Shown: piece by piece, positions 1 through 64,000 of the stretch
How positions within the stretch are numbered: the stretch's first letter is position 1
How the letters are laid out: every line of letters starts with the position of its first letter
Origin: Actinobacteria bacterium HGW-Actinobacteria-1
GTDB taxonomy: Bacteria; Actinomycetota; Coriobacteriia; Anaerosomatales; Anaerosomataceae
Direction: 5' to 3'
DNA: 64,000 nucleotides
Assembly (NCBI GenBank): GCA_002841355.1
Contig: PHFB01000003.1
Coordinates: forward strand, 62,001 to 126,000
Translations under genes and position numbers: made by a program
The notes under the pieces: generated by a model
Seen by the model: only the letters and a program-made list of their open reading frames with translations
Database searches by the model: none
Told to the model about the DNA's origin: nothing

Positions 1-1
1 C

Positions 2-1411
2 ACGTCCGGCCCGTACGGCGAGAGCATGGTAATCCGCATCCTGGACACCTCGACCAAGCCGAAGACGCTGGTTGAGCTTGGCATGACCGAGGAGCAGGCG
101 GGCAGACTCTACGGCTACGCCGACCGCGCCCACGGCATGATCCTCGTCGTCGGTCCGACCGGTTCCGGCAAGACCACCACGCTCTACAGCGTGCTCACCA
201 GCATCGACGCGGAGCGTCGCAGCCTCATGTCCGTCGAGGATCCGGTGGAGTATGTGATTGCCCGCGCAAACCAGCAGCAAGTGAACGAGAAGGCGGGCGT
301 GACCTTCGAGAACCTGCTCAAGTCCTCCGTGCGGCAGGACCCGGACGTCTTGTACCTCGGCGAGATCCGCGATCAGTTCTCGGCGCGTACGGCGCTCGAC
401 TTCGCCTCGACGGGTCACCTCACCGTGACGACGCTGCACACTTCGAACGCCACTACCGCGATCTTCCGCCTCGAGCGGCTTGGCATCGAGCGCGGCATGA
501 TGGCCGATTCGGTGCTCTGCATCGTCGCGCAGCGGCTCCTGAAGCGGCTGTGCCCGGTCTGCCGGGAGGTTGCGCCGATCACCGCCGAGGAACGCGCGAT
601 GCTGGAGCCGTTCACCGATGACATCCCCGAGGAGGTCGCGCACGCGGTCGGCTGCCCGGAATGCCACGAGGGGTTCAAAGGACGGATCGGCGTGCAGGAG
701 ATCCTCGACTTCGACCGCGATGTGGCCGAGTGGATCCGCAGCGGCGTCGCAGTGGCGGAGATCAGGCAACGACTGCGCGATCGCGGCACGTACCTGCTGC
801 TCGATAGTGCGATCGACAAGATACGGACGCTCGACTTCACCGTGCAGGACGTCTACGAGCGCGTTCTGGTGGAAGAAGAGCGTGCTCCCGAGGCGAAGGC
901 GCCCGTGCATGAGGAGCTACTGCCCGGGACAGCGCCCGCGCGGCGACCGAGCTTTCCGCAGCCGTGGGGTGGCTCGGGCGGCAGCGAGTTGATCGGAACT
1001 GCAGCCTCTGGTGATGACGCGCTAGTCGGCGTTGCGGAAGCGCCGCACCGCCAGCGGGTGCTGATTGCCGACGACGATCCGCCCACCCGCGACCTGCTCG
1101 CAAGCGTACTTGCCGGCGCCGATTACGAGGTCTCGCTCGCACCCGACGGGCAGACCGCGCTCGACCGCATCGCCGAGCAGAGCTTCGACCTCATCATGGC
1201 GGACATCAACATGCCCGGCGTGAACGGGCTCGTGATGCTCGACCGCATGATGCAGGCAGGCGTAACGACGCCGATCATGATGCTCACGGGTGTGGAAGAC
1301 GGCGAAGCCGAGGCCACATGTCTGCGCATGGGTGCCGTCGACTATGTTCGCAAGCCGGTCCGGCGTGACGTGCTTCTGCTTCGCGTCCGGCGCGTGCTTG
1401 AGAGACGGTAG
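2..1411 (+). CDS. GspE/PilB-type secretion/pilus ATPase fused to a C-terminal response-regulator receiver domain (5' end missing)
   Basis: The reading frame is open from base 2 and enters in the middle of an ATPase, so the true start lies before the window. Visible residues 1-280 match the GspE/PilB catalytic half: Walker A GPTGSGKTTT near residue 50, Walker B-like DVLYLGEIRD, a His-box region, and a zinc site made of two Cys pairs (CPVC near residue 184, CPEC near 218) followed by the GRIGV motif. A Pro/Gly/Glu-rich linker follows, then from about residue 350 a complete receiver domain: the acidic ADDD cluster, phospho-acceptor Asp in ADINMPG, Thr in MLTG and Lys in RKPV. Such ATPases power type IV pilus or type II secretion assembly from the cytoplasmic face. 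The fused receiver suggests direct phospho-control, which is inference. Confidence 0.9.
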   Translation, partial: TSGPYGESMVIRILDTSTKPKTLVELGMTEEQAGRLYGYADRAHGMILVVGPTGSGKTTTLYSVLTSIDAERRSLMSVEDPVEYVIARANQQQVNEKAGVTFENLLKSSVRQDPDVLYLGEIRDQFSARTALDFASTGHLTVTTLHTSNATTAIFRLERLGIERGMMADSVLCIVAQRLLKRLCPVCREVAPITAEERAMLEPFTDDIPEEVAHAVGCPECHEGFKGRIGVQEILDFDRDVAEWIRSGVAVAEIRQRLRDRGTYLLLDSAIDKIRTLDFTVQDVYERVLVEEERAPEAKAPVHEELLPGTAPARRPSFPQPWGGSGGSELIGTAASGDDALVGVAEAPHRQRVLIADDDPPTRDLLASVLAGADYEVSLAPDGQTALDRIAEQSFDLIMADINMPGVNGLVMLDRMMQAGVTTPIMMLTGVEDGEAEATCLRMGAVDYVRKPVRRDVLLLRVRRVLERR

Positions 1412-1496
1412 CGCGTCCGAGCGGTATCATGTCGTCGTCGCGTATCCGGCCGCATGAGGCCGACCTGCAAAAGAGCTCCAGCTGAGAGGAGTCCCC

Positions 1497-2123
1497 GTGC
1501 GACCGATCGCACCGAAGACCCGGAAGACGCTCGTGTTCGGTATCGTCCTGGCGGCGCTTGCCTGTGTGGCCGCCGTCCTGCTCACACCGCCCGATGAGAA
1601 GCTCGGAGCGATGGTCCGCTTCGTCATGTTCCATGGCGCTTCCACCTGGGTGAACATGGCGACTTTCACGCTGGCTGGAGGGTTCGGCGTCGCGTACTTG
1701 CTCGGCAAGACGGGTGCCCGCAGCTGGGGTGAGGCGCTGCGATGGATCTCGCTGCCGCTGTGGACCATCAACAGCATCCTCGGCCTGCTTTCCATGCAGC
1801 TCATCTGGGGCGGCATCCTGTGGACCGAGCCGCGCCTGGCGATGACGTTCGGCGTGCTCGCCGGCGCACTCGTGATCTTCGCCGTGCAGATGCTCTTCGC
1901 CGTGCCGAAGGTGACCGCCGCGCTTGATGCGGTCCTCGCCGGAACGCTCTGGGCGCTCGTGCTCATCCTCCCGAATCTCTTCCACCCGGACAGCCCCGTG
2001 TTCCAGTCGGGCAACTGGGCGTTCATCGGCGGGTTCCTGGGAATGGTGGTCTCGATCGCTGCAGTAGCATTCATGCTGACGACGCTCATCGCGCGTAGAC
2101 CGGAGCCGACAGAAGGGGACTGA
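1497..2123 (+). CDS. CcmC-like haem-handling membrane protein (distant)
   Basis: 208 residues starting at GTG with a GAGAGGA ribosome site 6 bases upstream. Six hydrophobic segments are visible. The layout matches CcmC/CcsA haem-delivery proteins: His46 in FHGASTWV sits where CcmC has its first haem-ligand His before a Trp, a Trp-rich loop WGGILW (Trp104, Trp109) followed by EPRL resembles the family WGxxWxWDxRL signature, and His163 in LFHPDSP sits where the second ligand is expected. No other cytochrome c maturation gene is nearby. The next gene, a small membrane protein, begins 5 bases after the stop and may be a partner. The family assignment is from motif pattern only; an unrelated membrane protein remains possible. 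Confidence 0.6.
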   Translation: MRPIAPKTRKTLVFGIVLAALACVAAVLLTPPDEKLGAMVRFVMFHGASTWVNMATFTLAGGFGVAYLLGKTGARSWGEALRWISLPLWTINSILGLLSMQLIWGGILWTEPRLAMTFGVLAGALVIFAVQMLFAVPKVTAALDAVLAGTLWALVLILPNLFHPDSPVFQSGNWAFIGGFLGMVVSIAAVAFMLTTLIARRPEPTEGD

Positions 2124-2128
2124 TCGAC

Positions 2129-2626
2129 ATGGCACGTCCGACCAAGAACGCTCCACTCATCTGCGGAATCCTCTCGGCGGTGGTGGTGCTGGGCGTTGTG
2201 ATCGGTCTTGTCGCGAAGAGTCCCATAATCGTGCTGCTCGCGATGGCGCCGAGTGTCGCCTACGAGGTGTACCGCACCGAGGGCGAGACCACGCGCTGGG
2301 CGTCGTGGACGCTCGCGGGCGTGCTTGTCGTGGAGTTCTTCTTGATCGTCTTCAAGATCAGCATCGATATCGGTGCGTTCCTTGGCAGCAGCACGGAAGT
2401 GGTCGCGGGATACTCGATCCCACTCGGTGACCTGCGCATCGTGGGACCGGCGCTTATCGCGGTCTGCGCGCTCATTCTCATCACACGGACGCGTGGCGTG
2501 TTCACTCGATGGCTCGCGGTGAATATCATCGTCGCTGCGCTGGCGCTCACCTACGTGCTCGACCCGTCGGTGTTCACCGAACTCCTGCGCCAGGGCGCGC
2601 AGGAGGGGCTCAAGCAACTCGACTAG
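2129..2626 (+). CDS. Small polytopic membrane protein, unknown function
   Basis: 165 residues with an AGAAGGGGA ribosome site ahead of the ATG. There are four to five hydrophobic segments (about residues 10-45, 60-75, 100-118, 125-145) and a short amphipathic, charged tail. No catalytic motif is recognisable. It is translated immediately after the CcmC-like gene, so both are probably on one transcript and may form one membrane complex. It ends 9 bases from the stop of the convergent PLP-enzyme gene. Confidence 0.75.
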   Translation: MARPTKNAPLICGILSAVVVLGVVIGLVAKSPIIVLLAMAPSVAYEVYRTEGETTRWASWTLAGVLVVEFFLIVFKISIDIGAFLGSSTEVVAGYSIPLGDLRIVGPALIAVCALILITRTRGVFTRWLAVNIIVAALALTYVLDPSVFTELLRQGAQEGLKQLD

Positions 2627-2635
2627 CGCGAGCGC

Positions 2636-3826
2636 CTAGGCGGAGAGGACGCCCAGCTCGGCACCGATCTTCTCAAACGCCGAGAGGACGAAGTCCATCT
2701 GCGCCTCGGTATGCGATGCCATGTACGATGTGCGCAGCAGCGCGCGTCCGGGCGGCACTGCCGGCGGGCGCACCGGGTTCACGAACACGCCCTCTTCGAG
2801 CAGGCGGCGCCAGAACGCGTAGACGAGCATCTCGTCGCCCAGGACGATCGGGATGACCGGCGTCTCGCTGGTGCCGGTATCGAAGCCCATCCGGCGATAC
2901 TCGGACTGCATCCGCTGCACGGTCTTCCAGAGCTGCTCGCGGTGCTGGGGCTCAGTCTCCATCACGTCGAGTGCGCCAAGGCATGCGCCCACGCTTGCGG
3001 GTGCCATCGCCGCCGAGAAGATGAACGGCCGCGAGTTGTGGCGGATGTAGTCGATGACGTCGGCGTCTCCCGCAATGAACCCGCCGAGCGACGCGAAGCT
3101 CTTCGAGAACGTCCCCATCATGAGGTCGACATCATCGGTCACGCCGAAGTGCGCCGAGGTGCCCTCGCCGCGCGGGCCGAGCACACCGCTCGCGTGCGCG
3201 TCGTCCACCATGAGACGGGCGCCGAACTCTTTGCAGATCGCCACCATTTCGGGCAGGGGGGCGATGTCGCCCTCCATGCTGAAGACGCCGTCGGTGACGA
3301 CAAGCACGCCGCCGTGACCGTTCTCGATCGAGCCGAGCGTCTTGCGCAGGCTCTCCATATCGTTGTGGTCGTACCGCTCGACCTTGCCGTAGGAGAGCTT
3401 GCACCCGTCGTAGATGCTTGCGTGGTCGTCCTTGTCGATGACGACGTGGTCGTGACGACCGACGAGCGCGGAGATCGTGCCGAGGTTCGTCTGGAAGCCG
3501 GTGGAGAAGACGAGCACTGCCTCCTTGCCGACGAATGCCGCGAGACGCGCCTCGAGCTCCTCGTGGATGGCGAAGTTGCCGTTAAGCAGGCGAGAGCCGG
3601 TGCAGCTCGGGCCATACTTCTCCAGCGCCCATTTTGCTTTCTCACGGACGTGGGGGTGCGTTGTGAGTCCGAGGTAGTTGTTGGAGCCAAGCATCACGAG
3701 TTCGCGTCCGCCGATGCGGACCTTGGAATCGGACTCCGACTCGATCACCTGGAAGTACGGGTAGTATCCAGCTTCCTTCGCGATCGTCGGTTCCGTGTAG
3801 TCGCGACACTTCTGGAAGAGATCCAT
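2636..3826 (-). CDS. Alpha-oxoamine synthase family PLP enzyme, serine-palmitoyltransferase-like
   Basis: 396 residues. The ATG at 3826 is preceded by GAGGGGTG at good distance; the open frame runs further upstream but without a ribosome site. Alpha-oxoamine synthases condense an amino acid with an acyl-CoA with loss of CO2 (Kbl, BioF, HemA, Spt). Visible are the PLP-Lys motif GTFSKSFASLGG, the cofactor-binding VDDAHASG, and the substrate region GSNNYLGL...GSRLLNG. The N-terminal block with YYPYF, the SNNYLGLTTHP stretch and the C-terminal GVFVNPVRPPAVPP resemble bacterial serine palmitoyltransferases more than BioF, and no biotin or threonine-degradation genes adjoin. A glycine C-acetyltransferase is the main alternative. 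It is transcribed away from the riboswitch region with no visible operon partner. Confidence 0.85.
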   Translation of the reverse strand: MDLFQKCRDYTEPTIAKEAGYYPYFQVIESESDSKVRIGGRELVMLGSNNYLGLTTHPHVREKAKWALEKYGPSCTGSRLLNGNFAIHEELEARLAAFVGKEAVLVFSTGFQTNLGTISALVGRHDHVVIDKDDHASIYDGCKLSYGKVERYDHNDMESLRKTLGSIENGHGGVLVVTDGVFSMEGDIAPLPEMVAICKEFGARLMVDDAHASGVLGPRGEGTSAHFGVTDDVDLMMGTFSKSFASLGGFIAGDADVIDYIRHNSRPFIFSAAMAPASVGACLGALDVMETEPQHREQLWKTVQRMQSEYRRMGFDTGTSETPVIPIVLGDEMLVYAFWRRLLEEGVFVNPVRPPAVPPGRALLRTSYMASHTEAQMDFVLSAFEKIGAELGVLSA

Positions 3827-3925
3827 GACCACCCCTCGTTGTCCCACTGGCCTTGCGCATCCGTACGATTCTAACCGTTCTTCGCAGGTCGCGTGGCGAG
3901 TCTGTCGCATGAACGTCGATGCGCG

Positions 3926-3931
3926 TACAAT
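3926..3931 (+). promoter_or_regulatory. Candidate -10 box for the cobalamin riboswitch transcript
   Basis: TACAAT lies a few bases upstream of the first conserved part of the riboswitch aptamer and would start transcription near 3938. No convincing -35 hexamer is seen at the standard spacing, so this is tentative. Confidence 0.35.
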
Positions 3932-3934
3932 GCG

Positions 3935-4110
3935 GGACAACCGAATAGCGGTCCTGGGTGCCCGTGCGAGCGGGAGAATAGGGAAGCCGGTGAGATTCCG
4001 GTACGGACCCGCCACTGTGACGAGGAGCGTCTTTCTCGAAGTCAGGAGACCTGCCCAGGATTCCGCGATGCTGCCTTCGAGGATAAGGCTCCGTCGCATG
4101 CGCAATGCGC
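3935..4110 (+). ncRNA. Cobalamin riboswitch
   Basis: Within the 392-base gap between the PLP-enzyme gene and btuF lies a full AdoCbl-type aptamer signature: GGTGCC near 3957, GGGAAGCCGGTGAGATTCCGG (3981-4001) and then GACCCGCCACTGTGA, ending with the B12 box AAGTCAGGAGACCTGCC (4039-4055). A GC-rich inverted repeat (GCATGCGCAATGCGCGTGC, about 4096-4114) follows, and then a terminator hairpin. It sits directly upstream of the cobalamin uptake genes, so it should turn them off when adenosylcobalamin is plentiful. The exact 5' edge is approximate. Confidence 0.95.
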
Positions 4111-4131
4111 GTGCCCGGAAGACCAGGACTC

Positions 4132-4163
4132 GAAGACCCGCCACATGAGCGGGTCTTCTTCGT
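4132..4163 (+). terminator. Riboswitch-controlled intrinsic terminator
   Basis: A perfect 10-bp stem, GAAGACCCGC (4132-4141) with GCGGGTCTTC (4149-4158) and a 7-base loop, is followed by a short T-rich run. It lies between the B12 box and the btuF start, as expected for the expression platform of a terminator-type cobalamin riboswitch. Confidence 0.8.
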
Positions 4164-4218
4164 TCCGGTTGCGCTGTTCGGAAGACGGACACGTGCGTTG
4201 CGAAAGAGAGGTATCACC

Positions 4219-5142
4219 ATGAGAGGCAAGTGGATCAAAGCGGCGCTGCTCTCGGCGCTGGTCATCGCGGTGCTCGCCCTTGGCGGGTGCGGCAAGAAGG
4301 CCGAGGAGACCGCAAAGGTTCCCTCGGCATCGTTCCCGGTGACGATCACCGATGATGCCGGACGGAGCGTTACCATCCCGGCGAAGCCCGAGCGCATCGT
4401 GAGCCTCGCGCCGGCAAACACCGAGATCCTGTATTCGCTCGGCGCGCTCGATCGCGTTGTCGGCGTGACCACCTATGACGACTATCCGCCCGAGGTGAGC
4501 ACCATCGAGAAGGTCGGCGATTTCGTGACGCCTAACCTCGAGGCGATCACCGCTGCCAAGCCCGATCTGGTGCTTGTCACCACCGGCGTGCAGGCTGATG
4601 TCATCGAGAAGCTTGAGAACACCGGCGCGGTCGTCGTCGCCATCGACCCGCAGTCGCTCGAGGCGCTCTACGTGTCCATCGACACCGTTGGCAAGGCGAC
4701 CGGCGAGGTCGCGACAGCGGCCACCGTCATACAGGAGATGAAGGACGAGCTCGCGTCGATCCAGGACGCCATCGACGCAGCGCCCGTTCGCTGCTTCGTG
4801 GAAATCGCGCAGGAGCCGCTCTATACCGCCGGCGCAGGCACGCTCATCAACGATCTCATCGAGCAGGCGGGTGGGGAGAACGTCGTCACGCAGGAGGGGT
4901 ATGTCGCGTACTCGCTTGAGCAGCTGCTCAAGGACGACCCCGAGGTCTACCTCGCAACGAAGGGCTCGATGAGCGATCCCTCCACGCTCAAGGACCGCGC
5001 GGGCTACGACAAGCTGTCGGCTGTTGTGAACGGCCGTGTCGCCGTGCTCGACGACAACCTCGTCAGCAGGCCGGGACCGCGCATCATCCAGGGCGTTCGC
5101 CAGATCGCCGAGGCGCTCCATCCTGAAGCATTCGGCAAGTAG
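4219..5142 (+). CDS. btuF: Cobalamin/corrinoid ABC transporter substrate-binding lipoprotein
   Basis: 307 residues, ATG at 4219 with GAAAGAGAGG upstream. The N-terminus is a lipoprotein signal (hydrophobic run then LGGC, Cys about residue 23), so the mature protein is tethered outside the membrane. The body is a helical-backbone periplasmic-binding fold of the BtuF/FhuD class: ITDDAGRSVTIPAKPERIVSLAP, NTEILYSLGA, VGVTTYDDYPPEV, then LEAITAAKPDLV. It is the first gene after the cobalamin riboswitch and is followed 4 bases later by the permease. The riboswitch makes a corrinoid ligand far more likely than a siderophore. Confidence 0.92.
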   Translation: MRGKWIKAALLSALVIAVLALGGCGKKAEETAKVPSASFPVTITDDAGRSVTIPAKPERIVSLAPANTEILYSLGALDRVVGVTTYDDYPPEVSTIEKVGDFVTPNLEAITAAKPDLVLVTTGVQADVIEKLENTGAVVVAIDPQSLEALYVSIDTVGKATGEVATAATVIQEMKDELASIQDAIDAAPVRCFVEIAQEPLYTAGAGTLINDLIEQAGGENVVTQEGYVAYSLEQLLKDDPEVYLATKGSMSDPSTLKDRAGYDKLSAVVNGRVAVLDDNLVSRPGPRIIQGVRQIAEALHPEAFGK

Positions 5143-5146
5143 AGCC

Positions 5147-6169
5147 ATGGCAGCGGATTCGCGCCGTTCGTCACGCGCCGTCATCGCGGGGCTTGCGTTC
5201 TCGCTCGCCCTTGCCGTTGTGGCGGGCGTGATGTTCGGCGCGGTCCGCGTGCCGTTCGGCGACGTCCTCGGCGCGCTCGGTCGCGCGCTGACCGGCACCG
5301 CCACCGGCGTGGGGGATGCGGTCATCGTCGACCTGCGCTTGCCAAGAGTGCTCCTGGCGGCGCTTGTCGGGGCGTCGCTCGCTACAGCGGGCGTGCTCTA
5401 CCAGGCGCTCTTCCGCAACGCCCTTGCGGACCCGTACATCCTGGGCGTCTCTTCCGGTGCCGGTCTTGGCGCGACGATCATGCTCGTGGCTGGCGGGTCA
5501 TCGCTCCTCGGGCGCGTCGTGGGCGTGCCCCTCGGCGCCTTCGCAGGCGCCCTGCTCACCATCACGGTCGTCGTGCGCCTCGCAAGCCGGACGGGTCGCC
5601 TTGAAGCGACCTCGCTGCTGCTTGCCGGCGTTGCGGTGTCGTACACGCTGTCGGCCGTGACGTCGTTCCTTATGGTTGTTGCGCGCGAGTCTATGCAGGC
5701 GGTGGTCTTCTGGATGATGGGCGGCCTCACCGGCGCGTCATGGCCGTACGTTTGGCTGCTCACTGGTCTGCTGCTTGTGGGGCTTGCAGTACCGATGGCA
5801 TTCTCACGCCATCTCGATCTCATGCTGCTTGGCGATGAACGCGCGGGGCAGCTCGGCCTGAACGTCGAGCGCTTCAAGATCTTCGCGCTCGGCTGCGCGT
5901 CGCTTGTCGTCGCGGGAGCCGTCTCGGTCTCGGGGCTTATCGGCTTCGTCGGGCTCATGACGCCGCACATGGTGCGCCTCGTGCTCGGGCCCGACCACAG
6001 AGCGCTGCTGCCTGCCTCGGCAATTGCGGGAGCACTCGTGCTGGTGCTCTCGGATCTCATCGCCCGCATCGTCCTGGCGCCGGTCGAGATTCCCGTGGGC
6101 ATCGTGACCGCACTTGCCGGTGGGCCGTTCTTCGTGTGGTTGCTCGTGCGCAAGGAGCGTGTCCGATGA
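5147..6169 (+). CDS. btuC: Cobalamin ABC transporter permease (FecCD family)
   Basis: 340 residues with around ten hydrophobic segments and the FecCD/BtuC signatures: DLRLPRVLLAALVGASLATAG near the N-terminus, the stretch LADPYILGVSSGAGLGA, and GLIGFVGLMTPHMVR ahead of the last helices, where the ATPase docks. The ATG at 5147 is chosen because the longer open frame lies inside btuF. It shares an ATGA overlap with btuD. It forms the membrane channel for corrinoid import with BtuF and BtuD. Confidence 0.94.
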   Translation: MAADSRRSSRAVIAGLAFSLALAVVAGVMFGAVRVPFGDVLGALGRALTGTATGVGDAVIVDLRLPRVLLAALVGASLATAGVLYQALFRNALADPYILGVSSGAGLGATIMLVAGGSSLLGRVVGVPLGAFAGALLTITVVVRLASRTGRLEATSLLLAGVAVSYTLSAVTSFLMVVARESMQAVVFWMMGGLTGASWPYVWLLTGLLLVGLAVPMAFSRHLDLMLLGDERAGQLGLNVERFKIFALGCASLVVAGAVSVSGLIGFVGLMTPHMVRLVLGPDHRALLPASAIAGALVLVLSDLIARIVLAPVEIPVGIVTALAGGPFFVWLLVRKERVR

Positions 6170-7440
6170 GCGCCGGCGACGTGCTCGTGGCCTTCGAAGA
6201 CGCGAGCGTGGGTTACGGCTCGCGTGCCGTCGTCGAGCATGTGTCGTTCTCGGTCCGCGCGGGCGAGTTCGTGGGTCTCGTCGGCCCGAACGCTGCGGGC
6301 AAGTCGACGCTTCTGCGCGCGCTCACCGGCAGCGCGAGCGTGCTCGCGGGCAGCGTATCGCTCGGCGGCTCGCCGCTTGCGCGGCTCACGCCGAAGGAGC
6401 GTGCCCTGCTCGTGGGTGTCGTTCCTCAGACGCCAACCGCCGCATTCGCCTTCAGCGCGCGAGCGTTCGTGGAAATGGGCCGCAATCCGCATCTCGGCAC
6501 GATGCAGAGCGTCTCGGCCGAGGACCGCGCGGTCGTCGAGGACGTGATGCGTCTCACCGACACCGAGCGGCTGGCCGCAGAGACCATCGATACGCTTTCG
6601 GGCGGTGACTTGCAGCGGCTCACCGTCGCGCAGGCGCTCGCGCAGCAACCGCAGGTGCTGCTGCTCGACGAAGCGACCGCGCACCTCGACCTGAACCATG
6701 CGCTTCAGGTGCTCGACCTCGTGCGGCGGCTTGCCGATGAGGGGCTCGCGGTGCTCGGCGTCTTCCACGATCTCGACCTGGCGGCCCGCTATAGCGACCG
6801 CATCGCGGTGGTCGCGGCTGGACGCGTGCGGGAGCCGGTGGAGCCCGAGCGTGCGCTCGACGCAGCCGTTGTCTCGGACGTCTTCGACGTGCGCGCCGTC
6901 GTGCGCACCGACCCTGTCTCCGGGACCGTGAGCGTCACACCGATCGTGCGCGGCGCTGATGTGGCGCGCACCACGCGGGGCCCGGTGGGCGTCGTCTGCG
7001 GCTCGGGAAGCGGCGCGCGCGTCTTGCGACGCCTCGCGCAAGCTGGCGTGGGGACGTCGTGCGGCGCGCTCTCGGAAGGCGACATCGACCAGGCTGTGGC
7101 CGTGGCGCTCGGGGCGGATCTCGTCACGCTGCCGCCGTTCGGCGAGATCGACGCTGATGCGGAGGAGCGGGTCCGCTCGGCGTATAGCACTACGCGCGCG
7201 TGCGTGGTGTGCGACACCCCCTTCGGCAGGGCGAACGTTGCGAACCTCCGTGCGGCGGTGCGAGCTGGCGTGCCCCTCGTGCTCGTGGGCGAGATGACGC
7301 CGGAGCGCGACTACTCCGGCGGTGAGGCGACGGCGCTCTGGGCCGAGGCGGTCTGCGCGGGTGCGGAGCGGGTATCAGATGAAGGAGCCGCGATCGCGGC
7401 GCTTCTCGGCATGCTGGATGGAGAAGGACACGATGGCTGA
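6166..7440 (+). CDS. btuD: Cobalamin ABC transporter ATPase with an extra C-terminal domain
   Basis: 424 residues; ATG overlaps the btuC stop and AAGGAG precedes it. Residues 1-250 are a standard ABC ATPase: Walker A GPNAAGKST, Q-loop PQTPT, signature LSGGDLQRL, Walker B VLLLDEATAHLD and the switch His in FHDLD. Residues about 265-424 form a separate Rossmann-like domain starting VGVVCGSGSGARVLRRL, with VVCDTPFGRANVANL and DYSGGEATALW. BtuD proteins of many anaerobes carry such an extension; its role is not established. The last 8 bases overlap cobO, so transport and adenosylation are translationally linked. Confidence 0.93.
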   Translation: MSAGDVLVAFEDASVGYGSRAVVEHVSFSVRAGEFVGLVGPNAAGKSTLLRALTGSASVLAGSVSLGGSPLARLTPKERALLVGVVPQTPTAAFAFSARAFVEMGRNPHLGTMQSVSAEDRAVVEDVMRLTDTERLAAETIDTLSGGDLQRLTVAQALAQQPQVLLLDEATAHLDLNHALQVLDLVRRLADEGLAVLGVFHDLDLAARYSDRIAVVAAGRVREPVEPERALDAAVVSDVFDVRAVVRTDPVSGTVSVTPIVRGADVARTTRGPVGVVCGSGSGARVLRRLAQAGVGTSCGALSEGDIDQAVAVALGADLVTLPPFGEIDADAEERVRSAYSTTRACVVCDTPFGRANVANLRAAVRAGVPLVLVGEMTPERDYSGGEATALWAEAVCAGAERVSDEGAAIAALLGMLDGEGHDG

Positions 7441-7966
7441 CACGAAACGCACGGGTCTGGTGCAGGTCTATACCGGCGACGGCAAGGGCAAGACCACAGC
7501 CGGCACCGGGCTTGCGGTGCGGGCACGGGGCGCCGGGTTCGATGTCGCGTTCGTGCAGTTCATCAAAGGCGGACGGCGTTCGGGTGAGCTCGCGATGCTC
7601 GAGCAGCTCGGCGTCGACGTGTCGCGCCCGGCCGAGGTCTCGACGGGGCTGCTCGGCGCGGGACTCAATGACGAGGACCGTCGGGCTGCTACCGAGGCAT
7701 GGACGATCGCTGCCGAGGCGATCGGGTCCGGACGCTACGACGTCGTCGTGCTCGATGAGGCATGCGTGGCGCTGGCGTACGAGCTTGTCGACGAGGCCGC
7801 GCTGCTGGATGCACTTGCAGAGCGCCCGACGCACGTAGAGGTCGTCCTCACCGGGCGTGGTGCGACTCCGGCGCTGATCGAAGCGGCTGACCTCGTCACG
7901 GAGATGCGTCTCGTGAAGCACCCCTACGACCGCGGCGTGCCCGCTCGGCGCGGCATCGAGTTCTAG
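7433..7966 (+). CDS. cobO: Corrinoid adenosyltransferase, CobA/CobO/BtuR type
   Basis: 177 residues. The ATG at 7433 has GAGAAGGA ahead of it. It transfers adenosyl from ATP to cob(I)yrinic acid a,c-diamide or cobalamin. The N-terminal P-loop VYTGDGKGKTTAGTGLAVRA is diagnostic for the BtuR/CobO family, along with FIKGGRRSGE, VVLDEACVAL and the end motif VKHPYDRGVPARRGIEF. Placement after btuFCD under one cobalamin riboswitch indicates salvage of imported corrinoids. Its stop overlaps by 4 bases the stop of the convergent metallohydrolase gene. Confidence 0.95.
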   Translation: MADTKRTGLVQVYTGDGKGKTTAGTGLAVRARGAGFDVAFVQFIKGGRRSGELAMLEQLGVDVSRPAEVSTGLLGAGLNDEDRRAATEAWTIAAEAIGSGRYDVVVLDEACVALAYELVDEAALLDALAERPTHVEVVLTGRGATPALIEAADLVTEMRLVKHPYDRGVPARRGIEF

Positions 7967-8757
7967 AGGATCTCGCAGACCATCGCTTCGACCTGACGGG
8001 CCACAAGCACGTCGGCGGTCAGGCCGAGCGAGCGCGCGCCGACGCCGACCGACGCCTTTGCCAGTCGGGGCAGGTTGTTCTGCTCAGAGATATGCATCGC
8101 GACGATGGTCTTGAGCCCGTCCGATCCAAGCTTCTCGAGCGCCCGCGCTGCGCACGCATTCGAGAGGTGCCCTCGATCCGAGCGGATTCGTTCCTTCAAG
8201 AAGCGCGGGTACGGACCGGACTCGAGCATGTCGAGATCGTGATTGGCCTCCAGGCCGAGCAGATCGCAGCCGGTGATCGCGTCGACTGCCTCGGACGTAA
8301 GCACGCCTGTGTCCGTCGCGATTCCCACCCGGTGTCCGGCGAGGTCCTCGATCGCATAGCCGACGGGTTCGACAACATCGTGAGACGTACGGAAGGGGAG
8401 CACCCGAAACGCCCCCGTGCTCAGTGCTTCGCCCGCGTGTACCGTCACGACCTCCGGGACATCCGCAAGCTGCTCACGGAGCGAGCTTGCAGTCCCTCGG
8501 GTCGCGTACACCGGCACGCCGAGCGCCCGCGTGAGCACGCGCACGCCAGCCACGTGGTCGCCGTGCTCGTGGGTGACGAGCACCGCTTCGATCTCGATGT
8601 TGGCGAGTCCGGCCTCGGCGATTCGTCTGCGGACTTCGCGTGCCGACAGCCCGCAGTCGACGAGCACGCCTCGGCCGTGGTGGTACACGAGCGTCGCGTT
8701 GCCGCGGGAGCCCGATGCGAGGAAGGCGACGCCTGTCGCTGGTGAGAGAGACTGCAC
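7963..8757 (-). CDS. Metallo-beta-lactamase fold nuclease, YycJ/WalJ type
   Basis: 264 residues from a GTG at 8757; no good ribosome site is seen but no better start exists upstream of the conserved FLASGSRGNATL. Metal-binding motifs are THEHGDH (about residue 62), a second His in RTSHDV, Asp in ATDTGVL and the C-terminal AMHISEQNN. HLSN and the N-terminal SGSRGN are typical of the YycJ/WalJ branch, cytoplasmic exonuclease-like enzymes. No walRK-type two-component genes adjoin, so a cell-wall regulatory role cannot be inferred here. Confidence 0.85.
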   Translation of the reverse strand: MQSLSPATGVAFLASGSRGNATLVYHHGRGVLVDCGLSAREVRRRIAEAGLANIEIEAVLVTHEHGDHVAGVRVLTRALGVPVYATRGTASSLREQLADVPEVVTVHAGEALSTGAFRVLPFRTSHDVVEPVGYAIEDLAGHRVGIATDTGVLTSEAVDAITGCDLLGLEANHDLDMLESGPYPRFLKERIRSDRGHLSNACAARALEKLGSDGLKTIVAMHISEQNNLPRLAKASVGVGARSLGLTADVLVARQVEAMVCEIL

Positions 8758-8810
8758 TGGGGCATTGTACCGTGTGACACCGACACGGTGCTTCGGGAAT
8801 ACTCATTACG

Positions 8811-9191
8811 ATGGCAACTCCGTCGGAAGGCAAAGCGATGGCAAGCGACCGTTGGTCCCTGCGCAACATCTACCTGTACCTGGTATGCCTGATCACGCTC
8901 ATCATGATCATCGTCTCGGTGGTCAGCGTTATCCGCGCGACAGTCGAACTCGTGTATCCCGATCCGGGCTACTACTCGGTTCCGATCGAGAAGGGCGGTT
9001 CGACCGGCATGACGCAGGCCGAGATCGACGCCCAGAACGAGTCGCAGCGCAAGCAATCCCAGCGCCAGGCCGTGCTCAATCTTGTCGGCGGTGTCGCGAT
9101 GCTCGTTGTGGCCGGACCGCTCTACGCGTATCACTGGCGCAAGATCGAGACCGAGCGCCCGGTCGAAGCAACCGTGCCGCCAACCGCCTAA
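8811..9191 (+). CDS. Small two-helix membrane protein, DUF5671-like
   Basis: 126 residues if started at ATG 8811; an internal ATG at 8838, with GGAAGG 7 bases upstream, is at least as good a start and gives 117 residues beginning MASDRWSLRNIYLYL. One helix (about residues 20-45) is preceded by the aromatic YLYLVCLI stretch that recalls DUF5671 proteins. A hydrophilic loop with Gln/Ser/Lys follows, and a second helix lies near residues 88-105. No function is known. A glutaredoxin gene starts 27 bases downstream. Confidence 0.7.
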   Translation: MATPSEGKAMASDRWSLRNIYLYLVCLITLIMIIVSVVSVIRATVELVYPDPGYYSVPIEKGGSTGMTQAEIDAQNESQRKQSQRQAVLNLVGGVAMLVVAGPLYAYHWRKIETERPVEATVPPTA

Positions 9192-9218
9192 CCCAGGTTC
9201 GCCGAGAGGAGCCTCCGC

Positions 9219-9464
9219 ATGTCCGTGATGCTGTATGCGCTTTCGACCTGCCCGTACTGCCGTATGACCCGCAAGTACCTGGAAGAGAACGATGTCGATT
9301 TCGACCTGCTCGAGGTCGACCTGCTGGAGGGCGACGAGCGCACCGCAGCGATCGCGAAGGTCAAGGAGATATCGGGCGGCTCATCGTTCCCGGTCATCGT
9401 GATCGACGACGAGACGATCGTCGGCTTCAACAAGAAGCGCATCAAGGAGCTGCTCGGCCTATGA
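9219..9464 (+). CDS. Glutaredoxin-like thiol-disulfide protein
   Basis: 81 residues, ATG with GAGAGGA upstream. The active site is CPYC (residues 11-14), then the cis-Pro motif SFPVIVIDD and the GFNKKRIKELL helix expected for a glutaredoxin fold. It overlaps the next gene by ATGA, so it is co-translated with a protein carrying a ferredoxin-thioredoxin reductase catalytic domain. That suggests the glutaredoxin is the reductase's substrate or partner, which is inference. The small size and CPYC centre agree with NrdH/Grx-type reductants. Confidence 0.9.
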   Translation: MSVMLYALSTCPYCRMTRKYLEENDVDFDLLEVDLLEGDERTAAIAKVKEISGGSSFPVIVIDDETIVGFNKKRIKELLGL

Positions 9465-10129
9465 GCAAGGGCAAGCCGGTCCGCCGCCGGTTCGATGAGA
9501 GCACGACGACCGCCGACCTCCGGAAGTACATGGCGCCGTTCGCCGACAGGCTGGGCTACAAGTTCAACACGGACGACGAGTTCGTCGAAGAGGTGCTCGC
9601 CTCGGAGATCGAGATACTCGATGCGACGGGTGACGTGTTCTGTCCGTGCCGCGTGCGCACGGGCGACCCGAAGGAGGATGCCAAGATCGTCTGTCCGTGC
9701 ATCCCCTTCTACCGGGACCAATTCGCGGGGCTCAAGAAGTGCTGGTGCGGGCTGTTCATCCTCAAGGAGGTCGAGGACGGTCTCGAGCTTCTCGGCGTGA
9801 TCGAGGAGCCGACGGGCGATATCGATGTGCCGGTTTTCCGTGTCGCCGATCTTCCCGACGGGCAGATCCGTCACGTGAAGGTAGGGAAGCACGATATCGC
9901 GGTCGCGCGCGTGGGAGACGAGTTCTTCGCGCTCTCCAACGTGTGCCGTCATGCGTTCGCCCCACTTGCCGAGGGGTTCATGGACGGCTACTACGTCATG
10001 TGTCCGTGGCACGGCTGGCGATACGACGTTCGCGATGGGTCGACCGACCATCCCGGAGCGAATGTGAAGACCCACGACATCACGGTGGTGGCGGACGAGG
10101 TTCGGGTGCGGATCTCACTCGGCCGGTGA
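9461..10129 (+). CDS. Ferredoxin-thioredoxin reductase catalytic-type domain fused to a Rieske [2Fe-2S] domain
   Basis: 222 residues. Residues 20-110 carry the six-Cys pattern of the FTR beta (catalytic) subunit as CPC (61-63), CPC (78-80) and CWC (94-96); plant FTR has CPC/CPC/CHC, where four Cys bind a [4Fe-4S] cluster and two form the redox disulfide. Residues about 122-222 are a Rieske domain with Cys162-x-His164 and Cys181-x2-His184 inside CPWHGWRYD. One protein therefore appears able to hold both a 4Fe-4S and a 2Fe-2S centre. The ATG overlaps the glutaredoxin stop. The likely job is passing electrons from a ferredoxin-type donor to dithiol proteins; whether the Rieske centre is the electron entry point is inference. 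Confidence 0.9.
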   Translation: MSKGKPVRRRFDESTTTADLRKYMAPFADRLGYKFNTDDEFVEEVLASEIEILDATGDVFCPCRVRTGDPKEDAKIVCPCIPFYRDQFAGLKKCWCGLFILKEVEDGLELLGVIEEPTGDIDVPVFRVADLPDGQIRHVKVGKHDIAVARVGDEFFALSNVCRHAFAPLAEGFMDGYYVMCPWHGWRYDVRDGSTDHPGANVKTHDITVVADEVRVRISLGR

Positions 10130-10189
10130 ACGCACGTCAACCTTGGACGCACGAAAACGATTCGCAACACCAGAGAAATGCATCAGCAT

Positions 10190-10222
10190 AGCCGTCCGGA
10201 GTATGGACTCCGGACGGCTTTC
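10190..10222 (+). terminator. Intrinsic terminator after the FTR-Rieske gene
   Basis: A perfect 12-bp stem AGCCGTCCGGAG / CTCCGGACGGCT with a 6-base loop is followed by TTTCC. It closes the glutaredoxin/FTR-Rieske unit and separates it from the liv operon. Confidence 0.85.
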
Positions 10223-10241
10223 CTGAGTTGTCATTAGTCTG

Positions 10242-10268
10242 TTGCATAGAGCGGCAATGTGTTACATT
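10242..10268 (+). promoter_or_regulatory. Candidate promoter of the liv operon
   Basis: TTGCAT (10242-10247), a 15-base spacer and TACATT (10263-10268) with the TG of an extended -10 just before it. This local AT-rich stretch lies between the terminator and livJ. Spacing is short, so confidence is limited. Confidence 0.35.
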
Positions 10269-10347
10269 CCTTGAATCTCAGGCGGAGCGCGCGTCGACAT
10301 GGGGATGCCGGCACGTGCAAATGGACGTATGCGCAAAGGAGGACGGT

Positions 10348-11559
10348 ATGACCAGCAAGCGTAGGCGGTTCGTCGCCTTGGTCGCTGTTGTCGCCGCCCT
10401 GGCCCTCGTGGTCACGGGTTGTGCCAGCAAGACCGACACGGGCGGAACTGACGGCGGCGCCACTGAGGCGACTGTTGTCAAAATCGGTATCGGCGCACCG
10501 CTGACGCAGGGCGCAGTTGCCCTCGGCAAAGGTATGGAGCGCGGTGCCAACCTGGCTGTCAGCCAGGCGAACGAGGACGCTGCCGTCAAGGATCTCGGAA
10601 TCACCTTCGAGACCGTTTCCGGCGACGACCAGGGCGACCCGAAGACCGGCGTCACCGTGGCGAACCAGTTCGTCTCTGACTCCAAGCTCGTTGGCGTGAT
10701 GGGCCACCTGAACTCCGGTGTCTCGATTCCCGCTTCCAAGGTCTACAACCAGAGCAGCGTTGTTATGGTTTCTCCGGCTTCGACCAACCCGTCGCTGACC
10801 CAGAACGGTCTCGACAACGTGTTCCGCGTTTGCACCATCGACTCGGTCCAGGGCCCCTCGGGCGCCGACTCGGCGTTCAAGGACCTCGGCTTCACCAGCG
10901 CCTTCGTGGTCGATGACTCGACCCCGTACGGCACCGGTCTTGCGGATGAGTTCGCCAAGCAGTTCGCTGCTGACGGCGGCAAGGTCGTGGGTCGCGAGAA
11001 GACCGGCGACAAGGACAGCGACTTCAACGCGCTTGTCACCAAGATCAAGTCCCTGAACCCGGCCGTTGTGTACTACGGCGGCATCTACAACTCCGGCGCG
11101 CTGCTCTCCAAGCAGCTCTCTGACGCCGGCGTGACCGCCCCGCTCATGGGTGGCGACGGTCTGTACGACGGTGAGTACGTCAAGCTCGCGGGCGACGCTG
11201 CCGCCGAGGGCGACTTCTGCACCTCTGTTGGCTACCCGATCGACCAGCTGCCGAAGGGTGCCGACTTCAAGGCCGCCTTCGAGGCTGCGTACCCGGGCGA
11301 GGCCATCGCTGCGTACGACGCATACTCGTACGATGCTGCGAACGTCATCATCGAAGCCGTCAAGAAGGTTGCGGCTGACCTCGGCGCTGCCAAGGTCACC
11401 ACGCTTGAGGGCAAGAAGGCCATCATCGCCGCTGTTGCAGCGACGAACATGGAAGGTGTGACCGGCGCGGTTGCATTCGACGCCAACGGCGACACGACCA
11501 ACAAGGTCATCACGCTGTACACCGTCAAGGCTGGCGCTTGGACTGCGTACGTCAAGTAA
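10348..11559 (+). CDS. livJ: Branched-chain amino acid ABC transporter substrate-binding lipoprotein
   Basis: 403 residues from ATG 10348 with a strong AAAGGAGGA site; the longer open frame upstream has no ribosome site. A basic N-terminus and hydrophobic run end in the lipobox VVTGC, so it is membrane-anchored outside the cell. The body is a type I periplasmic-binding fold: IGIGAPLTQG, FETVSGDDQGDPKTGV, VGVMGHLNSGVSIPASKVY, then PYGTGLADEF and VYYGGIYNSGALLSKQL. It heads the liv gene set and is separated from livH by a strong hairpin. Binding of leucine/isoleucine/valine is the family expectation; related proteins bind other amides or aromatics. Confidence 0.92.
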   Translation: MTSKRRRFVALVAVVAALALVVTGCASKTDTGGTDGGATEATVVKIGIGAPLTQGAVALGKGMERGANLAVSQANEDAAVKDLGITFETVSGDDQGDPKTGVTVANQFVSDSKLVGVMGHLNSGVSIPASKVYNQSSVVMVSPASTNPSLTQNGLDNVFRVCTIDSVQGPSGADSAFKDLGFTSAFVVDDSTPYGTGLADEFAKQFAADGGKVVGREKTGDKDSDFNALVTKIKSLNPAVVYYGGIYNSGALLSKQLSDAGVTAPLMGGDGLYDGEYVKLAGDAAAEGDFCTSVGYPIDQLPKGADFKAAFEAAYPGEAIAAYDAYSYDAANVIIEAVKKVAADLGAAKVTTLEGKKAIIAAVAATNMEGVTGAVAFDANGDTTNKVITLYTVKAGAWTAYVK

Positions 11560-11595
11560 GTATCCCGTGCACCGAGTTCCTTCGTAGGATCTCAG

Positions 11596-11625
11596 CCGGG
11601 CGGGCGCCTGATGGCGCCCGCCCGG
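11596..11625 (+). terminator. Intercistronic hairpin between livJ and livH
   Basis: A perfect 13-bp GC stem CCGGGCGGGCGCC / GGCGCCCGCCCGG closed by TGAT lies 36 bases after livJ. No T-run follows, so it probably acts as a partial terminator or as a 3' stabiliser giving more binding protein than permease, the usual role of such structures after binding-protein genes. Confidence 0.7.
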
Positions 11626-11693
11626 AGCGCGTATCAACGTGATACCATCCGCGCAGTCTCTCGTGCGCAGTTCGGAAGACAGGTGATCGGTCA

Positions 11694-12644
11694 GTGTCCG
11701 GGGACGTTATAGTCCAGCAACTCGTGAATGGCATCACTCTGGGCGGCCTCTACGCCCTGATTGCCCTTGGCTACACGCTCGTCTACGGCATCATGCTCAT
11801 GATCAACTTCGCTCACAGCGAGATGTTCATGGCTGGTGGCTATGTCGGTCTGTTCGTACTGAAGGCGCTGACGAACGAGGCGTGGGTTGGCGCAGGCGCC
11901 GTCGGGTTCTTCACCGGCAGCACCATAGGTCTCATCGTATTGTTCGTGATCGTCTTCCTGGCGGCAGCGATTCTTGTGGGCATCCTTGGCGTGGTGATCG
12001 AGCGCTTTGCGTATCGCCCGCTCCGTCACGCGCCTCGCCTCGCACCGCTTATCTCGGCTATCGGCGTCTCGATCTTCCTGCAGAACGCCGTGCTTCTGTG
12101 GGTCGACAGCAAGGCACTACCGTTCCCCGCGGTCATGCCCGTCGTGACCGTCGTCAAGGTCGGCGGTGTGACTGTCAACTCGTTGCAGATCCTCATTCTT
12201 GTGACTACTCTCCTGCTGCTCGCTTTCCTGGATACGTTCGTGTCCAAGACGCGCATCGGCAAGGCAATGCGCGCCACTTCCCAGGACCGCGAAGCTGCGG
12301 GTCTCATGGGCATCGATATCAACCAGGTCATCGGACTCGCCTTCTTCATCGGGCCCGCTCTTGGTGGTATCGCTGGTGTGTTCCACGGCATGTACTACGG
12401 CTCGGTGAAGTTCGATATGGGCTTCCTGCCGGGCATGAAGTCGTTCACTGCCGCGGTTATCGGTGGTATCGGCAACCTGCGTGGGGCCATGCTCGGCGGA
12501 TTCGTCCTCGGAATCCTCGAGTCGCTTGCAGCAGGTTTCCTGAGTGCCGGTTATAAGGATGTCGTGGCATTCGCCATCCTCATCCTCGTCCTGATCTTCC
12601 GACCGGGCGGCCTGCTCGGCGAGTCCGTCGTGGAGAAGGTGTAG
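11694..12644 (+). CDS. livH: Branched-chain amino acid ABC transporter permease
   Basis: 316 residues from GTG 11694 with AGGTGA upstream. About eight membrane helices, with the LivH hallmarks NGITLGGLYALIALGYTLVYG at the N-terminus, INFAHSEMFMAGGYV, and the ATPase-contact segment starting AMRATSQDREAAGLMGIDI. It pairs with LivM, whose gene starts 3 bases later. Confidence 0.95.
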   Translation: MSGDVIVQQLVNGITLGGLYALIALGYTLVYGIMLMINFAHSEMFMAGGYVGLFVLKALTNEAWVGAGAVGFFTGSTIGLIVLFVIVFLAAAILVGILGVVIERFAYRPLRHAPRLAPLISAIGVSIFLQNAVLLWVDSKALPFPAVMPVVTVVKVGGVTVNSLQILILVTTLLLLAFLDTFVSKTRIGKAMRATSQDREAAGLMGIDINQVIGLAFFIGPALGGIAGVFHGMYYGSVKFDMGFLPGMKSFTAAVIGGIGNLRGAMLGGFVLGILESLAAGFLSAGYKDVVAFAILILVLIFRPGGLLGESVVEKV

Positions 12645-12647
12645 ACC

Positions 12648-13856
12648 ATGGGCGGAAGCAAAATGGATATCAGAACCAAGGTCTCGAGCCGCAAGGCAAC
12701 GACCAAGCAGAAGATCATCTACGCGTTGATCGCTGTGTTCATCGTACTGGTGCCGGTGATCTTCCAGGGCATCGGACAGCTCTTCCTGGTGCGCATCATG
12801 GGCGTCGTCGGCCTGTACGTCATGCTGGCTCTCGGCCTCAACATCGTGGTCGGATTCGCCGGTCTGCTCGACTTGGGGTACATCGCGTTTTACGCGATGG
12901 GCGCCTATGTCGGGGTCATCGTCGGCGATGTCATGCTCAAGACCTTCGGTGCGTCGTTCGGTCCCTGGGTGTACTTCGCCTCACTGCCGATAGCCGCGCT
13001 TGCTGCGGCGGCGACGGGCATCGCACTCGGAACGCCGGTCCTCCGGCTTCGCGGCGACTATCTGGCCATCGTCACGCTGGGCTTCGGCGAGATCGTCCGA
13101 ATCCTGATCACGAACGATGTGTTCGGTCTGACGAACGGCCCGGCAGGTCTGCCGCGCTCCGGTCAGAGCATCCCCGAGCCCTTCGGGTTGCTGTGGTTGA
13201 GGGAGCACGCTGTCTTCAGCATCGGCGACAACTTCAACTTCCAGTTCTCGAACAACCTGTACTGGTACTTCATCGCTGTACTGCTCTGTCTGCTCACCAT
13301 CTTCGTGGTGCGGCGTCTTGATGACTCGCGCCTGGGTCGCTCGTGGACCGCGATGCGCGAAGACGAAGTCGCCGCCGCGTCGGTCGGCATCAACATCACC
13401 ACTGCCAAGCTCTGGGCGTTCTCGCTCGGCGCGGTATGGGGTGGCGTCGCGGGCCTCACGTTCGCGAACTTCCAGCAGTTCGTAAGCCCGGAATCCTTCA
13501 CGTTCATGGAATCCGTGTTCGTCGTCTGCATCGTCGTGCTTGGTGGTATGGGCTCGATCCCCGGCGCCATTATCGGCGCGATCGCGATCCAGGGAATCCC
13601 GGAGCTCATCCGTGGCCTCGCACAGTCTGGAATCCTGCCGCTCGATCCTGGTCAGGCATCGCTCGTTAGCAACTATCGCTACCTGGTCTTCGGTCTCGTG
13701 ATGGTCATCATGATGGCGGTGCGACCACAGGGCATCTGGCCCTCGGCGCGCCGAGCGATGGAACTCCATCCCGATGACGAGAAGATCCAGAACGAGGAGA
13801 GCCAGTCTCTCTGGGAGGCCGAGCACAAGACGGACACGGCCGACCACGACCTGTAG
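12648..13856 (+). CDS. livM: Branched-chain amino acid ABC transporter permease
   Basis: 402 residues from ATG 12648; an in-frame ATG at 12663 with GGAAG before it would remove five residues. After a basic N-terminal stretch there are about ten hydrophobic segments. LivM features are GLNIVVGFAGLLDLGYIAFYAMGAY, LRLRGDYLAIVTLGFGEIVRI and the coupling region SWTAMREDEVAAASVGIN. The C-terminal 40 residues are hydrophilic and acidic, longer than strictly needed for a permease. Forms the transmembrane pore with LivH. Confidence 0.95.
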   Translation: MGGSKMDIRTKVSSRKATTKQKIIYALIAVFIVLVPVIFQGIGQLFLVRIMGVVGLYVMLALGLNIVVGFAGLLDLGYIAFYAMGAYVGVIVGDVMLKTFGASFGPWVYFASLPIAALAAAATGIALGTPVLRLRGDYLAIVTLGFGEIVRILITNDVFGLTNGPAGLPRSGQSIPEPFGLLWLREHAVFSIGDNFNFQFSNNLYWYFIAVLLCLLTIFVVRRLDDSRLGRSWTAMREDEVAAASVGINITTAKLWAFSLGAVWGGVAGLTFANFQQFVSPESFTFMESVFVVCIVVLGGMGSIPGAIIGAIAIQGIPELIRGLAQSGILPLDPGQASLVSNYRYLVFGLVMVIMMAVRPQGIWPSARRAMELHPDDEKIQNEESQSLWEAEHKTDTADHDL

Positions 13857-13886
13857 GGTCCCGGTACCAAGGAAGGCTTGAGAACC

Positions 13887-14669
13887 ATGGCTCTGGTAGA
13901 AGCGAAGAAGATAACGATGGCGTTCGGCGGCCTCAAGGCCCTGAGCAACGTCGATCTCAACATCGGTGAAGGCGAGATCGTTGCCCTCATCGGCCCGAAC
14001 GGTGCCGGCAAGACGACGTTCTTCAACCTCCTCACGGGCATCTACAAGCCCACCGAGGGCGAGTTGACGTTCGAAGGCACGCCGATTCCCGGCAAGAAGG
14101 CGCATCAGATCTGCGCCATGGGCATCGCCCGTACCTTCCAGAATATACGCCTCTTCGCCAACATGACGACGCTTGAGAACGTCATGGTCGGTCGGCACAT
14201 CCGCACCAACAACGGTCCGCTCGGCGCGGTGCTCCGCAGCCCGCGGTTCAAGCGCGAAGAGCAGCACACCATCGATGAGGCGCTCAATCGACTTCGGTTC
14301 GTGGGTCTTGTCGACAAGGCGAACGAACTCGCGAAGAACCTCCCCTATGGCGCCCAGCGCCGTCTGGAAATCGCGCGAGCCCTGGCGACCGAGCCGAAGC
14401 TCATCTTGCTCGACGAGCCCGCGGCCGGTATGAACCCGCAGGAGAGCGCCCAACTCACGCAGCTGGTACGCAAGATTCGTGAAGCCGGCGTGACCGTTCT
14501 GCTCATCGAGCATGATATGAAGGTCGTCATGGACATCGCCGACCGCATCTACGTGCTCGACTTCGGCGAGCTCATCGCCGAGGGACTCCCCGCAGACATC
14601 CAGCGTAACCCCAAGGTCATCGAGGCATATCTCGGCAAGGGCGCCGAAGCCATGCTGGCCCAGGCGTAA
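13887..14669 (+). CDS. livG: Branched-chain amino acid ABC transporter ATPase
   Basis: 260 residues. ATG 13887 follows GGAAGG at 10 bases. Walker A GPNGAGKTTFFNLLTG, the LivG-type signature LPYGAQRRLEIARAL (in place of LSGGQ), Walker B LILLDEPAAGMNP, and IEHDM with the switch His. The insert NVMVGRHIRTN is also typical of LivG. First of the two ATPase genes of the system. Confidence 0.95.
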   Translation: MALVEAKKITMAFGGLKALSNVDLNIGEGEIVALIGPNGAGKTTFFNLLTGIYKPTEGELTFEGTPIPGKKAHQICAMGIARTFQNIRLFANMTTLENVMVGRHIRTNNGPLGAVLRSPRFKREEQHTIDEALNRLRFVGLVDKANELAKNLPYGAQRRLEIARALATEPKLILLDEPAAGMNPQESAQLTQLVRKIREAGVTVLLIEHDMKVVMDIADRIYVLDFGELIAEGLPADIQRNPKVIEAYLGKGAEAMLAQA

Positions 14670-14683
14670 GGAAGGATTTCGAA

Positions 14684-15391
14684 GTGCTCAAGGTCGAGAA
14701 CCTCCACACACACTACGGCCAGATCGAGGCGCTCAAGGGCATCAGCCTCGAGGTCAACGATGGCGAGATCGTCACCCTGATCGGCGCGAACGGCGCCGGT
14801 AAGTCGACGACGCTCAAGACCATCTCCGGGCAGCTCGCTCCCACTGAGGGAACGGTCAGCCTCGATGGCGAGGTCGTCTCGGGAATGCTCGCCCACAAGG
14901 TCACCGAGAAGGGCATCATCCAGGTTCCCGAGGGTCGGCGCATCTTCCCGCGCATGACCGTTGCCGAGAACCTCGAGATGGGCGCGTTCCTGCGCAAAGA
15001 CGCAGAGGGCATCAAGGAGGACCTGGAGCAGGTCTTCACGCTCTTCCCGCGTCTCAAGGAGCGCATCAACCAGAAGGGCGGCACGCTTTCCGGTGGCGAG
15101 CAGCAGATGCTGGCTATGGGCCGTGGCATCATGGCTCGCCCGAAGCTGCTCATGCTTGACGAGCCGTCCATGGGACTTGCACCGGTCGTCGTTGAGACGA
15201 TCTTCGAGATCATCGAGCGGCTCAACAAGGAGGGCATCACGATCCTGCTTGTAGAGCAGAACGCGGCCATGGCGCTCTCCGTCGCTCACCGGGGCTACGT
15301 CCTCGAAGTGGGATCGATCGCGCTTGAGGGTCCCGGCAAGGAGCTGCTCCACAACGAGCAGGTCCGCAAGACCTACCTCGGCGAGTCGTAG
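14684..15391 (+). CDS. livF: Branched-chain amino acid ABC transporter ATPase
   Basis: 235 residues from GTG 14684 with AAGGAAGGA upstream. Walker A GANGAGKSTTLKTISG, PEGRRIFPRMTVAENLEMG (a LivF marker), signature LSGGEQQMLAMGRG, Walker B LLMLDEPSMGLAP and VEQNAAMAL. Last gene of the liv set; an intrinsic terminator follows 20 bases after the stop. Confidence 0.95.
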   Translation: MLKVENLHTHYGQIEALKGISLEVNDGEIVTLIGANGAGKSTTLKTISGQLAPTEGTVSLDGEVVSGMLAHKVTEKGIIQVPEGRRIFPRMTVAENLEMGAFLRKDAEGIKEDLEQVFTLFPRLKERINQKGGTLSGGEQQMLAMGRGIMARPKLLMLDEPSMGLAPVVVETIFEIIERLNKEGITILLVEQNAAMALSVAHRGYVLEVGSIALEGPGKELLHNEQVRKTYLGES

Positions 15392-15399
15392 TCCAAGAG

Positions 15400-16698
15400 T
15401 CACGCACCTCGAAGTGCCCGGGCCGCCTTCTCGGCGACCCGGGCACTTTTCTGTTCGATCTCTTTCGTGAGGAACGCCATGCGCCCGTCGATGAGACGCC
15501 AGATGCCGCCCGTGACGACCGAACGAATGTGTTCGGGTGCTCCCCGGGTGACGAGTGCGCCGATCGGGTCGTCGGTATCGGCTATCTGGATCGCGACCAG
15601 ATCCGCATGCTTGCCCGCTTCGAGCGAGCCGTAGTCACGGTCAACCCCCAGTACCTGCGCGCCTTCTATCGTCATGATGCGGAGGACGCGCTCGGAGGTG
15701 AGCTCCGGATCGATCGCGATCAGCTCGCGTGCCTCGGCGAACAGATCAAGAACGTCGTTGCTTGCGAGTGAGTCCGTTCCCAGAGCGAGACGGACCCCTG
15801 CCATGCGCAGCTGGGCAACAGGGGCCGGTCCGTTCAGGAGGTAGCGGTTGGAGCGCGGACACAGGACGACGCCGCGCGCATGAGCCGCGAGAAGCTCGGC
15901 TTCGCCGGGCATGAGGTTCACGCAGTGTACAGCGACCGCGTCCTTGAGGACGCCGAGGTGTTCGAGGTACCGGACGGTTCCGACGCCGGGTGCCCTGAAG
16001 TCGGGTGCGAGCCGCTCCACCGCAGAGCGCAGCGGACCCTCACCGGCCGCAAGCAGCCGGGTCTCAGCCAACGACTCTGCGACGTGGATCGCGAAGTCGT
16101 AGTGCCAGCGACGAGCGTAGTCGTACGCGGCCTTGATGAGCCCCGGACCTGACGTGTACGGAGCGTGGGGGCTGATGCCGCAGAGCGTTCTGCCATCACA
16201 GGCGCTGCTCTCAGCGGGAAAGTCGTGACGTGCGAGCGCCTCGGGCAGTTCGTCCGCCGAGATGCCCAGAACCTCCCAGAAGAATACGCCGCCGATGCCT
16301 GTGTCAGCTGCAGCAGCCGGCGCCTCCGGACCGTAGGCGATGTCGCCAACGACGGTGATGCCAGAGCGGAGACACTCAAGGGCACCGAACGCCGCAGCAT
16401 CGGCGAAGTCATCAGGCGACAGCGCCTGCACCGGGCCGGCCATATGCGATATCCACGTTGCGAAATCGCTCGGAGGGAGCAGCCCCAGCATCGAGGAGAG
16501 TGAGAGATGCGTATGTGCGTTGACCAGACCGGGCGTTATCACGCACCCCGGATGATCATGGATGGAGTCAGATGGGTTGGCACGGGTGAGTTGCTCGAGC
16601 GTGCCCACCGAGGTGATCTTCGACCCCTGGACCCTCACCGCTCCGCGGCGTATCGGAGCACTCGTAACGGGAAGCGCCCAGTCGCCTGCGATGATCAT
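15400..16698 (-). CDS. Amidohydrolase: adenosine-type deaminase (aminofutalosine, SAH or MTA deaminase)
   Basis: 432 residues; ATG 16698 with AGGAG 6 bases ahead. TRZ/ATZ/MtaD-like metal-dependent amidohydrolase: His62-x-His64 in NAHTHLSLS, substrate segment GISPHAPYTSG, metal His in HVAESLAET, VHCVNLMPGE, CPRSN and catalytic Asp in LGTDSLASND. Such enzymes deaminate the adenine ring of S-adenosylhomocysteine, methylthioadenosine or 6-amino-6-deoxyfutalosine. With mqnA, mqnC and mqnE on the same strand 4 kb away and a nucleoside phosphorylase gene just upstream, aminofutalosine deaminase (MqnX role) is attractive, but methionine salvage is possible. Its 3' end contains the liv terminator. Confidence 0.82.
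   Translation of the reverse strand: MIIAGDWALPVTSAPIRRGAVRVQGSKITSVGTLEQLTRANPSDSIHDHPGCVITPGLVNAHTHLSLSSMLGLLPPSDFATWISHMAGPVQALSPDDFADAAAFGALECLRSGITVVGDIAYGPEAPAAAADTGIGGVFFWEVLGISADELPEALARHDFPAESSACDGRTLCGISPHAPYTSGPGLIKAAYDYARRWHYDFAIHVAESLAETRLLAAGEGPLRSAVERLAPDFRAPGVGTVRYLEHLGVLKDAVAVHCVNLMPGEAELLAAHARGVVLCPRSNRYLLNGPAPVAQLRMAGVRLALGTDSLASNDVLDLFAEARELIAIDPELTSERVLRIMTIEGAQVLGVDRDYGSLEAGKHADLVAIQIADTDDPIGALVTRGAPEHIRSVVTGGIWRLIDGRMAFLTKEIEQKSARVAEKAARALRGA
15412..15452 (+). terminator. Intrinsic terminator of the liv operon, inside the convergent gene's 3' end
   Basis: A 16-bp stem with one mismatch (AAGTGCCCGGGCCGCC / GGCGACCCGGGCACTT) and a 5-base loop runs into TTTTCTGTTC on the plus strand. 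The convergent amidohydrolase gene ends at 15400, so the hairpin is also coding sequence for its last residues. On the minus strand no T-run follows, so it should act on liv transcripts only. Confidence 0.85.
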
Positions 16699-16701
16699 GG
16701 T

Positions 16702-17544
16702 CTACTCCTGGGGAAGGTTCAGAAGGCTGGGCTTCCTCAATTCCATACAGCCGCACGCAGCCTCAAGATCAGCCTCGGCGATCGCGTCTACAACGCATCG
16801 TGCTACGTCGGCCGCTTCATCGAAGAAGATGGCCTTGAGCTCCGCGTGCTCCCACTCTCTGACGACTCCCTCGCCATAGTTCACGACCATGTAGATGCCT
16901 GCGTAGCACGCGCCGATGTCGCGTGCGAGGAATACCTCGGGCGATAGGGACTGTCCGATCACGTCAGCACCAAGACGCTTCATGTAGTCGACCTCGGCAG
17001 GGGACTCGAATCTTGGCCCGTCGGTCACGAGGTACGTTCCGCGGCGAAAGACCCTTGGGAAGCGTTCGCTCGCTGAGGCGAACAAGTGCGAGTGCAGATC
17101 GGGACAGATGGGCTGACGCATGATGAGCAGGTGGTCACCGCGTACGTAGATGTCCTGCTTCATGGTGAGGTCGACGAAGTCCGTGGGTACCAGCACGTCT
17201 CTCGGATCGAGGAGGTGATTGAGCGAGCCAACGCCGCCATCGGCGAGGACTTTGCGTACCCCTGCCTCGTGGAACACCGAGAAGACCTGAAGGCTGGCAT
17301 CCGCCCGCTTCACGCCACGCCGCCACCCGTGCATCTTCACGGCGAGCGCTTCGCGCGTGCCGTGCGAACCGCTGACGCGGAAGTGGGTGAACGACGGAGA
17401 CCTGCCGAATGGTGTGTCGAAGACAAGGCCTTCGGCCAGTACCTCTACACGGTCATCCTCGAGCCCCGCAGGGAACGCGAACGACAGCGTTCCGCTGCCG
17501 CCGCACACCCCGAAGTCAGCGTGTGGTACTCCTGCAATCGTCAT
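16702..17544 (-). CDS. Purine nucleoside/methylthioadenosine phosphorylase family protein
   Basis: 280 residues, ATG 17544 preceded by AGGAGGAACC. PNP/MTAP family: phosphate loop variant GVCGGSGT where GxIGGSG is usual, GVRKVLADGGVGSLN, the base-binding TDGPRFESPAEVDYMKRLGA and VIGQSLSPEVFLARD, followed by YAGIYMVVNYGEG. These enzymes split the N-glycosidic bond of MTA, inosine or related nucleosides with phosphate. Located 3 bases upstream of the deaminase gene, so the two should act on successive nucleosides, either in methionine salvage or as a futalosine-cleaving step replacing MqnB. Substrate cannot be told from sequence. The GVCGGSG variation may indicate altered specificity. Confidence 0.8.
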   Translation of the reverse strand: MTIAGVPHADFGVCGGSGTLSFAFPAGLEDDRVEVLAEGLVFDTPFGRSPSFTHFRVSGSHGTREALAVKMHGWRRGVKRADASLQVFSVFHEAGVRKVLADGGVGSLNHLLDPRDVLVPTDFVDLTMKQDIYVRGDHLLIMRQPICPDLHSHLFASASERFPRVFRRGTYLVTDGPRFESPAEVDYMKRLGADVIGQSLSPEVFLARDIGACYAGIYMVVNYGEGVVREWEHAELKAIFFDEAADVARCVVDAIAEADLEAACGCMELRKPSLLNLPQE

Positions 17545-17592
17545 GGTTCCTCCTCGGCTACAGGGTACCCGAAGCGTGTGACATACGGCGAA

Positions 17593-18870
17593 TCAGCGCT
17601 GCATCGACAGCATCTCGCGGGTGCGCTTCCACGTGAGCTTGATGCCGCCCACCGAGAACCAGTACATGAGGTAGGTGAGGCGCTTCATGACGATCGCTGG
17701 GAGACCCGCCAGATGCACCTTGAATGCCCACCCGACACCGTAGCTGGGGCCGATGCTCACGAACTCGCCGTGCATGTTCGGTACGAAAGGCGTAGGCGTC
17801 GCTCCGCGTACTTCGCGCACGATGTTGTCGGCGGTGTGCTCGGCCTCGCGGATCGCGAACTGGGCGAGCATGGGAAGAGTGCGCTTGTCCTTCGGATCGC
17901 GGAATGCGGCGACGTCACCCACGGCGTAGATGTCCTCGTGTCCTACTGCGCGACATGTTTCATCCACCACAAGCCGCCCGGAGGGGTCGGCCTCCATGCT
18001 CCACGAGATGGCATCGGGGTCGGCCTTAGCCCCACCGCAGAACACCATCACGCTGGCATCGATGGTCCTGCCATCAGCGAGGTGTATCGCGCTCTCCTCG
18101 ACACTCGCGACCATCGAGCCGGTAACCAGCTCGACGCCGAGATGCTCAAGGCGCTTGCGTGCACGCAGCCGCAGGCTGGGCTCGAGGTCGTACAGAACGT
18201 CGGGGCGTCCTTCGATGACCCGTATGCGCAGGTCGGCCGGGTCAAGTCCTGCTTCTCGCATGCGTTTCGGCAGCATCTGACCGAGGGTGCCGACGATCTC
18301 GATACCGGTAGCGCCACCGCCGATGACCGCGAACGAAAGGGCCCTAACCCGGGCTTCGCGGTCGGCAATCGTCGCCGCGGAGCGGAATTGCTTCTCGATG
18401 CGCTGCTGAAGTTCTTGCGCATCGGCGACCGACCACATCGTGCCAGCGTGCTCGGCGAGTCCCGGTACGGGAGGCACGAATGCGATCGCGCCGGTCGCAA
18501 GCACGAGCCGCCAGTAGCTTACGGGCTCGTGTGGCCCGCTTCGTGGCCCGATGGTGAGCACGTGCTCGGCGGGCTTCACTTCATGGACGCGGTTGTAGCA
18601 CACCGTGACCGGCAGGTCTTTGAACAAGGTGGGGAGCCACAGTTCACAGAATTCGGGCCGAGGCGGTCCAACGGCGACGAGGTCGAGTTCCGAGAGCGCC
18701 TGCTGACAGGGATTCGGCTCGATCAGCATGATCTCGACGTCATCGGCGTCTCGCAGTGCTTTGCCGAGACGCACCGCCAGGGTGGTACCTGCGTAGCCTC
18801 CTCCGGCGATGACGACGCGTCGTGACTTCGCACCGGGCGTTGTGCAGGTGGGCTTTGCTGAACTTTCCAC
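17593..18870 (-). CDS. ndh: Type II NADH dehydrogenase (NDH-2)
   Basis: 425 residues from GTG 18870, chosen because GAGAGGAG lies 8 bases upstream; the open frame continues further without a site. Two Rossmann folds: FAD-binding VVIAGGGYAGT (residues 19-29) and NADH-binding GGGATGIEIVG. YAVGDVAAF binds FAD near the C-terminus. The Met/Trp-rich last 30 residues (LTYLMYWFSVGGIKLTWKR) resemble the amphipathic membrane anchor of NDH-2. It oxidises NADH and reduces quinone without proton pumping. In the same direction and 48 bases upstream of the phosphorylase/deaminase pair, and near the mqn genes, suggesting menaquinone as the acceptor. Confidence 0.9.
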   Translation of the reverse strand: MESSAKPTCTTPGAKSRRVVIAGGGYAGTTLAVRLGKALRDADDVEIMLIEPNPCQQALSELDLVAVGPPRPEFCELWLPTLFKDLPVTVCYNRVHEVKPAEHVLTIGPRSGPHEPVSYWRLVLATGAIAFVPPVPGLAEHAGTMWSVADAQELQQRIEKQFRSAATIADREARVRALSFAVIGGGATGIEIVGTLGQMLPKRMREAGLDPADLRIRVIEGRPDVLYDLEPSLRLRARKRLEHLGVELVTGSMVASVEESAIHLADGRTIDASVMVFCGGAKADPDAISWSMEADPSGRLVVDETCRAVGHEDIYAVGDVAAFRDPKDKRTLPMLAQFAIREAEHTADNIVREVRGATPTPFVPNMHGEFVSIGPSYGVGWAFKVHLAGLPAIVMKRLTYLMYWFSVGGIKLTWKRTREMLSMQR

Positions 18871-19049
18871 GTGTGTGCTCCTCTCGCGTATGCATTGAAG
18901 GTACCCGAAGAGAGGCACCTCATGCGCGCTTGGCGGCGGATTCGCGAACAGAAAGCCGTAATCGCATGCATGTGGGCGGGAGAGAGACCGACCGAGAGTA
19001 TCGGATATTGGGAATGAGAGATTGTTATTCAACTAACGGGAGGATCGAA

Positions 19050-19280
19050 ATGAATCCGTTTTGCACGTTCATGGCATCGATGACCGGCCGCATCGTGCGC
19101 GTGGTCGCGGGCGTTGCGTTGATCGCGTGGGGCATCATGGGGCTTGGCGGCACAGTCGGCATCATCGTGGCAGTCGTCGGCGCTGTTCCGCTGCTTGCGG
19201 GTCTCTTCGACTTCTGCGTGTTCGCGCCGCTGTTCGGTTGCCCGATGAGCGGTCCGAAGATTCGCGCTGGCAAGAAGTAG
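19050..19280 (+). CDS. DUF2892-type small membrane protein
   Basis: 76 residues from ATG 19050 after GGGAGG. Two hydrophobic helices (about residues 14-30 and 33-52), a Cys near the N-terminus (NPFC), and FGCPMSG near the C-terminus, the typical DUF2892/YgaP membrane-domain layout seen fused to or beside rhodanese and redox proteins. Function unknown. It stands alone on the plus strand between ndh and mqnC, ending 5 bases before the mqnC stop. Confidence 0.8.
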   Translation: MNPFCTFMASMTGRIVRVVAGVALIAWGIMGLGGTVGIIVAVVGAVPLLAGLFDFCVFAPLFGCPMSGPKIRAGKK

Positions 19281-19285
19281 CGTCG

Positions 19286-20404
19286 CTAGAACCTGCGCAC
19301 CTCTCGGTAGAGGGTGTCGCGCTGCACGGGCGTGAGACCGGCATCCGCGACAAGCCGCACGAGTTCGTCTCGGGCAAGCATGAAGCGGGTGCCGGCGGCG
19401 GCCACCACGTTCTCCTCGATCATGGTGGAACCCATGTCATTGGCGCCGTAGCAGAGCGCGACCTGGCCGATCTTCGGGCCCTGGGTCACCCATGACGCCT
19501 GGATGTTGGCGACGTTGTCGAGGAAGAGCCGCGACACGGCGAGCGTTCGCAAGTACTCCCAGCCGCTTGCGGCCGTGCCGCCCTGCTCGTCTTCAAGCTC
19601 GGTGTTGCCCGGCTGGAAGCTCCAGGGGATGAAGGCGCGGAATCCGACGTTGCCGTTCGCGACCGCCTCGTCTTGAACCTCTCGGACGCGCACCATGTGC
19701 TGCACGCGCTCGGCGAGGGTCTCGGTGCCACCGAACATCATCGTCGCGGTGGTCGACATGCCGAGGGCGTGCGCTTCGCGCATCACATCGAGCCACTGGT
19801 CGCTCGTCGCCTTCTTGGGTGAGACGTGGGTGCGCACGCGGTCGACGAGGATCTCGGCGCCGCCACCCGGCAGCGAGTCGAGGCCGGCGTCGCGCAGGCG
19901 CGTGAGTACCTCGCGCGTGCTGATGCCGGACACCTTCGCGATGTGCACGACTTCCGGCGGGCCGAACCCGTGCACGTGGATGGGGTAGCGCGCCTTGAGC
20001 TCGCGCAGCATGCCCTCGTACCACTCGATACCCAGGTCGGGGTGCATGCCACCCTGCAGCAGGATCGCGGTGCCTTCGAGTGCGAGCGTCTCTTCAACCT
20101 TCGCATAGAGCTCGTCGGGCGGAAGCACGTACGCGTCCGGGTCGCCCGCGTCGCGGTAGAACGCGCAGAATCGGCAGCCGCTCACACAGATGTTGGTGTA
20201 GTTCACGTTGCGGTCGACGATGAACGTCGCCTCGCGCTCCGGGTGCAGGCGGTCGCGCATCGCCGATGCCGCCACGCCGAGCGTGAGGATGTCCGCGTCC
20301 TGCAGCAAGAAGAGCGCTTCGTCCGCCGAGAGCCGATGCGTGCCGGCCGCTGCCGAGAAGGCAAGCGCCGCTGCGGCGTCTTCAGGTCGCGCGGGTGTGA
20401 CCAC
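19286..20404 (-). CDS. mqnC: Cyclic dehypoxanthinyl futalosine synthase (radical SAM)
   Basis: 372 residues from GTG 20404 with GAGAGGA upstream; the start is 1 base past the mqnA stop. Radical SAM cluster motif CVSGCRFCAFYR (CxxxCxxC) near residue 72, NVNYTNIC before it, LQGGMHPDLGI, LPGGGAEILVDRVR and IPWSFQPGNTEL, all characteristic of the MqnC branch. Catalyses cyclisation of dehypoxanthine futalosine in the futalosine route to menaquinone. Last gene of the mqnE-lipoprotein-mqnA-mqnC set. Confidence 0.94.
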   Translation of the reverse strand: MVTPARPEDAAAALAFSAAAGTHRLSADEALFLLQDADILTLGVAASAMRDRLHPEREATFIVDRNVNYTNICVSGCRFCAFYRDAGDPDAYVLPPDELYAKVEETLALEGTAILLQGGMHPDLGIEWYEGMLRELKARYPIHVHGFGPPEVVHIAKVSGISTREVLTRLRDAGLDSLPGGGAEILVDRVRTHVSPKKATSDQWLDVMREAHALGMSTTATMMFGGTETLAERVQHMVRVREVQDEAVANGNVGFRAFIPWSFQPGNTELEDEQGGTAASGWEYLRTLAVSRLFLDNVANIQASWVTQGPKIGQVALCYGANDMGSTMIEENVVAAAGTRFMLARDELVRLVADAGLTPVQRDTLYREVRRF

Positions 20405-20405
20405 G

Positions 20406-21242
20406 TCAGTCCTCTCCGAAGATGCGGATGTCCGGTACCCGATCGAGCTGGCCGACTTCGACCGCCTCGGCGAGGTAGCGCTTGAGACCCTCACGGTAGC
20501 GCGGCTCGTAGCGGAACTGCAGCGCGTCGAAGTAACTGCGGAACTTCTCGGCGGGGAACTGCTCCCAGCGCGCGGCGTACTCGCTGATATCGTCGAGGTG
20601 CGCGCGGCAGTAGGTGAGCGAGGCGGAGAGCGCGTCGGCGACCATCTGGACGGCTGCGGGGTTTGTCTCGGCGTAGTCGCGGCGCACGGCCCACACGGCG
20701 TACACCATCGGCAAGCCGGTCCACTGCGTCCATTCGGTGCCGAGGTCGTACGCGAACAGTCCCTCGGGCACGTCCCAGTACGCGCGCAACGCCTCGTCGC
20801 CGATGAGGAGCGCGGCGTCTGCGTCGCGAAGCATCGCAGGCAGGTCCGGCGGCATCTCCACGAACGTGGCCGCGGCACCCCAGCGCTTCGCGATGAGCAC
20901 GCGCGCGAGCACCTGCGAGGTGCGCGAGGTGTTCGTGAGTGCGACGGTGCGGCCATCGAGTTCCTCGGCGGGCACTTTCGAGATGAGCAGGATGGACTGC
21001 ACCTCGCCGTCCGAGGAGATCGCGATGTCGGGGAGCAAGACCAGGTCGTCGGCGTGGCGTGCGTACTCGATGGCGGGAATCGGCGCGACGTCGAGCGAGC
21101 CGTTCACGATATCCACCGCGAGTTCCGCCGGGTTCGCCTTCACGAGGTCGACGTCGAGCAACACGTCGTTCTTCACCATGCCGTAGTAGAGCGGCAGGCA
21201 GTTCAGGAACTGGATATGGCCGAGACGGGGACGGGCGGGCAT
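20406..21242 (-). CDS. mqnA: Chorismate dehydratase, first step of futalosine menaquinone pathway
   Basis: 278 residues, ATG 21242 with GGGAGT ahead. Periplasmic-binding-like fold enzyme: LGHIQFLNCLPLYYG at the N-terminus, LDVAPIPAIEYA, SRTSQVLARVLI, LLIGDEALRAYW and GLPMVYAVWAVRRD are MqnA features. Converts chorismate to 3-enolpyruvylbenzoate, the substrate of MqnE. Lies between a lipoprotein gene (2 bases upstream) and mqnC (1 base gap), so it is tightly coupled. Confidence 0.93.
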   Translation of the reverse strand: MPARPRLGHIQFLNCLPLYYGMVKNDVLLDVDLVKANPAELAVDIVNGSLDVAPIPAIEYARHADDLVLLPDIAISSDGEVQSILLISKVPAEELDGRTVALTNTSRTSQVLARVLIAKRWGAAATFVEMPPDLPAMLRDADAALLIGDEALRAYWDVPEGLFAYDLGTEWTQWTGLPMVYAVWAVRRDYAETNPAAVQMVADALSASLTYCRAHLDDISEYAARWEQFPAEKFRSYFDALQFRYEPRYREGLKRYLAEAVEVGQLDRVPDIRIFGED

Positions 21243-21244
21243 GC

Positions 21245-21883
21245 CTACTCCCGTCCGCTGATCGTGCCGTCGAACATGAAGGGTTTGCCGTCGATGGTGA
21301 TGCCCATAGTGACCTTGTCACCCGTGACGGTGATGGTGAACGGCTGCGAGGAGTTGTTGGCAAACCCGCCCGACGCGGCACCCACGCTCGCCGTACCCGC
21401 GGCCTGCATCGTGATCGTTCCGGTGCCGGTGTAGGTGAGTTCCTCGGGATTCAACGACGCGACCGCTTCGCCTCCCTCGGGATCCGCGAGCGTGAACTCG
21501 AGCTGCGTGCTGTTCGCGATGGCCTCGGCAGTGAGCGTTCCCTTGCCAACGGTTCCGGTCGTCGTGGTCTTCGCGGTGGCCGTGCCGGTGTAGGTGCCCC
21601 ACCTGTAGCCCGTGGGGTTCGTCGCCTGCAGGTTGAGGGCGATCGTGTACGTCATACCACCCTCGGAGAACTCCTGGTCATCGACGATGCTCACGACCCA
21701 TGAGGTGTACTTGGGGCTCGCCTGCTTCTCCCCGGACGCCGTGCCTGCAGAGGACCCGCTGTTCCCAGCCGAATCCGAGCCGGGCGACTCCTTCGAGCAC
21801 CCGATCGCGCCGAGCAACACGAGGAGCGCGATCAGGATCATCGCCGTGCGAAGGAACTTGGACGAACATATGCTGCGCCTCAT
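21245..21883 (-). CDS. Lipoprotein of unknown function within the mqn operon
   Basis: 212 residues, ATG 21883 after GGGGGGA. Signal with lipobox GAIGC (Cys29), then a Ser/Gly/Ala-rich linker to about residue 55. The remainder is a Thr/Gly-rich beta-type domain with repeated TGTxT motifs (YTGTATA, TGTVGKGT, YTGTGTIT) and FTITVTGDKVTMGI near the end. No enzyme motif is recognised. It sits between mqnE and mqnA with only 2 bases to mqnA, so it is co-transcribed with menaquinone genes. Confidence 0.8.
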   Translation of the reverse strand: MRRSICSSKFLRTAMILIALLVLLGAIGCSKESPGSDSAGNSGSSAGTASGEKQASPKYTSWVVSIVDDQEFSEGGMTYTIALNLQATNPTGYRWGTYTGTATAKTTTTGTVGKGTLTAEAIANSTQLEFTLADPEGGEAVASLNPEELTYTGTGTITMQAAGTASVGAASGGFANNSSQPFTITVTGDKVTMGITIDGKPFMFDGTISGRE

Positions 21884-21942
21884 CTGGTCCCCCCAGTTCT
21901 CGCCGGATTCGCCCGGCGTTCCCCAGACCCGCTCTCCATCGT

Positions 21943-23052
21943 TCAGTTCTCGTCGTAGACGCGGATCACCTTGTAGAGCGTGTCACGCTCCACCGGCACG
22001 TGGCCGGTCTCGCGGATCATGCCGAGCAGGTCGTCCTTGCTGAGAGCCTCGGGCGTGACCGCGCCGGCCATGTGCGTAATGCGCTCCTCCACGACGGTGC
22101 CGTCGAGGTCGTCCACGCCGAAGACGGTCGAGAGCTGTGCCATCTTGAGGCCCACCATAATCCAGAACGCTTTCACGTGCGGGATGTTGTCGAGCATGAG
22201 ACGCGCGATCGCAAGCGTCTTGAGATCGTCGAAGCCTGTGGTGCCGGGCAGGTTGGAGAGCTCGGTGTTGAGCGGGTGGAAGGCGAGCGGGATGAACGCC
22301 AGGAAGCCACCGCTCACGTCCTGCTGCTCGCGCAGGCGGATCAGGTGGTCGACGCGCTCCTCGAGGATCTCAATGTGGCCGTACAGCATCGTGCAGTTCG
22401 TCTTGATGCCGAGCGAGTGCGCTTCGCCATGGATGCGGAGCCAGTCATCGGCCGACGTCTTCTTGTCCCACGCCGCCAACCGCGTTCTGTCCGAGAAAAT
22501 CTCGGCGCCGCCGCCCGGCATCGAGTCGAGACCGGCCTCCTTGAGCTGCCGCAGCACCTCGAGCGTGGAAAGCCCACTGATCTGCGCGTAGTACTCGATC
22601 TCCACGGCGGTGAATGCCTGGATGATCACGTGCGGCGGGAGCGCTTCGCGCAGGCGGCGCATCATGTCGATGTAGAACTCGAACGGCCAATCGGGATGCA
22701 GGCCGCCAACGATGTGAATCTCGTGCGCGCCCTCGGGAACCGCTGCCTTCGCCGCATCGACGATCTCGTCGAGCGTCATCTCATAGGCGCCATCCTGCCC
22801 TTTGGAGCGTGAGAACGCGCAGAACTTGCAGCGGTTCTCGCAGATGTTCGTCGGGTTGATGTGGCGGTTCACCATGAAGTAGACGCGGTCACCGTTCTTC
22901 TCCCGACGCACGAAGTCGGCCATCTGACCGATGCCGAGCAGGTCGTTGCTGGCGTAGAGTGCGATTCCGTCTTCGCGAGAGAGTCGTTCGCCCGCCGCGA
23001 CCTTGGCGGCGATCGGCTCAAGTGTTGTGTCCGTCAAGTAGAAGCGCGTCAC
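21943..23052 (-). CDS. mqnE: Aminofutalosine synthase (radical SAM)
   Basis: 369 residues from GTG 23052 with GGAG close upstream. Radical SAM motif CENRCKFCAFSR near residue 74 after HINPTNIC; IVGGLHPDWPFEFY, LPGGGAEIFSDRTR spelled here as MPGGGAEIFSDRTR, and IPLAFHPLNTELSN. These, and the 369-residue length, fit MqnE, which joins 3-enolpyruvylbenzoate to the adenosyl part of SAM to give 6-amino-6-deoxyfutalosine. First gene of the mqn set; the product needs deamination or direct hydrolysis, for which the nearby amidohydrolase is a candidate. Confidence 0.93.
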   Translation of the reverse strand: MTRFYLTDTTLEPIAAKVAAGERLSREDGIALYASNDLLGIGQMADFVRREKNGDRVYFMVNRHINPTNICENRCKFCAFSRSKGQDGAYEMTLDEIVDAAKAAVPEGAHEIHIVGGLHPDWPFEFYIDMMRRLREALPPHVIIQAFTAVEIEYYAQISGLSTLEVLRQLKEAGLDSMPGGGAEIFSDRTRLAAWDKKTSADDWLRIHGEAHSLGIKTNCTMLYGHIEILEERVDHLIRLREQQDVSGGFLAFIPLAFHPLNTELSNLPGTTGFDDLKTLAIARLMLDNIPHVKAFWIMVGLKMAQLSTVFGVDDLDGTVVEERITHMAGAVTPEALSKDDLLGMIRETGHVPVERDTLYKVIRVYDEN

Positions 23053-23176
23053 GGTGACTCCGATCAGTGAGTGGCATGCAAACGCATCAAGTCTAGTTTC
23101 CCTTTCTGCGGAAAGCCACCCGCAGCGGCAGCGGTGCTACACTCGGCAGGAGGTTCTCCGGGAGAAGGAGCCGCGC

Positions 23177-23686
23177 GTGGACGGTTCGCAGGTAGACCGA
23201 ACGTGTTCTCAGTGCGGTGCACGGCTTGAGGATGATGCCTCGGACCTGTGTCTGGCGTGCGCCGTGGGGGCGGCCGACGCGCAGGTGGAGTCCGCGCCGT
23301 CGGTCCCCGAGCCGGCGGAGCGGCGCCTCAGGGGGATTCCAACTGCCGTGCTCTACGCTATCTGCCTCGTGTGTCTTGCGATCATCGCGTGGCGAGGGCC
23401 GGCGTTCGTTCAAAGCATGCAACCGCAGCATCCGATTCGCACCGGGGTGTACACCACCGCAGGTCAGTGCGACGCGTGCGTCGCGAACCTGTGGGTGTTC
23501 TCGGCGGCAGTGATGGACGGGTCGGAACTACCCGCTCAGCGTCTCACCTGCCCCGCCACCGGGGAGCCGTACGTCGTCACTGGATCCGCAGACGGGACGG
23601 TGGTTTCGTGTCCCAATCCCGAGGAGCACGGCCTGTCTTCGCTCACGGTGGGCGGCGGCGTCCAGATACCGGAGGCGCGGCGATGA
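23177..23686 (+). CDS. Zinc-ribbon membrane protein of unknown function
   Basis: 169 residues from GTG 23177 with GGAGAAGGAG upstream; longer in-frame starts lack a site. N-terminal zinc ribbon: CSQCG at residues 9-13 and CLAC near 26, a Pro/Glu linker, one membrane helix (about residues 55-75), then an external domain with CDAC and two further Cys (LTCPATG, VVSCPNPE). The outer four-Cys set could form a second zinc site. It overlaps by ATGA the prepilin-like gene, implying a shared task, perhaps in a type IV pilus or pseudopilus. Function unknown. Confidence 0.75.
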   Translation: MDGSQVDRTCSQCGARLEDDASDLCLACAVGAADAQVESAPSVPEPAERRLRGIPTAVLYAICLVCLAIIAWRGPAFVQSMQPQHPIRTGVYTTAGQCDACVANLWVFSAAVMDGSELPAQRLTCPATGEPYVVTGSADGTVVSCPNPEEHGLSSLTVGGGVQIPEARR

Positions 23687-24402
23687 AGCATCGTGACGAG
23701 GGCTTCACGCTGGTCGAGCTTATGACCGTGGTACTCATTCTTGGCGCGCTCGTGATGGTAGCGGTGCCGGCTGTTGTGAACTCAAGGGCAAAGGCAGCAG
23801 AAACGGCCTGCCTGGCGAATCGTACGGTCGTGTCGAAGGCCGATTTCGCATACTACCTGCAGAACGGCGGGTGGTCGTCGAGCATCAAGGGCCTCGTGGG
23901 GACGTGGATCAAGAGCACGCCCGCCTGCCCGGAGGGCGGCGTCTACACGTGGATCGACACACCCACAGCCGAGCAGCCGGTTCGCACGCTGGGTTGCTCG
24001 GTGCACTACTTCCCCGTGAAGTCCCTGACGCCGCTCGGGTCCACCTTCAGTGAGATATCCCGCGGCATGATCGAGCGCATGCTTGCCTACTACGCGAAGA
24101 ACGGCAGATGGCCGAGCAACCGTCCACCAGCGAGTTACACGGACCTCGGTCTGACCGCCGCGGATTGGGCGACGGCGGTGGAACACCTCAACTACACGCC
24201 CGGCGGCAGCAAGATCTCCATCACGCCGGAGAGCGGCTATGTCGTCACTGTCGTTGACATCAAGGGCAAGACACGCACGCTCAAGGTCTCGGAGCAGGAC
24301 ATCTTCTACGATGGCAAGACGGGCAAGTGGTACTACAAAGAGGTGAACAAAGAGAACGTCGTTGACATCGCCACCATCCAGGTTCAGCCAGCCAAGAAGT
24401 AG
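23683..24402 (+). CDS. Type IV prepilin-like protein (GspG/PilA N-terminus)
   Basis: 239 residues. A short leader ends in DEG, followed by FTLVELMTVVLILGALVMVAVPAVV, the prepilin peptidase cleavage and methylation motif (cut after Gly8, Phe+1, Glu+5) with its hydrophobic helix. The rest is a hydrophilic domain with two Cys pairs and TPESGYVVTVVDIKG. The upstream neighbour is the zinc-ribbon protein (ATGA overlap). It may be a minor pilin or pseudopilin of the machine powered by the GspE-receiver ATPase at the start of the window, but they are 22 kb apart. A prepilin peptidase gene is not seen in the window. Confidence 0.85.
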   Translation: MKHRDEGFTLVELMTVVLILGALVMVAVPAVVNSRAKAAETACLANRTVVSKADFAYYLQNGGWSSSIKGLVGTWIKSTPACPEGGVYTWIDTPTAEQPVRTLGCSVHYFPVKSLTPLGSTFSEISRGMIERMLAYYAKNGRWPSNRPPASYTDLGLTAADWATAVEHLNYTPGGSKISITPESGYVVTVVDIKGKTRTLKVSEQDIFYDGKTGKWYYKEVNKENVVDIATIQVQPAKK

Positions 24403-24476
24403 AAGGCACCGCATGCGGGGGTATGAACACCTCTAAAGGTCGTGGTGAGTCTGCGGCCAGGACGGAGGGAGATGCC

Positions 24477-25445
24477 ATGCGGTTCAAACGCATGCTCGTA
24501 TTCACGCTTGTAGCGGCGCTCGCGTTCGCGGTCGTCGGCTGCGGGAGCGGCGGGACCACCGATACCGGTGGCACCACAACCCCCAAGGGTCCGGTCACCG
24601 TCGGCTCCAAGATCGACACCGAAGGTGGCGTTCTCGGCCAGGTCATGATCGCCATGCTCGAGGAGCACGGCTTCACGGTGGTCGACAAGACCAAGACCGG
24701 CACCACCGAAGTCGTTCGCAAGGCGCTCCTTGCCGGCGAGATCGACATGTATGCCGAGTACACCGGCACCGCGCTCACCCAGTTCTTCACGGGAACAGAG
24801 ATCGACCCGGCCGTGAGCAAGGACGCGCAGACGTCGTACGAGATGGTGAAGGATCTGGACTCGACGCAGAACGACGTCGTCTGGCTCCAGCGCGCGCCCG
24901 CGAACAACACGTGGGCGATCGCAATCCCGCAGGCGCTTTCCGATGCCGAGAACATCAAGACGCTTGAGGATTGGGCGGCGTACATCAACAAGGGTGGCGC
25001 CGTGAAGCTGGTGGCGTCGCAGGAATTCGTCGACCGCAAGGAAGACGGGGTGCCCGCGATAGAGGCGGCGTACGGGTTCAAGATGAAGGCCGATCAGCTC
25101 ATCATCCTCTCGGGCGGTGACACGGCTCAGACCGAGGCGGCCGCAGCGCAGGGTACGAATGGCGCGAACGCCGCGATGGCGTACGGTACCGACGGGAACC
25201 TCTCGGCGCTGGGGCTTGTGGTGCTCCGGGATCCGAAGAGCATCTGGCCCGTGTACGAGCCGGCACCCACCGTGCGCGGCGAGGTCATGACGAAGTACCC
25301 GGAGATCGCCAGCATCCTCGACCCGGTGTTCAGCGGGCTCACGCTGCAGGCGCTGCAGGAGCTCAACGGCAAGGTCGCCGTTGATGGCGCCGACCCCAAG
25401 ACGGTGGCTCGCGACTACCTGAAGTCCAAGGGCTTCATCAAGTAG
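24477..25445 (+). CDS. osmF: Osmoprotectant (glycine betaine/choline) ABC transporter substrate-binding lipoprotein
   Basis: 322 residues, ATG 24477 after GGAGGGA. Lipobox VVGCG (Cys about 21) and a Gly/Thr linker. OpuAC-type domain: VTVGSKIDTEGGVLGQVMIAMLEEHG, GTTEVVRKALLAGEIDMYAEYTGTAL, QRAPANNTWAIAIP, ALGLVVLRDPKSIWPVYEPAPTVR. This is the YehZ/OsmF branch of the quaternary-amine binding proteins. It heads four genes in the same order as E. coli osmF-yehY-yehX-yehW. The ligand (betaine, choline or related) cannot be fixed by sequence. Confidence 0.9.
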   Translation: MRFKRMLVFTLVAALAFAVVGCGSGGTTDTGGTTTPKGPVTVGSKIDTEGGVLGQVMIAMLEEHGFTVVDKTKTGTTEVVRKALLAGEIDMYAEYTGTALTQFFTGTEIDPAVSKDAQTSYEMVKDLDSTQNDVVWLQRAPANNTWAIAIPQALSDAENIKTLEDWAAYINKGGAVKLVASQEFVDRKEDGVPAIEAAYGFKMKADQLIILSGGDTAQTEAAAAQGTNGANAAMAYGTDGNLSALGLVVLRDPKSIWPVYEPAPTVRGEVMTKYPEIASILDPVFSGLTLQALQELNGKVAVDGADPKTVARDYLKSKGFIK

Positions 25446-25446
25446 C

Positions 25447-26622
25447 GTGACGGAGCGCAGCGTACAGACACGATTCGACAAGGTGGCGCTCGTGGGTGCG
25501 ATGGTCGCACTCGCGGGCGCTACTGCGCTGCCCTTCGTCGAACTTCGAGCGAACCGGCTCGTGCCGGGCGCGGCGCATTCGGTTGCCGCCGCCGGGCCGT
25601 GGGCGTATCTGCTCTGGCTGCTCGTGGGGGTCGGCTTTCTCTCGGCAGTTGCACCCACCGAGAAGGCTCGCGCCGCATCATCGACTGCGAGCGGGTACGG
25701 GCTTGTGGTCGCGCTCGCGTGGGGCATCGGACATGCGGCCAGCACGCTGCTGGTGGGCCAGCCCTCGGCAGCGCGCGTGTCGCTCGGCGCTGGCGTGTGG
25801 GTGTTGCTCGCGGGCACCGCGATTCTCGGCTTCTCGGGCGGCGTGGAGCGCCGTCGCAAGCTCGTGCGCTGGGCGGGGCCGCTGGTGCTCACCGCGCTTG
25901 CGATTGCGGCAGCGTTCGCGTGGGGCGGTCTCGACCGCATCTCGCTCGCCCGCGAGTTCGCGGTGCGCGCGAGTTCGTTCTGGACGCTCCTTGGCGGTCA
26001 CCTCGCGATGGCGGGCACGGGCCTCGGCTTCGGGCTGGCTCTCGGCGTGCCGCTCGGGCTGTGGGCGACGCGCAACCGTCACGTCCGCAGCGTCGTATTG
26101 GGAGTCACCGGCGTCATCCAGACGGTGCCGAGCCTTGCGCTGCTCGGCCTGCTGATCGCGCCGCTTGCAGCCCTCAGCCAGGCGGTTCCGGCGCTGCGCG
26201 CGCTTGGCGTGCGGGGGATCGGCGCCACGCCGGGCCTCATCGCGCTCACGCTCTACGCGCTCCTCCCGATCGTCCGCAACACGTACGTCGGGCTTGCCGA
26301 GGTAGACCCGGCCGTCATCGACGCCGGTCGCGGCATGGGCATGAGCTCGTGGCAGCTGCTGTGGCGCGTGGAGTTCCCGCTCGCGCTGCCGCTCATCATC
26401 GAAGGTGTGCGCACAGCGTCGGTGCTGCTCATCGGCATCACCACGCTCACCGTCTTCGCGGGCGCACGCAACCTGGGCATCCTCGTCTTCGAAGGCCTCG
26501 GGCAGTTCGCGCCCGACCTCATCTTGCTCGGCGCGCTGCCGATCATCGCGCTTGCGGTGGTTGCCGACGTCGCGCTCTCCGCGCTCGGACGGGCGCTCAC
26601 ACCGGAAGGGGTCCGCGCATGA
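25447..26622 (+). CDS. yehY: Osmoprotectant ABC transporter permease with N-terminal membrane extension
   Basis: 391 residues from GTG 25447, one base after the osmF stop. Residues 1-165 form four or five extra helices, as in E. coli YehY (385 residues); residues about 180-390 are the MetI-like permease domain with GLGFGLALGVPLGL, VIQTVPSLALLGLL and the ATPase-contact loop DAGRGMGMSSWQLLWRVEFP. Stop overlaps the ATPase start (ATGA). Confidence 0.9.
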   Translation: MTERSVQTRFDKVALVGAMVALAGATALPFVELRANRLVPGAAHSVAAAGPWAYLLWLLVGVGFLSAVAPTEKARAASSTASGYGLVVALAWGIGHAASTLLVGQPSAARVSLGAGVWVLLAGTAILGFSGGVERRRKLVRWAGPLVLTALAIAAAFAWGGLDRISLAREFAVRASSFWTLLGGHLAMAGTGLGFGLALGVPLGLWATRNRHVRSVVLGVTGVIQTVPSLALLGLLIAPLAALSQAVPALRALGVRGIGATPGLIALTLYALLPIVRNTYVGLAEVDPAVIDAGRGMGMSSWQLLWRVEFPLALPLIIEGVRTASVLLIGITTLTVFAGARNLGILVFEGLGQFAPDLILLGALPIIALAVVADVALSALGRALTPEGVRA

Positions 26623-27749
26623 TCCGGCTGGAAGACGTCACCCGCCGCTACGGCGACACGACGGCTGTGGACTCGCTCTCGCTTGAAGTGGCCGAGGGCG
26701 AGGTCTGCGTGCTCATCGGCCCATCGGGGTGCGGCAAGACCACCACGCTGCGCATGATCAACCGCCTCATCGAGCCCACGTCCGGCCACATCTTCGTTGA
26801 CGACCGTGACATCCTCTCGATGCCCGCCGAGGAACTTCGCCGCGGCCTTGGCTACGTCATCCAGTCGATCGGCCTGTTCCCGCACCTCGATGTCGCCGCG
26901 AACATCTGCGTCGTGCCGCGCCTCCTCGGCTGGGAGAAGTCGCGCATGGCGAAGCGGGTCGACGAGCTGCTCGCGCTCGTGGGACTCGACCCGGAGGCGT
27001 ATCGCGACAAGTACCCGCGCCAGCTCTCGGGCGGAGAGGCGCAGCGCGTGGGCGTGGCCCGGGCGCTTGCCGCCGACCCGCCGGTGCTGCTCATGGACGA
27101 GCCGTTCGGCGCGGTCGACCCGCTCAACCGCGAGCGGCTGCAATCCGAGTTCGCGCGCATCCAGCGCGAGCTCAAGAAGACCGTCATCTTCGTCACGCAC
27201 GATATCGACGAGGCCATCCGCCTTGCCGATAAGATCGCCATCATGCGTGACGGGAAGCTCCAGCAGTTCGACACGCCGGAGCAGGTTCTCAACCACCCCG
27301 CGAACAAGTTCGTGCACGACTTCGTGGGCGCGGACCGCGCGCTCAAGCGCCTCGTGCGAGTGCGCGTGGCCGACGTGATGCGCTCGCCTGCGACCGTGCT
27401 CGCGGACTCGGACGCGCTCACCGTTCGCGTGGGCGCCGGACGACGCCGCTTCGCGTACGTTGTGGAGCCCGACGGCCGCCTCGTTGGTTGGGTCGATACG
27501 AATGAGGTCGATCGAGGCCTTCGGCCAGTCGAAGCGATGACGCGCATGGACCCCGTGGAGGCCTCAGTGCGCCCCGACGACAGTCTCCGAGACGCGCTCT
27601 CGCGGATGCTCGGTCTCGGGTTCCGCGCGATCGCGGTGACCGACAAGCACGATGTGCTGCTCGGCGAAGTCACGTTCGCGGCCGTCGAAGAAGCGATGAC
27701 CGAGGGCGACGAGCACATCTCCAACCAGCCAGCGGAGGACGCCGAGTGA
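26619..27749 (+). CDS. yehX: Osmoprotectant ABC transporter ATPase with C-terminal CBS-like region
   Basis: 376 residues. Walker A GPSGCGKTTTLRMINR, Q-loop VIQSIGLFPH, signature LSGGEAQRVGVARAL, Walker B VLLMDEPFGAVDPL, THDIDEAI. Residues about 255-370 hold a CBS-like module (ADVMRSPATVLADSD, EAMTRMDPVEASVRPDDSLRDAL) of the kind that senses ionic strength in OpuA-type transporters. ATGA overlap with yehY and GTGA overlap with yehW. Confidence 0.93.
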   Translation: MIRLEDVTRRYGDTTAVDSLSLEVAEGEVCVLIGPSGCGKTTTLRMINRLIEPTSGHIFVDDRDILSMPAEELRRGLGYVIQSIGLFPHLDVAANICVVPRLLGWEKSRMAKRVDELLALVGLDPEAYRDKYPRQLSGGEAQRVGVARALAADPPVLLMDEPFGAVDPLNRERLQSEFARIQRELKKTVIFVTHDIDEAIRLADKIAIMRDGKLQQFDTPEQVLNHPANKFVHDFVGADRALKRLVRVRVADVMRSPATVLADSDALTVRVGAGRRRFAYVVEPDGRLVGWVDTNEVDRGLRPVEAMTRMDPVEASVRPDDSLRDALSRMLGLGFRAIAVTDKHDVLLGEVTFAAVEEAMTEGDEHISNQPAEDAE

Positions 27750-28498
27750 GCCGACGTCGCATAGGGGTCGCCGCCGTCGTGGTCGCGGCGATCGCGTTCG
27801 CGCTGCTTGTGAGCGCGCAAGGGCTCTGGCAGTCGTGGCTGAGCGCGCTCTTCCCCAAGCAGCCGATCGTCCTTATGCCGAGAGACACCCTCGCGGCGTT
27901 CGTTCTGCAGCACCTTGTGCTCGTAGCCGTCTCGAGCGCGCTCACCATCGCGGTCGGGGTACCGCTCGGCATCTTCGTGACGCGCAGGAGCGGCGCCGAG
28001 TTCCGCGCGCTGGTTGTGGCGGCGACGGACCTAGGGCAGACGTTCCCGCCGGTGGCGGTGCTGGCGCTCGCGATGCCGCTCCTTGGCTTCGGCTTCTGGC
28101 CAACCGTGATGGCGCTCTTCATTTATGGCATGTTCCCGGTGGTGAGCGGCACGATCGCCGGTATCGAATCCGTGCCGAGGGCCGTGCTCGACGCCGCCGA
28201 GGGCATGGGCATGAGCCCGATGCAGGTGCTCGCGCGCGTTGAGCTGCCGCTCGCGGCGCGGGTGATCTTGAGCGGCGTGCGCACGTCGGTCGCCATCAAC
28301 ATCGGGACCGCCACCGTGGGCGCCGCCATCGGCACCGGCGGACTTGGCGTGCCGATCATCGGCGGGCTCGCGGTACAGAACATGGCGTACGTGCTCGAAG
28401 GGGCGATCCCGGCCGCGCTGCTCGCGGTGCTGGCCGATGCGGCGCTTGCGCAGGTGGAGGTGGCCGTGACGGTGCCGGAGGCGGCTGCGGGGGCGTGA
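27746..28498 (+). CDS. yehW: Osmoprotectant ABC transporter permease
   Basis: 250 residues from GTG 27746 overlapping the yehX stop. Six helices; MetI-like domain with TIAVGVPLGIFVTRR, DLGQTFPPVAVLALAMP and EAA loop DAAEGMGMSPMQVLARVELP, followed by GTATVGAAIGTGGLGVPI. Short permease without N-terminal extension, matching YehW; it forms a heterodimer with the YehY-like protein. Confidence 0.93.
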   Translation: MSRRRIGVAAVVVAAIAFALLVSAQGLWQSWLSALFPKQPIVLMPRDTLAAFVLQHLVLVAVSSALTIAVGVPLGIFVTRRSGAEFRALVVAATDLGQTFPPVAVLALAMPLLGFGFWPTVMALFIYGMFPVVSGTIAGIESVPRAVLDAAEGMGMSPMQVLARVELPLAARVILSGVRTSVAINIGTATVGAAIGTGGLGVPIIGGLAVQNMAYVLEGAIPAALLAVLADAALAQVEVAVTVPEAAAGA

Positions 28499-28574
28499 GC
28501 TGGGTGATGTGAGCCCAGCGGCCGTTTCGGTATGCTGGTCATGCGTCGGCGGATGGGGCTGAAGGGGGAGAGCG

Positions 28575-28937
28575 ATGCATCCGGTTGGTATTGTCCTCGC
28601 CATCGTTGCGGCGGTCTTCCTGGTGCTCTCCGTGCTCCGTCTATTCAAGGACATTGCCCTGTTGCGGGAGTCTGCCACCAGAGGTGCTGACGCCGCAAGG
28701 CTGGTTCGACCGAGCCTATGGGACGTTCTGTTCATCTGCTTCGCTGCCGCTGCTGTCTTTGGTTCGAATCCCAGCTTCTGGCCCAATCGAGCAGCCCATA
28801 TTCCTGCTGCGGTAGTCGCCTTTGTTGCGCTCGGGTTGACCTTCATGATCATTCCCGCAAGCGCGCGCGTTGGCGCTGCATTCATGATGAATCACACCCT
28901 CGGTTCGGAGCGCCATCCGGCCGGTGGCGATTCGTGA
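28575..28937 (+). CDS. Small three-helix membrane protein, unknown
   Basis: 120 residues, ATG after AGGGGGAGAG. Helices near residues 3-22, 48-64 and 73-95; the sequence between is basic. No family recognised. Third-position GC looks lower than in neighbours on either side, marking the start of an accessory patch that includes the toxin-antitoxin pair and Fic gene. Possibly acquired. Confidence 0.65.
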   Translation: MHPVGIVLAIVAAVFLVLSVLRLFKDIALLRESATRGADAARLVRPSLWDVLFICFAAAAVFGSNPSFWPNRAAHIPAAVVAFVALGLTFMIIPASARVGAAFMMNHTLGSERHPAGGDS

Positions 28938-29008
28938 TGCCAGACTGATTCTGGCCGGCGCTTGAGGGCGTCCGCTTTCCCGATCGGCCTTTGAGTACCG
29001 CATTCCTC

Positions 29009-29041
29009 TTGAACGCCACAACACCATAGCGTTATGGTGTT
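29009..29041 (+). promoter_or_regulatory. Promoter with palindromic operator of the RelBE-type module
   Basis: TTGAAC (29009-29014) and TATGGT (29033-29038) form a plausible -35/-10 pair at 18-base spacing. A perfect inverted repeat AACACCATA / TATGGTGTT (29020-29028 and 29033-29041, 4-base centre) covers the -10 box. It lies just before the antitoxin ribosome site. Ribbon-helix-helix antitoxins typically bind such palindromes to repress their own operon. Confidence 0.55.
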
Positions 29042-29056
29042 CTCGAGGTGATGGAG

Positions 29057-29287
29057 ATGTCGCAACCGCGTCGCTCGACGGTGTATTTGGAGCCAGAACT
29101 CCACCAGGCGCTTCGCCTCAAAGCCGCAGCAACCGATCGCTCGGTATCCGATCTTGTGAATGAGGCGATCCGAGCGGCCCTGGCGGAAGACGAAGAGGAC
29201 CTGCGCGCCTTCTCTGAGCGTGCTGGCGAACCGCTCATCGCGTACGAAGAGGCGCTCGCGTACCTGAAGCGCGATGGCAAGCTATAG
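29057..29287 (+). CDS. Ribbon-helix-helix antitoxin (CopG/RelB type)
   Basis: 76 residues from ATG 29057, 8 bases after GAGG; a GTG at 29048 and ATG at 29051 in frame are too close to the site. The N-terminal RRSTVYLEPELHQALRLKAAATDRSVSDLVNEAIRAAL pattern is split here as the RHH strand RSTVYLE and two helices, DNA-binding and dimerising. The C-terminal tail should wrap the toxin. Overlaps the toxin gene by 14 bases, the usual antitoxin-first order. Confidence 0.88.
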   Translation: MSQPRRSTVYLEPELHQALRLKAAATDRSVSDLVNEAIRAALAEDEEDLRAFSERAGEPLIAYEEALAYLKRDGKL

Positions 29288-29525
29288 CGTCTCGCTCAAA
29301 CGCTCGGTGCCGAAGGACCTGGAGCCGCTCCCGGCCGCCGACCGCGCGCGCATCATGGAGCGCATCGGGGCGCTCGCCGATGACCCGCGCCCGCACGGGT
29401 GCGAGAAGCTCTCGGCACTGGAGCGATACCGCATCAGGGTCGGCGACTATCGCATCGTCTATGCCATCGAAGACGCAGCACCCTCGGCCTTGACGATTGT
29501 GCACTTAATCGTAAAATCGTTTTAA
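29274..29525 (+). CDS. RelE/ParE-type toxin
   Basis: 83 residues from ATG 29274. RelE fold features: ISV-type start YSVSLKRSVPKDLEPL, a helix AADRARIMERI, GCEKLSALERYRIRVGDYRIVYAIED, which is the conserved RxRxGxYRxxY core of RelE toxins. These cleave ribosome-bound mRNA or poison gyrase (ParE). Paired with the RHH antitoxin. The end of the gene and the following bases are AT-rich. Confidence 0.9.
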   Translation: MASYSVSLKRSVPKDLEPLPAADRARIMERIGALADDPRPHGCEKLSALERYRIRVGDYRIVYAIEDAAPSALTIVHLIVKSF

Positions 29526-29559
29526 TGATTAGATGAGTTTGTGCTACACCGAGGTGCAT

Positions 29560-30738
29560 ATGTACCGCTACACGACCACAGATGAGATATCGACACGACT
29601 CCTGCGCTTCGAGGAGTTGCGCAAAGCCCTGGACGAGCAGGCGATGCTTCCGCGCGCCTGGTATGGCCATATGAGGCGAGAACTGGAGGCTGAGGCCGTC
29701 GGCGCTTCGGTCTCCATGGAGGGAATCCCCGTTACGGTTGACGAGGTCCGGCGGATACTCGCGGGCGATCGTCCAGATGCAGTCTCAAGTGAAGACGCCG
29801 ACTTGGTCGTGGGCTACCGGGAAGCGATGCGTCACGTTCTCAGCCGAGCCGACGACCCGGACTTCAGATGGGAGAGCGAAGTCGTGCGTGGCATCCACGA
29901 GCGAGTGCTCGCGGGTTCGTGGGTGATGCAAGCCGGTCGATACCGACAGAACCAGAACCGGGTGGTCGACAGCGCTTCGAGAACCGAGCTCTATGTCCCG
30001 CCGTCGCCAGAGCACGTGCCCGCACTGGTGGACGACCTTGTCGGCTGGCTTGGCGCGGGCGCGGATGACCAGCCGGCTCCCATCGCCGCCGCGCTGGCGC
30101 ATGTCCGTCTTGCCGGCATCCATCCATTCGCTGACGGCAACGGACGGACGGCGCGCATCATAGCGTCGCTCGTGATGTACCGGGGCGGATACCGTTTGCC
30201 ACAGTTCACGAGCCTTGAGGAATGGTGGGGGAGACACCTGGCGGACTACTACGCCGCGTTCTCGTGCCTCGGCACGGAGTGGGATCCTGCTGCGGACGTC
30301 ACACCATTTGTCAGCGCGCATGTCCTCGCGCAATGCTCACAGGCTGAAGCGCTCTCACTTAGGCAATCAGCCGAGCGCGAGCTGTGGCTCGCGCTGGAAG
30401 ACGTCGCGGTCCACGCGGCAGGGACGGATGCTCGCTCGGCAAACGCGCTGTACGAGGCCCTCATGGGTCGCGAGGTGACGAATCGCTACTACCGCAGTGT
30501 CGTCGACGTCGCTGCGCCTACGGCCGCAAGCGACCTCGCCAGGCTGGACGCCGCGGGGCTGCTTGAGCGTCGCGGTTCCGGGCGCTCCACGGCGTTCGTC
30601 GGTACCGTTCGGCTTGTGGAGGGTCTTGCAGCCGCGCTGGCTCTCGATCTCGACCTGCGGGGCGCGTCTTCCTACGACGGGCGCTTGCGTGATGCCCTGC
30701 TTGCGCGATTGAGCGCTCGCTCGCTCGGCCACGCCTGA
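29560..30738 (+). CDS. Fic family protein (predicted AMPylase) with N-terminal inhibitory motif
   Basis: 392 residues from ATG 29560, five bases after GAGG; the upstream ATG at 29533 has no site. The Fic catalytic loop HPFADGNGRTAR is complete (near residue 187). An inhibitory SxxxEG motif (SVSMEG, about residue 50) lies N-terminal, as in class II Fic proteins, where its Glu blocks ATP gamma-phosphate placement. The C-terminal third looks like a winged-helix domain (AASDLARLDAAGLLERRGSGRS). Fic enzymes usually transfer AMP to target proteins. It starts 34 bases after the RelE-type toxin gene and may share its transcript. Confidence 0.9.
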   Translation: MYRYTTTDEISTRLLRFEELRKALDEQAMLPRAWYGHMRRELEAEAVGASVSMEGIPVTVDEVRRILAGDRPDAVSSEDADLVVGYREAMRHVLSRADDPDFRWESEVVRGIHERVLAGSWVMQAGRYRQNQNRVVDSASRTELYVPPSPEHVPALVDDLVGWLGAGADDQPAPIAAALAHVRLAGIHPFADGNGRTARIIASLVMYRGGYRLPQFTSLEEWWGRHLADYYAAFSCLGTEWDPAADVTPFVSAHVLAQCSQAEALSLRQSAERELWLALEDVAVHAAGTDARSANALYEALMGREVTNRYYRSVVDVAAPTAASDLARLDAAGLLERRGSGRSTAFVGTVRLVEGLAAALALDLDLRGASSYDGRLRDALLARLSARSLGHA

Positions 30739-30828
30739 TCCAGCCCTCACGGAGCTGACGATGTGCGATCGACGACCGACGGTAGGGGCGCGCTGGCATC
30801 CTCGCCCCGTACCCCGTACCCTGAGAGC

Positions 30829-32229
30829 ATGACCCCGCTACCCGACATCGCACGCGCCGCCGTCGCCGAGTACGACATGCTGCCAGCCGGCTCGGTCGTG
30901 CTCGCGCTCGTCTCGGGCGGCGCCGACAGCGTCGCGCTGTTGCGGCTGCTGGCCGCTGGCGACCTGGGCGACCTCGGCGGGCGGCTGTTCGTCCTGCACG
31001 TCAACCACACGCTGCGCGGCGACGCCTCCGATGGCGACGCCGCGTTCGTCGAGTCGCTCTGCGCCGAGCTCGGCGTGCCATGCACGGTCGTGCGCTTCGA
31101 CGTCGCCGCCTACGCCGCGGCCGAGGGCCTCAACCTGGAAGACGCCGGTCGCCGCATCCGCTATCGCTTCGCAGAAAGCGAGATCGACGCGCGCTGCTCG
31201 GCTGTCGGCCTCTCGCCGCTGCGCGGTCGCATCGCCGTAGCGCACACCCTCGACGACCAGGCCGAGACGTTCCTCATGCGCCTGGTGACCGGCGCCGGCC
31301 CCGGCGGCCTGCGCGCGATCGCTCCCGTACGCGGGCGTGTCGTGCGACCGCTCATCGGCGCGCGACGCGCCGACATCCTCGGCTACCTCACCGGCCTCGG
31401 CCAGCATTGGCGCGAGGACGCCACCAACGCCGACACCTCGCGGCTGCGCTCGTGGGTTCGCCACGAGCTTCTGCCGCTCGCACAGTCGCGCAATCCGGCA
31501 TTCGCCGACACGCTCGCGCGCAACGTCCGCATCCTTGCCGAGGAAGACACGCTTCTCTCGGAGATGGCCTCGGCGTTCTCGCGGGATTTTGTGAGCTTCG
31601 AGGATGGGCGCCTCATCTTCGAGACCGCGCAGATGCGCACGCTCTCGCGCCCAATGGCGCGCCGGACCGTGCGCGAGGCGCTCCTGCGGGCATTCCCCGA
31701 CGCGTCCCGGCTTGAGGCCGCGCACGTTGAGGCGCTCGTCGACGGCCTTGCAATCGAAGGATTCGCGCACGACCTGCCATTCGGTCTGCGGGCGGTCGAC
31801 GAGTACGGTAGACTATGTCTTTCCCGGCGAGACGATACCGCCTCGCCGGTGGCACCTTGTTTGCTCGAATGGCCGGGTAGGTGCGACCTCGGCGTGCTCG
31901 GCACGATCGAGGCCGCATTCTCGCAACCGGGCAGTGTCACAGACGATCCTTTCTCGGCATACGTGGATGCGGATGCACTTGGCGGTCCGCTCACGGTGGA
32001 TGGGCCGAGGGACGGCGACAGGATGACGCCGCTTGGCATGACGGGAACAAAGAAGCTGCAGGACCTGCTCGTAGATGTGAAGGTTCCGAAACGGCTTCGC
32101 GCCAGCACCCCCGTGATCCGCGATGGTGAGCGTATCGTGTGGGTCGCGGGCGTCCGGTTGGACGAGCACTACAAGGTGACCGCCGAGACCCGCCGCGTGC
32201 TGGCGCTCTCGTGGGACAGACAGACGTAA
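30829..32229 (+). CDS. tilS: tRNA(Ile)-lysidine synthetase
   Basis: 466 residues from ATG 30829. N-terminal PP-loop ATPase motif [12 protein letters not shown] (residue 28 on), [53 protein letters not shown] and WREDATN, then a C-terminal TilS domain with [20 protein letters not shown]. It attaches lysine to C34 of tRNA-Ile2 so that it reads AUA. Essential. Followed by hpt and ftsH, a conserved order in Gram-positive bacteria. Confidence 0.95.
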
Positions 32230-32279
32230 GGACGGTAGCTGACCGAGAAGGCCAGCGGGGGAGCGAAAGGACGCGTCGG

Positions 32280-32819
32280 ATGCACCCGGACGTCAAGGAG
32301 ATCATCTACACCGAAGAGCAGATCGCCGAGCGGGTTCGTGAGCTTGGTGCGCAGATCGCGGCCGACTACGAAGGTCGCACGCTCTTGCTCGTCGCCGTGC
32401 TGCGCGGCGCTTCGCTCTTCGTCGCCGACCTGGCGCGTGCCATCGACGGACCCGTTGAGATCGACTTCATGGCGGTGTCGTCCTACGGCAGCTCCACGAA
32501 GTCCTCGGGTGTCGTCCGCATCATCAAGGACCTCGACGAGGTGATCGAAGGCCGAGACGTTCTCGTCGTCGAGGACATCCTCGACACCGGTCTTACGCTC
32601 AAGTATCTGCTCCGCAACCTGGCCTCGCGCAAACCACGCACCCTTGAGGTCGTGACGCTGCTTTCCAAAGCGGGTAAGCAACGGGTGCCGATCGATTGCA
32701 AGTACACCGGCTTCGCGATCCCCGACGAGTTCGTCGTCGGCTATGGGCTCGACTACGCCGAGATCTACCGCAACCTCCCGTACATCGGGGTGCTCAAACC
32801 GGAGGTCTACAGCAACTAG
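32280..32819 (+). CDS. hpt: Hypoxanthine phosphoribosyltransferase
   Basis: 179 residues, ATG 32280 with GAAAGGA upstream. PRPP-binding motif [15 protein letters not shown]-terminal [14 protein letters not shown], catalytic loop [15 protein letters not shown], and [11 protein letters not shown] for base binding. Converts hypoxanthine/guanine to nucleotides using PRPP. In the tilS-hpt-ftsH block. Confidence 0.96.
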
Positions 32820-32843
32820 GCCGCCTGACAAGGGGTGTGATCT

Positions 32844-34826
32844 GTGAACAGGAACCTGAGGACTGCGCTACTCTACCTGCTGCTCATCGTGGTAGCGCTG
32901 CTCTTCGTGGCCAACAACTTCGACACGGGCGCGAAGGTGACCAAGCTCACCTCGAGCGAGTTCATCAGCGCGCTCAAGGACAAGCGGGTCGTCTCGGCAG
33001 AAGTGATGCTGAAGACCCAGGCGGTCACGGGGTCGTTCTACCCGGACGCTGCGGCCAAGGAAGCGAAGAAGAAGGTCGACTACACGACGACGTACCTGGG
33101 TCAGGACTCGTTCGCGACGCTCATCGACCAGTACCCGCCGCTTGAGGAGTACAACGCCAACGCGCAGGACACGAGTTGGTGGGTGACGCTGCTCGCGCAG
33201 CTCATCCCGGTCGTGCTCATCGTGGCGGTGATGTTCTTCTTCATCAACCAGATGCAGGGCGGCAACTCGAAGGTGATGTCGTTCGGCAAGTCCCGGGCGA
33301 AGCGCCTCACGCGCGACCAGCCGAGAATCACGTTCAAAGACGTCGCCGGCGTTGATGAGGCGGTCGAGGAGCTGCAGGAGATCAAGGAATTCCTGAGCAA
33401 CCCCGGCAAGTTCCAGGCGCTTGGTGCGAAGATCCCAAAGGGAGTTCTACTTGTAGGACCTCCGGGAACCGGTAAGACGCTGCTCGCTCGCGCGGTTGCG
33501 GGCGAGGCCGGCGTACCGTTCTTCACAATCGCCGGTTCCGACTTCGTCGAGATGTTCGTGGGTGTCGGCGCAAGCCGCGTGCGCGATCTCTTCGAGCAGG
33601 CCAAGGCGGCAAGCCCGTGCATCGTCTTCATCGACGAGCTCGACGCAGTCGGCCGCATGCGCGGAGCCGGTCTCGGCGGCGGGCATGACGAGCGCGAGCA
33701 GACGCTCAACCAGCTCCTCGTGGAGATGGACGGTTTCGACCTCAAGGACAACGTCATCGTCATGGCGGCGACCAACCGCCCCGACGTGCTCGACTCGGCG
33801 CTCTTGCGCCCGGGCCGCTTCGACCGCCAGGTCACCGTGGACCGCCCCGACCGCAAGGGCCGCTTCGAGATTCTGAAGATCCACGCGCGCGGGAAGCCCG
33901 TGTCCGAGAACGTCGACCTCGAAGTCATCGCGCAGCGCACGCCGGGCTTCACCGGCGCCGACCTCGCGAACATGGTGAACGAGGCCGCGCTGCTCGCTGC
34001 CCGTCACGGCAAGAAGCAGGTGGAGACGGTCGAGCTTGAGGAATCTATCGAGCGCGTGATAGCCGGTCCCGAGAAGAAGAGCCGCCTCATCTCCGACAAG
34101 GAGAAGCGCATCATCGCGTACCACGAGGCCGGCCATGCGCTCGTGGGCCATGTGCTTCCCAACACCGATCCGATCCACAAGATCAGCATCATCAGCCGGG
34201 GTCGGGCGCTGGGCTACACCCTCGCGCTCCCGATCGAGGACAAGTTCCTGAATGCCAAGGGCGAGATGCTCGACGAGATCGCGATGCTCCTTGGCGGTCG
34301 CGTTGCCGAGGAGATCGCCATCGGCGACATCACGACCGGCGCGAGCAACGATATCGAGCGCGCGACCAAGCTCGCCCGCCAGATGATCACGCGCTATGGC
34401 ATGAGCGATAAGCTCGGGCCGATGACCCTCGGCGAGCAGGAGCACGAGGTGTTCCTCGGCAGGGACTTCTCCAACACGCCCAACTACTCGCCGGAGATCG
34501 CATACGAGATCGACAAAGAAGTGCGCCGCATGATCGACGAGGCGTTCGACAAGTCGTTCAAGATACTCTCCGAGCGGCGCGCACAGCTCGATCTCATGGC
34601 CGTGGTGCTCGTGGACCGCGAGACCGTGGACAAGGACGAGCTCGAGGCGCTACTCAACGGTACGTGGGACGAGTTCCTGGAGAAGGAGAAGGCCGCTGCT
34701 GCCGAGAAGGGCGACTCCGATGGCGAGGCTGCCGCGGGCGAGCCCGAGCCGGAACCGGAGCCCGAGGATACGCGCCCGATCGTGGACGTGCCGCCGCTGG
34801 GGATGGGACCTGTCACCCAGGACTGA
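32844..34826 (+). CDS. ftsH: ATP-dependent zinc metalloprotease FtsH
   Basis: 660 residues from GTG 32844 after AAGGGG. Two membrane helices flank an external loop (about residues 5-22 and 112-130). AAA domain: Walker [14 protein letters not shown], Walker [16 protein letters not shown] around [20 protein letters not shown]. Protease site HEAGH with the third zinc ligand further on in the [12 protein letters not shown] region. The C-terminal 45 residues are an acidic Ala/Glu/Pro tail ([10 protein letters not shown]), longer than usual. Degrades misfolded or regulatory membrane proteins. An intrinsic terminator follows. Confidence 0.97.
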
Positions 34827-34852
34827 TGTTGGCCCCCTGTAGTGGTCAATTA

Positions 34853-34887
34853 GAAGCGCCGCCCCCGGGCGGCGCTTCTTCTTTCTT
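34853..34887 (+). terminator. Intrinsic terminator after ftsH
   Basis: Stem GAAGCGCCGCC / GGCGGCGCTTC around a short C/G loop, followed by TTCTTTCTT. It ends the tilS-hpt-ftsH transcript. Confidence 0.9.
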
Positions 34888-34969
34888 AGGCACTCTTACC
34901 GACGATAGGTGTTTTATGGCGCCACTGGGGATACTCTGGGCTAGAGGATACGCCGCGGAGGGGGACCGC

Positions 34970-36172
34970 GTGTCGATTTCCGAACATCGCCACGGGAGCG
35001 TTCGGGTCGCGAATCTGATCGCGCGACTCCGCTCCTCAGAGCGCGCTCACTACGTGCCGGAAGGTCCGGAGGGCCAGAGCGCCCTCATCGACGCGCTCAA
35101 CGAGGTGGCTGCGGCCGCCTCCTCGGCGCGTACCGTTCACGACGTGCTCAACATCGTTGTCGACGCGGCCAAGCGCTTCACCGGCACCGAAAAGGTCGTA
35201 CTCGCGCTCGTGGACGGCACCGGGGACATGCCCGAGCTCGACGAGTCGAGCATCGTCGTGCGCGGCTCACGCATGCAGCATGACGAGTCGTGGTGGGGCG
35301 CCTGGCTGCCCGATGCGTGCGAGCACGTCTTCACCGAGGGCGATGCGTACTTCGAAGTGAACGAGGCCGCCGCCGCCTGGTGTCTCGCCGTGCCGGTGCG
35401 CGTTCAGGACCATCCGCTCGGCATTCTGTGCGCGATCAACTCGGTATCACATCGGCTGCGACAGGAGCACACGGCGTTCCTGTCGATTCTGGGGGCGTTC
35501 GCAGCCGCATCGATCGAGAACGCGCGTCTTGCCGAGGAGAGCAGGTACGCCCTCCTTGCAAGTGAGCGCGAGCGCATCTCACGGGAGATGCATGACGGCA
35601 TCGCGCAGTCGCTGTTCTCCATCGCGCTCTCACTTGAGGTCTGCAAACGACAGGTGATGCGCGATCCTGCCGGCGTGGCGCGTCAGATCTCGGAAGTGCA
35701 AGACTTGTTGGCCGGAAGCCAGGGAGAGATCCGCCGCTACATCTACGACCTGCGCCCGGCGAAGCTGCAGGAACTCGGTCTCGCAGGTGCTATCGAGTAC
35801 TGGCTACGGGAGATTGCACCGGGCAAGGCGCACAAGGTCGACTTGCTCGTCAACGGCCAGGTCAGGCACCTCGGCGCCGAGGTCGAGACGTGCGTGTACC
35901 GCGTTGCCCGAGAGGCAACGACCAACGCCGTCAAGCACTCACAGGCGAATCACATCCGCGTCACCCTGACCTACGAGACCAACGGCGTCACCGTTGAGGT
36001 CGCTGACGATGGTCTCGGCTTCGAGGTGGATGCGGCTACCGCGTCCAGCAAGGCAGGTGCGAGCATGGGGCTGCGGACTATCCGCGAACGTGTGGAGACG
36101 GCTGGCGGAGAGATCAAGGTGCTATCCGAGCCGGAACGGGGATGCGTCGTCTGGGCGCATATCCCGGCATGA
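34970..36172 (+). CDS. Sensor histidine kinase, NarL/DegS type, with GAF domain
   Basis: 400 residues from GTG 34970 with GGAGGGGGA just upstream; longer frames start inside ftsH. No membrane helix, so cytoplasmic. A GAF domain spans about residues 45-190. HisKA_3 motif ERISREMHDGIAQSLFSIAL holds the phospho-acceptor His near residue 207, with the DLRPAKLQELGLAGAIEYWL helix. The HATPase domain has VYRVAREATTNAVKHSQA, VEVADDGLGFEVD and MGLRTIRERVETAGG. The response regulator starts 10 bases downstream, and the pilus locus follows, so it likely controls pilus expression in response to a cytoplasmic signal (inference). Confidence 0.92.
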   Translation: MSISEHRHGSVRVANLIARLRSSERAHYVPEGPEGQSALIDALNEVAAAASSARTVHDVLNIVVDAAKRFTGTEKVVLALVDGTGDMPELDESSIVVRGSRMQHDESWWGAWLPDACEHVFTEGDAYFEVNEAAAAWCLAVPVRVQDHPLGILCAINSVSHRLRQEHTAFLSILGAFAAASIENARLAEESRYALLASERERISREMHDGIAQSLFSIALSLEVCKRQVMRDPAGVARQISEVQDLLAGSQGEIRRYIYDLRPAKLQELGLAGAIEYWLREIAPGKAHKVDLLVNGQVRHLGAEVETCVYRVAREATTNAVKHSQANHIRVTLTYETNGVTVEVADDGLGFEVDAATASSKAGASMGLRTIRERVETAGGEIKVLSEPERGCVVWAHIPA

Positions 36173-36182
36173 GGAGGCCTGC

Positions 36183-36830
36183 GTGAGAGCACGAGTCTTC
36201 ATCGTCGACGATCACGAGTTGGTTCGGTACGCGCTTCGAAGCTCCCTTGAAGCCGAGGAAGACATGCGAGTGGTGGGCGAGGCCGCGTGCGGCGAGGATG
36301 CGCTTGCGCAAGTGATGGCTGCCGAGCCGGACATCGTGTTGCTCGACCTGCGTATGCCTGGCATGTCCGGCGTCGAGGTGTGTACCCGTATGCTGGAGCT
36401 CGACCCGACGCTCAAGATCATCGTGCTCACCAGCTACGACGAGGACGAAGAGGTGTTTGGCGTCCTGGCGGCTGGAGCGGTCGGCTACCTGATGAAGGAC
36501 GCGAGCCCGCTCACGCTTATCGAGTCGATCCGCAACGTAGCGGACGGCCAGACCGTACTCGATGGATCGATAGCCAGAAGGGTGATCGCCGCGAGCTCGC
36601 TGCTTGAGTCGGACGACCCGGGGCTCTCGGAACGCGAGCTGGATGTCCTGGCGGAGATGGCTCGCGGAGCGAGCAACAAGGAGATCGCCCGCTCGCTGTG
36701 GATCTCGGAGCCAACGGTGAAGACACACGTGAGCCACATACTGCGCAAACTCGGCCAATCGGACCGCACGCACGCCATTGTGGAGGCGATGCGCCGAGGC
36801 ATCGTGCGTCCACCGGACAGATCGCAGTAG
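36183..36830 (+). CDS. Response regulator, NarL/FixJ family
   Basis: 215 residues from GTG 36183 with AGGAGG before it. Receiver domain: VDDHELVRYALR, phospho-Asp in LLDLRMPGMSG, Thr/Ser in VLTSYDED, Lys in YLMKDASP. LuxR-type helix-turn-helix from about residue 145: LSERELDVLAEMARGASNKEIA followed by ISEPTVKTHVSHILRKL. Partner of the kinase just upstream; the next gene is the Flp pilin, 134 bases away. Confidence 0.95.
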   Translation: MRARVFIVDDHELVRYALRSSLEAEEDMRVVGEAACGEDALAQVMAAEPDIVLLDLRMPGMSGVEVCTRMLELDPTLKIIVLTSYDEDEEVFGVLAAGAVGYLMKDASPLTLIESIRNVADGQTVLDGSIARRVIAASSLLESDDPGLSERELDVLAEMARGASNKEIARSLWISEPTVKTHVSHILRKLGQSDRTHAIVEAMRRGIVRPPDRSQ

Positions 36831-36831
36831 C

Positions 36832-36851
36832 GCTCATCCTGTGGGATGAGC
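36832..36851 (+). terminator. Weak hairpin after the response regulator
   Basis: Stem GCTCATCC / GGATGAGC with a 4-base loop one base after the stop codon; no T-run follows. It may partly insulate the pilus genes. The rest of the 134-base gap before the pilin gene shows poly-G tracts and a small CACCT/AGGTG repeat but no clear promoter. Confidence 0.35.
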
Positions 36852-36964
36852 AGACCTCAACCCACGCTCATACTGCGGGCTGATACGGCTCCACCCGCAT
36901 CCCGGGCACCTTCATCTGCAGGTGTTCTCATTCTCCGGGGGGATGTGGGGGGAGGTGTATTCAG

Positions 36965-37150
36965 GTGCTGCTCAAGATGTACGCATGGGCCCTCGAGCAC
37001 AGCAAGTCCGATGAGGGAGCAACCGCGGTCGAGTACGGAATCATGGTTGCCGCCATCGCAGTCGCGATCCTGACAGTCGTCTTCTTGCTGGGCGACCAGA
37101 TCGCCGCTCTCTTCCAGACTGTTCTGGACAAGATCTCTGGCGCCGCCTAG
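36965..37150 (+). CDS. Flp-type pilin
   Basis: 61 residues from GTG 36965 after GGGGGGAGG. The motif EGATAVEYGIMVAAIAVAIL is the Flp/Fap prepilin signature: cleavage after the Gly, with Glu and Tyr at the conserved positions, and a single hydrophobic helix forming the pilus core. The short mature length (about 43 residues) is typical. Major subunit of the Tad pilus encoded downstream; a hairpin follows it. Confidence 0.95.
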   Translation: MLLKMYAWALEHSKSDEGATAVEYGIMVAAIAVAILTVVFLLGDQIAALFQTVLDKISGAA

Positions 37151-37158
37151 GCGCGACG

Positions 37159-37192
37159 CGTCCGGGGGCCCGTTGAGGCGGGTCCCCGGACG
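37159..37192 (+). terminator. Hairpin after the Flp pilin gene
   Basis: 14-base arms CGTCCGGGGGCCCG / CGGGTCCCCGGACG with one mismatch and a 6-base loop. No T-run follows, so it is likely an attenuator or mRNA stabiliser that lets pilin exceed the assembly proteins. Confidence 0.65.
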
Positions 37193-37218
37193 AATCGAAC
37201 ACGTAGGGGGGCATTCCG

Positions 37219-37647
37219 ATGTGGTACCGCGGTCGTTCGCGCCGCGACGAAGGGGCAGCTGCCGTCGAGTTTGCGCTTGTATCGACGGTACTCATCCTCT
37301 TGCTCATCGGAATCGTCCAGTTCGGCATTCTCTTCTATCAATGGGTCGAGCTGACGCATGCCGCGCGTGAGGGTGTGCGGTGGGCGTCTCTGGAGTATCC
37401 CGCGGGATCCGTCACAACGCCCGGCACCGTTCGCTACAAAGCGGCACAGTCATCACCCGGGCTCGGGCTTACGGACTCGGACATCGCGGTGAGTCCGGAT
37501 GATCCGGGCATCGACGACGTCGGAGACCCGGCCACGGTGACGGTGACGCATGCAGTCCCGATCTTCACACCCTTCATGCAGGGTCTCTTCGGCACTGAGG
37601 ATGGGACGTTCCAGTTGCACAGTACCGCCACGATGAGGATCGAGTGA
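37219..37647 (+). CDS. TadE-like pseudopilin
   Basis: 142 residues, ATG 37219 after GGGGGG. DEGAAAVEFALVSTVLILLLIGIVQFG is the TadE N-terminal pattern (Gly cleavage, Glu+5 type) with a helix, then WVELTHAAREGVRWASL as usual in TadE. The rest is a beta-rich external domain. Overlaps the next gene by GTGA. A minor pilin of the Tad machine. Confidence 0.88.
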   Translation: MWYRGRSRRDEGAAAVEFALVSTVLILLLIGIVQFGILFYQWVELTHAAREGVRWASLEYPAGSVTTPGTVRYKAAQSSPGLGLTDSDIAVSPDDPGIDDVGDPATVTVTHAVPIFTPFMQGLFGTEDGTFQLHSTATMRIE

Positions 37648-39263
37648 TCGTCGTGATCGAACACCTGAAAAGGGACGAGGGTGGCGTCGCCGTGACCGTT
37701 GCGGTCGTCTTCGTTGTGCTCGTCCTCATTGCGGCGCTCGCCGTGGACGTAGGATACCTGCTCACGGTGCGTCGCCAGCTTCAGACCGCCGCTGACTCGG
37801 CCGCACTTGCAGGTTGTCGGGTGCTTGCCGACGGCGGTAGCGACGCGGAGGTCCTCGCCGAGGCCGAGTCCTTCGCGAACGCCAATGCGACTCAGCCCGC
37901 CGATGAGCTCGTGATGCTCAAAGACGCACCGGAGACCCAGGTCACCGAGACGTACGTGCAGGTCACGGTGGAGAAGGATGCATCGCTCTTCTTCGGACGT
38001 ATCCTCGGTCTGCAGACATCGCCTGTGCGGGCGAGTGCGCGCGCCCAGATTGCATATCTGACCGGCATGCGCGGTATCGTGCCGTGGTCGGTGCCGGTCG
38101 TACACGCATCGAAGGTCTCCGCGCGCATCGCGGGCGGCGCCGAGGTGTGGCTAGATGCGCAGGGAGGTGGCGTCTGGTCCGGGACGGTCATCGCCCCCTC
38201 GACTGCAGCGCTTGCGGGTTACGCAGTCGATGTCACCGCGTACAACGAGCAGACGGCGTACCCGGACGGCACGAGTGACTACCCCGACGGGGTGCCAGAA
38301 TCGCTTCCCGGGGCGGCGCGAGCGTTCGTCCGGCCGTCAGCGTGTCCCATCCTCGACGTCTACTTGGACCACTACGTCGTAACGGCGGGCTCAACCGGAG
38401 CGGTGAGGCTCACCGTGGAAGCGAGCGAGACCCCGCAGGCCAGGTTCGCTGGCAAGACCGTCACGCTCACCGAGGAGGCGGATCAGCCGGGCGTGTGGTC
38501 CGTGATGCTGAGCGTTCCGGCGGTCGATGACCTCTGGGCGACCTTCCCGATCGACGTGACCGTCGCGAAGACGACCGTGACGAGTGCTGCAACGCTCCTG
38601 GTCAGGCGGTCGACGTACCCCATCTCGGACGTTTCCCTAACCGACTACGTTGCTGCACCGGGAGAGGCCATCACCGTCTCCGTGCAGCTTAACGACTACG
38701 TGTACGGCGAGGACTACGCGCTCAAGGTCGTGGGCGGCGCCGGCGAGATCGGCAACTTCTGCGCGATGGATCTCGCGACGATCCACCACACGCCGCTGTG
38801 GCGTAACCCGCAGGATCCGGTCGAATACGTGCTCACGGATGACCCGGATTACGCTCCGCCCGCGTACTACCACTACCTGGCCGAGGCGTTCCCGTTCGTC
38901 ATCCACATTGGCGACACGATCTGGACCGAGCCCGGCACGCTCTCCGGTCCGAGTACCGAGAAGGCGCTTGATGATCGGTTCGCCGGAGACACCCTGACGT
39001 TCAGCCAGTGGGAGGCCCAGGGACGACCTGCCACGTCGCGGGTGGTCTACGTGCCCGTCGTCGAGAAGATGCAGCTCGTCACCGGGCAGACCCCGATGCG
39101 CGTCGTCAGCCTTGCCGCGTTCTTCATCGAGCCGGCGAGCGATATCAAGAAGGACGCCATCATCGGGCGCTTCGTCGAGTACGTGTCACCTTCAGACGCG
39201 GTCTCGGAGACACCGCCCGATGGGCTCTACGTATTGACCGTCCGGCTCGTCGCGCCGGAATGA
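37644..39263 (+). CDS. TadG-like pilus-associated protein with internal Ig-like repeats
   Basis: 539 residues from GTG 37644. N-terminus DEGGVAVTVAVVFVVLVLIAALAVDVGYLL is the TadG/TadE-like anchor, then RRQLQTAADSAALAG, universal in TadG proteins. The C-terminal half has the GNFCAMDL, GDTIWTEPGTLSGPSTEKALDDRF and VAFFIE-type (AAFFIEPASD) features of Gram-positive TadG-like proteins. Between residues about 230 and 410 two similar beta modules begin with R-S-x-x-P-I-x-D-V. The large insert is unusual for a TadG and may serve adhesion or surface anchoring. Confidence 0.85.
   Translation: MIVVIEHLKRDEGGVAVTVAVVFVVLVLIAALAVDVGYLLTVRRQLQTAADSAALAGCRVLADGGSDAEVLAEAESFANANATQPADELVMLKDAPETQVTETYVQVTVEKDASLFFGRILGLQTSPVRASARAQIAYLTGMRGIVPWSVPVVHASKVSARIAGGAEVWLDAQGGGVWSGTVIAPSTAALAGYAVDVTAYNEQTAYPDGTSDYPDGVPESLPGAARAFVRPSACPILDVYLDHYVVTAGSTGAVRLTVEASETPQARFAGKTVTLTEEADQPGVWSVMLSVPAVDDLWATFPIDVTVAKTTVTSAATLLVRRSTYPISDVSLTDYVAAPGEAITVSVQLNDYVYGEDYALKVVGGAGEIGNFCAMDLATIHHTPLWRNPQDPVEYVLTDDPDYAPPAYYHYLAEAFPFVIHIGDTIWTEPGTLSGPSTEKALDDRFAGDTLTFSQWEAQGRPATSRVVYVPVVEKMQLVTGQTPMRVVSLAAFFIEPASDIKKDAIIGRFVEYVSPSDAVSETPPDGLYVLTVRLVAPE
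38331..38730 (+). repeat. Two related protein-level modules in the TadG-like gene
   Basis: The modules start at residues 230 (base 38331) and 322 (base 38607) and share the pattern R-x-S-x-x-P-I-x-D-V-x-L-x-x-Y-V-x-x-x-G followed by alternating hydrophobic strands. Spacing of about 92 residues matches an Ig-like bacterial domain. DNA identity between copies is low, so the duplication is old. Confidence 0.55.
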
Positions 39264-39282
39264 CCCACAGAAGGAGCGCGCT

Positions 39283-40050
39283 ATGCGGTCAAGAGTCTTC
39301 ATCCTTGTTGCGGCCGTGGTTCTCGGTATCGCAGCTGCACTGCTGACAGCGCAGTACCTGCGCGGCGCGACCGCGCGTCTCACCAAAGAAGCGCAGCCGG
39401 TACAGGTGCTGGTCGCCACGCAGGATGTTCCACGCGGGACCTCCGCCGAGGACGCCCTCAAGCAGGGGCTGATCACCGTGCAAGAGGTGCCGCAGCGGTA
39501 CGTCTCGGCTAACGCGGTCTCCTCGGCACGGGGTATCGAGGGCCAGGTGCTGGCGACCTCGCTCAGCGCGGGTGAGCAGGTGACGCGCGCCAGGTTCCAG
39601 TTCCCGAGCGAAGCGGGGCTCTCGTTCGCGATTCCCGACGGGTTCGTTGCGGTCTCGATTCCGGCCGACGACATCACGTGCGTTGGCGGGATGCTCAAGG
39701 CCGGAGACTGGGTGCTCGTGACCGCGACGTTCGACCCTGGGCCAAACGGCAAGGATGCGGAGTCGAAAATCCTGCTGCCGAAGGCACGCGTTCTCGCCGT
39801 CGGCGCCGACACCGGTGCCGGAACGACCACGGATGACGGCACGAACAAATCAGGATCGGCGCTTGCAGCTGGAACGCGCAGCGCGAATGCGGCGAAGGCC
39901 GCGACCGTGACCCTCGCGCTCAAGCCCGAGGACGTCGAGCGAATCGTGTTCGCCGAGGAGCAAGGCACCGTTTGGCTCGCCCTTCTTCCGACCACCGAGA
40001 CCGAGCTGCCGACCACAGCTGGTCGCAACATCAAGACGATCTTCAAATAG
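39283..40050 (+). CDS. cpaB: Tad pilus assembly protein CpaB/RcpC
   Basis: 255 residues, ATG 39283 after GAAGGAG. One N-terminal helix (residues 5-25), then an SAF domain: VLVATQDVPRGTSAEDAL, LITVQEVPQRYVS, LSAGEQVTRARF and FVAVSIPADDITCVGGMLKAGDWVLV (CpaB signature). In Gram-negatives it works with the secretin; here there is no secretin, so it is probably part of the cell-envelope channel. Confidence 0.92.
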   Translation: MRSRVFILVAAVVLGIAAALLTAQYLRGATARLTKEAQPVQVLVATQDVPRGTSAEDALKQGLITVQEVPQRYVSANAVSSARGIEGQVLATSLSAGEQVTRARFQFPSEAGLSFAIPDGFVAVSIPADDITCVGGMLKAGDWVLVTATFDPGPNGKDAESKILLPKARVLAVGADTGAGTTTDDGTNKSGSALAAGTRSANAAKAATVTLALKPEDVERIVFAEEQGTVWLALLPTTETELPTTAGRNIKTIFK

Positions 40051-40060
40051 GGAGGCATCA

Positions 40061-41218
40061 ATGAGCGTGGTCGTGATCGTCGATGCTGATGCCGGCTTCT
40101 GCCGACGCCTACGAGCGCTGCTTGAGAGCGATGCTGGTGCGCGATGCGAAGAGGTGCGCTCGCTCACTGAGGCGCACGAGCTGCTGCGTCAGAGGCACCC
40201 GGACGCTGTCGTGCTCGGTCCATCGATCGCGCCCACCGCTGCGCTCGAGTTCGCCGAGACGTACAGCTCGGTGGATGATGGCGGCGCGACCATCCTCGTG
40301 ACCGCGGAGACGTCGACGGATCTGCTGAGGCGCGCCATGCGTGCGGGGCTTCGGGATGTCGTCCCCGCCGAGAAGGACTACGGTGAGGTCGTCCATGCGG
40401 TACAGGCCGCACTCGAGAGTGCGAAGCCGCGTGCGGCCGAGACCGCCGTCCCTTGTGCGCCGCCCGCGCGGGGTCGCGTCGTGACCGTGTTCAGCACGAA
40501 GGGCGGTGTGGGCAAGACTGTCATCTCGTGCAACGTAGCCGTTGCGCTTGCCGAACTCGGGCTCAGAACCGTGCTCGTCGATCTCGATCTGCAATTCGGC
40601 GACGTGGGCATCATGCTCGACCTGAGCCCGGAGCGAACCATCTTCGATGCGGTCCAGTCGTTCGACCGGCTCGATGCCGAGATGCTTCGAGGGTTCCTCA
40701 CGACGCACGCGTCCGGGCTGCAGGTGCTGCTCGCGCCCGTGCACCCGGAAGACGCCGAAGCGGTAACCGTCAGCCGCATCAGTGCGGTCGTCGGCCTGCT
40801 GCGCGACATGGCCGATGTCGTCGTGATAGACACCGCGGCGGCGCTTGATGACGCGGTGCTCGCGGCCATCGACAACAGCGACAGCGTGTACGCGGTGGCC
40901 ACCATGGACGTTGCGAGCATCAAGAACGTCCGCGTCTCGCTCCAGAAGCTGGCGCAGATGGGGTACGACCACGATCTCACGAAGCTTGTGATCAACCGGG
41001 CGGACAGCAAGGTGTGGCTCGATCCCGGCGAGGCCCAGCGAAGCATCGATGCACCCCTCGTAGCCGAGGTTCCAAGCGACCGTCTCGTGCCGCGATCGGT
41101 GAACCGGGGCGTGCCGGTGGTGCTGGATTCACCGAAATCGGGGGTCGCTCGGGCACTGACTGCGCTCGCGAAGCGCATCGCAGCCGGACGCGAGGAGGCG
41201 AAGAGCAGTGTCGCTTAG
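40061..41218 (+). CDS. cpaE: Tad pilus localisation ATPase CpaE/TadZ
   Basis: 385 residues, ATG 40061 after GGGAGG. N-terminal pseudo-receiver domain (residues 1-125): it has the fold pattern VVIVDADAGFCRRLRALLES and VLGPSIAPTAALEF, but lacks the phospho-Asp in its usual place. A MinD/ParA-like ATPase begins near residue 140 with the deviant Walker A STKGGVGKT, then VDLDLQFGDVGIMLDL and VVIDTAAALDD. It positions the pilus assembly machine at the membrane. Last 11 bases overlap cpaF. Confidence 0.93.
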   Translation: MSVVVIVDADAGFCRRLRALLESDAGARCEEVRSLTEAHELLRQRHPDAVVLGPSIAPTAALEFAETYSSVDDGGATILVTAETSTDLLRRAMRAGLRDVVPAEKDYGEVVHAVQAALESAKPRAAETAVPCAPPARGRVVTVFSTKGGVGKTVISCNVAVALAELGLRTVLVDLDLQFGDVGIMLDLSPERTIFDAVQSFDRLDAEMLRGFLTTHASGLQVLLAPVHPEDAEAVTVSRISAVVGLLRDMADVVVIDTAAALDDAVLAAIDNSDSVYAVATMDVASIKNVRVSLQKLAQMGYDHDLTKLVINRADSKVWLDPGEAQRSIDAPLVAEVPSDRLVPRSVNRGVPVVLDSPKSGVARALTALAKRIAAGREEAKSSVA

Positions 41219-42572
41219 GGAGCGCCTCGCACAAGGCGCCAGCCAGGTACTGACCGATGACCTCAGGGAGGCCGAGGATACGCTCGGATCGGGGCCGAAG
41301 GACGCTATCAAACGCAGCCTCCACTACCTCCTGATCGAGGAGATGGGCACCGAACTCTCGATGCCTGACGTGGACGAGGCGTCTGTACGGGCATCGATCC
41401 ACATGAAGCTGCGCGAGCTGCTGGAGCGCGAGAGCACGCCGCTCTCCGCGGCCGACCGCCGGGAGATCTCGGCTGATGTGGTGGACAACATCCTCGGCTA
41501 CGGACCGCTGCAGTCGCTGCTCGGCGATCCGGAAGTGACCGAGGTGATGGTGAACAACGCGGACACCGTGTACGTCGAGCGGCGCGGTCGCCTGTACCTC
41601 ACAGACCGCAGGTTCATCGACGAGGCGCACTTGCTGCGAATCATCGACAAGATCGTCGGGCAGGTCGGCCGACGCATCGACGAGTCGTCGCCGATGGTCG
41701 ACGCCCGGCTTCCCGATGGCTCGCGCGTGAACGCGATCATCCATCCGCTGGCGATCAACGGCCCGATGCTCACGATCCGCAAGTTCTCGCAGGAACCGTA
41801 CACGATCAGCGACCTCATCGCGTTCGGGACGCTCGATCAACGCGCTGGCGAGTTCCTCGAGGCGTGCGTTCGCGGTCGGCTGAACGTCCTTATCTCGGGA
41901 GGGACCGGTAGCGGCAAGACGACGCTCTTGAACGTCGTGTCGGCGTTCGTGCCGGACGACGAACGAATCGTGACCATCGAGGACGCCGCCGAGTTGCGTC
42001 TGAGCCAGAGCCATGTGCTACGGCTTGAGTCCAGGCCGCCTAACATCGAGGGCAAGGGGCAGGTCTCGATTCGCGACCTCGTCCGCAACTCGCTGCGCAT
42101 GCGCCCCGACCGGATCATCGTCGGCGAGGTCCGTGGAGCCGAGGCACTCGACATGCTGCAGGCAATGAACACGGGCCACGAAGGCTCACTCTCGACCATC
42201 CACGCGAACTCGCCGAGAGACTCGCTGGCACGGCTCGAGACGATGGTGCTCTTGAGCGGCGTCGACCTTCCCGTTCGCGCCATCCGGGAGCAGGTCTCCT
42301 CGGCACTGCACATGGTCGTGCAGCTGCAGCGGCTTCGGGATGGCTCGCGCAAGATCGTGCAGATCTCGGAGGTTGAAGGGATGGAAGGCGACACGATCGT
42401 GCTGCAGGACATCTACTACTACGACTTCACGATGGGCGTGGACGAGAACGGTCGCTTCCTCGGCCAGCTGAAGGGGACGGGTCTGCGACCGAAGTTCTCA
42501 ACGCACCTGGACGACCTCGGCATCCATCTGCCGAGCGAGACGTTCGCCTACGAGCCCCCCGCGCGGCGGTGA
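41208..42572 (+). CDS. cpaF: Tad pilus assembly ATPase CpaF/TadA
   Basis: 454 residues from GTG 41208. Secretion ATPase of the TadA/VirB11 type: ILGYGPLQSLLGDPEVTEVMVNN, Walker A GGTGSGKTTLLNV near residue 230, VTIEDAAELRL, RPDRIIVGEVRGAEALDMLQAMNTGHEGSLSTIHAN is split across the Walker B and His box. Single bifunctional motor for extension and retraction. GTGA overlap with the next gene. Confidence 0.96.
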   Translation: MSLRERLAQGASQVLTDDLREAEDTLGSGPKDAIKRSLHYLLIEEMGTELSMPDVDEASVRASIHMKLRELLERESTPLSAADRREISADVVDNILGYGPLQSLLGDPEVTEVMVNNADTVYVERRGRLYLTDRRFIDEAHLLRIIDKIVGQVGRRIDESSPMVDARLPDGSRVNAIIHPLAINGPMLTIRKFSQEPYTISDLIAFGTLDQRAGEFLEACVRGRLNVLISGGTGSGKTTLLNVVSAFVPDDERIVTIEDAAELRLSQSHVLRLESRPPNIEGKGQVSIRDLVRNSLRMRPDRIIVGEVRGAEALDMLQAMNTGHEGSLSTIHANSPRDSLARLETMVLLSGVDLPVRAIREQVSSALHMVVQLQRLRDGSRKIVQISEVEGMEGDTIVLQDIYYYDFTMGVDENGRFLGQLKGTGLRPKFSTHLDDLGIHLPSETFAYEPPARR

Positions 42573-44479
42573 TCGCAGTGCGACGCCTGATCGCGCTGCT
42601 CGTAGCGCTGCTCATCGCGGCGCCAGCGCCAGCATTCGCAGCCGACTCCACGCTGGGCGTGCGGCTCGAAGACTCCTCGAAGCTGCCGGCGCTGACGCTT
42701 TCCGTGACGCTCCCGGCGGACCTGCTCGGCGGCACCACCGATGAGCCCACGTTCCGCATTGCCGAGAACGGCATCGAGGCGAAGGTAATCTCGGCACAAA
42801 GCGCGACGGAAGCGGCACGCAAGCCGGTCGACGTCGTACTCGTGCTCGACACAAGCGGCAGCATGAAGGGCGCCCCGCTTGCGGATGCGCTCGTGGCTGC
42901 CCGCGCATTCGTGAACGCGATGGGTCCCGAGGACCGAACGGCTATCGTGACCTTCGCGTTCGAGCCGAAGGTGCGCAGTGGCTTCTCGGGCGACCAGACC
43001 CAGCTCCTCGCGGCGCTCGACGGCATCCAGGCGACGGGGGAGACCGCCGTGCACGACGCGCTGATCCGCGCCGCGGGGCTTGCCGCCAAGAACGCCGGCA
43101 GGCAGACCGCCATCGTGCTGCTTTCGGACGGCGGCGACACTGTGAGCGTGACGAGCTTCGAGAATGCGCTCGGCGCCCTCAAGTCCTCCGGCGCGGCCGT
43201 CTACGCCGTCACCCTGCGGTCCAAAGAGTGGGATCCCCGTGCGCTCAGTTCGCTTGCGTCACAAACCGGCGGACGCGCCGTGACGGCCAATGATTCGACG
43301 CAGCTGCTCTCGATCTACGAGGCGCTTTCCGAGGAACTACGGACGCAGTACCTCGTGACGTATGAGAGCTTGCGTCCCAACACGAAGGACCTGGACGTGC
43401 AGGTCACAGCTTCGCTCGACGGGCAGACCGCAGTTGGCGACCTGATCGCACCGAACCCGCTCTACGCCGCTGCCGCGACAGGCCCGGTTCTGAAGCCGGT
43501 CGCGCCAAGTCTGGTGGCGCGGATCAGCGTCATCGTTCTGACGTTCCTCTCGATCACGCTCTTCGCGTGGGGCGTGTCGCTTCTTCTGCAGCACCGCTCG
43601 ATCGGGTTGGATCGCCTCGAGTTCTACGACCAGACGGTGGGGGGCACGGTCGAGGACGCCGTGTCGCCAGGGACGCCGGCGGCGCTGCAGGCGAAGATGC
43701 AGGATGCTGTCGGGTACGTCGCCGGCAGGTGGGGCTTCACGCGCATGATGCACTCCATGCTCGAGCGCGCCGGCTGGCCGATCCGCCCTGCCGAGTACAT
43801 CTACCTGCATCTCTCGGGCGTGCTCGCTGTCGGGTTGGTCGCCATGCTCGTTTCACGCTCGCTCGCAGTGTCGCTCCTGCTCGCGCTCGTGGCGGTCATC
43901 CTTCCGCTGCTGCTTCTTGAGAATCGCATCGAGAAGCGTCGGGCGGCATTCGAAGAGCAGCTGCCCGAGGTACTCAATCTGCTCGCCGGCTCGCTTCGTG
44001 CCGGGTGGGGATTCCTGCAGGCGGTCGGACTCGTCGCCGAGCAGATGGCGCAGCCGGCCTCGGGCGAGTTCGCCAGAGCGCAGACCGAGGCCCGCCTCGG
44101 CTTGCCGGTCGAGCAGGCGCTCGATCATATGGCCACCCGCATCGGCAGTGCGGACTTCTCGTGGACGGTCTCGGCGATCGCGATCCAGCGTGAGGTCGGT
44201 GGCAACCTCGCTGAAGTACTCGATATCGTCGCGTCCACCATGCGTGAGCGCTCCGAGCTCAAACGGCACATCAACTCGCTCACCGCCGAGGGCAGGCTCT
44301 CAGGCACGATTCTTATCGTGCTGCCGTTCATCGAGCTTGCAGCAGTGCTGCTCGTGAACCCCAGGTACATGAAGTCGATGTTCACGGCCACATTCGGTTG
44401 GGTGTTGGCAATCGTTGGCGCGCTCATGCTTGTGGTCGGTTGGTTCTGGCTGCGACGGGCGACGAAGGTGGAGATCTAG
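42569..44479 (+). CDS. tadB: Fusion of an extracellular VWA domain to the Tad pilus membrane protein TadB
   Basis: 636 residues from GTG 42569 overlapping the cpaF stop. Residues 1-25 are a signal peptide ending AFA. Residues about 85-280 are a von Willebrand A domain with the MIDAS motif DTSGSM (near 93), the Thr of GETAVHDAL and LLSDGGD. A helix near 315-335 follows, then from about 390 a type II secretion F domain: PEVLNLLAGSLRAGWGFLQAV, QREVGGNLAEVLDIV and helices at the end, typical of TadB. Canonical TadB lacks the VWA part (about 300 residues). The metal-binding domain would face outside, where it could contact the pilus or a surface. Confidence 0.92.
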   Translation: MIAVRRLIALLVALLIAAPAPAFAADSTLGVRLEDSSKLPALTLSVTLPADLLGGTTDEPTFRIAENGIEAKVISAQSATEAARKPVDVVLVLDTSGSMKGAPLADALVAARAFVNAMGPEDRTAIVTFAFEPKVRSGFSGDQTQLLAALDGIQATGETAVHDALIRAAGLAAKNAGRQTAIVLLSDGGDTVSVTSFENALGALKSSGAAVYAVTLRSKEWDPRALSSLASQTGGRAVTANDSTQLLSIYEALSEELRTQYLVTYESLRPNTKDLDVQVTASLDGQTAVGDLIAPNPLYAAAATGPVLKPVAPSLVARISVIVLTFLSITLFAWGVSLLLQHRSIGLDRLEFYDQTVGGTVEDAVSPGTPAALQAKMQDAVGYVAGRWGFTRMMHSMLERAGWPIRPAEYIYLHLSGVLAVGLVAMLVSRSLAVSLLLALVAVILPLLLLENRIEKRRAAFEEQLPEVLNLLAGSLRAGWGFLQAVGLVAEQMAQPASGEFARAQTEARLGLPVEQALDHMATRIGSADFSWTVSAIAIQREVGGNLAEVLDIVASTMRERSELKRHINSLTAEGRLSGTILIVLPFIELAAVLLVNPRYMKSMFTATFGWVLAIVGALMLVVGWFWLRRATKVEI

Positions 44480-45409
44480 ATGAACATCGCCGCCATACTG
44501 CTCGCGGGAATAGCTGCATCGCTCGTAGTCTTCACGGTGTTCGATCTGCTCTTCTCCGAGGAGCGCCGTGTGAGCCGGCGTCTTGGAGACCTCACTGGCT
44601 ACGAGCAAACGCAGGCGACCGAGGTCGAGCCACTTCTCAAGCCGTTCCGCGAGCGGGTGACGCATCCCTTCAGCTCGGGTCTCGCGCACGCGTTCGCGAC
44701 GCTCATGCCACAGGCGTACGTCGAGCGCCTTCGGGCGCGGCTCGTACGCGCCGGGAACCCCCGCGGGACCGATGTGAACGCGCTCTTCGCGTACAAGTTC
44801 ATCGCCGCCGCCAGCGCGTTTCTCACGTCGCTCGCTGTGACCTGGCTCCTCAGGGGACTCAGCGCCGGCGCGATTGTCACCGCAGTCATCGCAAGCGGTG
44901 TCGCCTTCTTCGTGCCGGATGTTTGGGTCTGGTCTGCGGTCAACGCGAGGCGCCTGACGATCCGGCGCGCGCTTCCCGACATGCTCGACATGCTCACGAT
45001 CAGCGTCGAGGCGGGTCTCGGCTTCGATCAGGCCGTGGCCAAGCTGGTCTCGAACAGCAGGGGCCCGCTCGCCGAGGAGTTCGCGCGGATGCTCAAGGAG
45101 ATCCAGGCAGGCATCGACCGGTCGACGGCGTACCGTCATCTGGCGGATCGCACCGATGCGCCTGAGGTCGCGACCTTCGTCACGTCGATGGTGCAGGCGG
45201 ATGTCTTCGGGATCAGCGTCGCGAACGTGCTGCGAACCCAGGCGAAGGAGATGCGCGTCAAGCGGCGCCAGCATGCCGAGGAGATCGCGCAGAAGGCGCC
45301 GGTCAAGATCGTGTTCCCGCTCGTTTTGTGCATCCTTCCCGCGACGCTCATCGTCATTCTCGGCCCGGCGCTCGTGCAGATCGGTCGGGCATTCGGGCTC
45401 ATTCCGTAG
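44480..45409 (+). CDS. tadC: Tad pilus assembly inner-membrane protein TadC
   Basis: 309 residues, ATG directly after the tadB stop. Type II secretion F domain: RALPDMLDMLTISVEAGLGFDQAV, FVTSMVQADVFGISVANVLRTQA and RRQHAEEIAQKAPVKIVFPLVLCILPATLIVILGP with four or five helices overall. Forms the platform with TadB. Last gene of the pilus set; no prepilin peptidase gene (TadV/CpaA) is found here, so it must be encoded elsewhere. Confidence 0.94.
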   Translation: MNIAAILLAGIAASLVVFTVFDLLFSEERRVSRRLGDLTGYEQTQATEVEPLLKPFRERVTHPFSSGLAHAFATLMPQAYVERLRARLVRAGNPRGTDVNALFAYKFIAAASAFLTSLAVTWLLRGLSAGAIVTAVIASGVAFFVPDVWVWSAVNARRLTIRRALPDMLDMLTISVEAGLGFDQAVAKLVSNSRGPLAEEFARMLKEIQAGIDRSTAYRHLADRTDAPEVATFVTSMVQADVFGISVANVLRTQAKEMRVKRRQHAEEIAQKAPVKIVFPLVLCILPATLIVILGPALVQIGRAFGLIP

Positions 45410-45442
45410 GCGTGCCGTCCGGGGGCTTCTCGGCGGGTTGTC

Positions 45443-45471
45443 TTGATGCATCTATATGTGTTAAACATATA
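45443..45471 (+). promoter_or_regulatory. Promoter and palindromic operator of the padR gene
   Basis: TTGATG (45443-45448) and CATATA (45466-45471) at 17-base spacing form a probable promoter. A perfect inverted repeat TATATGT / ACATATA (45453-45459, 45465-45471, 5-base centre) overlaps the -10. It includes the ATGT...ACAT half-sites usual for PadR operators, so autorepression is likely. Confidence 0.6.
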
Positions 45472-45507
45472 CCTGCGTCAGACCAGTACACGCCGAAAGG
45501 TATCGCT

Positions 45508-45927
45508 ATGAGTGCGAGCGAAGAAGAGCACCAGCCCAACACGGAGCGCTGCTGCGAACGCGGCGGTGGCCGTGGCGGCGGACGCGGACGCGGTGGTGTG
45601 CTTGAGCCGGCGGTGCTCGCCTCGGTGGCTGCTGGCGGAACGCACGGGTACGACCTCATCCGTCAGGTGGAAGCCATCACGGGCGGCGCGATGATCGCGG
45701 ACCCGGGCGGGGTCTACCGCGTGCTGCGACGGCTCGAGGAGGACGGTCTCGTCGTCTCCTCGTGGGTCGAGAGCGAAGCCGGTCCACAGCGGCGCGAGTA
45801 CGACATCACGGATGACGGCCGAGACGCGCTTCGCGCATGGGCGCAGCAGCTCTCGGATCGAGCACGGGTCTTCCAAGCGATCGCCGACGCCGCGGGAGCG
45901 GCCGCGGCGACGGAATCGAAGGAGTGA
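45508..45927 (+). CDS. PadR family transcriptional regulator with Cys-Cys and Gly/Arg-rich N-terminus
   Basis: 139 residues, ATG 45508 after GAAAGG. The PadR winged helix runs from about residue 30: LEPAVLASVAAGGTHGYDLIRQVE, PGGVYRVLRRLEEDGLVVSSW, RREYDITDDGRDALRAW. Ahead of it is ERCCERGGG (Cys15, Cys16) with a Gly/Arg repeat stretch, not part of the standard fold and a possible metal or redox sensor. Followed 2 bases later by a metal-binding-looking NifX-like gene, probably in the same operon and under the palindrome upstream. Confidence 0.9.
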   Translation: MSASEEEHQPNTERCCERGGGRGGGRGRGGVLEPAVLASVAAGGTHGYDLIRQVEAITGGAMIADPGGVYRVLRRLEEDGLVVSSWVESEAGPQRREYDITDDGRDALRAWAQQLSDRARVFQAIADAAGAAAATESKE

Positions 45928-45929
45928 AC

Positions 45930-46337
45930 ATGAGTCGCACGATCATCGCGGTACCCAGCACCACCCCCGGCGGGCTTGCCGATGCACGCAGCGCGCACTT
46001 CGGCCAGGCTGACGGTTTCACGGTCGTCACGCTCGAAGACGGCACCGTCGCCGAGTCGCGCTTCCTCGCGAATGACGGACATGCGCAGGGCGGCTGCCTG
46101 TCGCCGGTGGCGCTGCTCGTAGGTGCCGGTGCCGGTGCGATCATCGTGAGCGGCATCGGCGGACGCCCGCTCGCGGGTTTCATGGACGCTGGCGTCTCGG
46201 TGTATCAGGACATCGCCTCGGCGACTGTGGGCGAGTCCGTTGCGGCGTTCGTCGCGGGCACCCTGCCCGAGTTCGGCCCGGTCAGCTCGTGCGGCTGCGG
46301 CGGTCACGACCACGATCATCACGGTCACACGCACTAG
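45930..46337 (+). CDS. NifX/NifB-type dinitrogenase iron-molybdenum cofactor domain protein with His/Cys-rich tail
   Basis: 135 residues, ATG 45930 after GAAGGAG. Domain features: [23 protein letters not shown] (the HFG motif of the family), [28 protein letters not shown] and [20 protein letters not shown]. The last 15 residues, [16 protein letters not shown], are a clear metal-binding tail. No nitrogenase gene is present. These stand-alone proteins bind iron-sulfur or molybdenum clusters, but here the role is unknown; the adjacent PadR gene suggests metal-linked regulation. Confidence 0.9.
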
Positions 46338-46367
46338 CACGCGCGCTACACGCAGAACCACTCGATG

Positions 46368-46396
46368 GGGGATACTGTGAGAGCAGTGTCCCCTTT
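46368..46396 (+). terminator. Hairpin ahead of folE
   Basis: GGGGATACTG / CAGTGTCCCC with one G-T pair and a 6-base loop, followed by TTT. It lies between the NifX-like gene and folE and could end the padR transcript or attenuate folE. Confidence 0.6.
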
Positions 46397-46417
46397 CGGC
46401 ATTCATGGGAGCGAGTC

Positions 46418-46981
46418 ATGGACCGCGAGAAGATAGAACAGGGCGTACGCCTCATCCTTGAGGGCGTGGGCGAGGACGCCGGCCGAGAAGGGCTGCTCGA
46501 CACGCCGCGCCGTGTGGCCGACATGTACGCGGAGATCTTCGCGGGTCTCGGCCAGGATGCTGCCGAGCACTTCTGCGTTACCTTCAACGAGGGGCACCAG
46601 GAGATGGTGCTCGTGCGCGACATCCCGCTCTACTCGGTGTGCGAACACCATTTGCTGCCGTTCATCGGCCGCGCTCACGTGGCGTACATCCCCGGCAAGG
46701 ACGGGCGCATCTGCGGGCTCTCGAAGCTCGCGCGCGTAGTCGATGTCTTCGCGAAGCGCCCGCAGGTCCAGGAGCGCCTGACCTCACAGGTCGCCGATAC
46801 GATCGTGAAGCACCTCGCGCCGCAAGGCGTGATGGTCGTCATCGAGGCGGAGCACCTCTGCATGTCGATGCGCGGCGTACAGAAGCCAGGCGCGATCACC
46901 ACGACGAGCGCGGTGCGTGGCATCTTCGCCACCAACATCGCCACCCGCGCCGAGGCGATGTCGCTTATCAAGGGAGCGTAG
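46418..46981 (+). CDS. folE: GTP cyclohydrolase I
   Basis: 187 residues, ATG 46418. Motifs: [41 protein letters not shown] (zinc Cys and His), [45 protein letters not shown] (zinc Cys). First step of folate synthesis: GTP to dihydroneopterin triphosphate. Next gene folP starts 1 base after its stop. Confidence 0.97.
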
Positions 46982-46982
46982 C

Positions 46983-47825
46983 GTGAGTCCTGTCTGGCGC
47001 TGCGGCCGCTTCGCCCTCGATGTGAGCAAGACGCTCGTGATGGGCGTGCTCAACGTCACGCCAGACTCGTTCTCCGATGGTGGCGAGTTCGAGGATCCGA
47101 TCTCGGCGCTCGAACGCGGACGGCAGATGGTCGCCGAAGGGGCCGCGATCATCGACGTGGGCGGCGAGTCCACGCGCCCCGGCTCCGATGAAGTCCCGCC
47201 CGCCGAGGAGGTCACCCGCGTCCGACCGGTCGTCGCCGCCCTGGCGCGCGATTACGGCGTGCCTGTCTCGGTGGATACCCGCCACGCGAGCGTTGCGCGT
47301 GCGGCCGTCGAGGCCGGGGCCAGCATCGTGAACGACGTCTCCGGCTTCCGGGATCCCGAGATGATGCAACTCGCCGCCGAGACTGACGCGGGGCTCGTGA
47401 TCATGCACATGCTCGGCGAACCGAAGACGATGCAGTCCGAGCCCCGCTACACCGACGTTGTGGGCGAGGTGGGCGAGTATCTGCTCGGCCGGGCACGGGA
47501 ACTCGAAGCGCTCGGCGTTGCGCGAGAGCGCATCTGCGTCGATCCGGGGATCGGCTTCGGAAAGACGCTCGAGCACAATCTCGAGCTGTTGCGCCGGCTG
47601 CCGGAGCTTGCGGAACTGGGGTATCCGGTGCTCGTGGGGGCATCGCGAAAGAGCCTCATCGGGATAGTCCTTGCCGAGCCCGACCCGAAGCGCAGGCTCG
47701 AGGGGAGCCTCGCGATCGCCATGTGGGCAGCAGCGCACGCGGCGGCCGTGGTTCGGGTGCATGACGTGTACGAGACCGTACGGGTGCTCCGCACGTGGAG
47801 CGCGATCGAGGGGGAGAGCGCGTGA
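46983..47825 (+). CDS. folP: Dihydropteroate synthase
   Basis: 280 residues from GTG 46983. TIM-barrel with VMGVLNVTPDSFSDGG, DVGGESTRPGSDEV, SIVNDVSGFRDP, DPGIGFGKTLEHN and LVGASRKSLIG. Joins p-aminobenzoate with hydroxymethyl-dihydropterin pyrophosphate; sulfonamide target. GTGA overlap with folK. Confidence 0.97.
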   Translation: MSPVWRCGRFALDVSKTLVMGVLNVTPDSFSDGGEFEDPISALERGRQMVAEGAAIIDVGGESTRPGSDEVPPAEEVTRVRPVVAALARDYGVPVSVDTRHASVARAAVEAGASIVNDVSGFRDPEMMQLAAETDAGLVIMHMLGEPKTMQSEPRYTDVVGEVGEYLLGRARELEALGVARERICVDPGIGFGKTLEHNLELLRRLPELAELGYPVLVGASRKSLIGIVLAEPDPKRRLEGSLAIAMWAAAHAAAVVRVHDVYETVRVLRTWSAIEGESA

Positions 47826-49159
47826 GCGCATGGGAGGGTACGCCCGAGTGGGTGCTTGTGGCCGAGAATGCTGGCGACGCCGTGATGCTCTCGGCCGTGG
47901 CCGAGGAGCTTGCCGCGGCCGGCATCGAGGTGCTGTGGGATCCGTACGACTTCCGCACCGGCGTGACGAGCGTCTTCGACGATCCGCAGTTCAAGCTGCT
48001 CGTTGCCACGACGGACCTTGCAGTCGCCCGGGACGTGCTTGGCGAGGAGTCACCTCCAGGCGTGAAGTACGCGTGGGCCGAGCCGGGCGTGGCGCCCGAA
48101 GTCGAGCCCCTCGACGAGGACGAGCTGTGGGATGACGAGCCCGCACCGTTCTGGGATGAGCCGGAGGTCGATGACCCTGAGGCGTTGGCAGCAGCGGAGG
48201 CAGCGGTCCGTGGGCCGGATGCGCCGGTCATCCCGATAGGGTATCGAGACCGCGAGCCGGCGCAGGGATGGCGCGCGCTTCTCAGCTGGCCGATGCTTGA
48301 GGAGCAGCGCCATAGAACGCTCGCCTATATCGGGCTCGGGTCGAACCTTGGCGATCGCTCGGGGAATCTTGCCGCTGCACTCAGCGCGATTGGCGAGCTT
48401 CCCGACACCGAGGGCCTCGCGGTTTCGCGTGTCTACGAGTCCGAGCCGTGGGGTGGCGTGGAGCAGCCGGTGTACGCGAACGCGGTCGCGGTTATCTCGA
48501 CCGAGATGCGCGCCGATCAGCTGCTCGCCTCATTGCAGGAGATCGAGGAGTCGCTCGGCAGGGTGCGTACGGAACTCAACGGACCCCGCACGATCGATCT
48601 CGACATCCTGCTCTTCGGCGACGAGGAGTGGGTGCGCCCCGATCTCACGATCCCGCATCCGCGCATGCTCGAGCGAGCTTTCGTGGTCGTGCCGCTGCTG
48701 GAAGTCGACCCGAACGTTGTCATGCCCGACGGCTCGCCCCTGCAGCGCGAGCGCGCGACGCTCGGGCGCATCACGGGCGTGCTCGGCGCGGTCCCCGGCT
48801 TCTCGCGCGTGACGGTCACATCCCCTGACGCGGCCGAAGCACCTGAGCCGCTGGAGTTCCCGGGCGAGTTCGTGCCTGCGGTCGATCTGCAGTCCGATGA
48901 TGGCGACGCGCCTTGGGTGACAATCGAGAGCGCCACGCAAGGCGCGCTCACGAGCCACAGCGGCGCGATGCAGCTGCAGGTCCATCTCGGTGTGCTGCAA
49001 TCTGCGGGCATCACCGCGGTCATCGATCCGCCGCCGATGTTCGGCTCGCCGGGATTGCCGTACTACGCCATTCCCGAGCGCATCCGCCTTATGGTGCCGC
49101 GTGAGTTCGCGCAACAGGCGCGTCAGGTACTTGCCGAGGCGGCAACGCGCGGGCAGTAG
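47822..49159 (+). CDS. folK: HPPK (FolK) flanked by DUF2007-like domains on both sides
   Basis: 445 residues from GTG 47822. Residues about 165-325 are 6-hydroxymethyl-7,8-dihydropterin pyrophosphokinase: YIGLGSNLGDRSGNL, VSRVYESEPWGGVEQPVYANAV, TELNGPRTIDLDILLFGDE, IPHPRMLERAFVVVPLLE. HPPK alone is about 160 residues. Residues 1-90 and 385-445 each resemble the DUF2007 putative signal-transducing fold (helix that ends in an xAxGIxV strand: EELAAAGIEVLWDPYD, GVLQSAGITAVIDPP). An acidic linker with repeated D/E/W joins the first one. No folB is found between folP and folK. Confidence 0.9.
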   Translation: MSAWEGTPEWVLVAENAGDAVMLSAVAEELAAAGIEVLWDPYDFRTGVTSVFDDPQFKLLVATTDLAVARDVLGEESPPGVKYAWAEPGVAPEVEPLDEDELWDDEPAPFWDEPEVDDPEALAAAEAAVRGPDAPVIPIGYRDREPAQGWRALLSWPMLEEQRHRTLAYIGLGSNLGDRSGNLAAALSAIGELPDTEGLAVSRVYESEPWGGVEQPVYANAVAVISTEMRADQLLASLQEIEESLGRVRTELNGPRTIDLDILLFGDEEWVRPDLTIPHPRMLERAFVVVPLLEVDPNVVMPDGSPLQRERATLGRITGVLGAVPGFSRVTVTSPDAAEAPEPLEFPGEFVPAVDLQSDDGDAPWVTIESATQGALTSHSGAMQLQVHLGVLQSAGITAVIDPPPMFGSPGLPYYAIPERIRLMVPREFAQQARQVLAEAATRGQ

Positions 49160-49173
49160 CGGGCGCGATCCGG

Positions 49174-49182
49174 TGCTATAAT
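49174..49182 (+). promoter_or_regulatory. Extended -10 promoter of the panB-nadC operon
   Basis: TGCTATAAT, a full extended -10 box, lies 15 bases after the folK stop. No good -35 is visible, which such promoters can lack. The leader to panB is about 65 bases and can form CCCG/CGGG-type hairpins (ACCCCGCGTTCGGGG), whose purpose is unknown. Confidence 0.55.
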
Positions 49183-49252
49183 CCAACACCCACCCGTTAA
49201 GGGCTGCCTGGACCCCGCGTTCGGGGCCGGGACTGCCGGGAAGGAGCCACAG

Positions 49253-50134
49253 ATGAGCGCCACCACCAGCACCAAGGCGCGCGTCACCACCGCAACCCTG
49301 CGCGAGATGAAGTCTGCAGGGGATCCCATCGTGATGGTCACCGCGTACGATGCACCCTCGGCACGACTCGCCGAGGAGGCCGGTGTGGATTCGATCCTCA
49401 TCGGCGATTCGCTCGGCATGGTCGTGCTCGGGCACGACAGCACGCTGCCGGTCACGCTTGACGACATGCTGCGCCACACGGCTGCGGTCGTTCGCGGCAC
49501 CTCGCGCGCGCTCATCGTCGCCGACATGCCGTTCCTGAGCTTCCAGGTCTCGCCGGAAGAGGCCATCCGCAACGCCGGACGCTTCCTCGCCGAGGCGGGC
49601 GCCACCGCCGTCAAGCTCGAAGGCGGCGTCTCCATCGCCCCCACGGTCGAGCGCATGGTCGCGGCCGGCATCCCGGTGATGGGCCATATCGGCCTCACGC
49701 CGCAGTCCGTGAACGTCTTCGGCGGCTTCAAAGTGCAGGGTCGCGAGACCGCCTCGGCCATAGCGCTCGTGCAAGACGCGCTTGCGCTTGAAGCGGCTGG
49801 TGCCTTCGCGGTCGTGCTCGAACTCGTGCCCGCCGAGCTTGCGGCCATCGTCTCCGAGGAGCTCTCGATCCCCACGATCGGCATCGGCGCCGGCGGCGGC
49901 TGCGACGGTCAGGTGCAAGTGTTCCACGACCTGCTCGGCCTGGGGACGTTCCAGCCCAAGCACGCGAAGCGCTACGCGGATGTTGGCGATGCGATTCGCT
50001 CGGCCATCAGCGCGTACACGGCCGAGGTCCGCTCGGGCGCATTCCCTGCCGAGGAGAACCTGTCACACCTTGACGCCGAGGTTATCGGCGAACTTGAGAC
50101 GGCCCTGCCGCTCACTCCGGGGGAGGATCAGTAG
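49253..50134 (+). CDS. panB: 3-methyl-2-oxobutanoate hydroxymethyltransferase
   Basis: 293 residues, ATG 49253 after GGAAGGAG. Motifs: [29 protein letters not shown] with Asp/metal residues, [47 protein letters not shown]. First step of pantothenate synthesis. panC begins 2 bases after the stop. Confidence 0.97.
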
Positions 50135-50135
50135 C

Positions 50136-50987
50136 ATGGAGCGCGTTGCCTCCAAAGAAGAAGTCCGCCAGGCGGTGCTCGCCGCGAAGCGCGAGGGCAA
50201 GCGCGTGGCGCTTGTGCCCACGATGGGTGCGCTGCACGACGGTCACCTGTCGCTCGTGCGTGCCGCGTGCGAGCGCGCCGACTACGTTGTGGTCTCCATC
50301 TTCGTGAACCCGACGCAGTTCGGCCCCGGCGAGGACTTCGAAGCGTATCCTCGCGACCTTGATCGCGACATGCAGCTCCTCAGGGCCGAGGGTGCCGACC
50401 TGCTCTTCACGCCGTCGACCGCATCGATGTATGCGGCCGACGCTCAGGTAGAGGTGGCCCCCGGTCCGCTCGGCACGCTATGGGAAGGCGCCATCCGGCC
50501 CGGTCACTTCGCGGGCGTGTGCACGGTGGTATCGAAGCTCTTCAATATCGTGCTCTCGGACCTCGCGTTCTTCGGCGAGAAGGACTTCCAGCAGCTCACC
50601 ATCATCAAGCGGATGGTGTGCGACCTGGACTTTCCAGTCCGCGTGGTTCCCTGCCCGATCGTGCGCGAGCCCGATGGTCTCGCTCTTTCCAGCCGCAACG
50701 CCTACCTCTCTCCCGACGAGCGTCGGGCGGCAACCGTGCTCTACCGCGCGCTTCGCACCGCCGAGACGCTCGCGCTTGGCGGCGAGCACGACGTGGCGCT
50801 CATCGCCGAAGCGATGCGCGAGTGCGTGGCCGAGGAGCCGCTGGCGACGCTCGATTACGCCGCGGTCGTGGATCCCGCGACGCTCGTGGAGCCCGCAACA
50901 CTCGACCGCCCGGCGCGCGCGATCATCGCCGCGCGTCTCGGCGCGACGCGACTCATCGACAACATGCAGCTTACGACGGGAGCCTGA
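50136..50987 (+). CDS. panC: Pantothenate synthetase
   Basis: 283 residues, ATG 50136 after GGGAGGA. Motifs: LVPTMGALHDGHLSLVR (HxGH-type nucleotidyl transferase), SIFVNPTQFGPGEDFEAYPR, FFGEKDFQQLTIIKRM, VREPDGLALSSRNAYLS. Joins pantoate with beta-alanine. No panD appears here. Confidence 0.97.
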   Translation: MERVASKEEVRQAVLAAKREGKRVALVPTMGALHDGHLSLVRAACERADYVVVSIFVNPTQFGPGEDFEAYPRDLDRDMQLLRAEGADLLFTPSTASMYAADAQVEVAPGPLGTLWEGAIRPGHFAGVCTVVSKLFNIVLSDLAFFGEKDFQQLTIIKRMVCDLDFPVRVVPCPIVREPDGLALSSRNAYLSPDERRAATVLYRALRTAETLALGGEHDVALIAEAMRECVAEEPLATLDYAAVVDPATLVEPATLDRPARAIIAARLGATRLIDNMQLTTGA

Positions 50988-50988
50988 C

Positions 50989-51912
50989 ATGACGCCGCGC
51001 GAGGACATCACCGCCATCCAGGCCGAGATCCGGCGCCTCGCACGCGAGCGGGACGCCGTTGTCATCGCACACAACTACCAGCGTCCCGAGGTACAGGATG
51101 CGGCGTCGTTCGTTGGCGATTCGCTCGGTCTTTCGCGCGAAGCGGCGCAGACCGACGCATCGGTCATCGTCTTCGCCGGCGTGCATTTCATGGCCGAGAC
51201 CGCGAAGATCCTCTCGCCGGAGCGCACGGTGCTCCTGCCCGAGCCCGGCGCAGGTTGCCCGATGGCCGACATGATCACAGCCGAGCAGGCCCGCGCTTTC
51301 AAAGCCGAGAACCCGGGCCTGCCGCTCGTCACGTACGTGAACTCCTCGGCGGACGTGAAGGCCGAGACCGACATCTGCTGCACCTCGGCGAACGCGGTCG
51401 AGGTCGTGCGCTCCCTCGGTGTCCCGAAGGTGCTCTTCGCGCCCGACCGCAATCTCGCGGCGTGGGTCGCATCGCAGCTGCCGGAGGTCGAGATCATCGC
51501 GTGGGATGGCTACTGTCCCATTCACGATGCCGTCACGCCCGCGATGGTCATCGAGATGATGGACATCCACCCGCTCGCCGAGGTGCTCACGCATCCCGAG
51601 TGCCGTGCAGACGTGAACGCCCTTGCCGACGCCGTGCTCTCCACGAGCGGCATGCTGCGTCACGTTGCCACCTCGCCCGCCGATGAGTTCGTGGTCGTGA
51701 CCGAGGCCGGCCTGTTGCATGGCCTTGCGAAGGCCGCGCCCGGCAAGCGCTTCTACAACGTGGAGCCCAAGATGCTCTGCCCCAACATGAAGCTCACCAC
51801 GCTCACCAAGGTGCGTGACTGTCTGCGCGATATGACCGGAGAGGTAGTCGTGCCCGAGGAGATCCGCCTCCGCGCACTCGCCGCCGTCGAGCGGATGGTG
51901 GCGCTCGGGTGA
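50989..51912 (+). CDS. nadA: Quinolinate synthase
   Basis: 307 residues, ATG 50989, starting 1 base after the panC stop. AHNYQRPEVQDAASFVGDSLGLS, GVHFMAETAKILSP, GAGCPMADM, DICCTSANAVEVV, HPECRADV and MLCPNMKLTTL hold the Cys ligands for the [4Fe-4S] cluster. Condenses iminoaspartate with dihydroxyacetone phosphate. GTGA overlap with nadB. Confidence 0.97.
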   Translation: MTPREDITAIQAEIRRLARERDAVVIAHNYQRPEVQDAASFVGDSLGLSREAAQTDASVIVFAGVHFMAETAKILSPERTVLLPEPGAGCPMADMITAEQARAFKAENPGLPLVTYVNSSADVKAETDICCTSANAVEVVRSLGVPKVLFAPDRNLAAWVASQLPEVEIIAWDGYCPIHDAVTPAMVIEMMDIHPLAEVLTHPECRADVNALADAVLSTSGMLRHVATSPADEFVVVTEAGLLHGLAKAAPGKRFYNVEPKMLCPNMKLTTLTKVRDCLRDMTGEVVVPEEIRLRALAAVERMVALG

Positions 51913-53567
51913 ACGCCCCCGCCGGCCCCCGCTACCTACTCGGCTTCGACACCGATGCGCTTGCGAGTCGCGAATGCGACGTGCTCGTGGTCGGGAGTGG
52001 CATCGCGGGGCTCGTGGCGGCGCTGCAGGCGTCGCAGTTCGCGCGCGTGCTGCTCGTCACCAAAGGCGAAGTCTCCGAGACCAACACCTGGTATGCGCAG
52101 GGCGGCATCGCCGGTGCGGTCGGCGAGACCGACTCGGTGGAGCTGCACCTCTCGGACACGCTTGTCGTCGGGCAGGGCCTCTGCGAGCCGGACGTGGTCC
52201 GCGCGGTCGTCGGCGAGGCCGGCGACGCGCTTGCCGAACTCGTGTCGCTCGGCGTGGCGTTCGACCGCTCGGCGGACGGGCGCGTGGAGCTCGCGCGCGA
52301 GGGCGGGCATTCGCTCCCGCGCGTGTTGCACTCGGGCGACGCGACCGGTGCCGAGGTGCAGGACACGCTCTCGGCCATCGTGCGGCGTAGCGATGCAATC
52401 GAACTGCTCGAGGACGCGTTCCTCGTCGACTTGCTGACCGAGGACGGGCGCTGCGTTGGCGCGCTCGTGCTGGAAGCCGGCGCTGCCGAGCCGACCGCCG
52501 TATGGGCGGGCGCGACCGTGCTTGCGACCGGCGGCTGCGGCCAGGCGTACCGCGTCACCACGAATCCGCTCATCGCGACTGGCGATGGCGTTGCCGCCGC
52601 ATGGCGGGCGGGAGCGGATCTGGCCGACATGGAGTTCGTGCAGTTCCACCCGACTGCTCTCGACAGCGCCTCGAGCCCCAAGTTCCTCATCACCGAGGCG
52701 CTTCGCGGCGACGGAGCGTACCTGCTCGACTGCAACGAAGAGCGCTTCATGCTTGGCGTGCACCCGCTTGCCGAGCTCGCTCCACGCGACGTCGTCAGCC
52801 GCGAGATCGAGAAGGTGATGGCGCGCTGCGGCCGTCCCAACGTGTGGCTCGACGCCCGTCACCTCGGCGCTGAGCATCTTGCAGAGCGGTTCCCGACCAT
52901 CTGGGAGACGTGCCTTGAGGCTGGTTTCGACCTCTCGCGCGACCTTGTGCCCGTCGCGCCGGCCGCGCACTACATGGTGGGCGGCGTGCTCGTCGACATC
53001 GATGGTCGCTCGACGCTACCGGGGCTCTTCGCCTCCGGCGAGGTCACCGCAAGCGGCCTGCACGGCGCGAACCGCCTCGCGAGCAACTCGCTGCTCGAGG
53101 GCCTCGTGTTCTCGCGCCGCATCGTGCGTGCGCTCGGGCAGGGTCGCCCGCAACCGCGTGCTGCGCACGTCGCAGGCGAGGGTGCGAGCGGTCCTGCAGG
53201 CACGCCCGCTCTCGCTCGCACGACCATCCAGCAGACGATGAGTTCCTCGGTGGGGATGACGCGCACCGAGGTGGGTCTCGCAACCGCGTGCGACCAGATT
53301 GCCACGGTCGCAGCATCGCTTGGCGATGCCGGTCCGGACGTCGAGGAGCTTGAGGCGCGTAACATGGCGACCGTCGCCGGTCTCATCGCATGCGCCGCGC
53401 GCCATCGCCGTGAGAGCCGGGGCACGCACTTCCGCTCGGATTTCCCGGTGCGCGACGACGAGCACTGGCGCGTGCGGCTTGTCTGGACGCGCGGAGTCGA
53501 TACACCCCGCGAGCTGCCCGTGGGCGCTGCGCCCGAGGCGGGCGCCGTAGCCATCGGTCTGGAGTGA
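51909..53567 (+). CDS. nadB: L-aspartate oxidase
   Basis: 552 residues from GTG 51909. FAD-binding LVVGSGIAGLVAALQA, NTWYAQGGIAGAV, SFDRSADGRVELAREGGHS is seen as the family's ERGGHS-like region, EFVQFHPTALD, HYMVGGVLVDIDGRST, GEVTASGLHGANRLASNSLLEGLVF. Provides iminoaspartate for NadA; can use oxygen or fumarate, relevant in an anaerobe. GTGA overlap with nadC. Confidence 0.97.
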   Translation: MNAPAGPRYLLGFDTDALASRECDVLVVGSGIAGLVAALQASQFARVLLVTKGEVSETNTWYAQGGIAGAVGETDSVELHLSDTLVVGQGLCEPDVVRAVVGEAGDALAELVSLGVAFDRSADGRVELAREGGHSLPRVLHSGDATGAEVQDTLSAIVRRSDAIELLEDAFLVDLLTEDGRCVGALVLEAGAAEPTAVWAGATVLATGGCGQAYRVTTNPLIATGDGVAAAWRAGADLADMEFVQFHPTALDSASSPKFLITEALRGDGAYLLDCNEERFMLGVHPLAELAPRDVVSREIEKVMARCGRPNVWLDARHLGAEHLAERFPTIWETCLEAGFDLSRDLVPVAPAAHYMVGGVLVDIDGRSTLPGLFASGEVTASGLHGANRLASNSLLEGLVFSRRIVRALGQGRPQPRAAHVAGEGASGPAGTPALARTTIQQTMSSSVGMTRTEVGLATACDQIATVAASLGDAGPDVEELEARNMATVAGLIACAARHRRESRGTHFRSDFPVRDDEHWRVRLVWTRGVDTPRELPVGAAPEAGAVAIGLE

Positions 53568-54481
53568 TCTCGATGCTGCCACCGCTGCCACCCGTTGATG
53601 ACATCATCGCGGCCGCCCTTGCCGAGGACTTTGGCGTCACGCCGGGACGTATCCGCGTAGCCGTCGATGACCTCGAGCTGCTCGCGCGCGACGTCACCTC
53701 GGCGGCGGTCGTACCGCAGACCGCGCGGTTTACCGGCGTTGTCGTTGCCCGTGAGGACACCGTCGTGTGTGGACTGCCGGTGACCGCGCGCGTCTTCGAG
53801 ATGCTCTCGGCGGCGGTCGGCGCTCCCGACGACATCGACGTCCTCCCGCTCGTCATCGAGGGCGCTCACGTCTCGGCAGGCACACCGGTGCTGGAAGTCG
53901 AGGGCAATGCGCGCATCGTTCTCGCTGCCGAGCGGACCGCACTCGACTTCCTCATGACTTTCTCGGGCATCGCCGCCGAGGCCAGCCGCTGGCAAGCCGC
54001 AGCGGGCGATCGTCTTCGCGTGCACGACACGCGCAAGACGCTGCCGGGACTTCGTGCCCTCAGCAAGTATGCCGTCGCCGTTGGCGGTGCTCACAACCAC
54101 CGCGCTGGGTTGTGGGATATGGTGCTCGTGAAGGACAACCACCTCGCGCATGCGGGGAGCGTCAGCGCTGCCGTCGCGGCGGCTCGCGAGGCCGCACCCG
54201 GCCTGCGCGTGGAGATCGAAGCTGACACGCTCGAACAGGCGCTCGACGCTGCCCGAGCGGGCGCCGATGTGGTGATGCTCGACAACTTCGACGATGCCGC
54301 GCTCGCCTCGGCGGTGCGCGCGCTCCGAGAGGCGGGGGCAACGTGCGAGATCGAGGCATCGGGCGGCATCCGCTTCGAGCGGCTCGCCGCGCTGGCGGCA
54401 ACTGGTGTCGATATCGTGTCCTCAAGTGCGATAGCGCTTGCCCCGCCCGTCGATTTCGGGCTAGATGAAACCAAGACGTAG
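53564..54481 (+). CDS. nadC: Nicotinate-nucleotide pyrophosphorylase (quinolinate phosphoribosyltransferase)
   Basis: 305 residues from GTG 53564; an ATG at 53573 is an alternative. RDVTSAAVVP, GLPVTARVFEML, ERTALDFLMTFSGIA, DTRKTLPGLRALSKYAVAVGG, NHRAGLWDMVLVKDNH and the VMLDNFDDA and IEASGGI motifs. Last step to NaMN, completing nadA-nadB-nadC. Confidence 0.96.
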   Translation: MISMLPPLPPVDDIIAAALAEDFGVTPGRIRVAVDDLELLARDVTSAAVVPQTARFTGVVVAREDTVVCGLPVTARVFEMLSAAVGAPDDIDVLPLVIEGAHVSAGTPVLEVEGNARIVLAAERTALDFLMTFSGIAAEASRWQAAAGDRLRVHDTRKTLPGLRALSKYAVAVGGAHNHRAGLWDMVLVKDNHLAHAGSVSAAVAAAREAAPGLRVEIEADTLEQALDAARAGADVVMLDNFDDAALASAVRALREAGATCEIEASGGIRFERLAALAATGVDIVSSSAIALAPPVDFGLDETKT

Positions 54482-54508
54482 CAGAGGTTTACCAAGGGGG
54501 AGTCGCGC

Positions 54509-55021
54509 GTGGAGCAGTACCAGGGTCAGCCGATCGATCTGAAGCCGTTCAAGATCACCTTTATCGTATGTGGATCGCTGACCACGATCTTCGCGCTTAT
54601 GACCTTCGTCCTCTGGTTCATGTTCCAGTACAACACGCTGCCCTCGACCGCACCGCCTCTGGCGTACGTGGTCGTCTTCTCTGTGGTGGCAGTGGCGGCA
54701 GTCGGCGGCGCACCGTTCGTCCGTGCGAGCGGCATGCGGAAGACGGGTCCGTACACTGCTCGAACTGGCATGCAGCTTGAGGGCGAGCAGGCGGCCTGGG
54801 AGAGAATCGGGGCCGTGGCAGTTGTCGGCATGGCACTGCCCGAGATCTCGCTACTCCTCGGCTTCGTGCTTGGCTATCTCGCCATGAACTGGCTCTACTA
54901 CATCCCGTTCGCGGCATTGTGCCTCATTGGCTGGGCGTTCATGTTTCCGCGTCCAGCGCAGGTTCGTGCGTGGTACGCGCACCAGATGGGCTACGACACC
55001 GTTCCCGGCATGGTCAACTAG
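54509..55021 (+). CDS. Four-helix membrane protein, unknown
   Basis: 170 residues from GTG 54509 after GGGGGAG. Helices near residues 17-38, 48-65, 96-120 and 128-145. An N-terminal YQGQPIDLKPFKIT stretch precedes them. No family recognised. Followed closely by another small membrane gene and a DedA gene, so possibly part of one envelope unit. Confidence 0.75.
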   Translation: MEQYQGQPIDLKPFKITFIVCGSLTTIFALMTFVLWFMFQYNTLPSTAPPLAYVVVFSVVAVAAVGGAPFVRASGMRKTGPYTARTGMQLEGEQAAWERIGAVAVVGMALPEISLLLGFVLGYLAMNWLYYIPFAALCLIGWAFMFPRPAQVRAWYAHQMGYDTVPGMVN

Positions 55022-55034
55022 CGAGAAGGCACCC

Positions 55035-55505
55035 GTGACCAACGAAGCGCTCGACACACGCGAACAGTACCTGCACTGGATGCGCGCCTCGTCACCGGCG
55101 TTCCTTGCGCCGTTCGCACTCATCGGCGTCTCGCAGCTTCTCGCTGCTGCCGGTTCGCCCGCTTACGCGCCGCCACTCGGGTTGCGCTCCATGATGCTTG
55201 CTGCCGCGGTCGGCGCCGTGATCTTCGGCCGAACGTTCGGGCGGCGAATCACCCTCGCCCCATCAGGGATGTCCGCCGAGAACGCCGTCGCCTTCGTGCG
55301 CAGCACGTCGTGGACGCTCCTCGGCCTTGCAATCGCGCCAAGCCTTCTCGGCATCGTGCTGGTGCTGTTCACGCACTCGCTCGGGGATGCGCTTCTCATG
55401 CTCGTGCTCACGCTGCTCGGTTTCGTGCTGCTCTATCCGCGCGCTGTGCAGTGGGACGCGTGGCTTCGCCACCTCGTTGCTCCTGCCGAGGAGGTGACCG
55501 TCTGA
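55035..55505 (+). CDS. Four-helix membrane protein, unknown
   Basis: 156 residues from GTG 55035 with GAGAAGG upstream. Helices near residues 22-40, 50-65, 95-110 and 115-132. No function recognised. Its stop shares one base with the DedA start (TGATG), so they are translationally coupled. Confidence 0.75.
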   Translation: MTNEALDTREQYLHWMRASSPAFLAPFALIGVSQLLAAAGSPAYAPPLGLRSMMLAAAVGAVIFGRTFGRRITLAPSGMSAENAVAFVRSTSWTLLGLAIAPSLLGIVLVLFTHSLGDALLMLVLTLLGFVLLYPRAVQWDAWLRHLVAPAEEVTV

Positions 55506-56209
55506 TGGCTCCCCAGACCGGGATCGCGATTCTCGACTGGTTCCTGGTGGCCCTGAACGACTGGGGCTATCTCATCGTGTTCATCTTCGCCATCTTCGAG
55601 AACCTGTTCGTGATCGGCTCGGCCACGCCGGGCGAGACCATCGTGATGGCCGCCGGTTTCGTCACCGTGAAGGGCTCGCTCGACCCGGTGCTCGTGACCG
55701 CGTGTGCCGTTGCGGGCGCCATGATCGGCGGGAATCTCTCCTTTCTGTTCGGGACACGCGGCGGGAAGGCGGCGCTTCTCAGGTGGGGCGGGCGCTTCTT
55801 CGACGAAGAACGGATCATCGCCGCCGAGGAGTACTTCGAGCGTCATGGCAACAAGACGCTCGTACTTTCGCGATTCGCCGCCGTGTTCAAGAACTTCGTG
55901 CCGGTGATCGCTGGTGTTTCGCGGATGCGCGTGTGGGTCTTCGAGGTCTGGATGTTCATCGGCGCCACGATCTACACGGTGCTCATGCTCGTGCTCGGCA
56001 TCATCTTCGCCGAGAACTTCGATCGCGCACTTGCCATCGCGCGTAACATCACCTGGTTCGGCATGTTCCTGCTGGTCGCGATGGTCGCGTTCCTGGTGTG
56101 GGGCCGCCAGAAGCTGGCGAAGGCACGTATCGAGAAGCTCTGCGACGTCGCAGACGAATGCGATGAGCTCGACGCTGAGGAGGTGTCGCGTGAAGACACG
56201 CAGGTCTGA
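55505..56209 (+). CDS. DedA family membrane protein
   Basis: 234 residues, ATG 55505. DedA features: helix IFENLFVIGSATPGETIVMAAGFV with the essential Glu, GGNLSFLFGTRGGK, FFERHG-like YFERHGNKTLVLSRFAAVFKNFVPVIAGVSRM (the RF..P.R/V..AG motif) and several helices. DedA proteins are undecaprenyl-phosphate or lipid flippases and affect membrane homeostasis. Its last 20 bases overlap birA. Confidence 0.92.
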   Translation: MAPQTGIAILDWFLVALNDWGYLIVFIFAIFENLFVIGSATPGETIVMAAGFVTVKGSLDPVLVTACAVAGAMIGGNLSFLFGTRGGKAALLRWGGRFFDEERIIAAEEYFERHGNKTLVLSRFAAVFKNFVPVIAGVSRMRVWVFEVWMFIGATIYTVLMLVLGIIFAENFDRALAIARNITWFGMFLLVAMVAFLVWGRQKLAKARIEKLCDVADECDELDAEEVSREDTQV

Positions 56210-57143
56210 AGTCGCTTCGGCGCTCGCCGCTGTGGGCTCGGCCGGACTCTCCGGTCAGCGCCTTGCCGAGACCCTCGGCGTGAGCCGCGTCGCCATCGCC
56301 AAGCACGTCACCGCGCTCATCGCAGCCGGCTACGACATCGCGGCGGTGCGTGGCGAGGGCTACCGGCTCGTCTCGCTTCCTATCGACCTCGTTCCGGTTG
56401 AAGTAGAGCGCCTCGTGACCGACCCGCTGTGGGTCTGCATCGAAGGCGCCGCGGAGACCGGATCCACCAACGAAGACTGCAAGGTGCTCGCGCGTTCCGG
56501 TGCCGAGGAGGGCACGGTCGTGGTCGCAGCGAGGCAAACCGCAGGCAAAGGGCGTCTCGGCCGGGAATGGACGTCGCCCGAGGGAGGCGCGTACCTCTCG
56601 GCATTGCTGCGCCCACCGTGTGCGCCCTCCGAGGTCGCGTCGTTCGCGCCGGCGTGTGCGCTTGGCGTGGCGTACGGGCTCGAAGCGCTTGGGCTGCATC
56701 CGCGGCTCAAATGGCCGAACGACGTGCAGCTTGACGGCAAGAAGATCGCGGGGATTCTCGTGGAGATGTCCGCAGAAACCGATAGAGTGGAGTGGGTGGT
56801 TGCAGGGTGCGGCGTGAACGTCCGCCGTTCCGAGTGCTGCTTCCAAGACGGGGGGTTCGTGAACGACGTCGTTGATGCAAGTCCGTCTATGGTTGCGGCG
56901 GCCGTCCTCGACGGACTCGCCCGTGCGTACCGCGAGTACCTTGCAGGTGGGTTCTCGGCCATGCGCGATGCGTACGAAGCACGTCACACGCTTGCAGGCG
57001 TTGAGGTCACGGTTCGCGACATGACGGGTGCGATCGTCGCGAGCGGCGTGGTCGAAGGGGTGGATGCGTCAGCGCGGCTCGTGCTGAGCGGCCCGGACGG
57101 ATCGGTGCCGCTTGTTGCCGGAGAGGTCACACTGCGTTCGTAG
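56190..57143 (+). CDS. birA: Biotin-protein ligase / biotin operon repressor
   Basis: 317 residues from GTG 56190 with GAGGAGG upstream, overlapping the DedA gene. N-terminal HTH (LSGQRLAETLGVSRVAIAKHVTALIAAGYDI), then the ligase domain: GSTNEDCKVLA, AARQTAGKGRLGREWTSP (near residue 115, biotinyl-AMP binding), LKWPNDVQLDGKKIAGILVE, and a C-terminal SH3-like part. Bifunctional class II BirA: biotinylates carboxyl carriers and may repress biotin genes, none of which are in the window. Confidence 0.96.
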   Translation: MKTRRSEVASALAAVGSAGLSGQRLAETLGVSRVAIAKHVTALIAAGYDIAAVRGEGYRLVSLPIDLVPVEVERLVTDPLWVCIEGAAETGSTNEDCKVLARSGAEEGTVVVAARQTAGKGRLGREWTSPEGGAYLSALLRPPCAPSEVASFAPACALGVAYGLEALGLHPRLKWPNDVQLDGKKIAGILVEMSAETDRVEWVVAGCGVNVRRSECCFQDGGFVNDVVDASPSMVAAAVLDGLARAYREYLAGGFSAMRDAYEARHTLAGVEVTVRDMTGAIVASGVVEGVDASARLVLSGPDGSVPLVAGEVTLRS

Positions 57144-57155
57144 AGGGGGAGCTCC

Positions 57156-58028
57156 GTGAGGGATGTCACGCCGAGGAACATCGGGACCGTTCTCGATGAT
57201 GCGCTTGCGCTCTACCGCGCGAACTACAAGCAGCTGCTCTTCGTCTCGGCGATCGCGGTCTTTCCGGCGGCGCTTGCGGCCGGTCTCGCACAGGACTTCT
57301 ATATGCGTGGCTTCACGGAGTTCGCGGGTTCCTCGGCAGCGAGCAGCGGCGCCGCTCCGAGCGACGCTCTGTTCGCCACGATGGCGATGTCGTATGTGGT
57401 GATGGCTGCCGCGGCGCAGGTACTGATGATCGGCCGGGCGTACCTCGACAGTAGCGTGCTGCGTGCTGCTCCCGGCATGCTCTACCGGCCCGCCGAGAGC
57501 GGCAAGAGCGTCCTCAAAGGCGGCCTTTCACGCTTCGGCTGGTACCTGCTCGTCTACTACGTGGTGAACGCGATCGTCGGTGCGGCTGCGTTCGCGTCGT
57601 TCTTCGTGCTCGGCGCGGCGGGCATCGCCGCGTGGGTCGCATTCAGTCTCGCCGGCGTGATCTGCGTGGTCGAAGAGGCGAACCTCATCGTTGCCATGAA
57701 GCGGTCGATGGCGCTCGTGAAGGGCAACGTCTGGCGCATGATCGGCTATTTGCTGCTCGTCGGCGCGCTCACCGCGGCATTCGAGGGCGCGCTCGCGTCG
57801 CCGGTCATCATCAGGCAGATCGTTGCCAGCCTGCAGAACCCCGACGCGATCTTCCAACCACTCTCGATCGGATGGAAGGTGGCCGAGGGCCTCACACTCG
57901 GTCTTGCGATTGCACTGCCCGCGCCGTTCACTCCGCTCGCGCTCTTCAGCATGTATCTCGACTTGCGCTCGCGGAACGAGGGCATGGACATCATCGTCCG
58001 CGCCCGGGAACTCACTCCTGCCGCATGA
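57156..58028 (+). CDS. Polytopic membrane protein (DUF7847/YciC-like)
   Basis: 290 residues from GTG 57156. N-terminal NIGTVLDDALALYRANYKQLLFVS, six helices, and the internal stretch EEANLIVAMKRSMALVKGNVWRM, a pattern seen in glycerophosphoryl-phosphodiesterase-type membrane domains. Function unknown. ATGA overlap with the DUF4129 gene places it at the head of the MoxR cluster. Confidence 0.82.
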   Translation: MRDVTPRNIGTVLDDALALYRANYKQLLFVSAIAVFPAALAAGLAQDFYMRGFTEFAGSSAASSGAAPSDALFATMAMSYVVMAAAAQVLMIGRAYLDSSVLRAAPGMLYRPAESGKSVLKGGLSRFGWYLLVYYVVNAIVGAAAFASFFVLGAAGIAAWVAFSLAGVICVVEEANLIVAMKRSMALVKGNVWRMIGYLLLVGALTAAFEGALASPVIIRQIVASLQNPDAIFQPLSIGWKVAEGLTLGLAIALPAPFTPLALFSMYLDLRSRNEGMDIIVRARELTPAA

Positions 58029-59059
58029 GACGCGCGCGGCACGCGATAGCGGTCATCGTCCTGGCGGTAGCGCTCCTTGCGCCGTCGTTCGCTGGCGCCG
58101 TCGAGGCGACGACGAGCGTCCCGCTCGCCGACTACATCGAGCGCGTGACCGAGGCGCGGGTGGCAGTGGAAGCCGCACTGCCGCGTATCGGCGACCAAAC
58201 TGTTGCCGAGGACCTCGGTGCCGTCGTGCGCGATCGGGTCACGTCAGTCGAGTCCGTCACGGTCTCCGGTGTCGCAACGCCGGTCGAGCAGGGCGTGCTG
58301 CTCAGCCTCGTCGTGCGGCTTGAGGGCGCGCGAAGCGCAACGACGCGCCGTGAGGCCGCCGAGGATATCCTTGCGCAGCTTCGCTCGCAGGAACTCGCGC
58401 TCGGCGTGGCGGGGACGCCACCAACGGGGGACTCCGAACTCCTCAAGAAGATCCTGGCGGATGAGGGCGTCGTCGAGACGCTTGACGCGCGCCAGCGGTT
58501 CCAGGAATTCCTGCAGAAGCTCATCGACAAGGTGCTCACGTGGCTTGAAGGCGTCGTTGGCGCGAAGTCCACGCAGACCACCTTCCGTGCACTCTACTAT
58601 TTGCTGCTTGTGCTCAGTGTCTTCGTGATCGCCTGGGTGGTGTTCGTGCTCGTTCGCCGCATGCGCTCGATGGTCGCCCGCCCGGACGGCTCGACAGACG
58701 ACGGCTCGGGTGATGCCGTCATCGCGGCAGCCGAGGGTCTGCCTGACGATGCGCTCGCCTTCGCAGACTCAGAGGCCGCCGCCGGCCGCTATCGCGATGG
58801 GGTGCGGGCACTCTTCGGCGGTGCCGCGCGCGAGCTCGTCGAGCGAGGCGTGGTGCCGAGAACCCGCACGCGCACCGACGGCGAGCTGCTCGCCGATGTC
58901 GCCCTTGCTCGACCGGATACACTGCCATCGCTCGCGGAGCTTTGCGGTGCGTTCGAGCCTGCGTGGTACGGCCACATCGACCCGGGCGCCGACGGATACG
59001 CCACCGCGCGCGAGGTCTACACTGCGCTCATGGAAACGCTTGGCGGTGGTGCCGAGTGA
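58025..59059 (+). CDS. DUF4129 protein
   Basis: 344 residues, ATG 58025. Signal peptide (to about residue 27), an extracytoplasmic helical domain, a membrane helix near residues 193-215 and a cytoplasmic C-terminal DUF4129 domain (YRDGVRALFGGAARELVERGVVPRTRTRTDGEL). Common beside MoxR and DUF58 genes. GTGA overlap with the DUF4350 gene. Function unknown. Confidence 0.85.
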   Translation: MRRARHAIAVIVLAVALLAPSFAGAVEATTSVPLADYIERVTEARVAVEAALPRIGDQTVAEDLGAVVRDRVTSVESVTVSGVATPVEQGVLLSLVVRLEGARSATTRREAAEDILAQLRSQELALGVAGTPPTGDSELLKKILADEGVVETLDARQRFQEFLQKLIDKVLTWLEGVVGAKSTQTTFRALYYLLLVLSVFVIAWVVFVLVRRMRSMVARPDGSTDDGSGDAVIAAAEGLPDDALAFADSEAAAGRYRDGVRALFGGAARELVERGVVPRTRTRTDGELLADVALARPDTLPSLAELCGAFEPAWYGHIDPGADGYATAREVYTALMETLGGGAE

Positions 59060-60174
59060 AGCGCAGGCTGCCCATCGACCCGCGGCTTCTCACTGCGCTC
59101 GTCATCACGCTAGCAGTCATCGTGCTGTACTCGGCGGCGGTAGCGGGTGCGAACCGCTACGTGAAGTCGGGCCTTGTCGACTCGACGACGTTCTCCTCGG
59201 CACCCGAGGGGTACAAGGTGCTCTATCGCTACCTGGATGAACTCGGCTTCGCGCCGCGCACGCTGCAGCAGTTCGAGACCTTGCCCGAGGAGGGCAGCAT
59301 CCTCATCGCCACAAGCGAGCCGCTCGCCAAGGCAGTGACCTCTCAGGAAGCGAGTCGCCTTGCCGAATGGGTGCGCGACGGCGGCCGGGTCGTTTTCTCG
59401 GGTCCGTTCGTGATGGAGTTTGCCCGCGCGATGGACCTGCAGGTCGGCACGATCTACGGCCAGGAAATCGAGTTGCGGCCGGTCATGCCTGCGCTCTACG
59501 TGCAGGGCGTCAGCGCCGCGAAGGTCGGCTCGGCGCGGCTTCTGCCCGATGACGGCACCTGGGCGGACATCTTCAAGGACGGCGAAGGCTCGGCGATGAT
59601 GGTTCGCAGCGTGGGGGCTGGCGAAGTGGTGTGGCTTGCCGATTCATACTCGTTCTCCAACGCGGGCATCGCCGAGGCCGATAACGCCCAGCTTGCGGTG
59701 CTCGTCGCCGCATCGCGCGGTCCGGTGTACTTCGACGAGTACCACCACGGCTTCGCGCGTGGTGGTGGCATCTTGGAGCGCGTCGGCGCTGGCGGGCAAT
59801 CCGCGCTGCTGGTCTTCGCGATCGGCGTGGCGCTCATGCTCGCGGCGTACGGACGTCGCCTCGGCCCGACCATCGGTGTGGCCGAGACGCCTGTGGCGCG
59901 TACCTCGGCGTACATCGATTCGCTTGCAGGCCTCTACCGCAAGGCCGGTGCTCGCCGAGAAGCGCTGCAGGCGCTCGGCGACGGACTTACGCGGGCGCTT
60001 ACACGACGGTATGGATCGCCGGTGATGGGGCGCAAGCGGCACCCCTCGGCTGGCGAAGCGCTTGAGCAGACGCAGGTGCTGCTCGGCAAGGAGAGCATCG
60101 CAGAAGAAGAGTTCGTGCAGGTCGCGGGCATGCTTGCCCGCGCGCGACGGGAGGTCGAAGGTATCGATGGCTGA
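59056..60174 (+). CDS. DUF4350 protein
   Basis: 372 residues from GTG 59056. N-terminal helix (residues 12-30), then STTFSSAPEGYKVLYRYLDELGF, LIATSEPLAKAVTSQEASRLAEWVRDGGRVVFSG and YFDEYHHGF typical of DUF4350, a second helix near 252-270 and a cytoplasmic tail. Overlaps the MoxR gene by 8 bases. Confidence 0.88.
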   Translation: MKRRLPIDPRLLTALVITLAVIVLYSAAVAGANRYVKSGLVDSTTFSSAPEGYKVLYRYLDELGFAPRTLQQFETLPEEGSILIATSEPLAKAVTSQEASRLAEWVRDGGRVVFSGPFVMEFARAMDLQVGTIYGQEIELRPVMPALYVQGVSAAKVGSARLLPDDGTWADIFKDGEGSAMMVRSVGAGEVVWLADSYSFSNAGIAEADNAQLAVLVAASRGPVYFDEYHHGFARGGGILERVGAGGQSALLVFAIGVALMLAAYGRRLGPTIGVAETPVARTSAYIDSLAGLYRKAGARREALQALGDGLTRALTRRYGSPVMGRKRHPSAGEALEQTQVLLGKESIAEEEFVQVAGMLARARREVEGIDG

Positions 60175-61126
60175 CACCGAGAGGGTCCAGAAGCTCGCGG
60201 CGGACGTGCGCGCCGAGGTCGCCAAGGCGGTCGTGGGGCAGGCCGAGACGGTCGACGCGTTGCTCGTCGGCATCATCACCGGCGGCCATGTGCTGCTCGA
60301 AGGCGTGCCGGGCACCGCGAAGACGCTGCTTGCACGCGCGCTCGCGCACACGCTCGACATCTCGTTCAAGCGCATCCAGTTCTCGCCCGACCTCATGCCG
60401 GCAGACGTTGTGGGCACGAACGTCTTCGACCTGGAGCGCCAGCAGTTCTTCCTGCGCACCGGGCCGGTCTTCGCCAACATCGTGCTGGCCGACGAGATCA
60501 ACCGCACGCCCCCGAAGACGCAGTCGGCGCTCCTCGAAGCGATGCAGGAAGGCCAGGTCACGATCGACGGCGTGGGGCACGAGCTGCCCAAGCCGTTCCT
60601 GGTCGTTGCCACGCAAAACCCCGTCGAGTACGAGGGCACCTACCCGCTCCCCGAGGCGCAGCTCGACCGCTTCGCCCAGAAGGTGCTTGTGAGCTATCCC
60701 TCCGCCGAGGAGGAAGCGCAGATCCTCGCACGCCACGTCGGCGGCATGGAGATGACCTCGCTTGATGAGATCGGTGTGCGTAAGGTCGCCTCGGCGGCTG
60801 ACATCCTTGCGGCTCGGGCCGAGCTTGACCGCGTTGTCGTCGACGAGGGCGTCGTCGGGTACGTCTCGGCGATCGTGCGCGCAACCCGCGAGCACCCGGC
60901 GGTCTTCCTCGGCGCGAGCCCGCGCGCAGCCGTGAGCGTGCTCGTGGCCGCCAAGGGTCGCGCGCTCCTCGCAGGACGCGCGTTCGTGACGCCGGATGAC
61001 GTGAAGACGGCGTGCCTGCCGTGCCTGCGCCACCGCGTCTTGCTTCGCCCCGAGATCGAGATCGAAGGCACCGGCGTGGACGCCGTACTTGCCGACGTGC
61101 TCGCGCAGGTGCCGGTACCGCGATGA
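60167..61126 (+). CDS. MoxR-type AAA ATPase
   Basis: 319 residues, ATG 60167 after GGGAGG. VVGQAETVDALLVGIITGGHVLLEGVPGTAKT (Walker A near residue 45), FSPDLMPADVVGTNVF, NIVLADEINRTPPKTQSALLEAMQE (Walker B), ATQNPVEYEGTYPLPEAQLDRF. Chaperone-like ATPase that acts with DUF58/VWA partners in maturing other proteins. ATGA overlap with the DUF58 gene. Confidence 0.95.
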   Translation: MADTERVQKLAADVRAEVAKAVVGQAETVDALLVGIITGGHVLLEGVPGTAKTLLARALAHTLDISFKRIQFSPDLMPADVVGTNVFDLERQQFFLRTGPVFANIVLADEINRTPPKTQSALLEAMQEGQVTIDGVGHELPKPFLVVATQNPVEYEGTYPLPEAQLDRFAQKVLVSYPSAEEEAQILARHVGGMEMTSLDEIGVRKVASAADILAARAELDRVVVDEGVVGYVSAIVRATREHPAVFLGASPRAAVSVLVAAKGRALLAGRAFVTPDDVKTACLPCLRHRVLLRPEIEIEGTGVDAVLADVLAQVPVPR

Positions 61127-62466
61127 GCGGACGGCTCGCAACAGCCATCGGCAAGCTGCCGCATGTGACGCCGCGCGCGGCGTTTCTGACGGCTGCCCCG
61201 GTGCTGCTCCTGCCGCTCGTACCCGCGCCGTGGGCGTGGGTCGCGCTTAGCGTGTGGCTGGTCCTGATTGCGCTGCTTGTGCGCGTGGATCTAGGCGCCA
61301 CGCCGCGCCCCGGCGAGATCGAGGTCGTGCGCACACTGCCGGAGAAGCTCTCGATCGGCGCGGCTAATCCCGTGACTCTCACGGTCCGCAACGCCTCGCG
61401 CTACGCCGCCACGCTCACCATTCGCGAGACGCCGCCAGTCGGCTTCACCGGCGAGCGCGTGATCGGCCCCATCACGCTCGCACCCCATGCCGAGGAGGAG
61501 TTCGCGCTCAGCTTCACGCCACCCGGTCGCGGCGAGTTCCGCTTCGGCGATGTGGGTGTGCGCGCCATTGGCCCGCTCGGCCTTGCGGGCAGGCAGCTGA
61601 CGATCCCCACCGCCGAGACCTGCCGCGTCTATCCCGACATCACCGCCGTCCGCCGGTACGCGCTCCTTGCGCGCCGAGGTGCGCTCCTTGACCTCGGCAT
61701 CAAAGCCGCACGGTACGCCGGCGTGGGCACCGAGTTCGAGTCGCTTCGCGAGTACCAGAACGGTGACGCGTACCGCGAGATCGACTGGAAGGCCACAGCG
61801 CGCCGAGGCACGCCGGTCATCCGACGCTTTGAGGCGGAGCGCAGCCAGACGATCATGATCGCCGTCGACACGGGGCGCCTCATGACGCCGCTCGTGGGCG
61901 GGATGAGCAAGCTCGACCGCGCCGTGAACGCCGCGCTGCTGCTCGCGTACCTCGGCACCGAGGCGGGGGACCTGGTGGGGCTCCTCGTCTTCGGCCGCGA
62001 CATCATCACGTACCTGCCGCCGCGCAAAGGTCACCGCCAGTTCCTTGCGATCCTCGAAGCGCTCTATTCCGCCGAGGGACGCGTGGAGGAGCCCGACTAC
62101 ACCCGCGCGCTCACGTACCTGGCGGCGCGTCTGTCGAAGCGCTCGCTCATCGTGCTGTTCACCGACATCCTCGGCACGGAGCCATCGAAGCGCCTGCTCG
62201 GCGTGCTCGGCGGGCTGGCGCCGCGCCACCTGCCGCTCGTGCTCACACAGCGCAACCGCGTCATCGAGGCTCGTGCTCGCCAAGAAGTGAAGACTGAGGC
62301 CGAGGCGTACGCGTCCGCAGTCGCCGAAGGCGTGCTGCGCGACAAAGCCGAGGCGCTCGGCGTTCTCTCGGCTCGCGGAGCGCTCGCCCTCGATGTGGAG
62401 CCCGAGCAACTGTCAGTGGCGGCGGTCAACCACTACCTGGAGATCAAGGCGCGAGGACGGCTGTAG
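61123..62466 (+). CDS. DUF58 protein
   Basis: 447 residues, ATG 61123. Two helices near the N-terminus (residues 20-55), a beta-sandwich region, then DUF58 core EYQNGDAYREIDWKATARRGTPVIR near residue 210, with FEAERSQTIMIAVDTGRLM resembling a VWA start. Works with the MoxR ATPase. Last gene of the cluster in this direction. Confidence 0.93.
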   Translation: MSGRLATAIGKLPHVTPRAAFLTAAPVLLLPLVPAPWAWVALSVWLVLIALLVRVDLGATPRPGEIEVVRTLPEKLSIGAANPVTLTVRNASRYAATLTIRETPPVGFTGERVIGPITLAPHAEEEFALSFTPPGRGEFRFGDVGVRAIGPLGLAGRQLTIPTAETCRVYPDITAVRRYALLARRGALLDLGIKAARYAGVGTEFESLREYQNGDAYREIDWKATARRGTPVIRRFEAERSQTIMIAVDTGRLMTPLVGGMSKLDRAVNAALLLAYLGTEAGDLVGLLVFGRDIITYLPPRKGHRQFLAILEALYSAEGRVEEPDYTRALTYLAARLSKRSLIVLFTDILGTEPSKRLLGVLGGLAPRHLPLVLTQRNRVIEARARQEVKTEAEAYASAVAEGVLRDKAEALGVLSARGALALDVEPEQLSVAAVNHYLEIKARGRL

Positions 62467-62531
62467 GGGTGCGCATGCGACCGATTTGCAGAGTGGTCGT
62501 GCAGGATTCCGGCCGGTGAAAGGACGCTGAG

Positions 62532-62972
62532 TTGTCCATGAGTATTTCGCGGAATCGCGTGTTCGTAGTGGGAGTCGTTGTCATCGCCGCGCTCGTGGGT
62601 ATCACGGCATACAGCGTGAGCTCGGCAACTGCGGCAGCGGAGCAGTTTGTGGTTGAAGTGCTGACAGGCGATTCTGATGGGATCGCCGCATCCGCCGGGA
62701 ATCTCGGTGCGAGCACAACGGAGAGTTGGGCGCAGACGAGGACATCCTGGGTCGGCACCCCTGAACTCGCCCAGAGCATCGATACGAGGTCGCGAGTGGA
62801 CATGGTCTGGCCAGTGCCGTTTCGGATCGGGGTGAATGTGGACGTTTCAGGGGACTGGCTAGACGGCCGCCGCAAGGCGACGGTCGAGACCACCACCAGA
62901 TTCGATCTGCGGCGTGGGTGGGTCGTGGACACCTGGCTTGAGGACGCCCCCGGCATGCAGCGCACGGACTAG
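62532..62972 (+). CDS. Small membrane-anchored or secreted protein, unknown
   Basis: 146 residues from TTG 62532 (AGGA at 7 bases); ATG 62538 is an alternative. An N-terminal helix (residues 10-28) precedes a domain with ATAAAEQFVVEVLTGDSDGIAASAG at its start, resembling NTF2/SnoaL-type small domains. No function recognised. Less GC-rich than its neighbours. Confidence 0.65.
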   Translation: MSMSISRNRVFVVGVVVIAALVGITAYSVSSATAAAEQFVVEVLTGDSDGIAASAGNLGASTTESWAQTRTSWVGTPELAQSIDTRSRVDMVWPVPFRIGVNVDVSGDWLDGRRKATVETTTRFDLRRGWVVDTWLEDAPGMQRTD

Positions 62973-63027
62973 CTCGCGCGACGCCGTGATCTTCGACGGA
63001 CTCCGATTGGCCCGCTCCTCCCACGGG

Positions 63028-63054
63028 CATACTCTTGGTATGAACGACGGTATG
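63028..63054 (+). promoter_or_regulatory. Candidate operator of the VapBC-like pair
   Basis: Three half-sites occur just before the antitoxin ribosome site: CATAC (63028-63032), its inverse GTATG (63038-63042) and a second GTATG (63050-63054). The first pair form an inverted repeat with a 5-base centre and the second copy is a direct repeat. CATACT may also serve as the -10 box. Confidence 0.45.
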
Positions 63055-63067
63055 ACCAGGAGGCGCC

Positions 63068-63355
63068 ATGACCGCCAAGATCACCATCTCGGTTCCCGAT
63101 GAGCTGCTTAGCCGCCTTGATGCCGAGGCCGAGTCTCTCGGCACATCACGCAGCCAGCTCGTGCAGGAGTCGGTTGCCACCTACCTCACGAAGACGCCCG
63201 ACGAGCGCGCGGACGACGCACGGCGTGTGCGCATTCTCGGCGCCATCGAGCGGATGCGTCACTTCGACGAGGGACGCACCATTCATGACGATCGGCCAAC
63301 GCTCGAGATCCTGCGCGAAGTACGGGAGACGGATGACGGGAGCCCACTGCGATGA
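63068..63355 (+). CDS. Ribbon-helix-helix antitoxin (VapB-like)
   Basis: 95 residues, ATG 63068 after CAGGAGG. ITISVPDELLSRLDAEAESLGTSRSQLVQESVATYL is the RHH DNA-binding pattern, given here in two parts: strand TAKITISVP and helices. The C-terminal tail is charged. ATGA overlap with the PIN toxin gene. Confidence 0.9.
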   Translation: MTAKITISVPDELLSRLDAEAESLGTSRSQLVQESVATYLTKTPDERADDARRVRILGAIERMRHFDEGRTIHDDRPTLEILREVRETDDGSPLR

Positions 63356-63762
63356 GCCCCGCCACCCGGCTGCTGGTCCTCGATGCGTCCATCGGTGTGA
63401 AGTGGTTCAAGCCGGAGTCCGGCCGAGAGGCCGCGCTTCAGCTGCTGCATGAAGCGGCCGCTGGCGAGATCGCCATCGCCGTGCCGACGCACTTCGTACA
63501 CGAGGTGCTTTCAGTCGTGCGGAGGTACTTCGCGCACGAGGACATCATCCCGGCGTGGGAGACGCTCCAGGACGCAGGCGTCAGTGTCGTCCCGCTCACC
63601 GACGAAGTCGTGCGCGAGGCTGCCCGGCAGTGCGGGCTCCTCGGCTGCTCGTTCTACGATGCGCTTGCGCCCGCGTGCGCGGCGCTCCTCGGCGCGACGC
63701 TCGTGAGCGCAGACGCGCACGCACACGGCGAGTACCCCGACGTGCAGCTTATCGCGCAGTAG
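63352..63762 (+). CDS. PIN-domain ribonuclease toxin (VapC-like)
   Basis: 136 residues, ATG 63352. PIN acidic residues: Asp in LLVLDASIGVKWFKPE, Glu in HFVHEVLSVVRRY, Asp in GCSFYDALAPACAALLGATLVSADAHAH. Expected magnesium-dependent RNase. Antitoxin gene directly upstream. Its end overlaps by 14 bases the convergent SpoIIM-family gene. Confidence 0.92.
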   Translation: MSPATRLLVLDASIGVKWFKPESGREAALQLLHEAAAGEIAIAVPTHFVHEVLSVVRRYFAHEDIIPAWETLQDAGVSVVPLTDEVVREAARQCGLLGCSFYDALAPACAALLGATLVSADAHAHGEYPDVQLIAQ

Positions 63763-64000
63763 CCGGGGCTTTCCGACCCGGCAGTGCCACGTACGCCACC
63801 AGCAGCAGGAAGACGACTCCCCCAAAGGCGATCTTCATCGTCGGGTCGATGCCGCCCCGTGGCGTGAGAAACGCCTCGATGATGCCCGCGATGATGAGCA
63901 GCGGCACCGCGCCGATCACGAGCCGCACCGCATCGCCGGAGTTCGTGCGCAACGCGTCGGTGCGCGTGAGGTCGCCGGGAAAGAGCAGCGCGCGCGCCAG
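63749..64000 (-). CDS. SpoIIM/DUF95 family membrane protein, C-terminal part
   Basis: The frame is open from the right edge of the window (start beyond it) to TAA at 63749, giving 83 visible residues. They include LARALLFPGDLTRTDALR, DAVRLVIGAVPLLIIAGIIEAFLTP, the C-terminal signature of stage II sporulation protein M-type membrane proteins, then a last helix (IAFGGVVFLLLVAYVAL). In actinobacteria SpoIIM-type genes often lie beside MoxR-DUF58 clusters, as here, but on the opposite strand. Confidence 0.8.
   Translation of the reverse strand: MARALLFPGDLTRTDALRTNSGDAVRLVIGAVPLLIIAGIIEAFLTPRGGIDPTMKIAFGGVVFLLLVAYVALPGRKAPATAR

Follow-up and report, generated by a model that had tools for sequence, protein, structure and literature searches.

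A Rieske domain fused to the catalytic domain of ferredoxin-thioredoxin reductase and paired with a glutaredoxin gene in an order of uncultured actinomycetotes

Results

The window, which is the whole stretch of 64,000 nucleotides analysed, was found to contain a gene in which the catalytic domain of ferredoxin-thioredoxin reductase (FTR) and a Rieske domain are joined in one chain, directly behind a glutaredoxin-like gene. The fusion and its pairing with the glutaredoxin gene were found to be conserved across the order to which the genome belongs. The best reading of the protein is a glutaredoxin reductase in which the Rieske domain would serve as the electron relay, to which we give a probability of about 0.6.

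Domains and motifs of the fusion protein

The fusion gene (9461..10129, + strand) encodes a protein of 222 aa. It was found to match FeThRed_B (PF02943) at residues 20-106 with an E-value of 2.7e-19 (69.6 bits against a curated cut-off of 22), followed by Rieske (PF00355) at residues 123-197 with an E-value of 4.9e-19, far above the curated cut-off. Only FeThRed_B and Rieske-type families matched in Pfam, and no rubredoxin domain was found in the fusion. The FTR active-site segment (residues 61-96; 9641..9748, + strand), as aligned to 4tpu and 7pwe, was found to contain CPC-x14-CPC-x13-CWC, with the cysteines at C61-P-C63, C78-P-C80 and C94-W-C96. By homology to FTR, C61, C78, C80 and C94 are predicted to be the ligands of a 4Fe-4S cluster and C63-C96 to be the redox disulfide. 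The residue W95 occupies the place of the His of plant FTR or the Tyr of the rubredoxin-type enzymes.

The Rieske domain (residues 120-222; 9818..10126, + strand) was found to contain a CPWHGWRYD box, with the ligand pairs C162-x-H164 and C181-PW-H184 (C-x-x-H), and to lack the additional Cys pair seen in bc-type Rieske proteins. No second Rieske domain was found in the genome.

The AlphaFold model of the full-length fusion had a pLDDT of 84 and a pTM of 0.80, with the FTR cysteine loop poorly modelled. The FTR domain predicted alone was found to resemble 7PWE (Z 10.7, 2.9 A, 101 residues), followed by 4TPU (Z 9.5, 3.0 A, 99 residues) and the plant-type FTR 1DJ7 (Z 7.9, 3.4 A, 92 residues). 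The Rieske domain had the fold of the dioxygenase Rieske ferredoxins, the best match being 2qpz (Z 14.8, 1.9 A over 97 residues).

Conservation and distribution

The homologues were searched in 61 genomes, the own genome and 60 relatives. The fusion was found nearly full length in 50 of them, in many genera, and one further copy was cut by a contig end; the identity of the fusion protein among relatives was 57-90%. Across the 50 aligned copies, no variation was seen at W95, at the six FTR cysteines or at the four Rieske ligands, the first CPC being counted in 49 of the 50 because one aligned copy is cut before the motif. The CWC motif was present in all 49 matched relatives. The description in the initial annotation of a single chain with all six FTR cysteines (CPC, CPC, CWC) and a full Rieske set is thus borne out by the Pfam matches and by the invariance of these ten residues, and chance domain matches were ruled out by the E-values together with the same invariance. 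According to the initial annotation, a fusion confined to this assembly and lacking in relatives would have counted against its reading, and this was found not to be the case; an assembly artefact or a one-off fusion was ruled out, since 50 copies were found in most of the order's families.

In the class sample, an FTR match was found in 57/69 genomes of the order against two weak matches among about 229 others, so the FTR-Rieske protein is a trait of the order. In the phylum samples, no FTR-Rieske fusion was found beyond the order, and only the unfused arrangement of genome G585 was seen. A strict-peptide scan of genome contigs returned Coriobacteriia-type records only, together with one halophilic archaeal Rieske protein, and a search of plasmids returned only Rieske-level matches of low identity. 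The carriers are uncultured, non-photosynthetic bacteria.

The glutaredoxin gene and its pairing with the fusion

The glutaredoxin-like gene (9219..9464, + strand) encodes 81 aa and matches PF00462 with an E-value of 1.4e-14, far above the curated cut-off. Its active site was found to be STCPYC (C11, C14), and an SFPV loop was also present. The nearest PDB sequences were the glutaredoxins 3ic4, 3nzn and 5cax, and the glutaredoxin half of 7pwe matched as well. The stop of the glutaredoxin gene and the start of the fusion gene overlap by four bases, ATGA (9461-9464), so that a CPYC glutaredoxin overlapping a 222-residue protein was found as first described.

A glutaredoxin was found directly upstream on the same strand in 49/49 contigs reaching that far and at 7/7 further FTR-Rieske loci, 56/56 in total, which upholds the earlier claim of a linked gene for the likely substrate. 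The four-base overlap was found in 40 of the 47 pairs with called starts, and the others were found to have gaps of 1-38 bases. The glutaredoxin is most likely the substrate or partner of the FTR-Rieske reductase.

The GG-x-D motif of the glutathione site was absent from the glutaredoxins of the relatives (0/49) as well as from the window copy, and the glutamate-cysteine ligase families PF04107 and PF04262 were not found in the genome of the window. Glutathione is therefore unlikely to be the reductant, and a glutathione system was ruled out on these two grounds. TRX_reduct (TrxB) matches were found in 51/51 genomes tested, 46 of them above the cut-off; the unit is therefore not the sole route of thiol reduction, and a stand-in for a missing thioredoxin reductase was ruled out.

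The gene ahead of the pair (8811..9191, + strand) encodes a small membrane protein that partially matches DUF5671 (Pfam PF18920, 1e-9), and lies 27 bases upstream of the glutaredoxin. Within the order, a DUF5671-like gene was found there in some members only, most of them belonging to the family of the window; it is possibly an operon member, though not a constant part. A perfect 13-pair GC-rich hairpin (10190..10219, + strand) was found 60 bases after the fusion stop codon, with an RNA fold of -31.3 kcal/mol (z -6.6), with no more than a short T run behind it. It is likely the end of the transcript; a consensus terminator scan made no call there.

Elsewhere in the order, the pair was found beside paraslipin/NfeD-like genes or branched-chain amino acid (Liv) transporter-like genes, and other variable neighbours were a cysteine synthase with an Rrf2-like regulator, NDH-2-like genes and multihaem-cytochrome-like genes, these names having been read from sequence and confirmed by profiles for part of them. 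The surroundings beyond the pair change, and the glutaredoxin/FTR-Rieske pair is therefore taken as the unit. A fixed larger operon was ruled out, as the pair alone is constant and the other neighbours come and go. No ferredoxin or ferredoxin reductase gene was constantly linked to the pair in the neighbour table.

Relationship to known disulfide reductases

The ferredoxin:disulfide reductase (FDR) of Methanosarcina acetivorans (4TPU) also carries an FTR catalytic domain and an extra iron domain in one chain, and it and its kin have been called ferredoxin-dependent disulfide reductases (PDB; PMC7278568, PMC6262447). The spacing in 4TPU and the actinomycetote relatives (L123-L150), CPC-x14-CPC-x12/13-CxC, was close to that of the window protein (CPC-x14-CPC-x13-CxC). 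The rubredoxin-type enzymes differ in having a rubredoxin where the window protein has a Rieske 2Fe-2S domain, and CYC (Tyr) where it has CWC. The FTR domain of the window protein was 21-29% identical to the aligned actinomycetote CYC/CFC sequences. In the other actinomycetote families, the FTRs were found to be of the CYC, CYU or CFC type, most of them carrying a rubredoxin-like domain at the C terminus. At 30/30 of the loci examined, the gene directly upstream on the same strand encoded a glutaredoxin of the same kind.

In the glutaredoxin/ferredoxin disulfide reductase of Desulfotalea psychrophila (7PWE), a glutaredoxin is followed by an FTR domain, collinear with both genes of the window, but as a single chain instead of two genes; it contains CYC, and the Rieske part has no match in it.

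The catalytic chain of plant and cyanobacterial FTR (1DJ7, 2PU9) was found to have the fold (Z 7.9) and the six cysteines in common with the window protein. The plant enzyme, whose substrate is thioredoxin, is a heterodimer with an alpha chain and contains a CHC motif with another cysteine spacing, whereas the window fusion contains CWC. The plant-type alpha subunit FeThRed_A was found in 0/51 genomes (the own genome and 50 relatives), with a positive Synechococcus control, so the FTR-Rieske protein is not the plant system. The contrast with plant FTR drawn in the initial annotation therefore stands, but its novelty does not, as non-photosynthetic organisms are already known to have FTR homologues with a fused iron centre (the rubredoxin of 4TPU and L123-L150) and FTR homologues with a linked or fused glutaredoxin (the 30/30 actinomycetote loci and 7PWE). 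The pairing of glutaredoxin and FTR with an iron centre built in is therefore of a known kind. What appears to be new, with less than certainty, is the Rieske domain in the place of the rubredoxin together with the invariant Trp in the place of the His or Tyr, a combination undescribed within the literature searched. The full-text searches returned no Rieske-FTR fusion, while FDR papers outside their coverage might mention one, and no biochemistry on any Rieske-fused FTR was found in them.

The dioxygenase Rieske-type ferredoxins (2QPZ, 1VCK) have the same Rieske fold and ligands as the fused domain, and both are without the bc-type Cys pair; they are separate carriers of oxygenases, whereas the genome of the window has no other Rieske domain that could be found.

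Several further FTR types were seen. In several genomes of other actinomycetote families, the rubredoxin-type FTRs (L130, L140, L143, L146 and L147) contained an in-frame TGA exactly at the last Cys of CYC (CYU), a candidate selenocysteine codon at the redox-disulfide position, and selenoprotein FTRs are already known (PMC2398784; NCBIfam FtrB_double_U). The FTR chains of L134, L143 and L146 contained two tandem, near-identical rubredoxin-like domains. The genome of the window was found to contain a second FTR, of the CHC type, on contig C26 (L071/L002), with no glutaredoxin beside it and with 2-hydroxyacyl-CoA dehydratase activase-like and subunit-like genes adjoining. No glutaredoxin neighbour was found at the seven CHC-type FTR loci checked.

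Proposed electron path and alternative readings

FTR-type enzymes are a rare case in which a 4Fe-4S cluster splits a disulfide in two one-electron steps. In the glutaredoxin reductase proposed here, the fused Rieske domain would hold a 2Fe-2S cluster and fill the place of the rubredoxin of the ferredoxin:disulfide reductases. It would take up electrons one at a time from a donor of low potential, most likely a ferredoxin, and relay them to the 4Fe-4S cluster bound by C61, C78, C80 and C94 beside the redox disulfide C63-C96, where Trp95 would stand in for the active-site His or Tyr. The FTR domain would then reduce the CPYC disulfide in the glutaredoxin translated with it, and the glutaredoxin may hand electrons on to cell proteins. 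The domains, the conserved ligands and cysteines, the pairing of the genes, their distribution and the kinship with rubredoxin-type FTRs are observed; we infer the binding of the clusters, the donor, the direction of flow and the reduction of the partner glutaredoxin. The initial annotation had proposed a self-contained iron-sulfur-to-dithiol relay; the fusion is real, order-wide and linked to its likely partner, but the relay would need an outside electron donor and the unit encodes none, so that it is not self-contained.

In the Prakash 2018 work, the fused rubredoxin of the M. acetivorans FDR is said to act as a relay, its Tyr reportedly fills the role of the FTR His, and the reduction of a glutaredoxin-like protein by the enzyme is said to have been shown. 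If so, that work would directly support the reductase reading.

The direction of flow is the point at which this reading meets its main difficulty. Rieske-type ferredoxins lie at about -150 mV (PMC1847435), above the usual dithiol potentials, so passing electrons from the Rieske domain to the disulfide would cost energy, barring a shift of the potential in this protein, and the same value leaves room for a reverse direction or a sensor role. A bolder and less likely description is that these proteins make up a separate class of iron-sulfur disulfide reductase. The Rieske cluster would then exchange electrons with an FTR-type 4Fe-4S/disulfide site in which Trp has taken the place of the essential His or Tyr, possibly from thiols to an acceptor.

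It is unlikely that the unit runs in reverse, with the dithiols of the glutaredoxin oxidised at the FTR site and the electrons leaving through the Rieske domain to a quinone, a cytochrome or another acceptor, as a thiol-oxidising or electron-disposal system. The flow from dithiol to Rieske would be the easier one at about -150 mV (PMC1847435), and in certain genera (clusters 12, 18 and 19) multihaem-cytochrome-like or NDH-2-like flavoprotein genes lie beside the pair. However, these neighbours are inconstant, with several of them divergently transcribed, and the nearest relatives that have been characterised are known as ferredoxin-dependent disulfide reductases (PMC7278568). The potential of the rubredoxin fused in those relatives poses the same energetic problem for disulfide reduction.

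It is quite unlikely that the Rieske domain lies off the electron path and turns the FTR domain on or off, either by sensing redox state, oxygen or nitric oxide or by serving as a docking module. The constancy of the fusion while the neighbours vary would fit such a role, as would an exposed 2Fe-2S cluster, since exposed clusters of this kind can be oxidised; but an electron carrier is the better fit to the C-terminal position, which in other FTRs is occupied by rubredoxin, itself a carrier of single electrons, and to the separate Rieske genes flanking the glutaredoxin and FTR genes of L114. Improbable too is an NAD(P)H-linked flavoprotein in place of ferredoxin as the donor, giving an NAD(P)H:Rieske:glutaredoxin system, for which the nearest solved Rieske relatives (dioxygenase ferredoxins fed by flavoprotein reductases), the lack of any second Rieske domain found in the genome and the NDH-2-like flavoprotein gene divergent to the pair at seven loci (cluster 12) speak, but no such reductase was linked at most loci, the window included.

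The rubredoxin-type and Rieske-type enzymes form a natural swap, in which the same catalytic domain and partner gene are found with rubredoxin or Rieske and with Tyr or Trp, and what the fused centre and the active-site residue each do is therefore directly testable. The unit suggests that in uncultured actinomycetotes iron-sulfur carriers supply thiol redox control, and it represents a possible Rieske function beyond oxygenases, nitrite reductases and bc complexes.

Origin of the fusion and other CWC types

In genome G585, of another class, the locus L114 was found to contain four separate genes, a Rieske gene (1667-1990), a glutaredoxin gene (1990-2244), an FTR gene of the CWC type (2237-2572) and a second Rieske gene (2574-2909). 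The FTR of L114 was 40% identical to that of the window, whereas the remaining unfused or rubredoxin types reached 21-31%. In the tree, it was sister to the fused FTRs (99/96) and all CWC types formed one clade (99/94), on 118 alignment columns, with a long branch for L114 and an unsettled bootstrap. This one incomplete genome suggests that the FTR-Rieske fusion arose from neighbouring genes.

The upstream Rieske protein of L114 (1667-1990) contained CAHMAC and CACH, with the extra Cys pair of bc-type (high-potential) proteins, and the downstream one (2574-2909) contained CPLHH, unlike the upstream copy. The L114 cassette comes after a formate/nitrite transporter gene.

The CWC motif was found not to be tied to the Rieske domain, as L115, L152 and L153 contained CWC without Rieske, two of them with an N-terminal rubredoxin-like domain. 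In L152 (4719-5277), the CWC-type FTR was followed, four bases on, by a small thioredoxin-like protein containing CPHC, a different arrangement of the partner.
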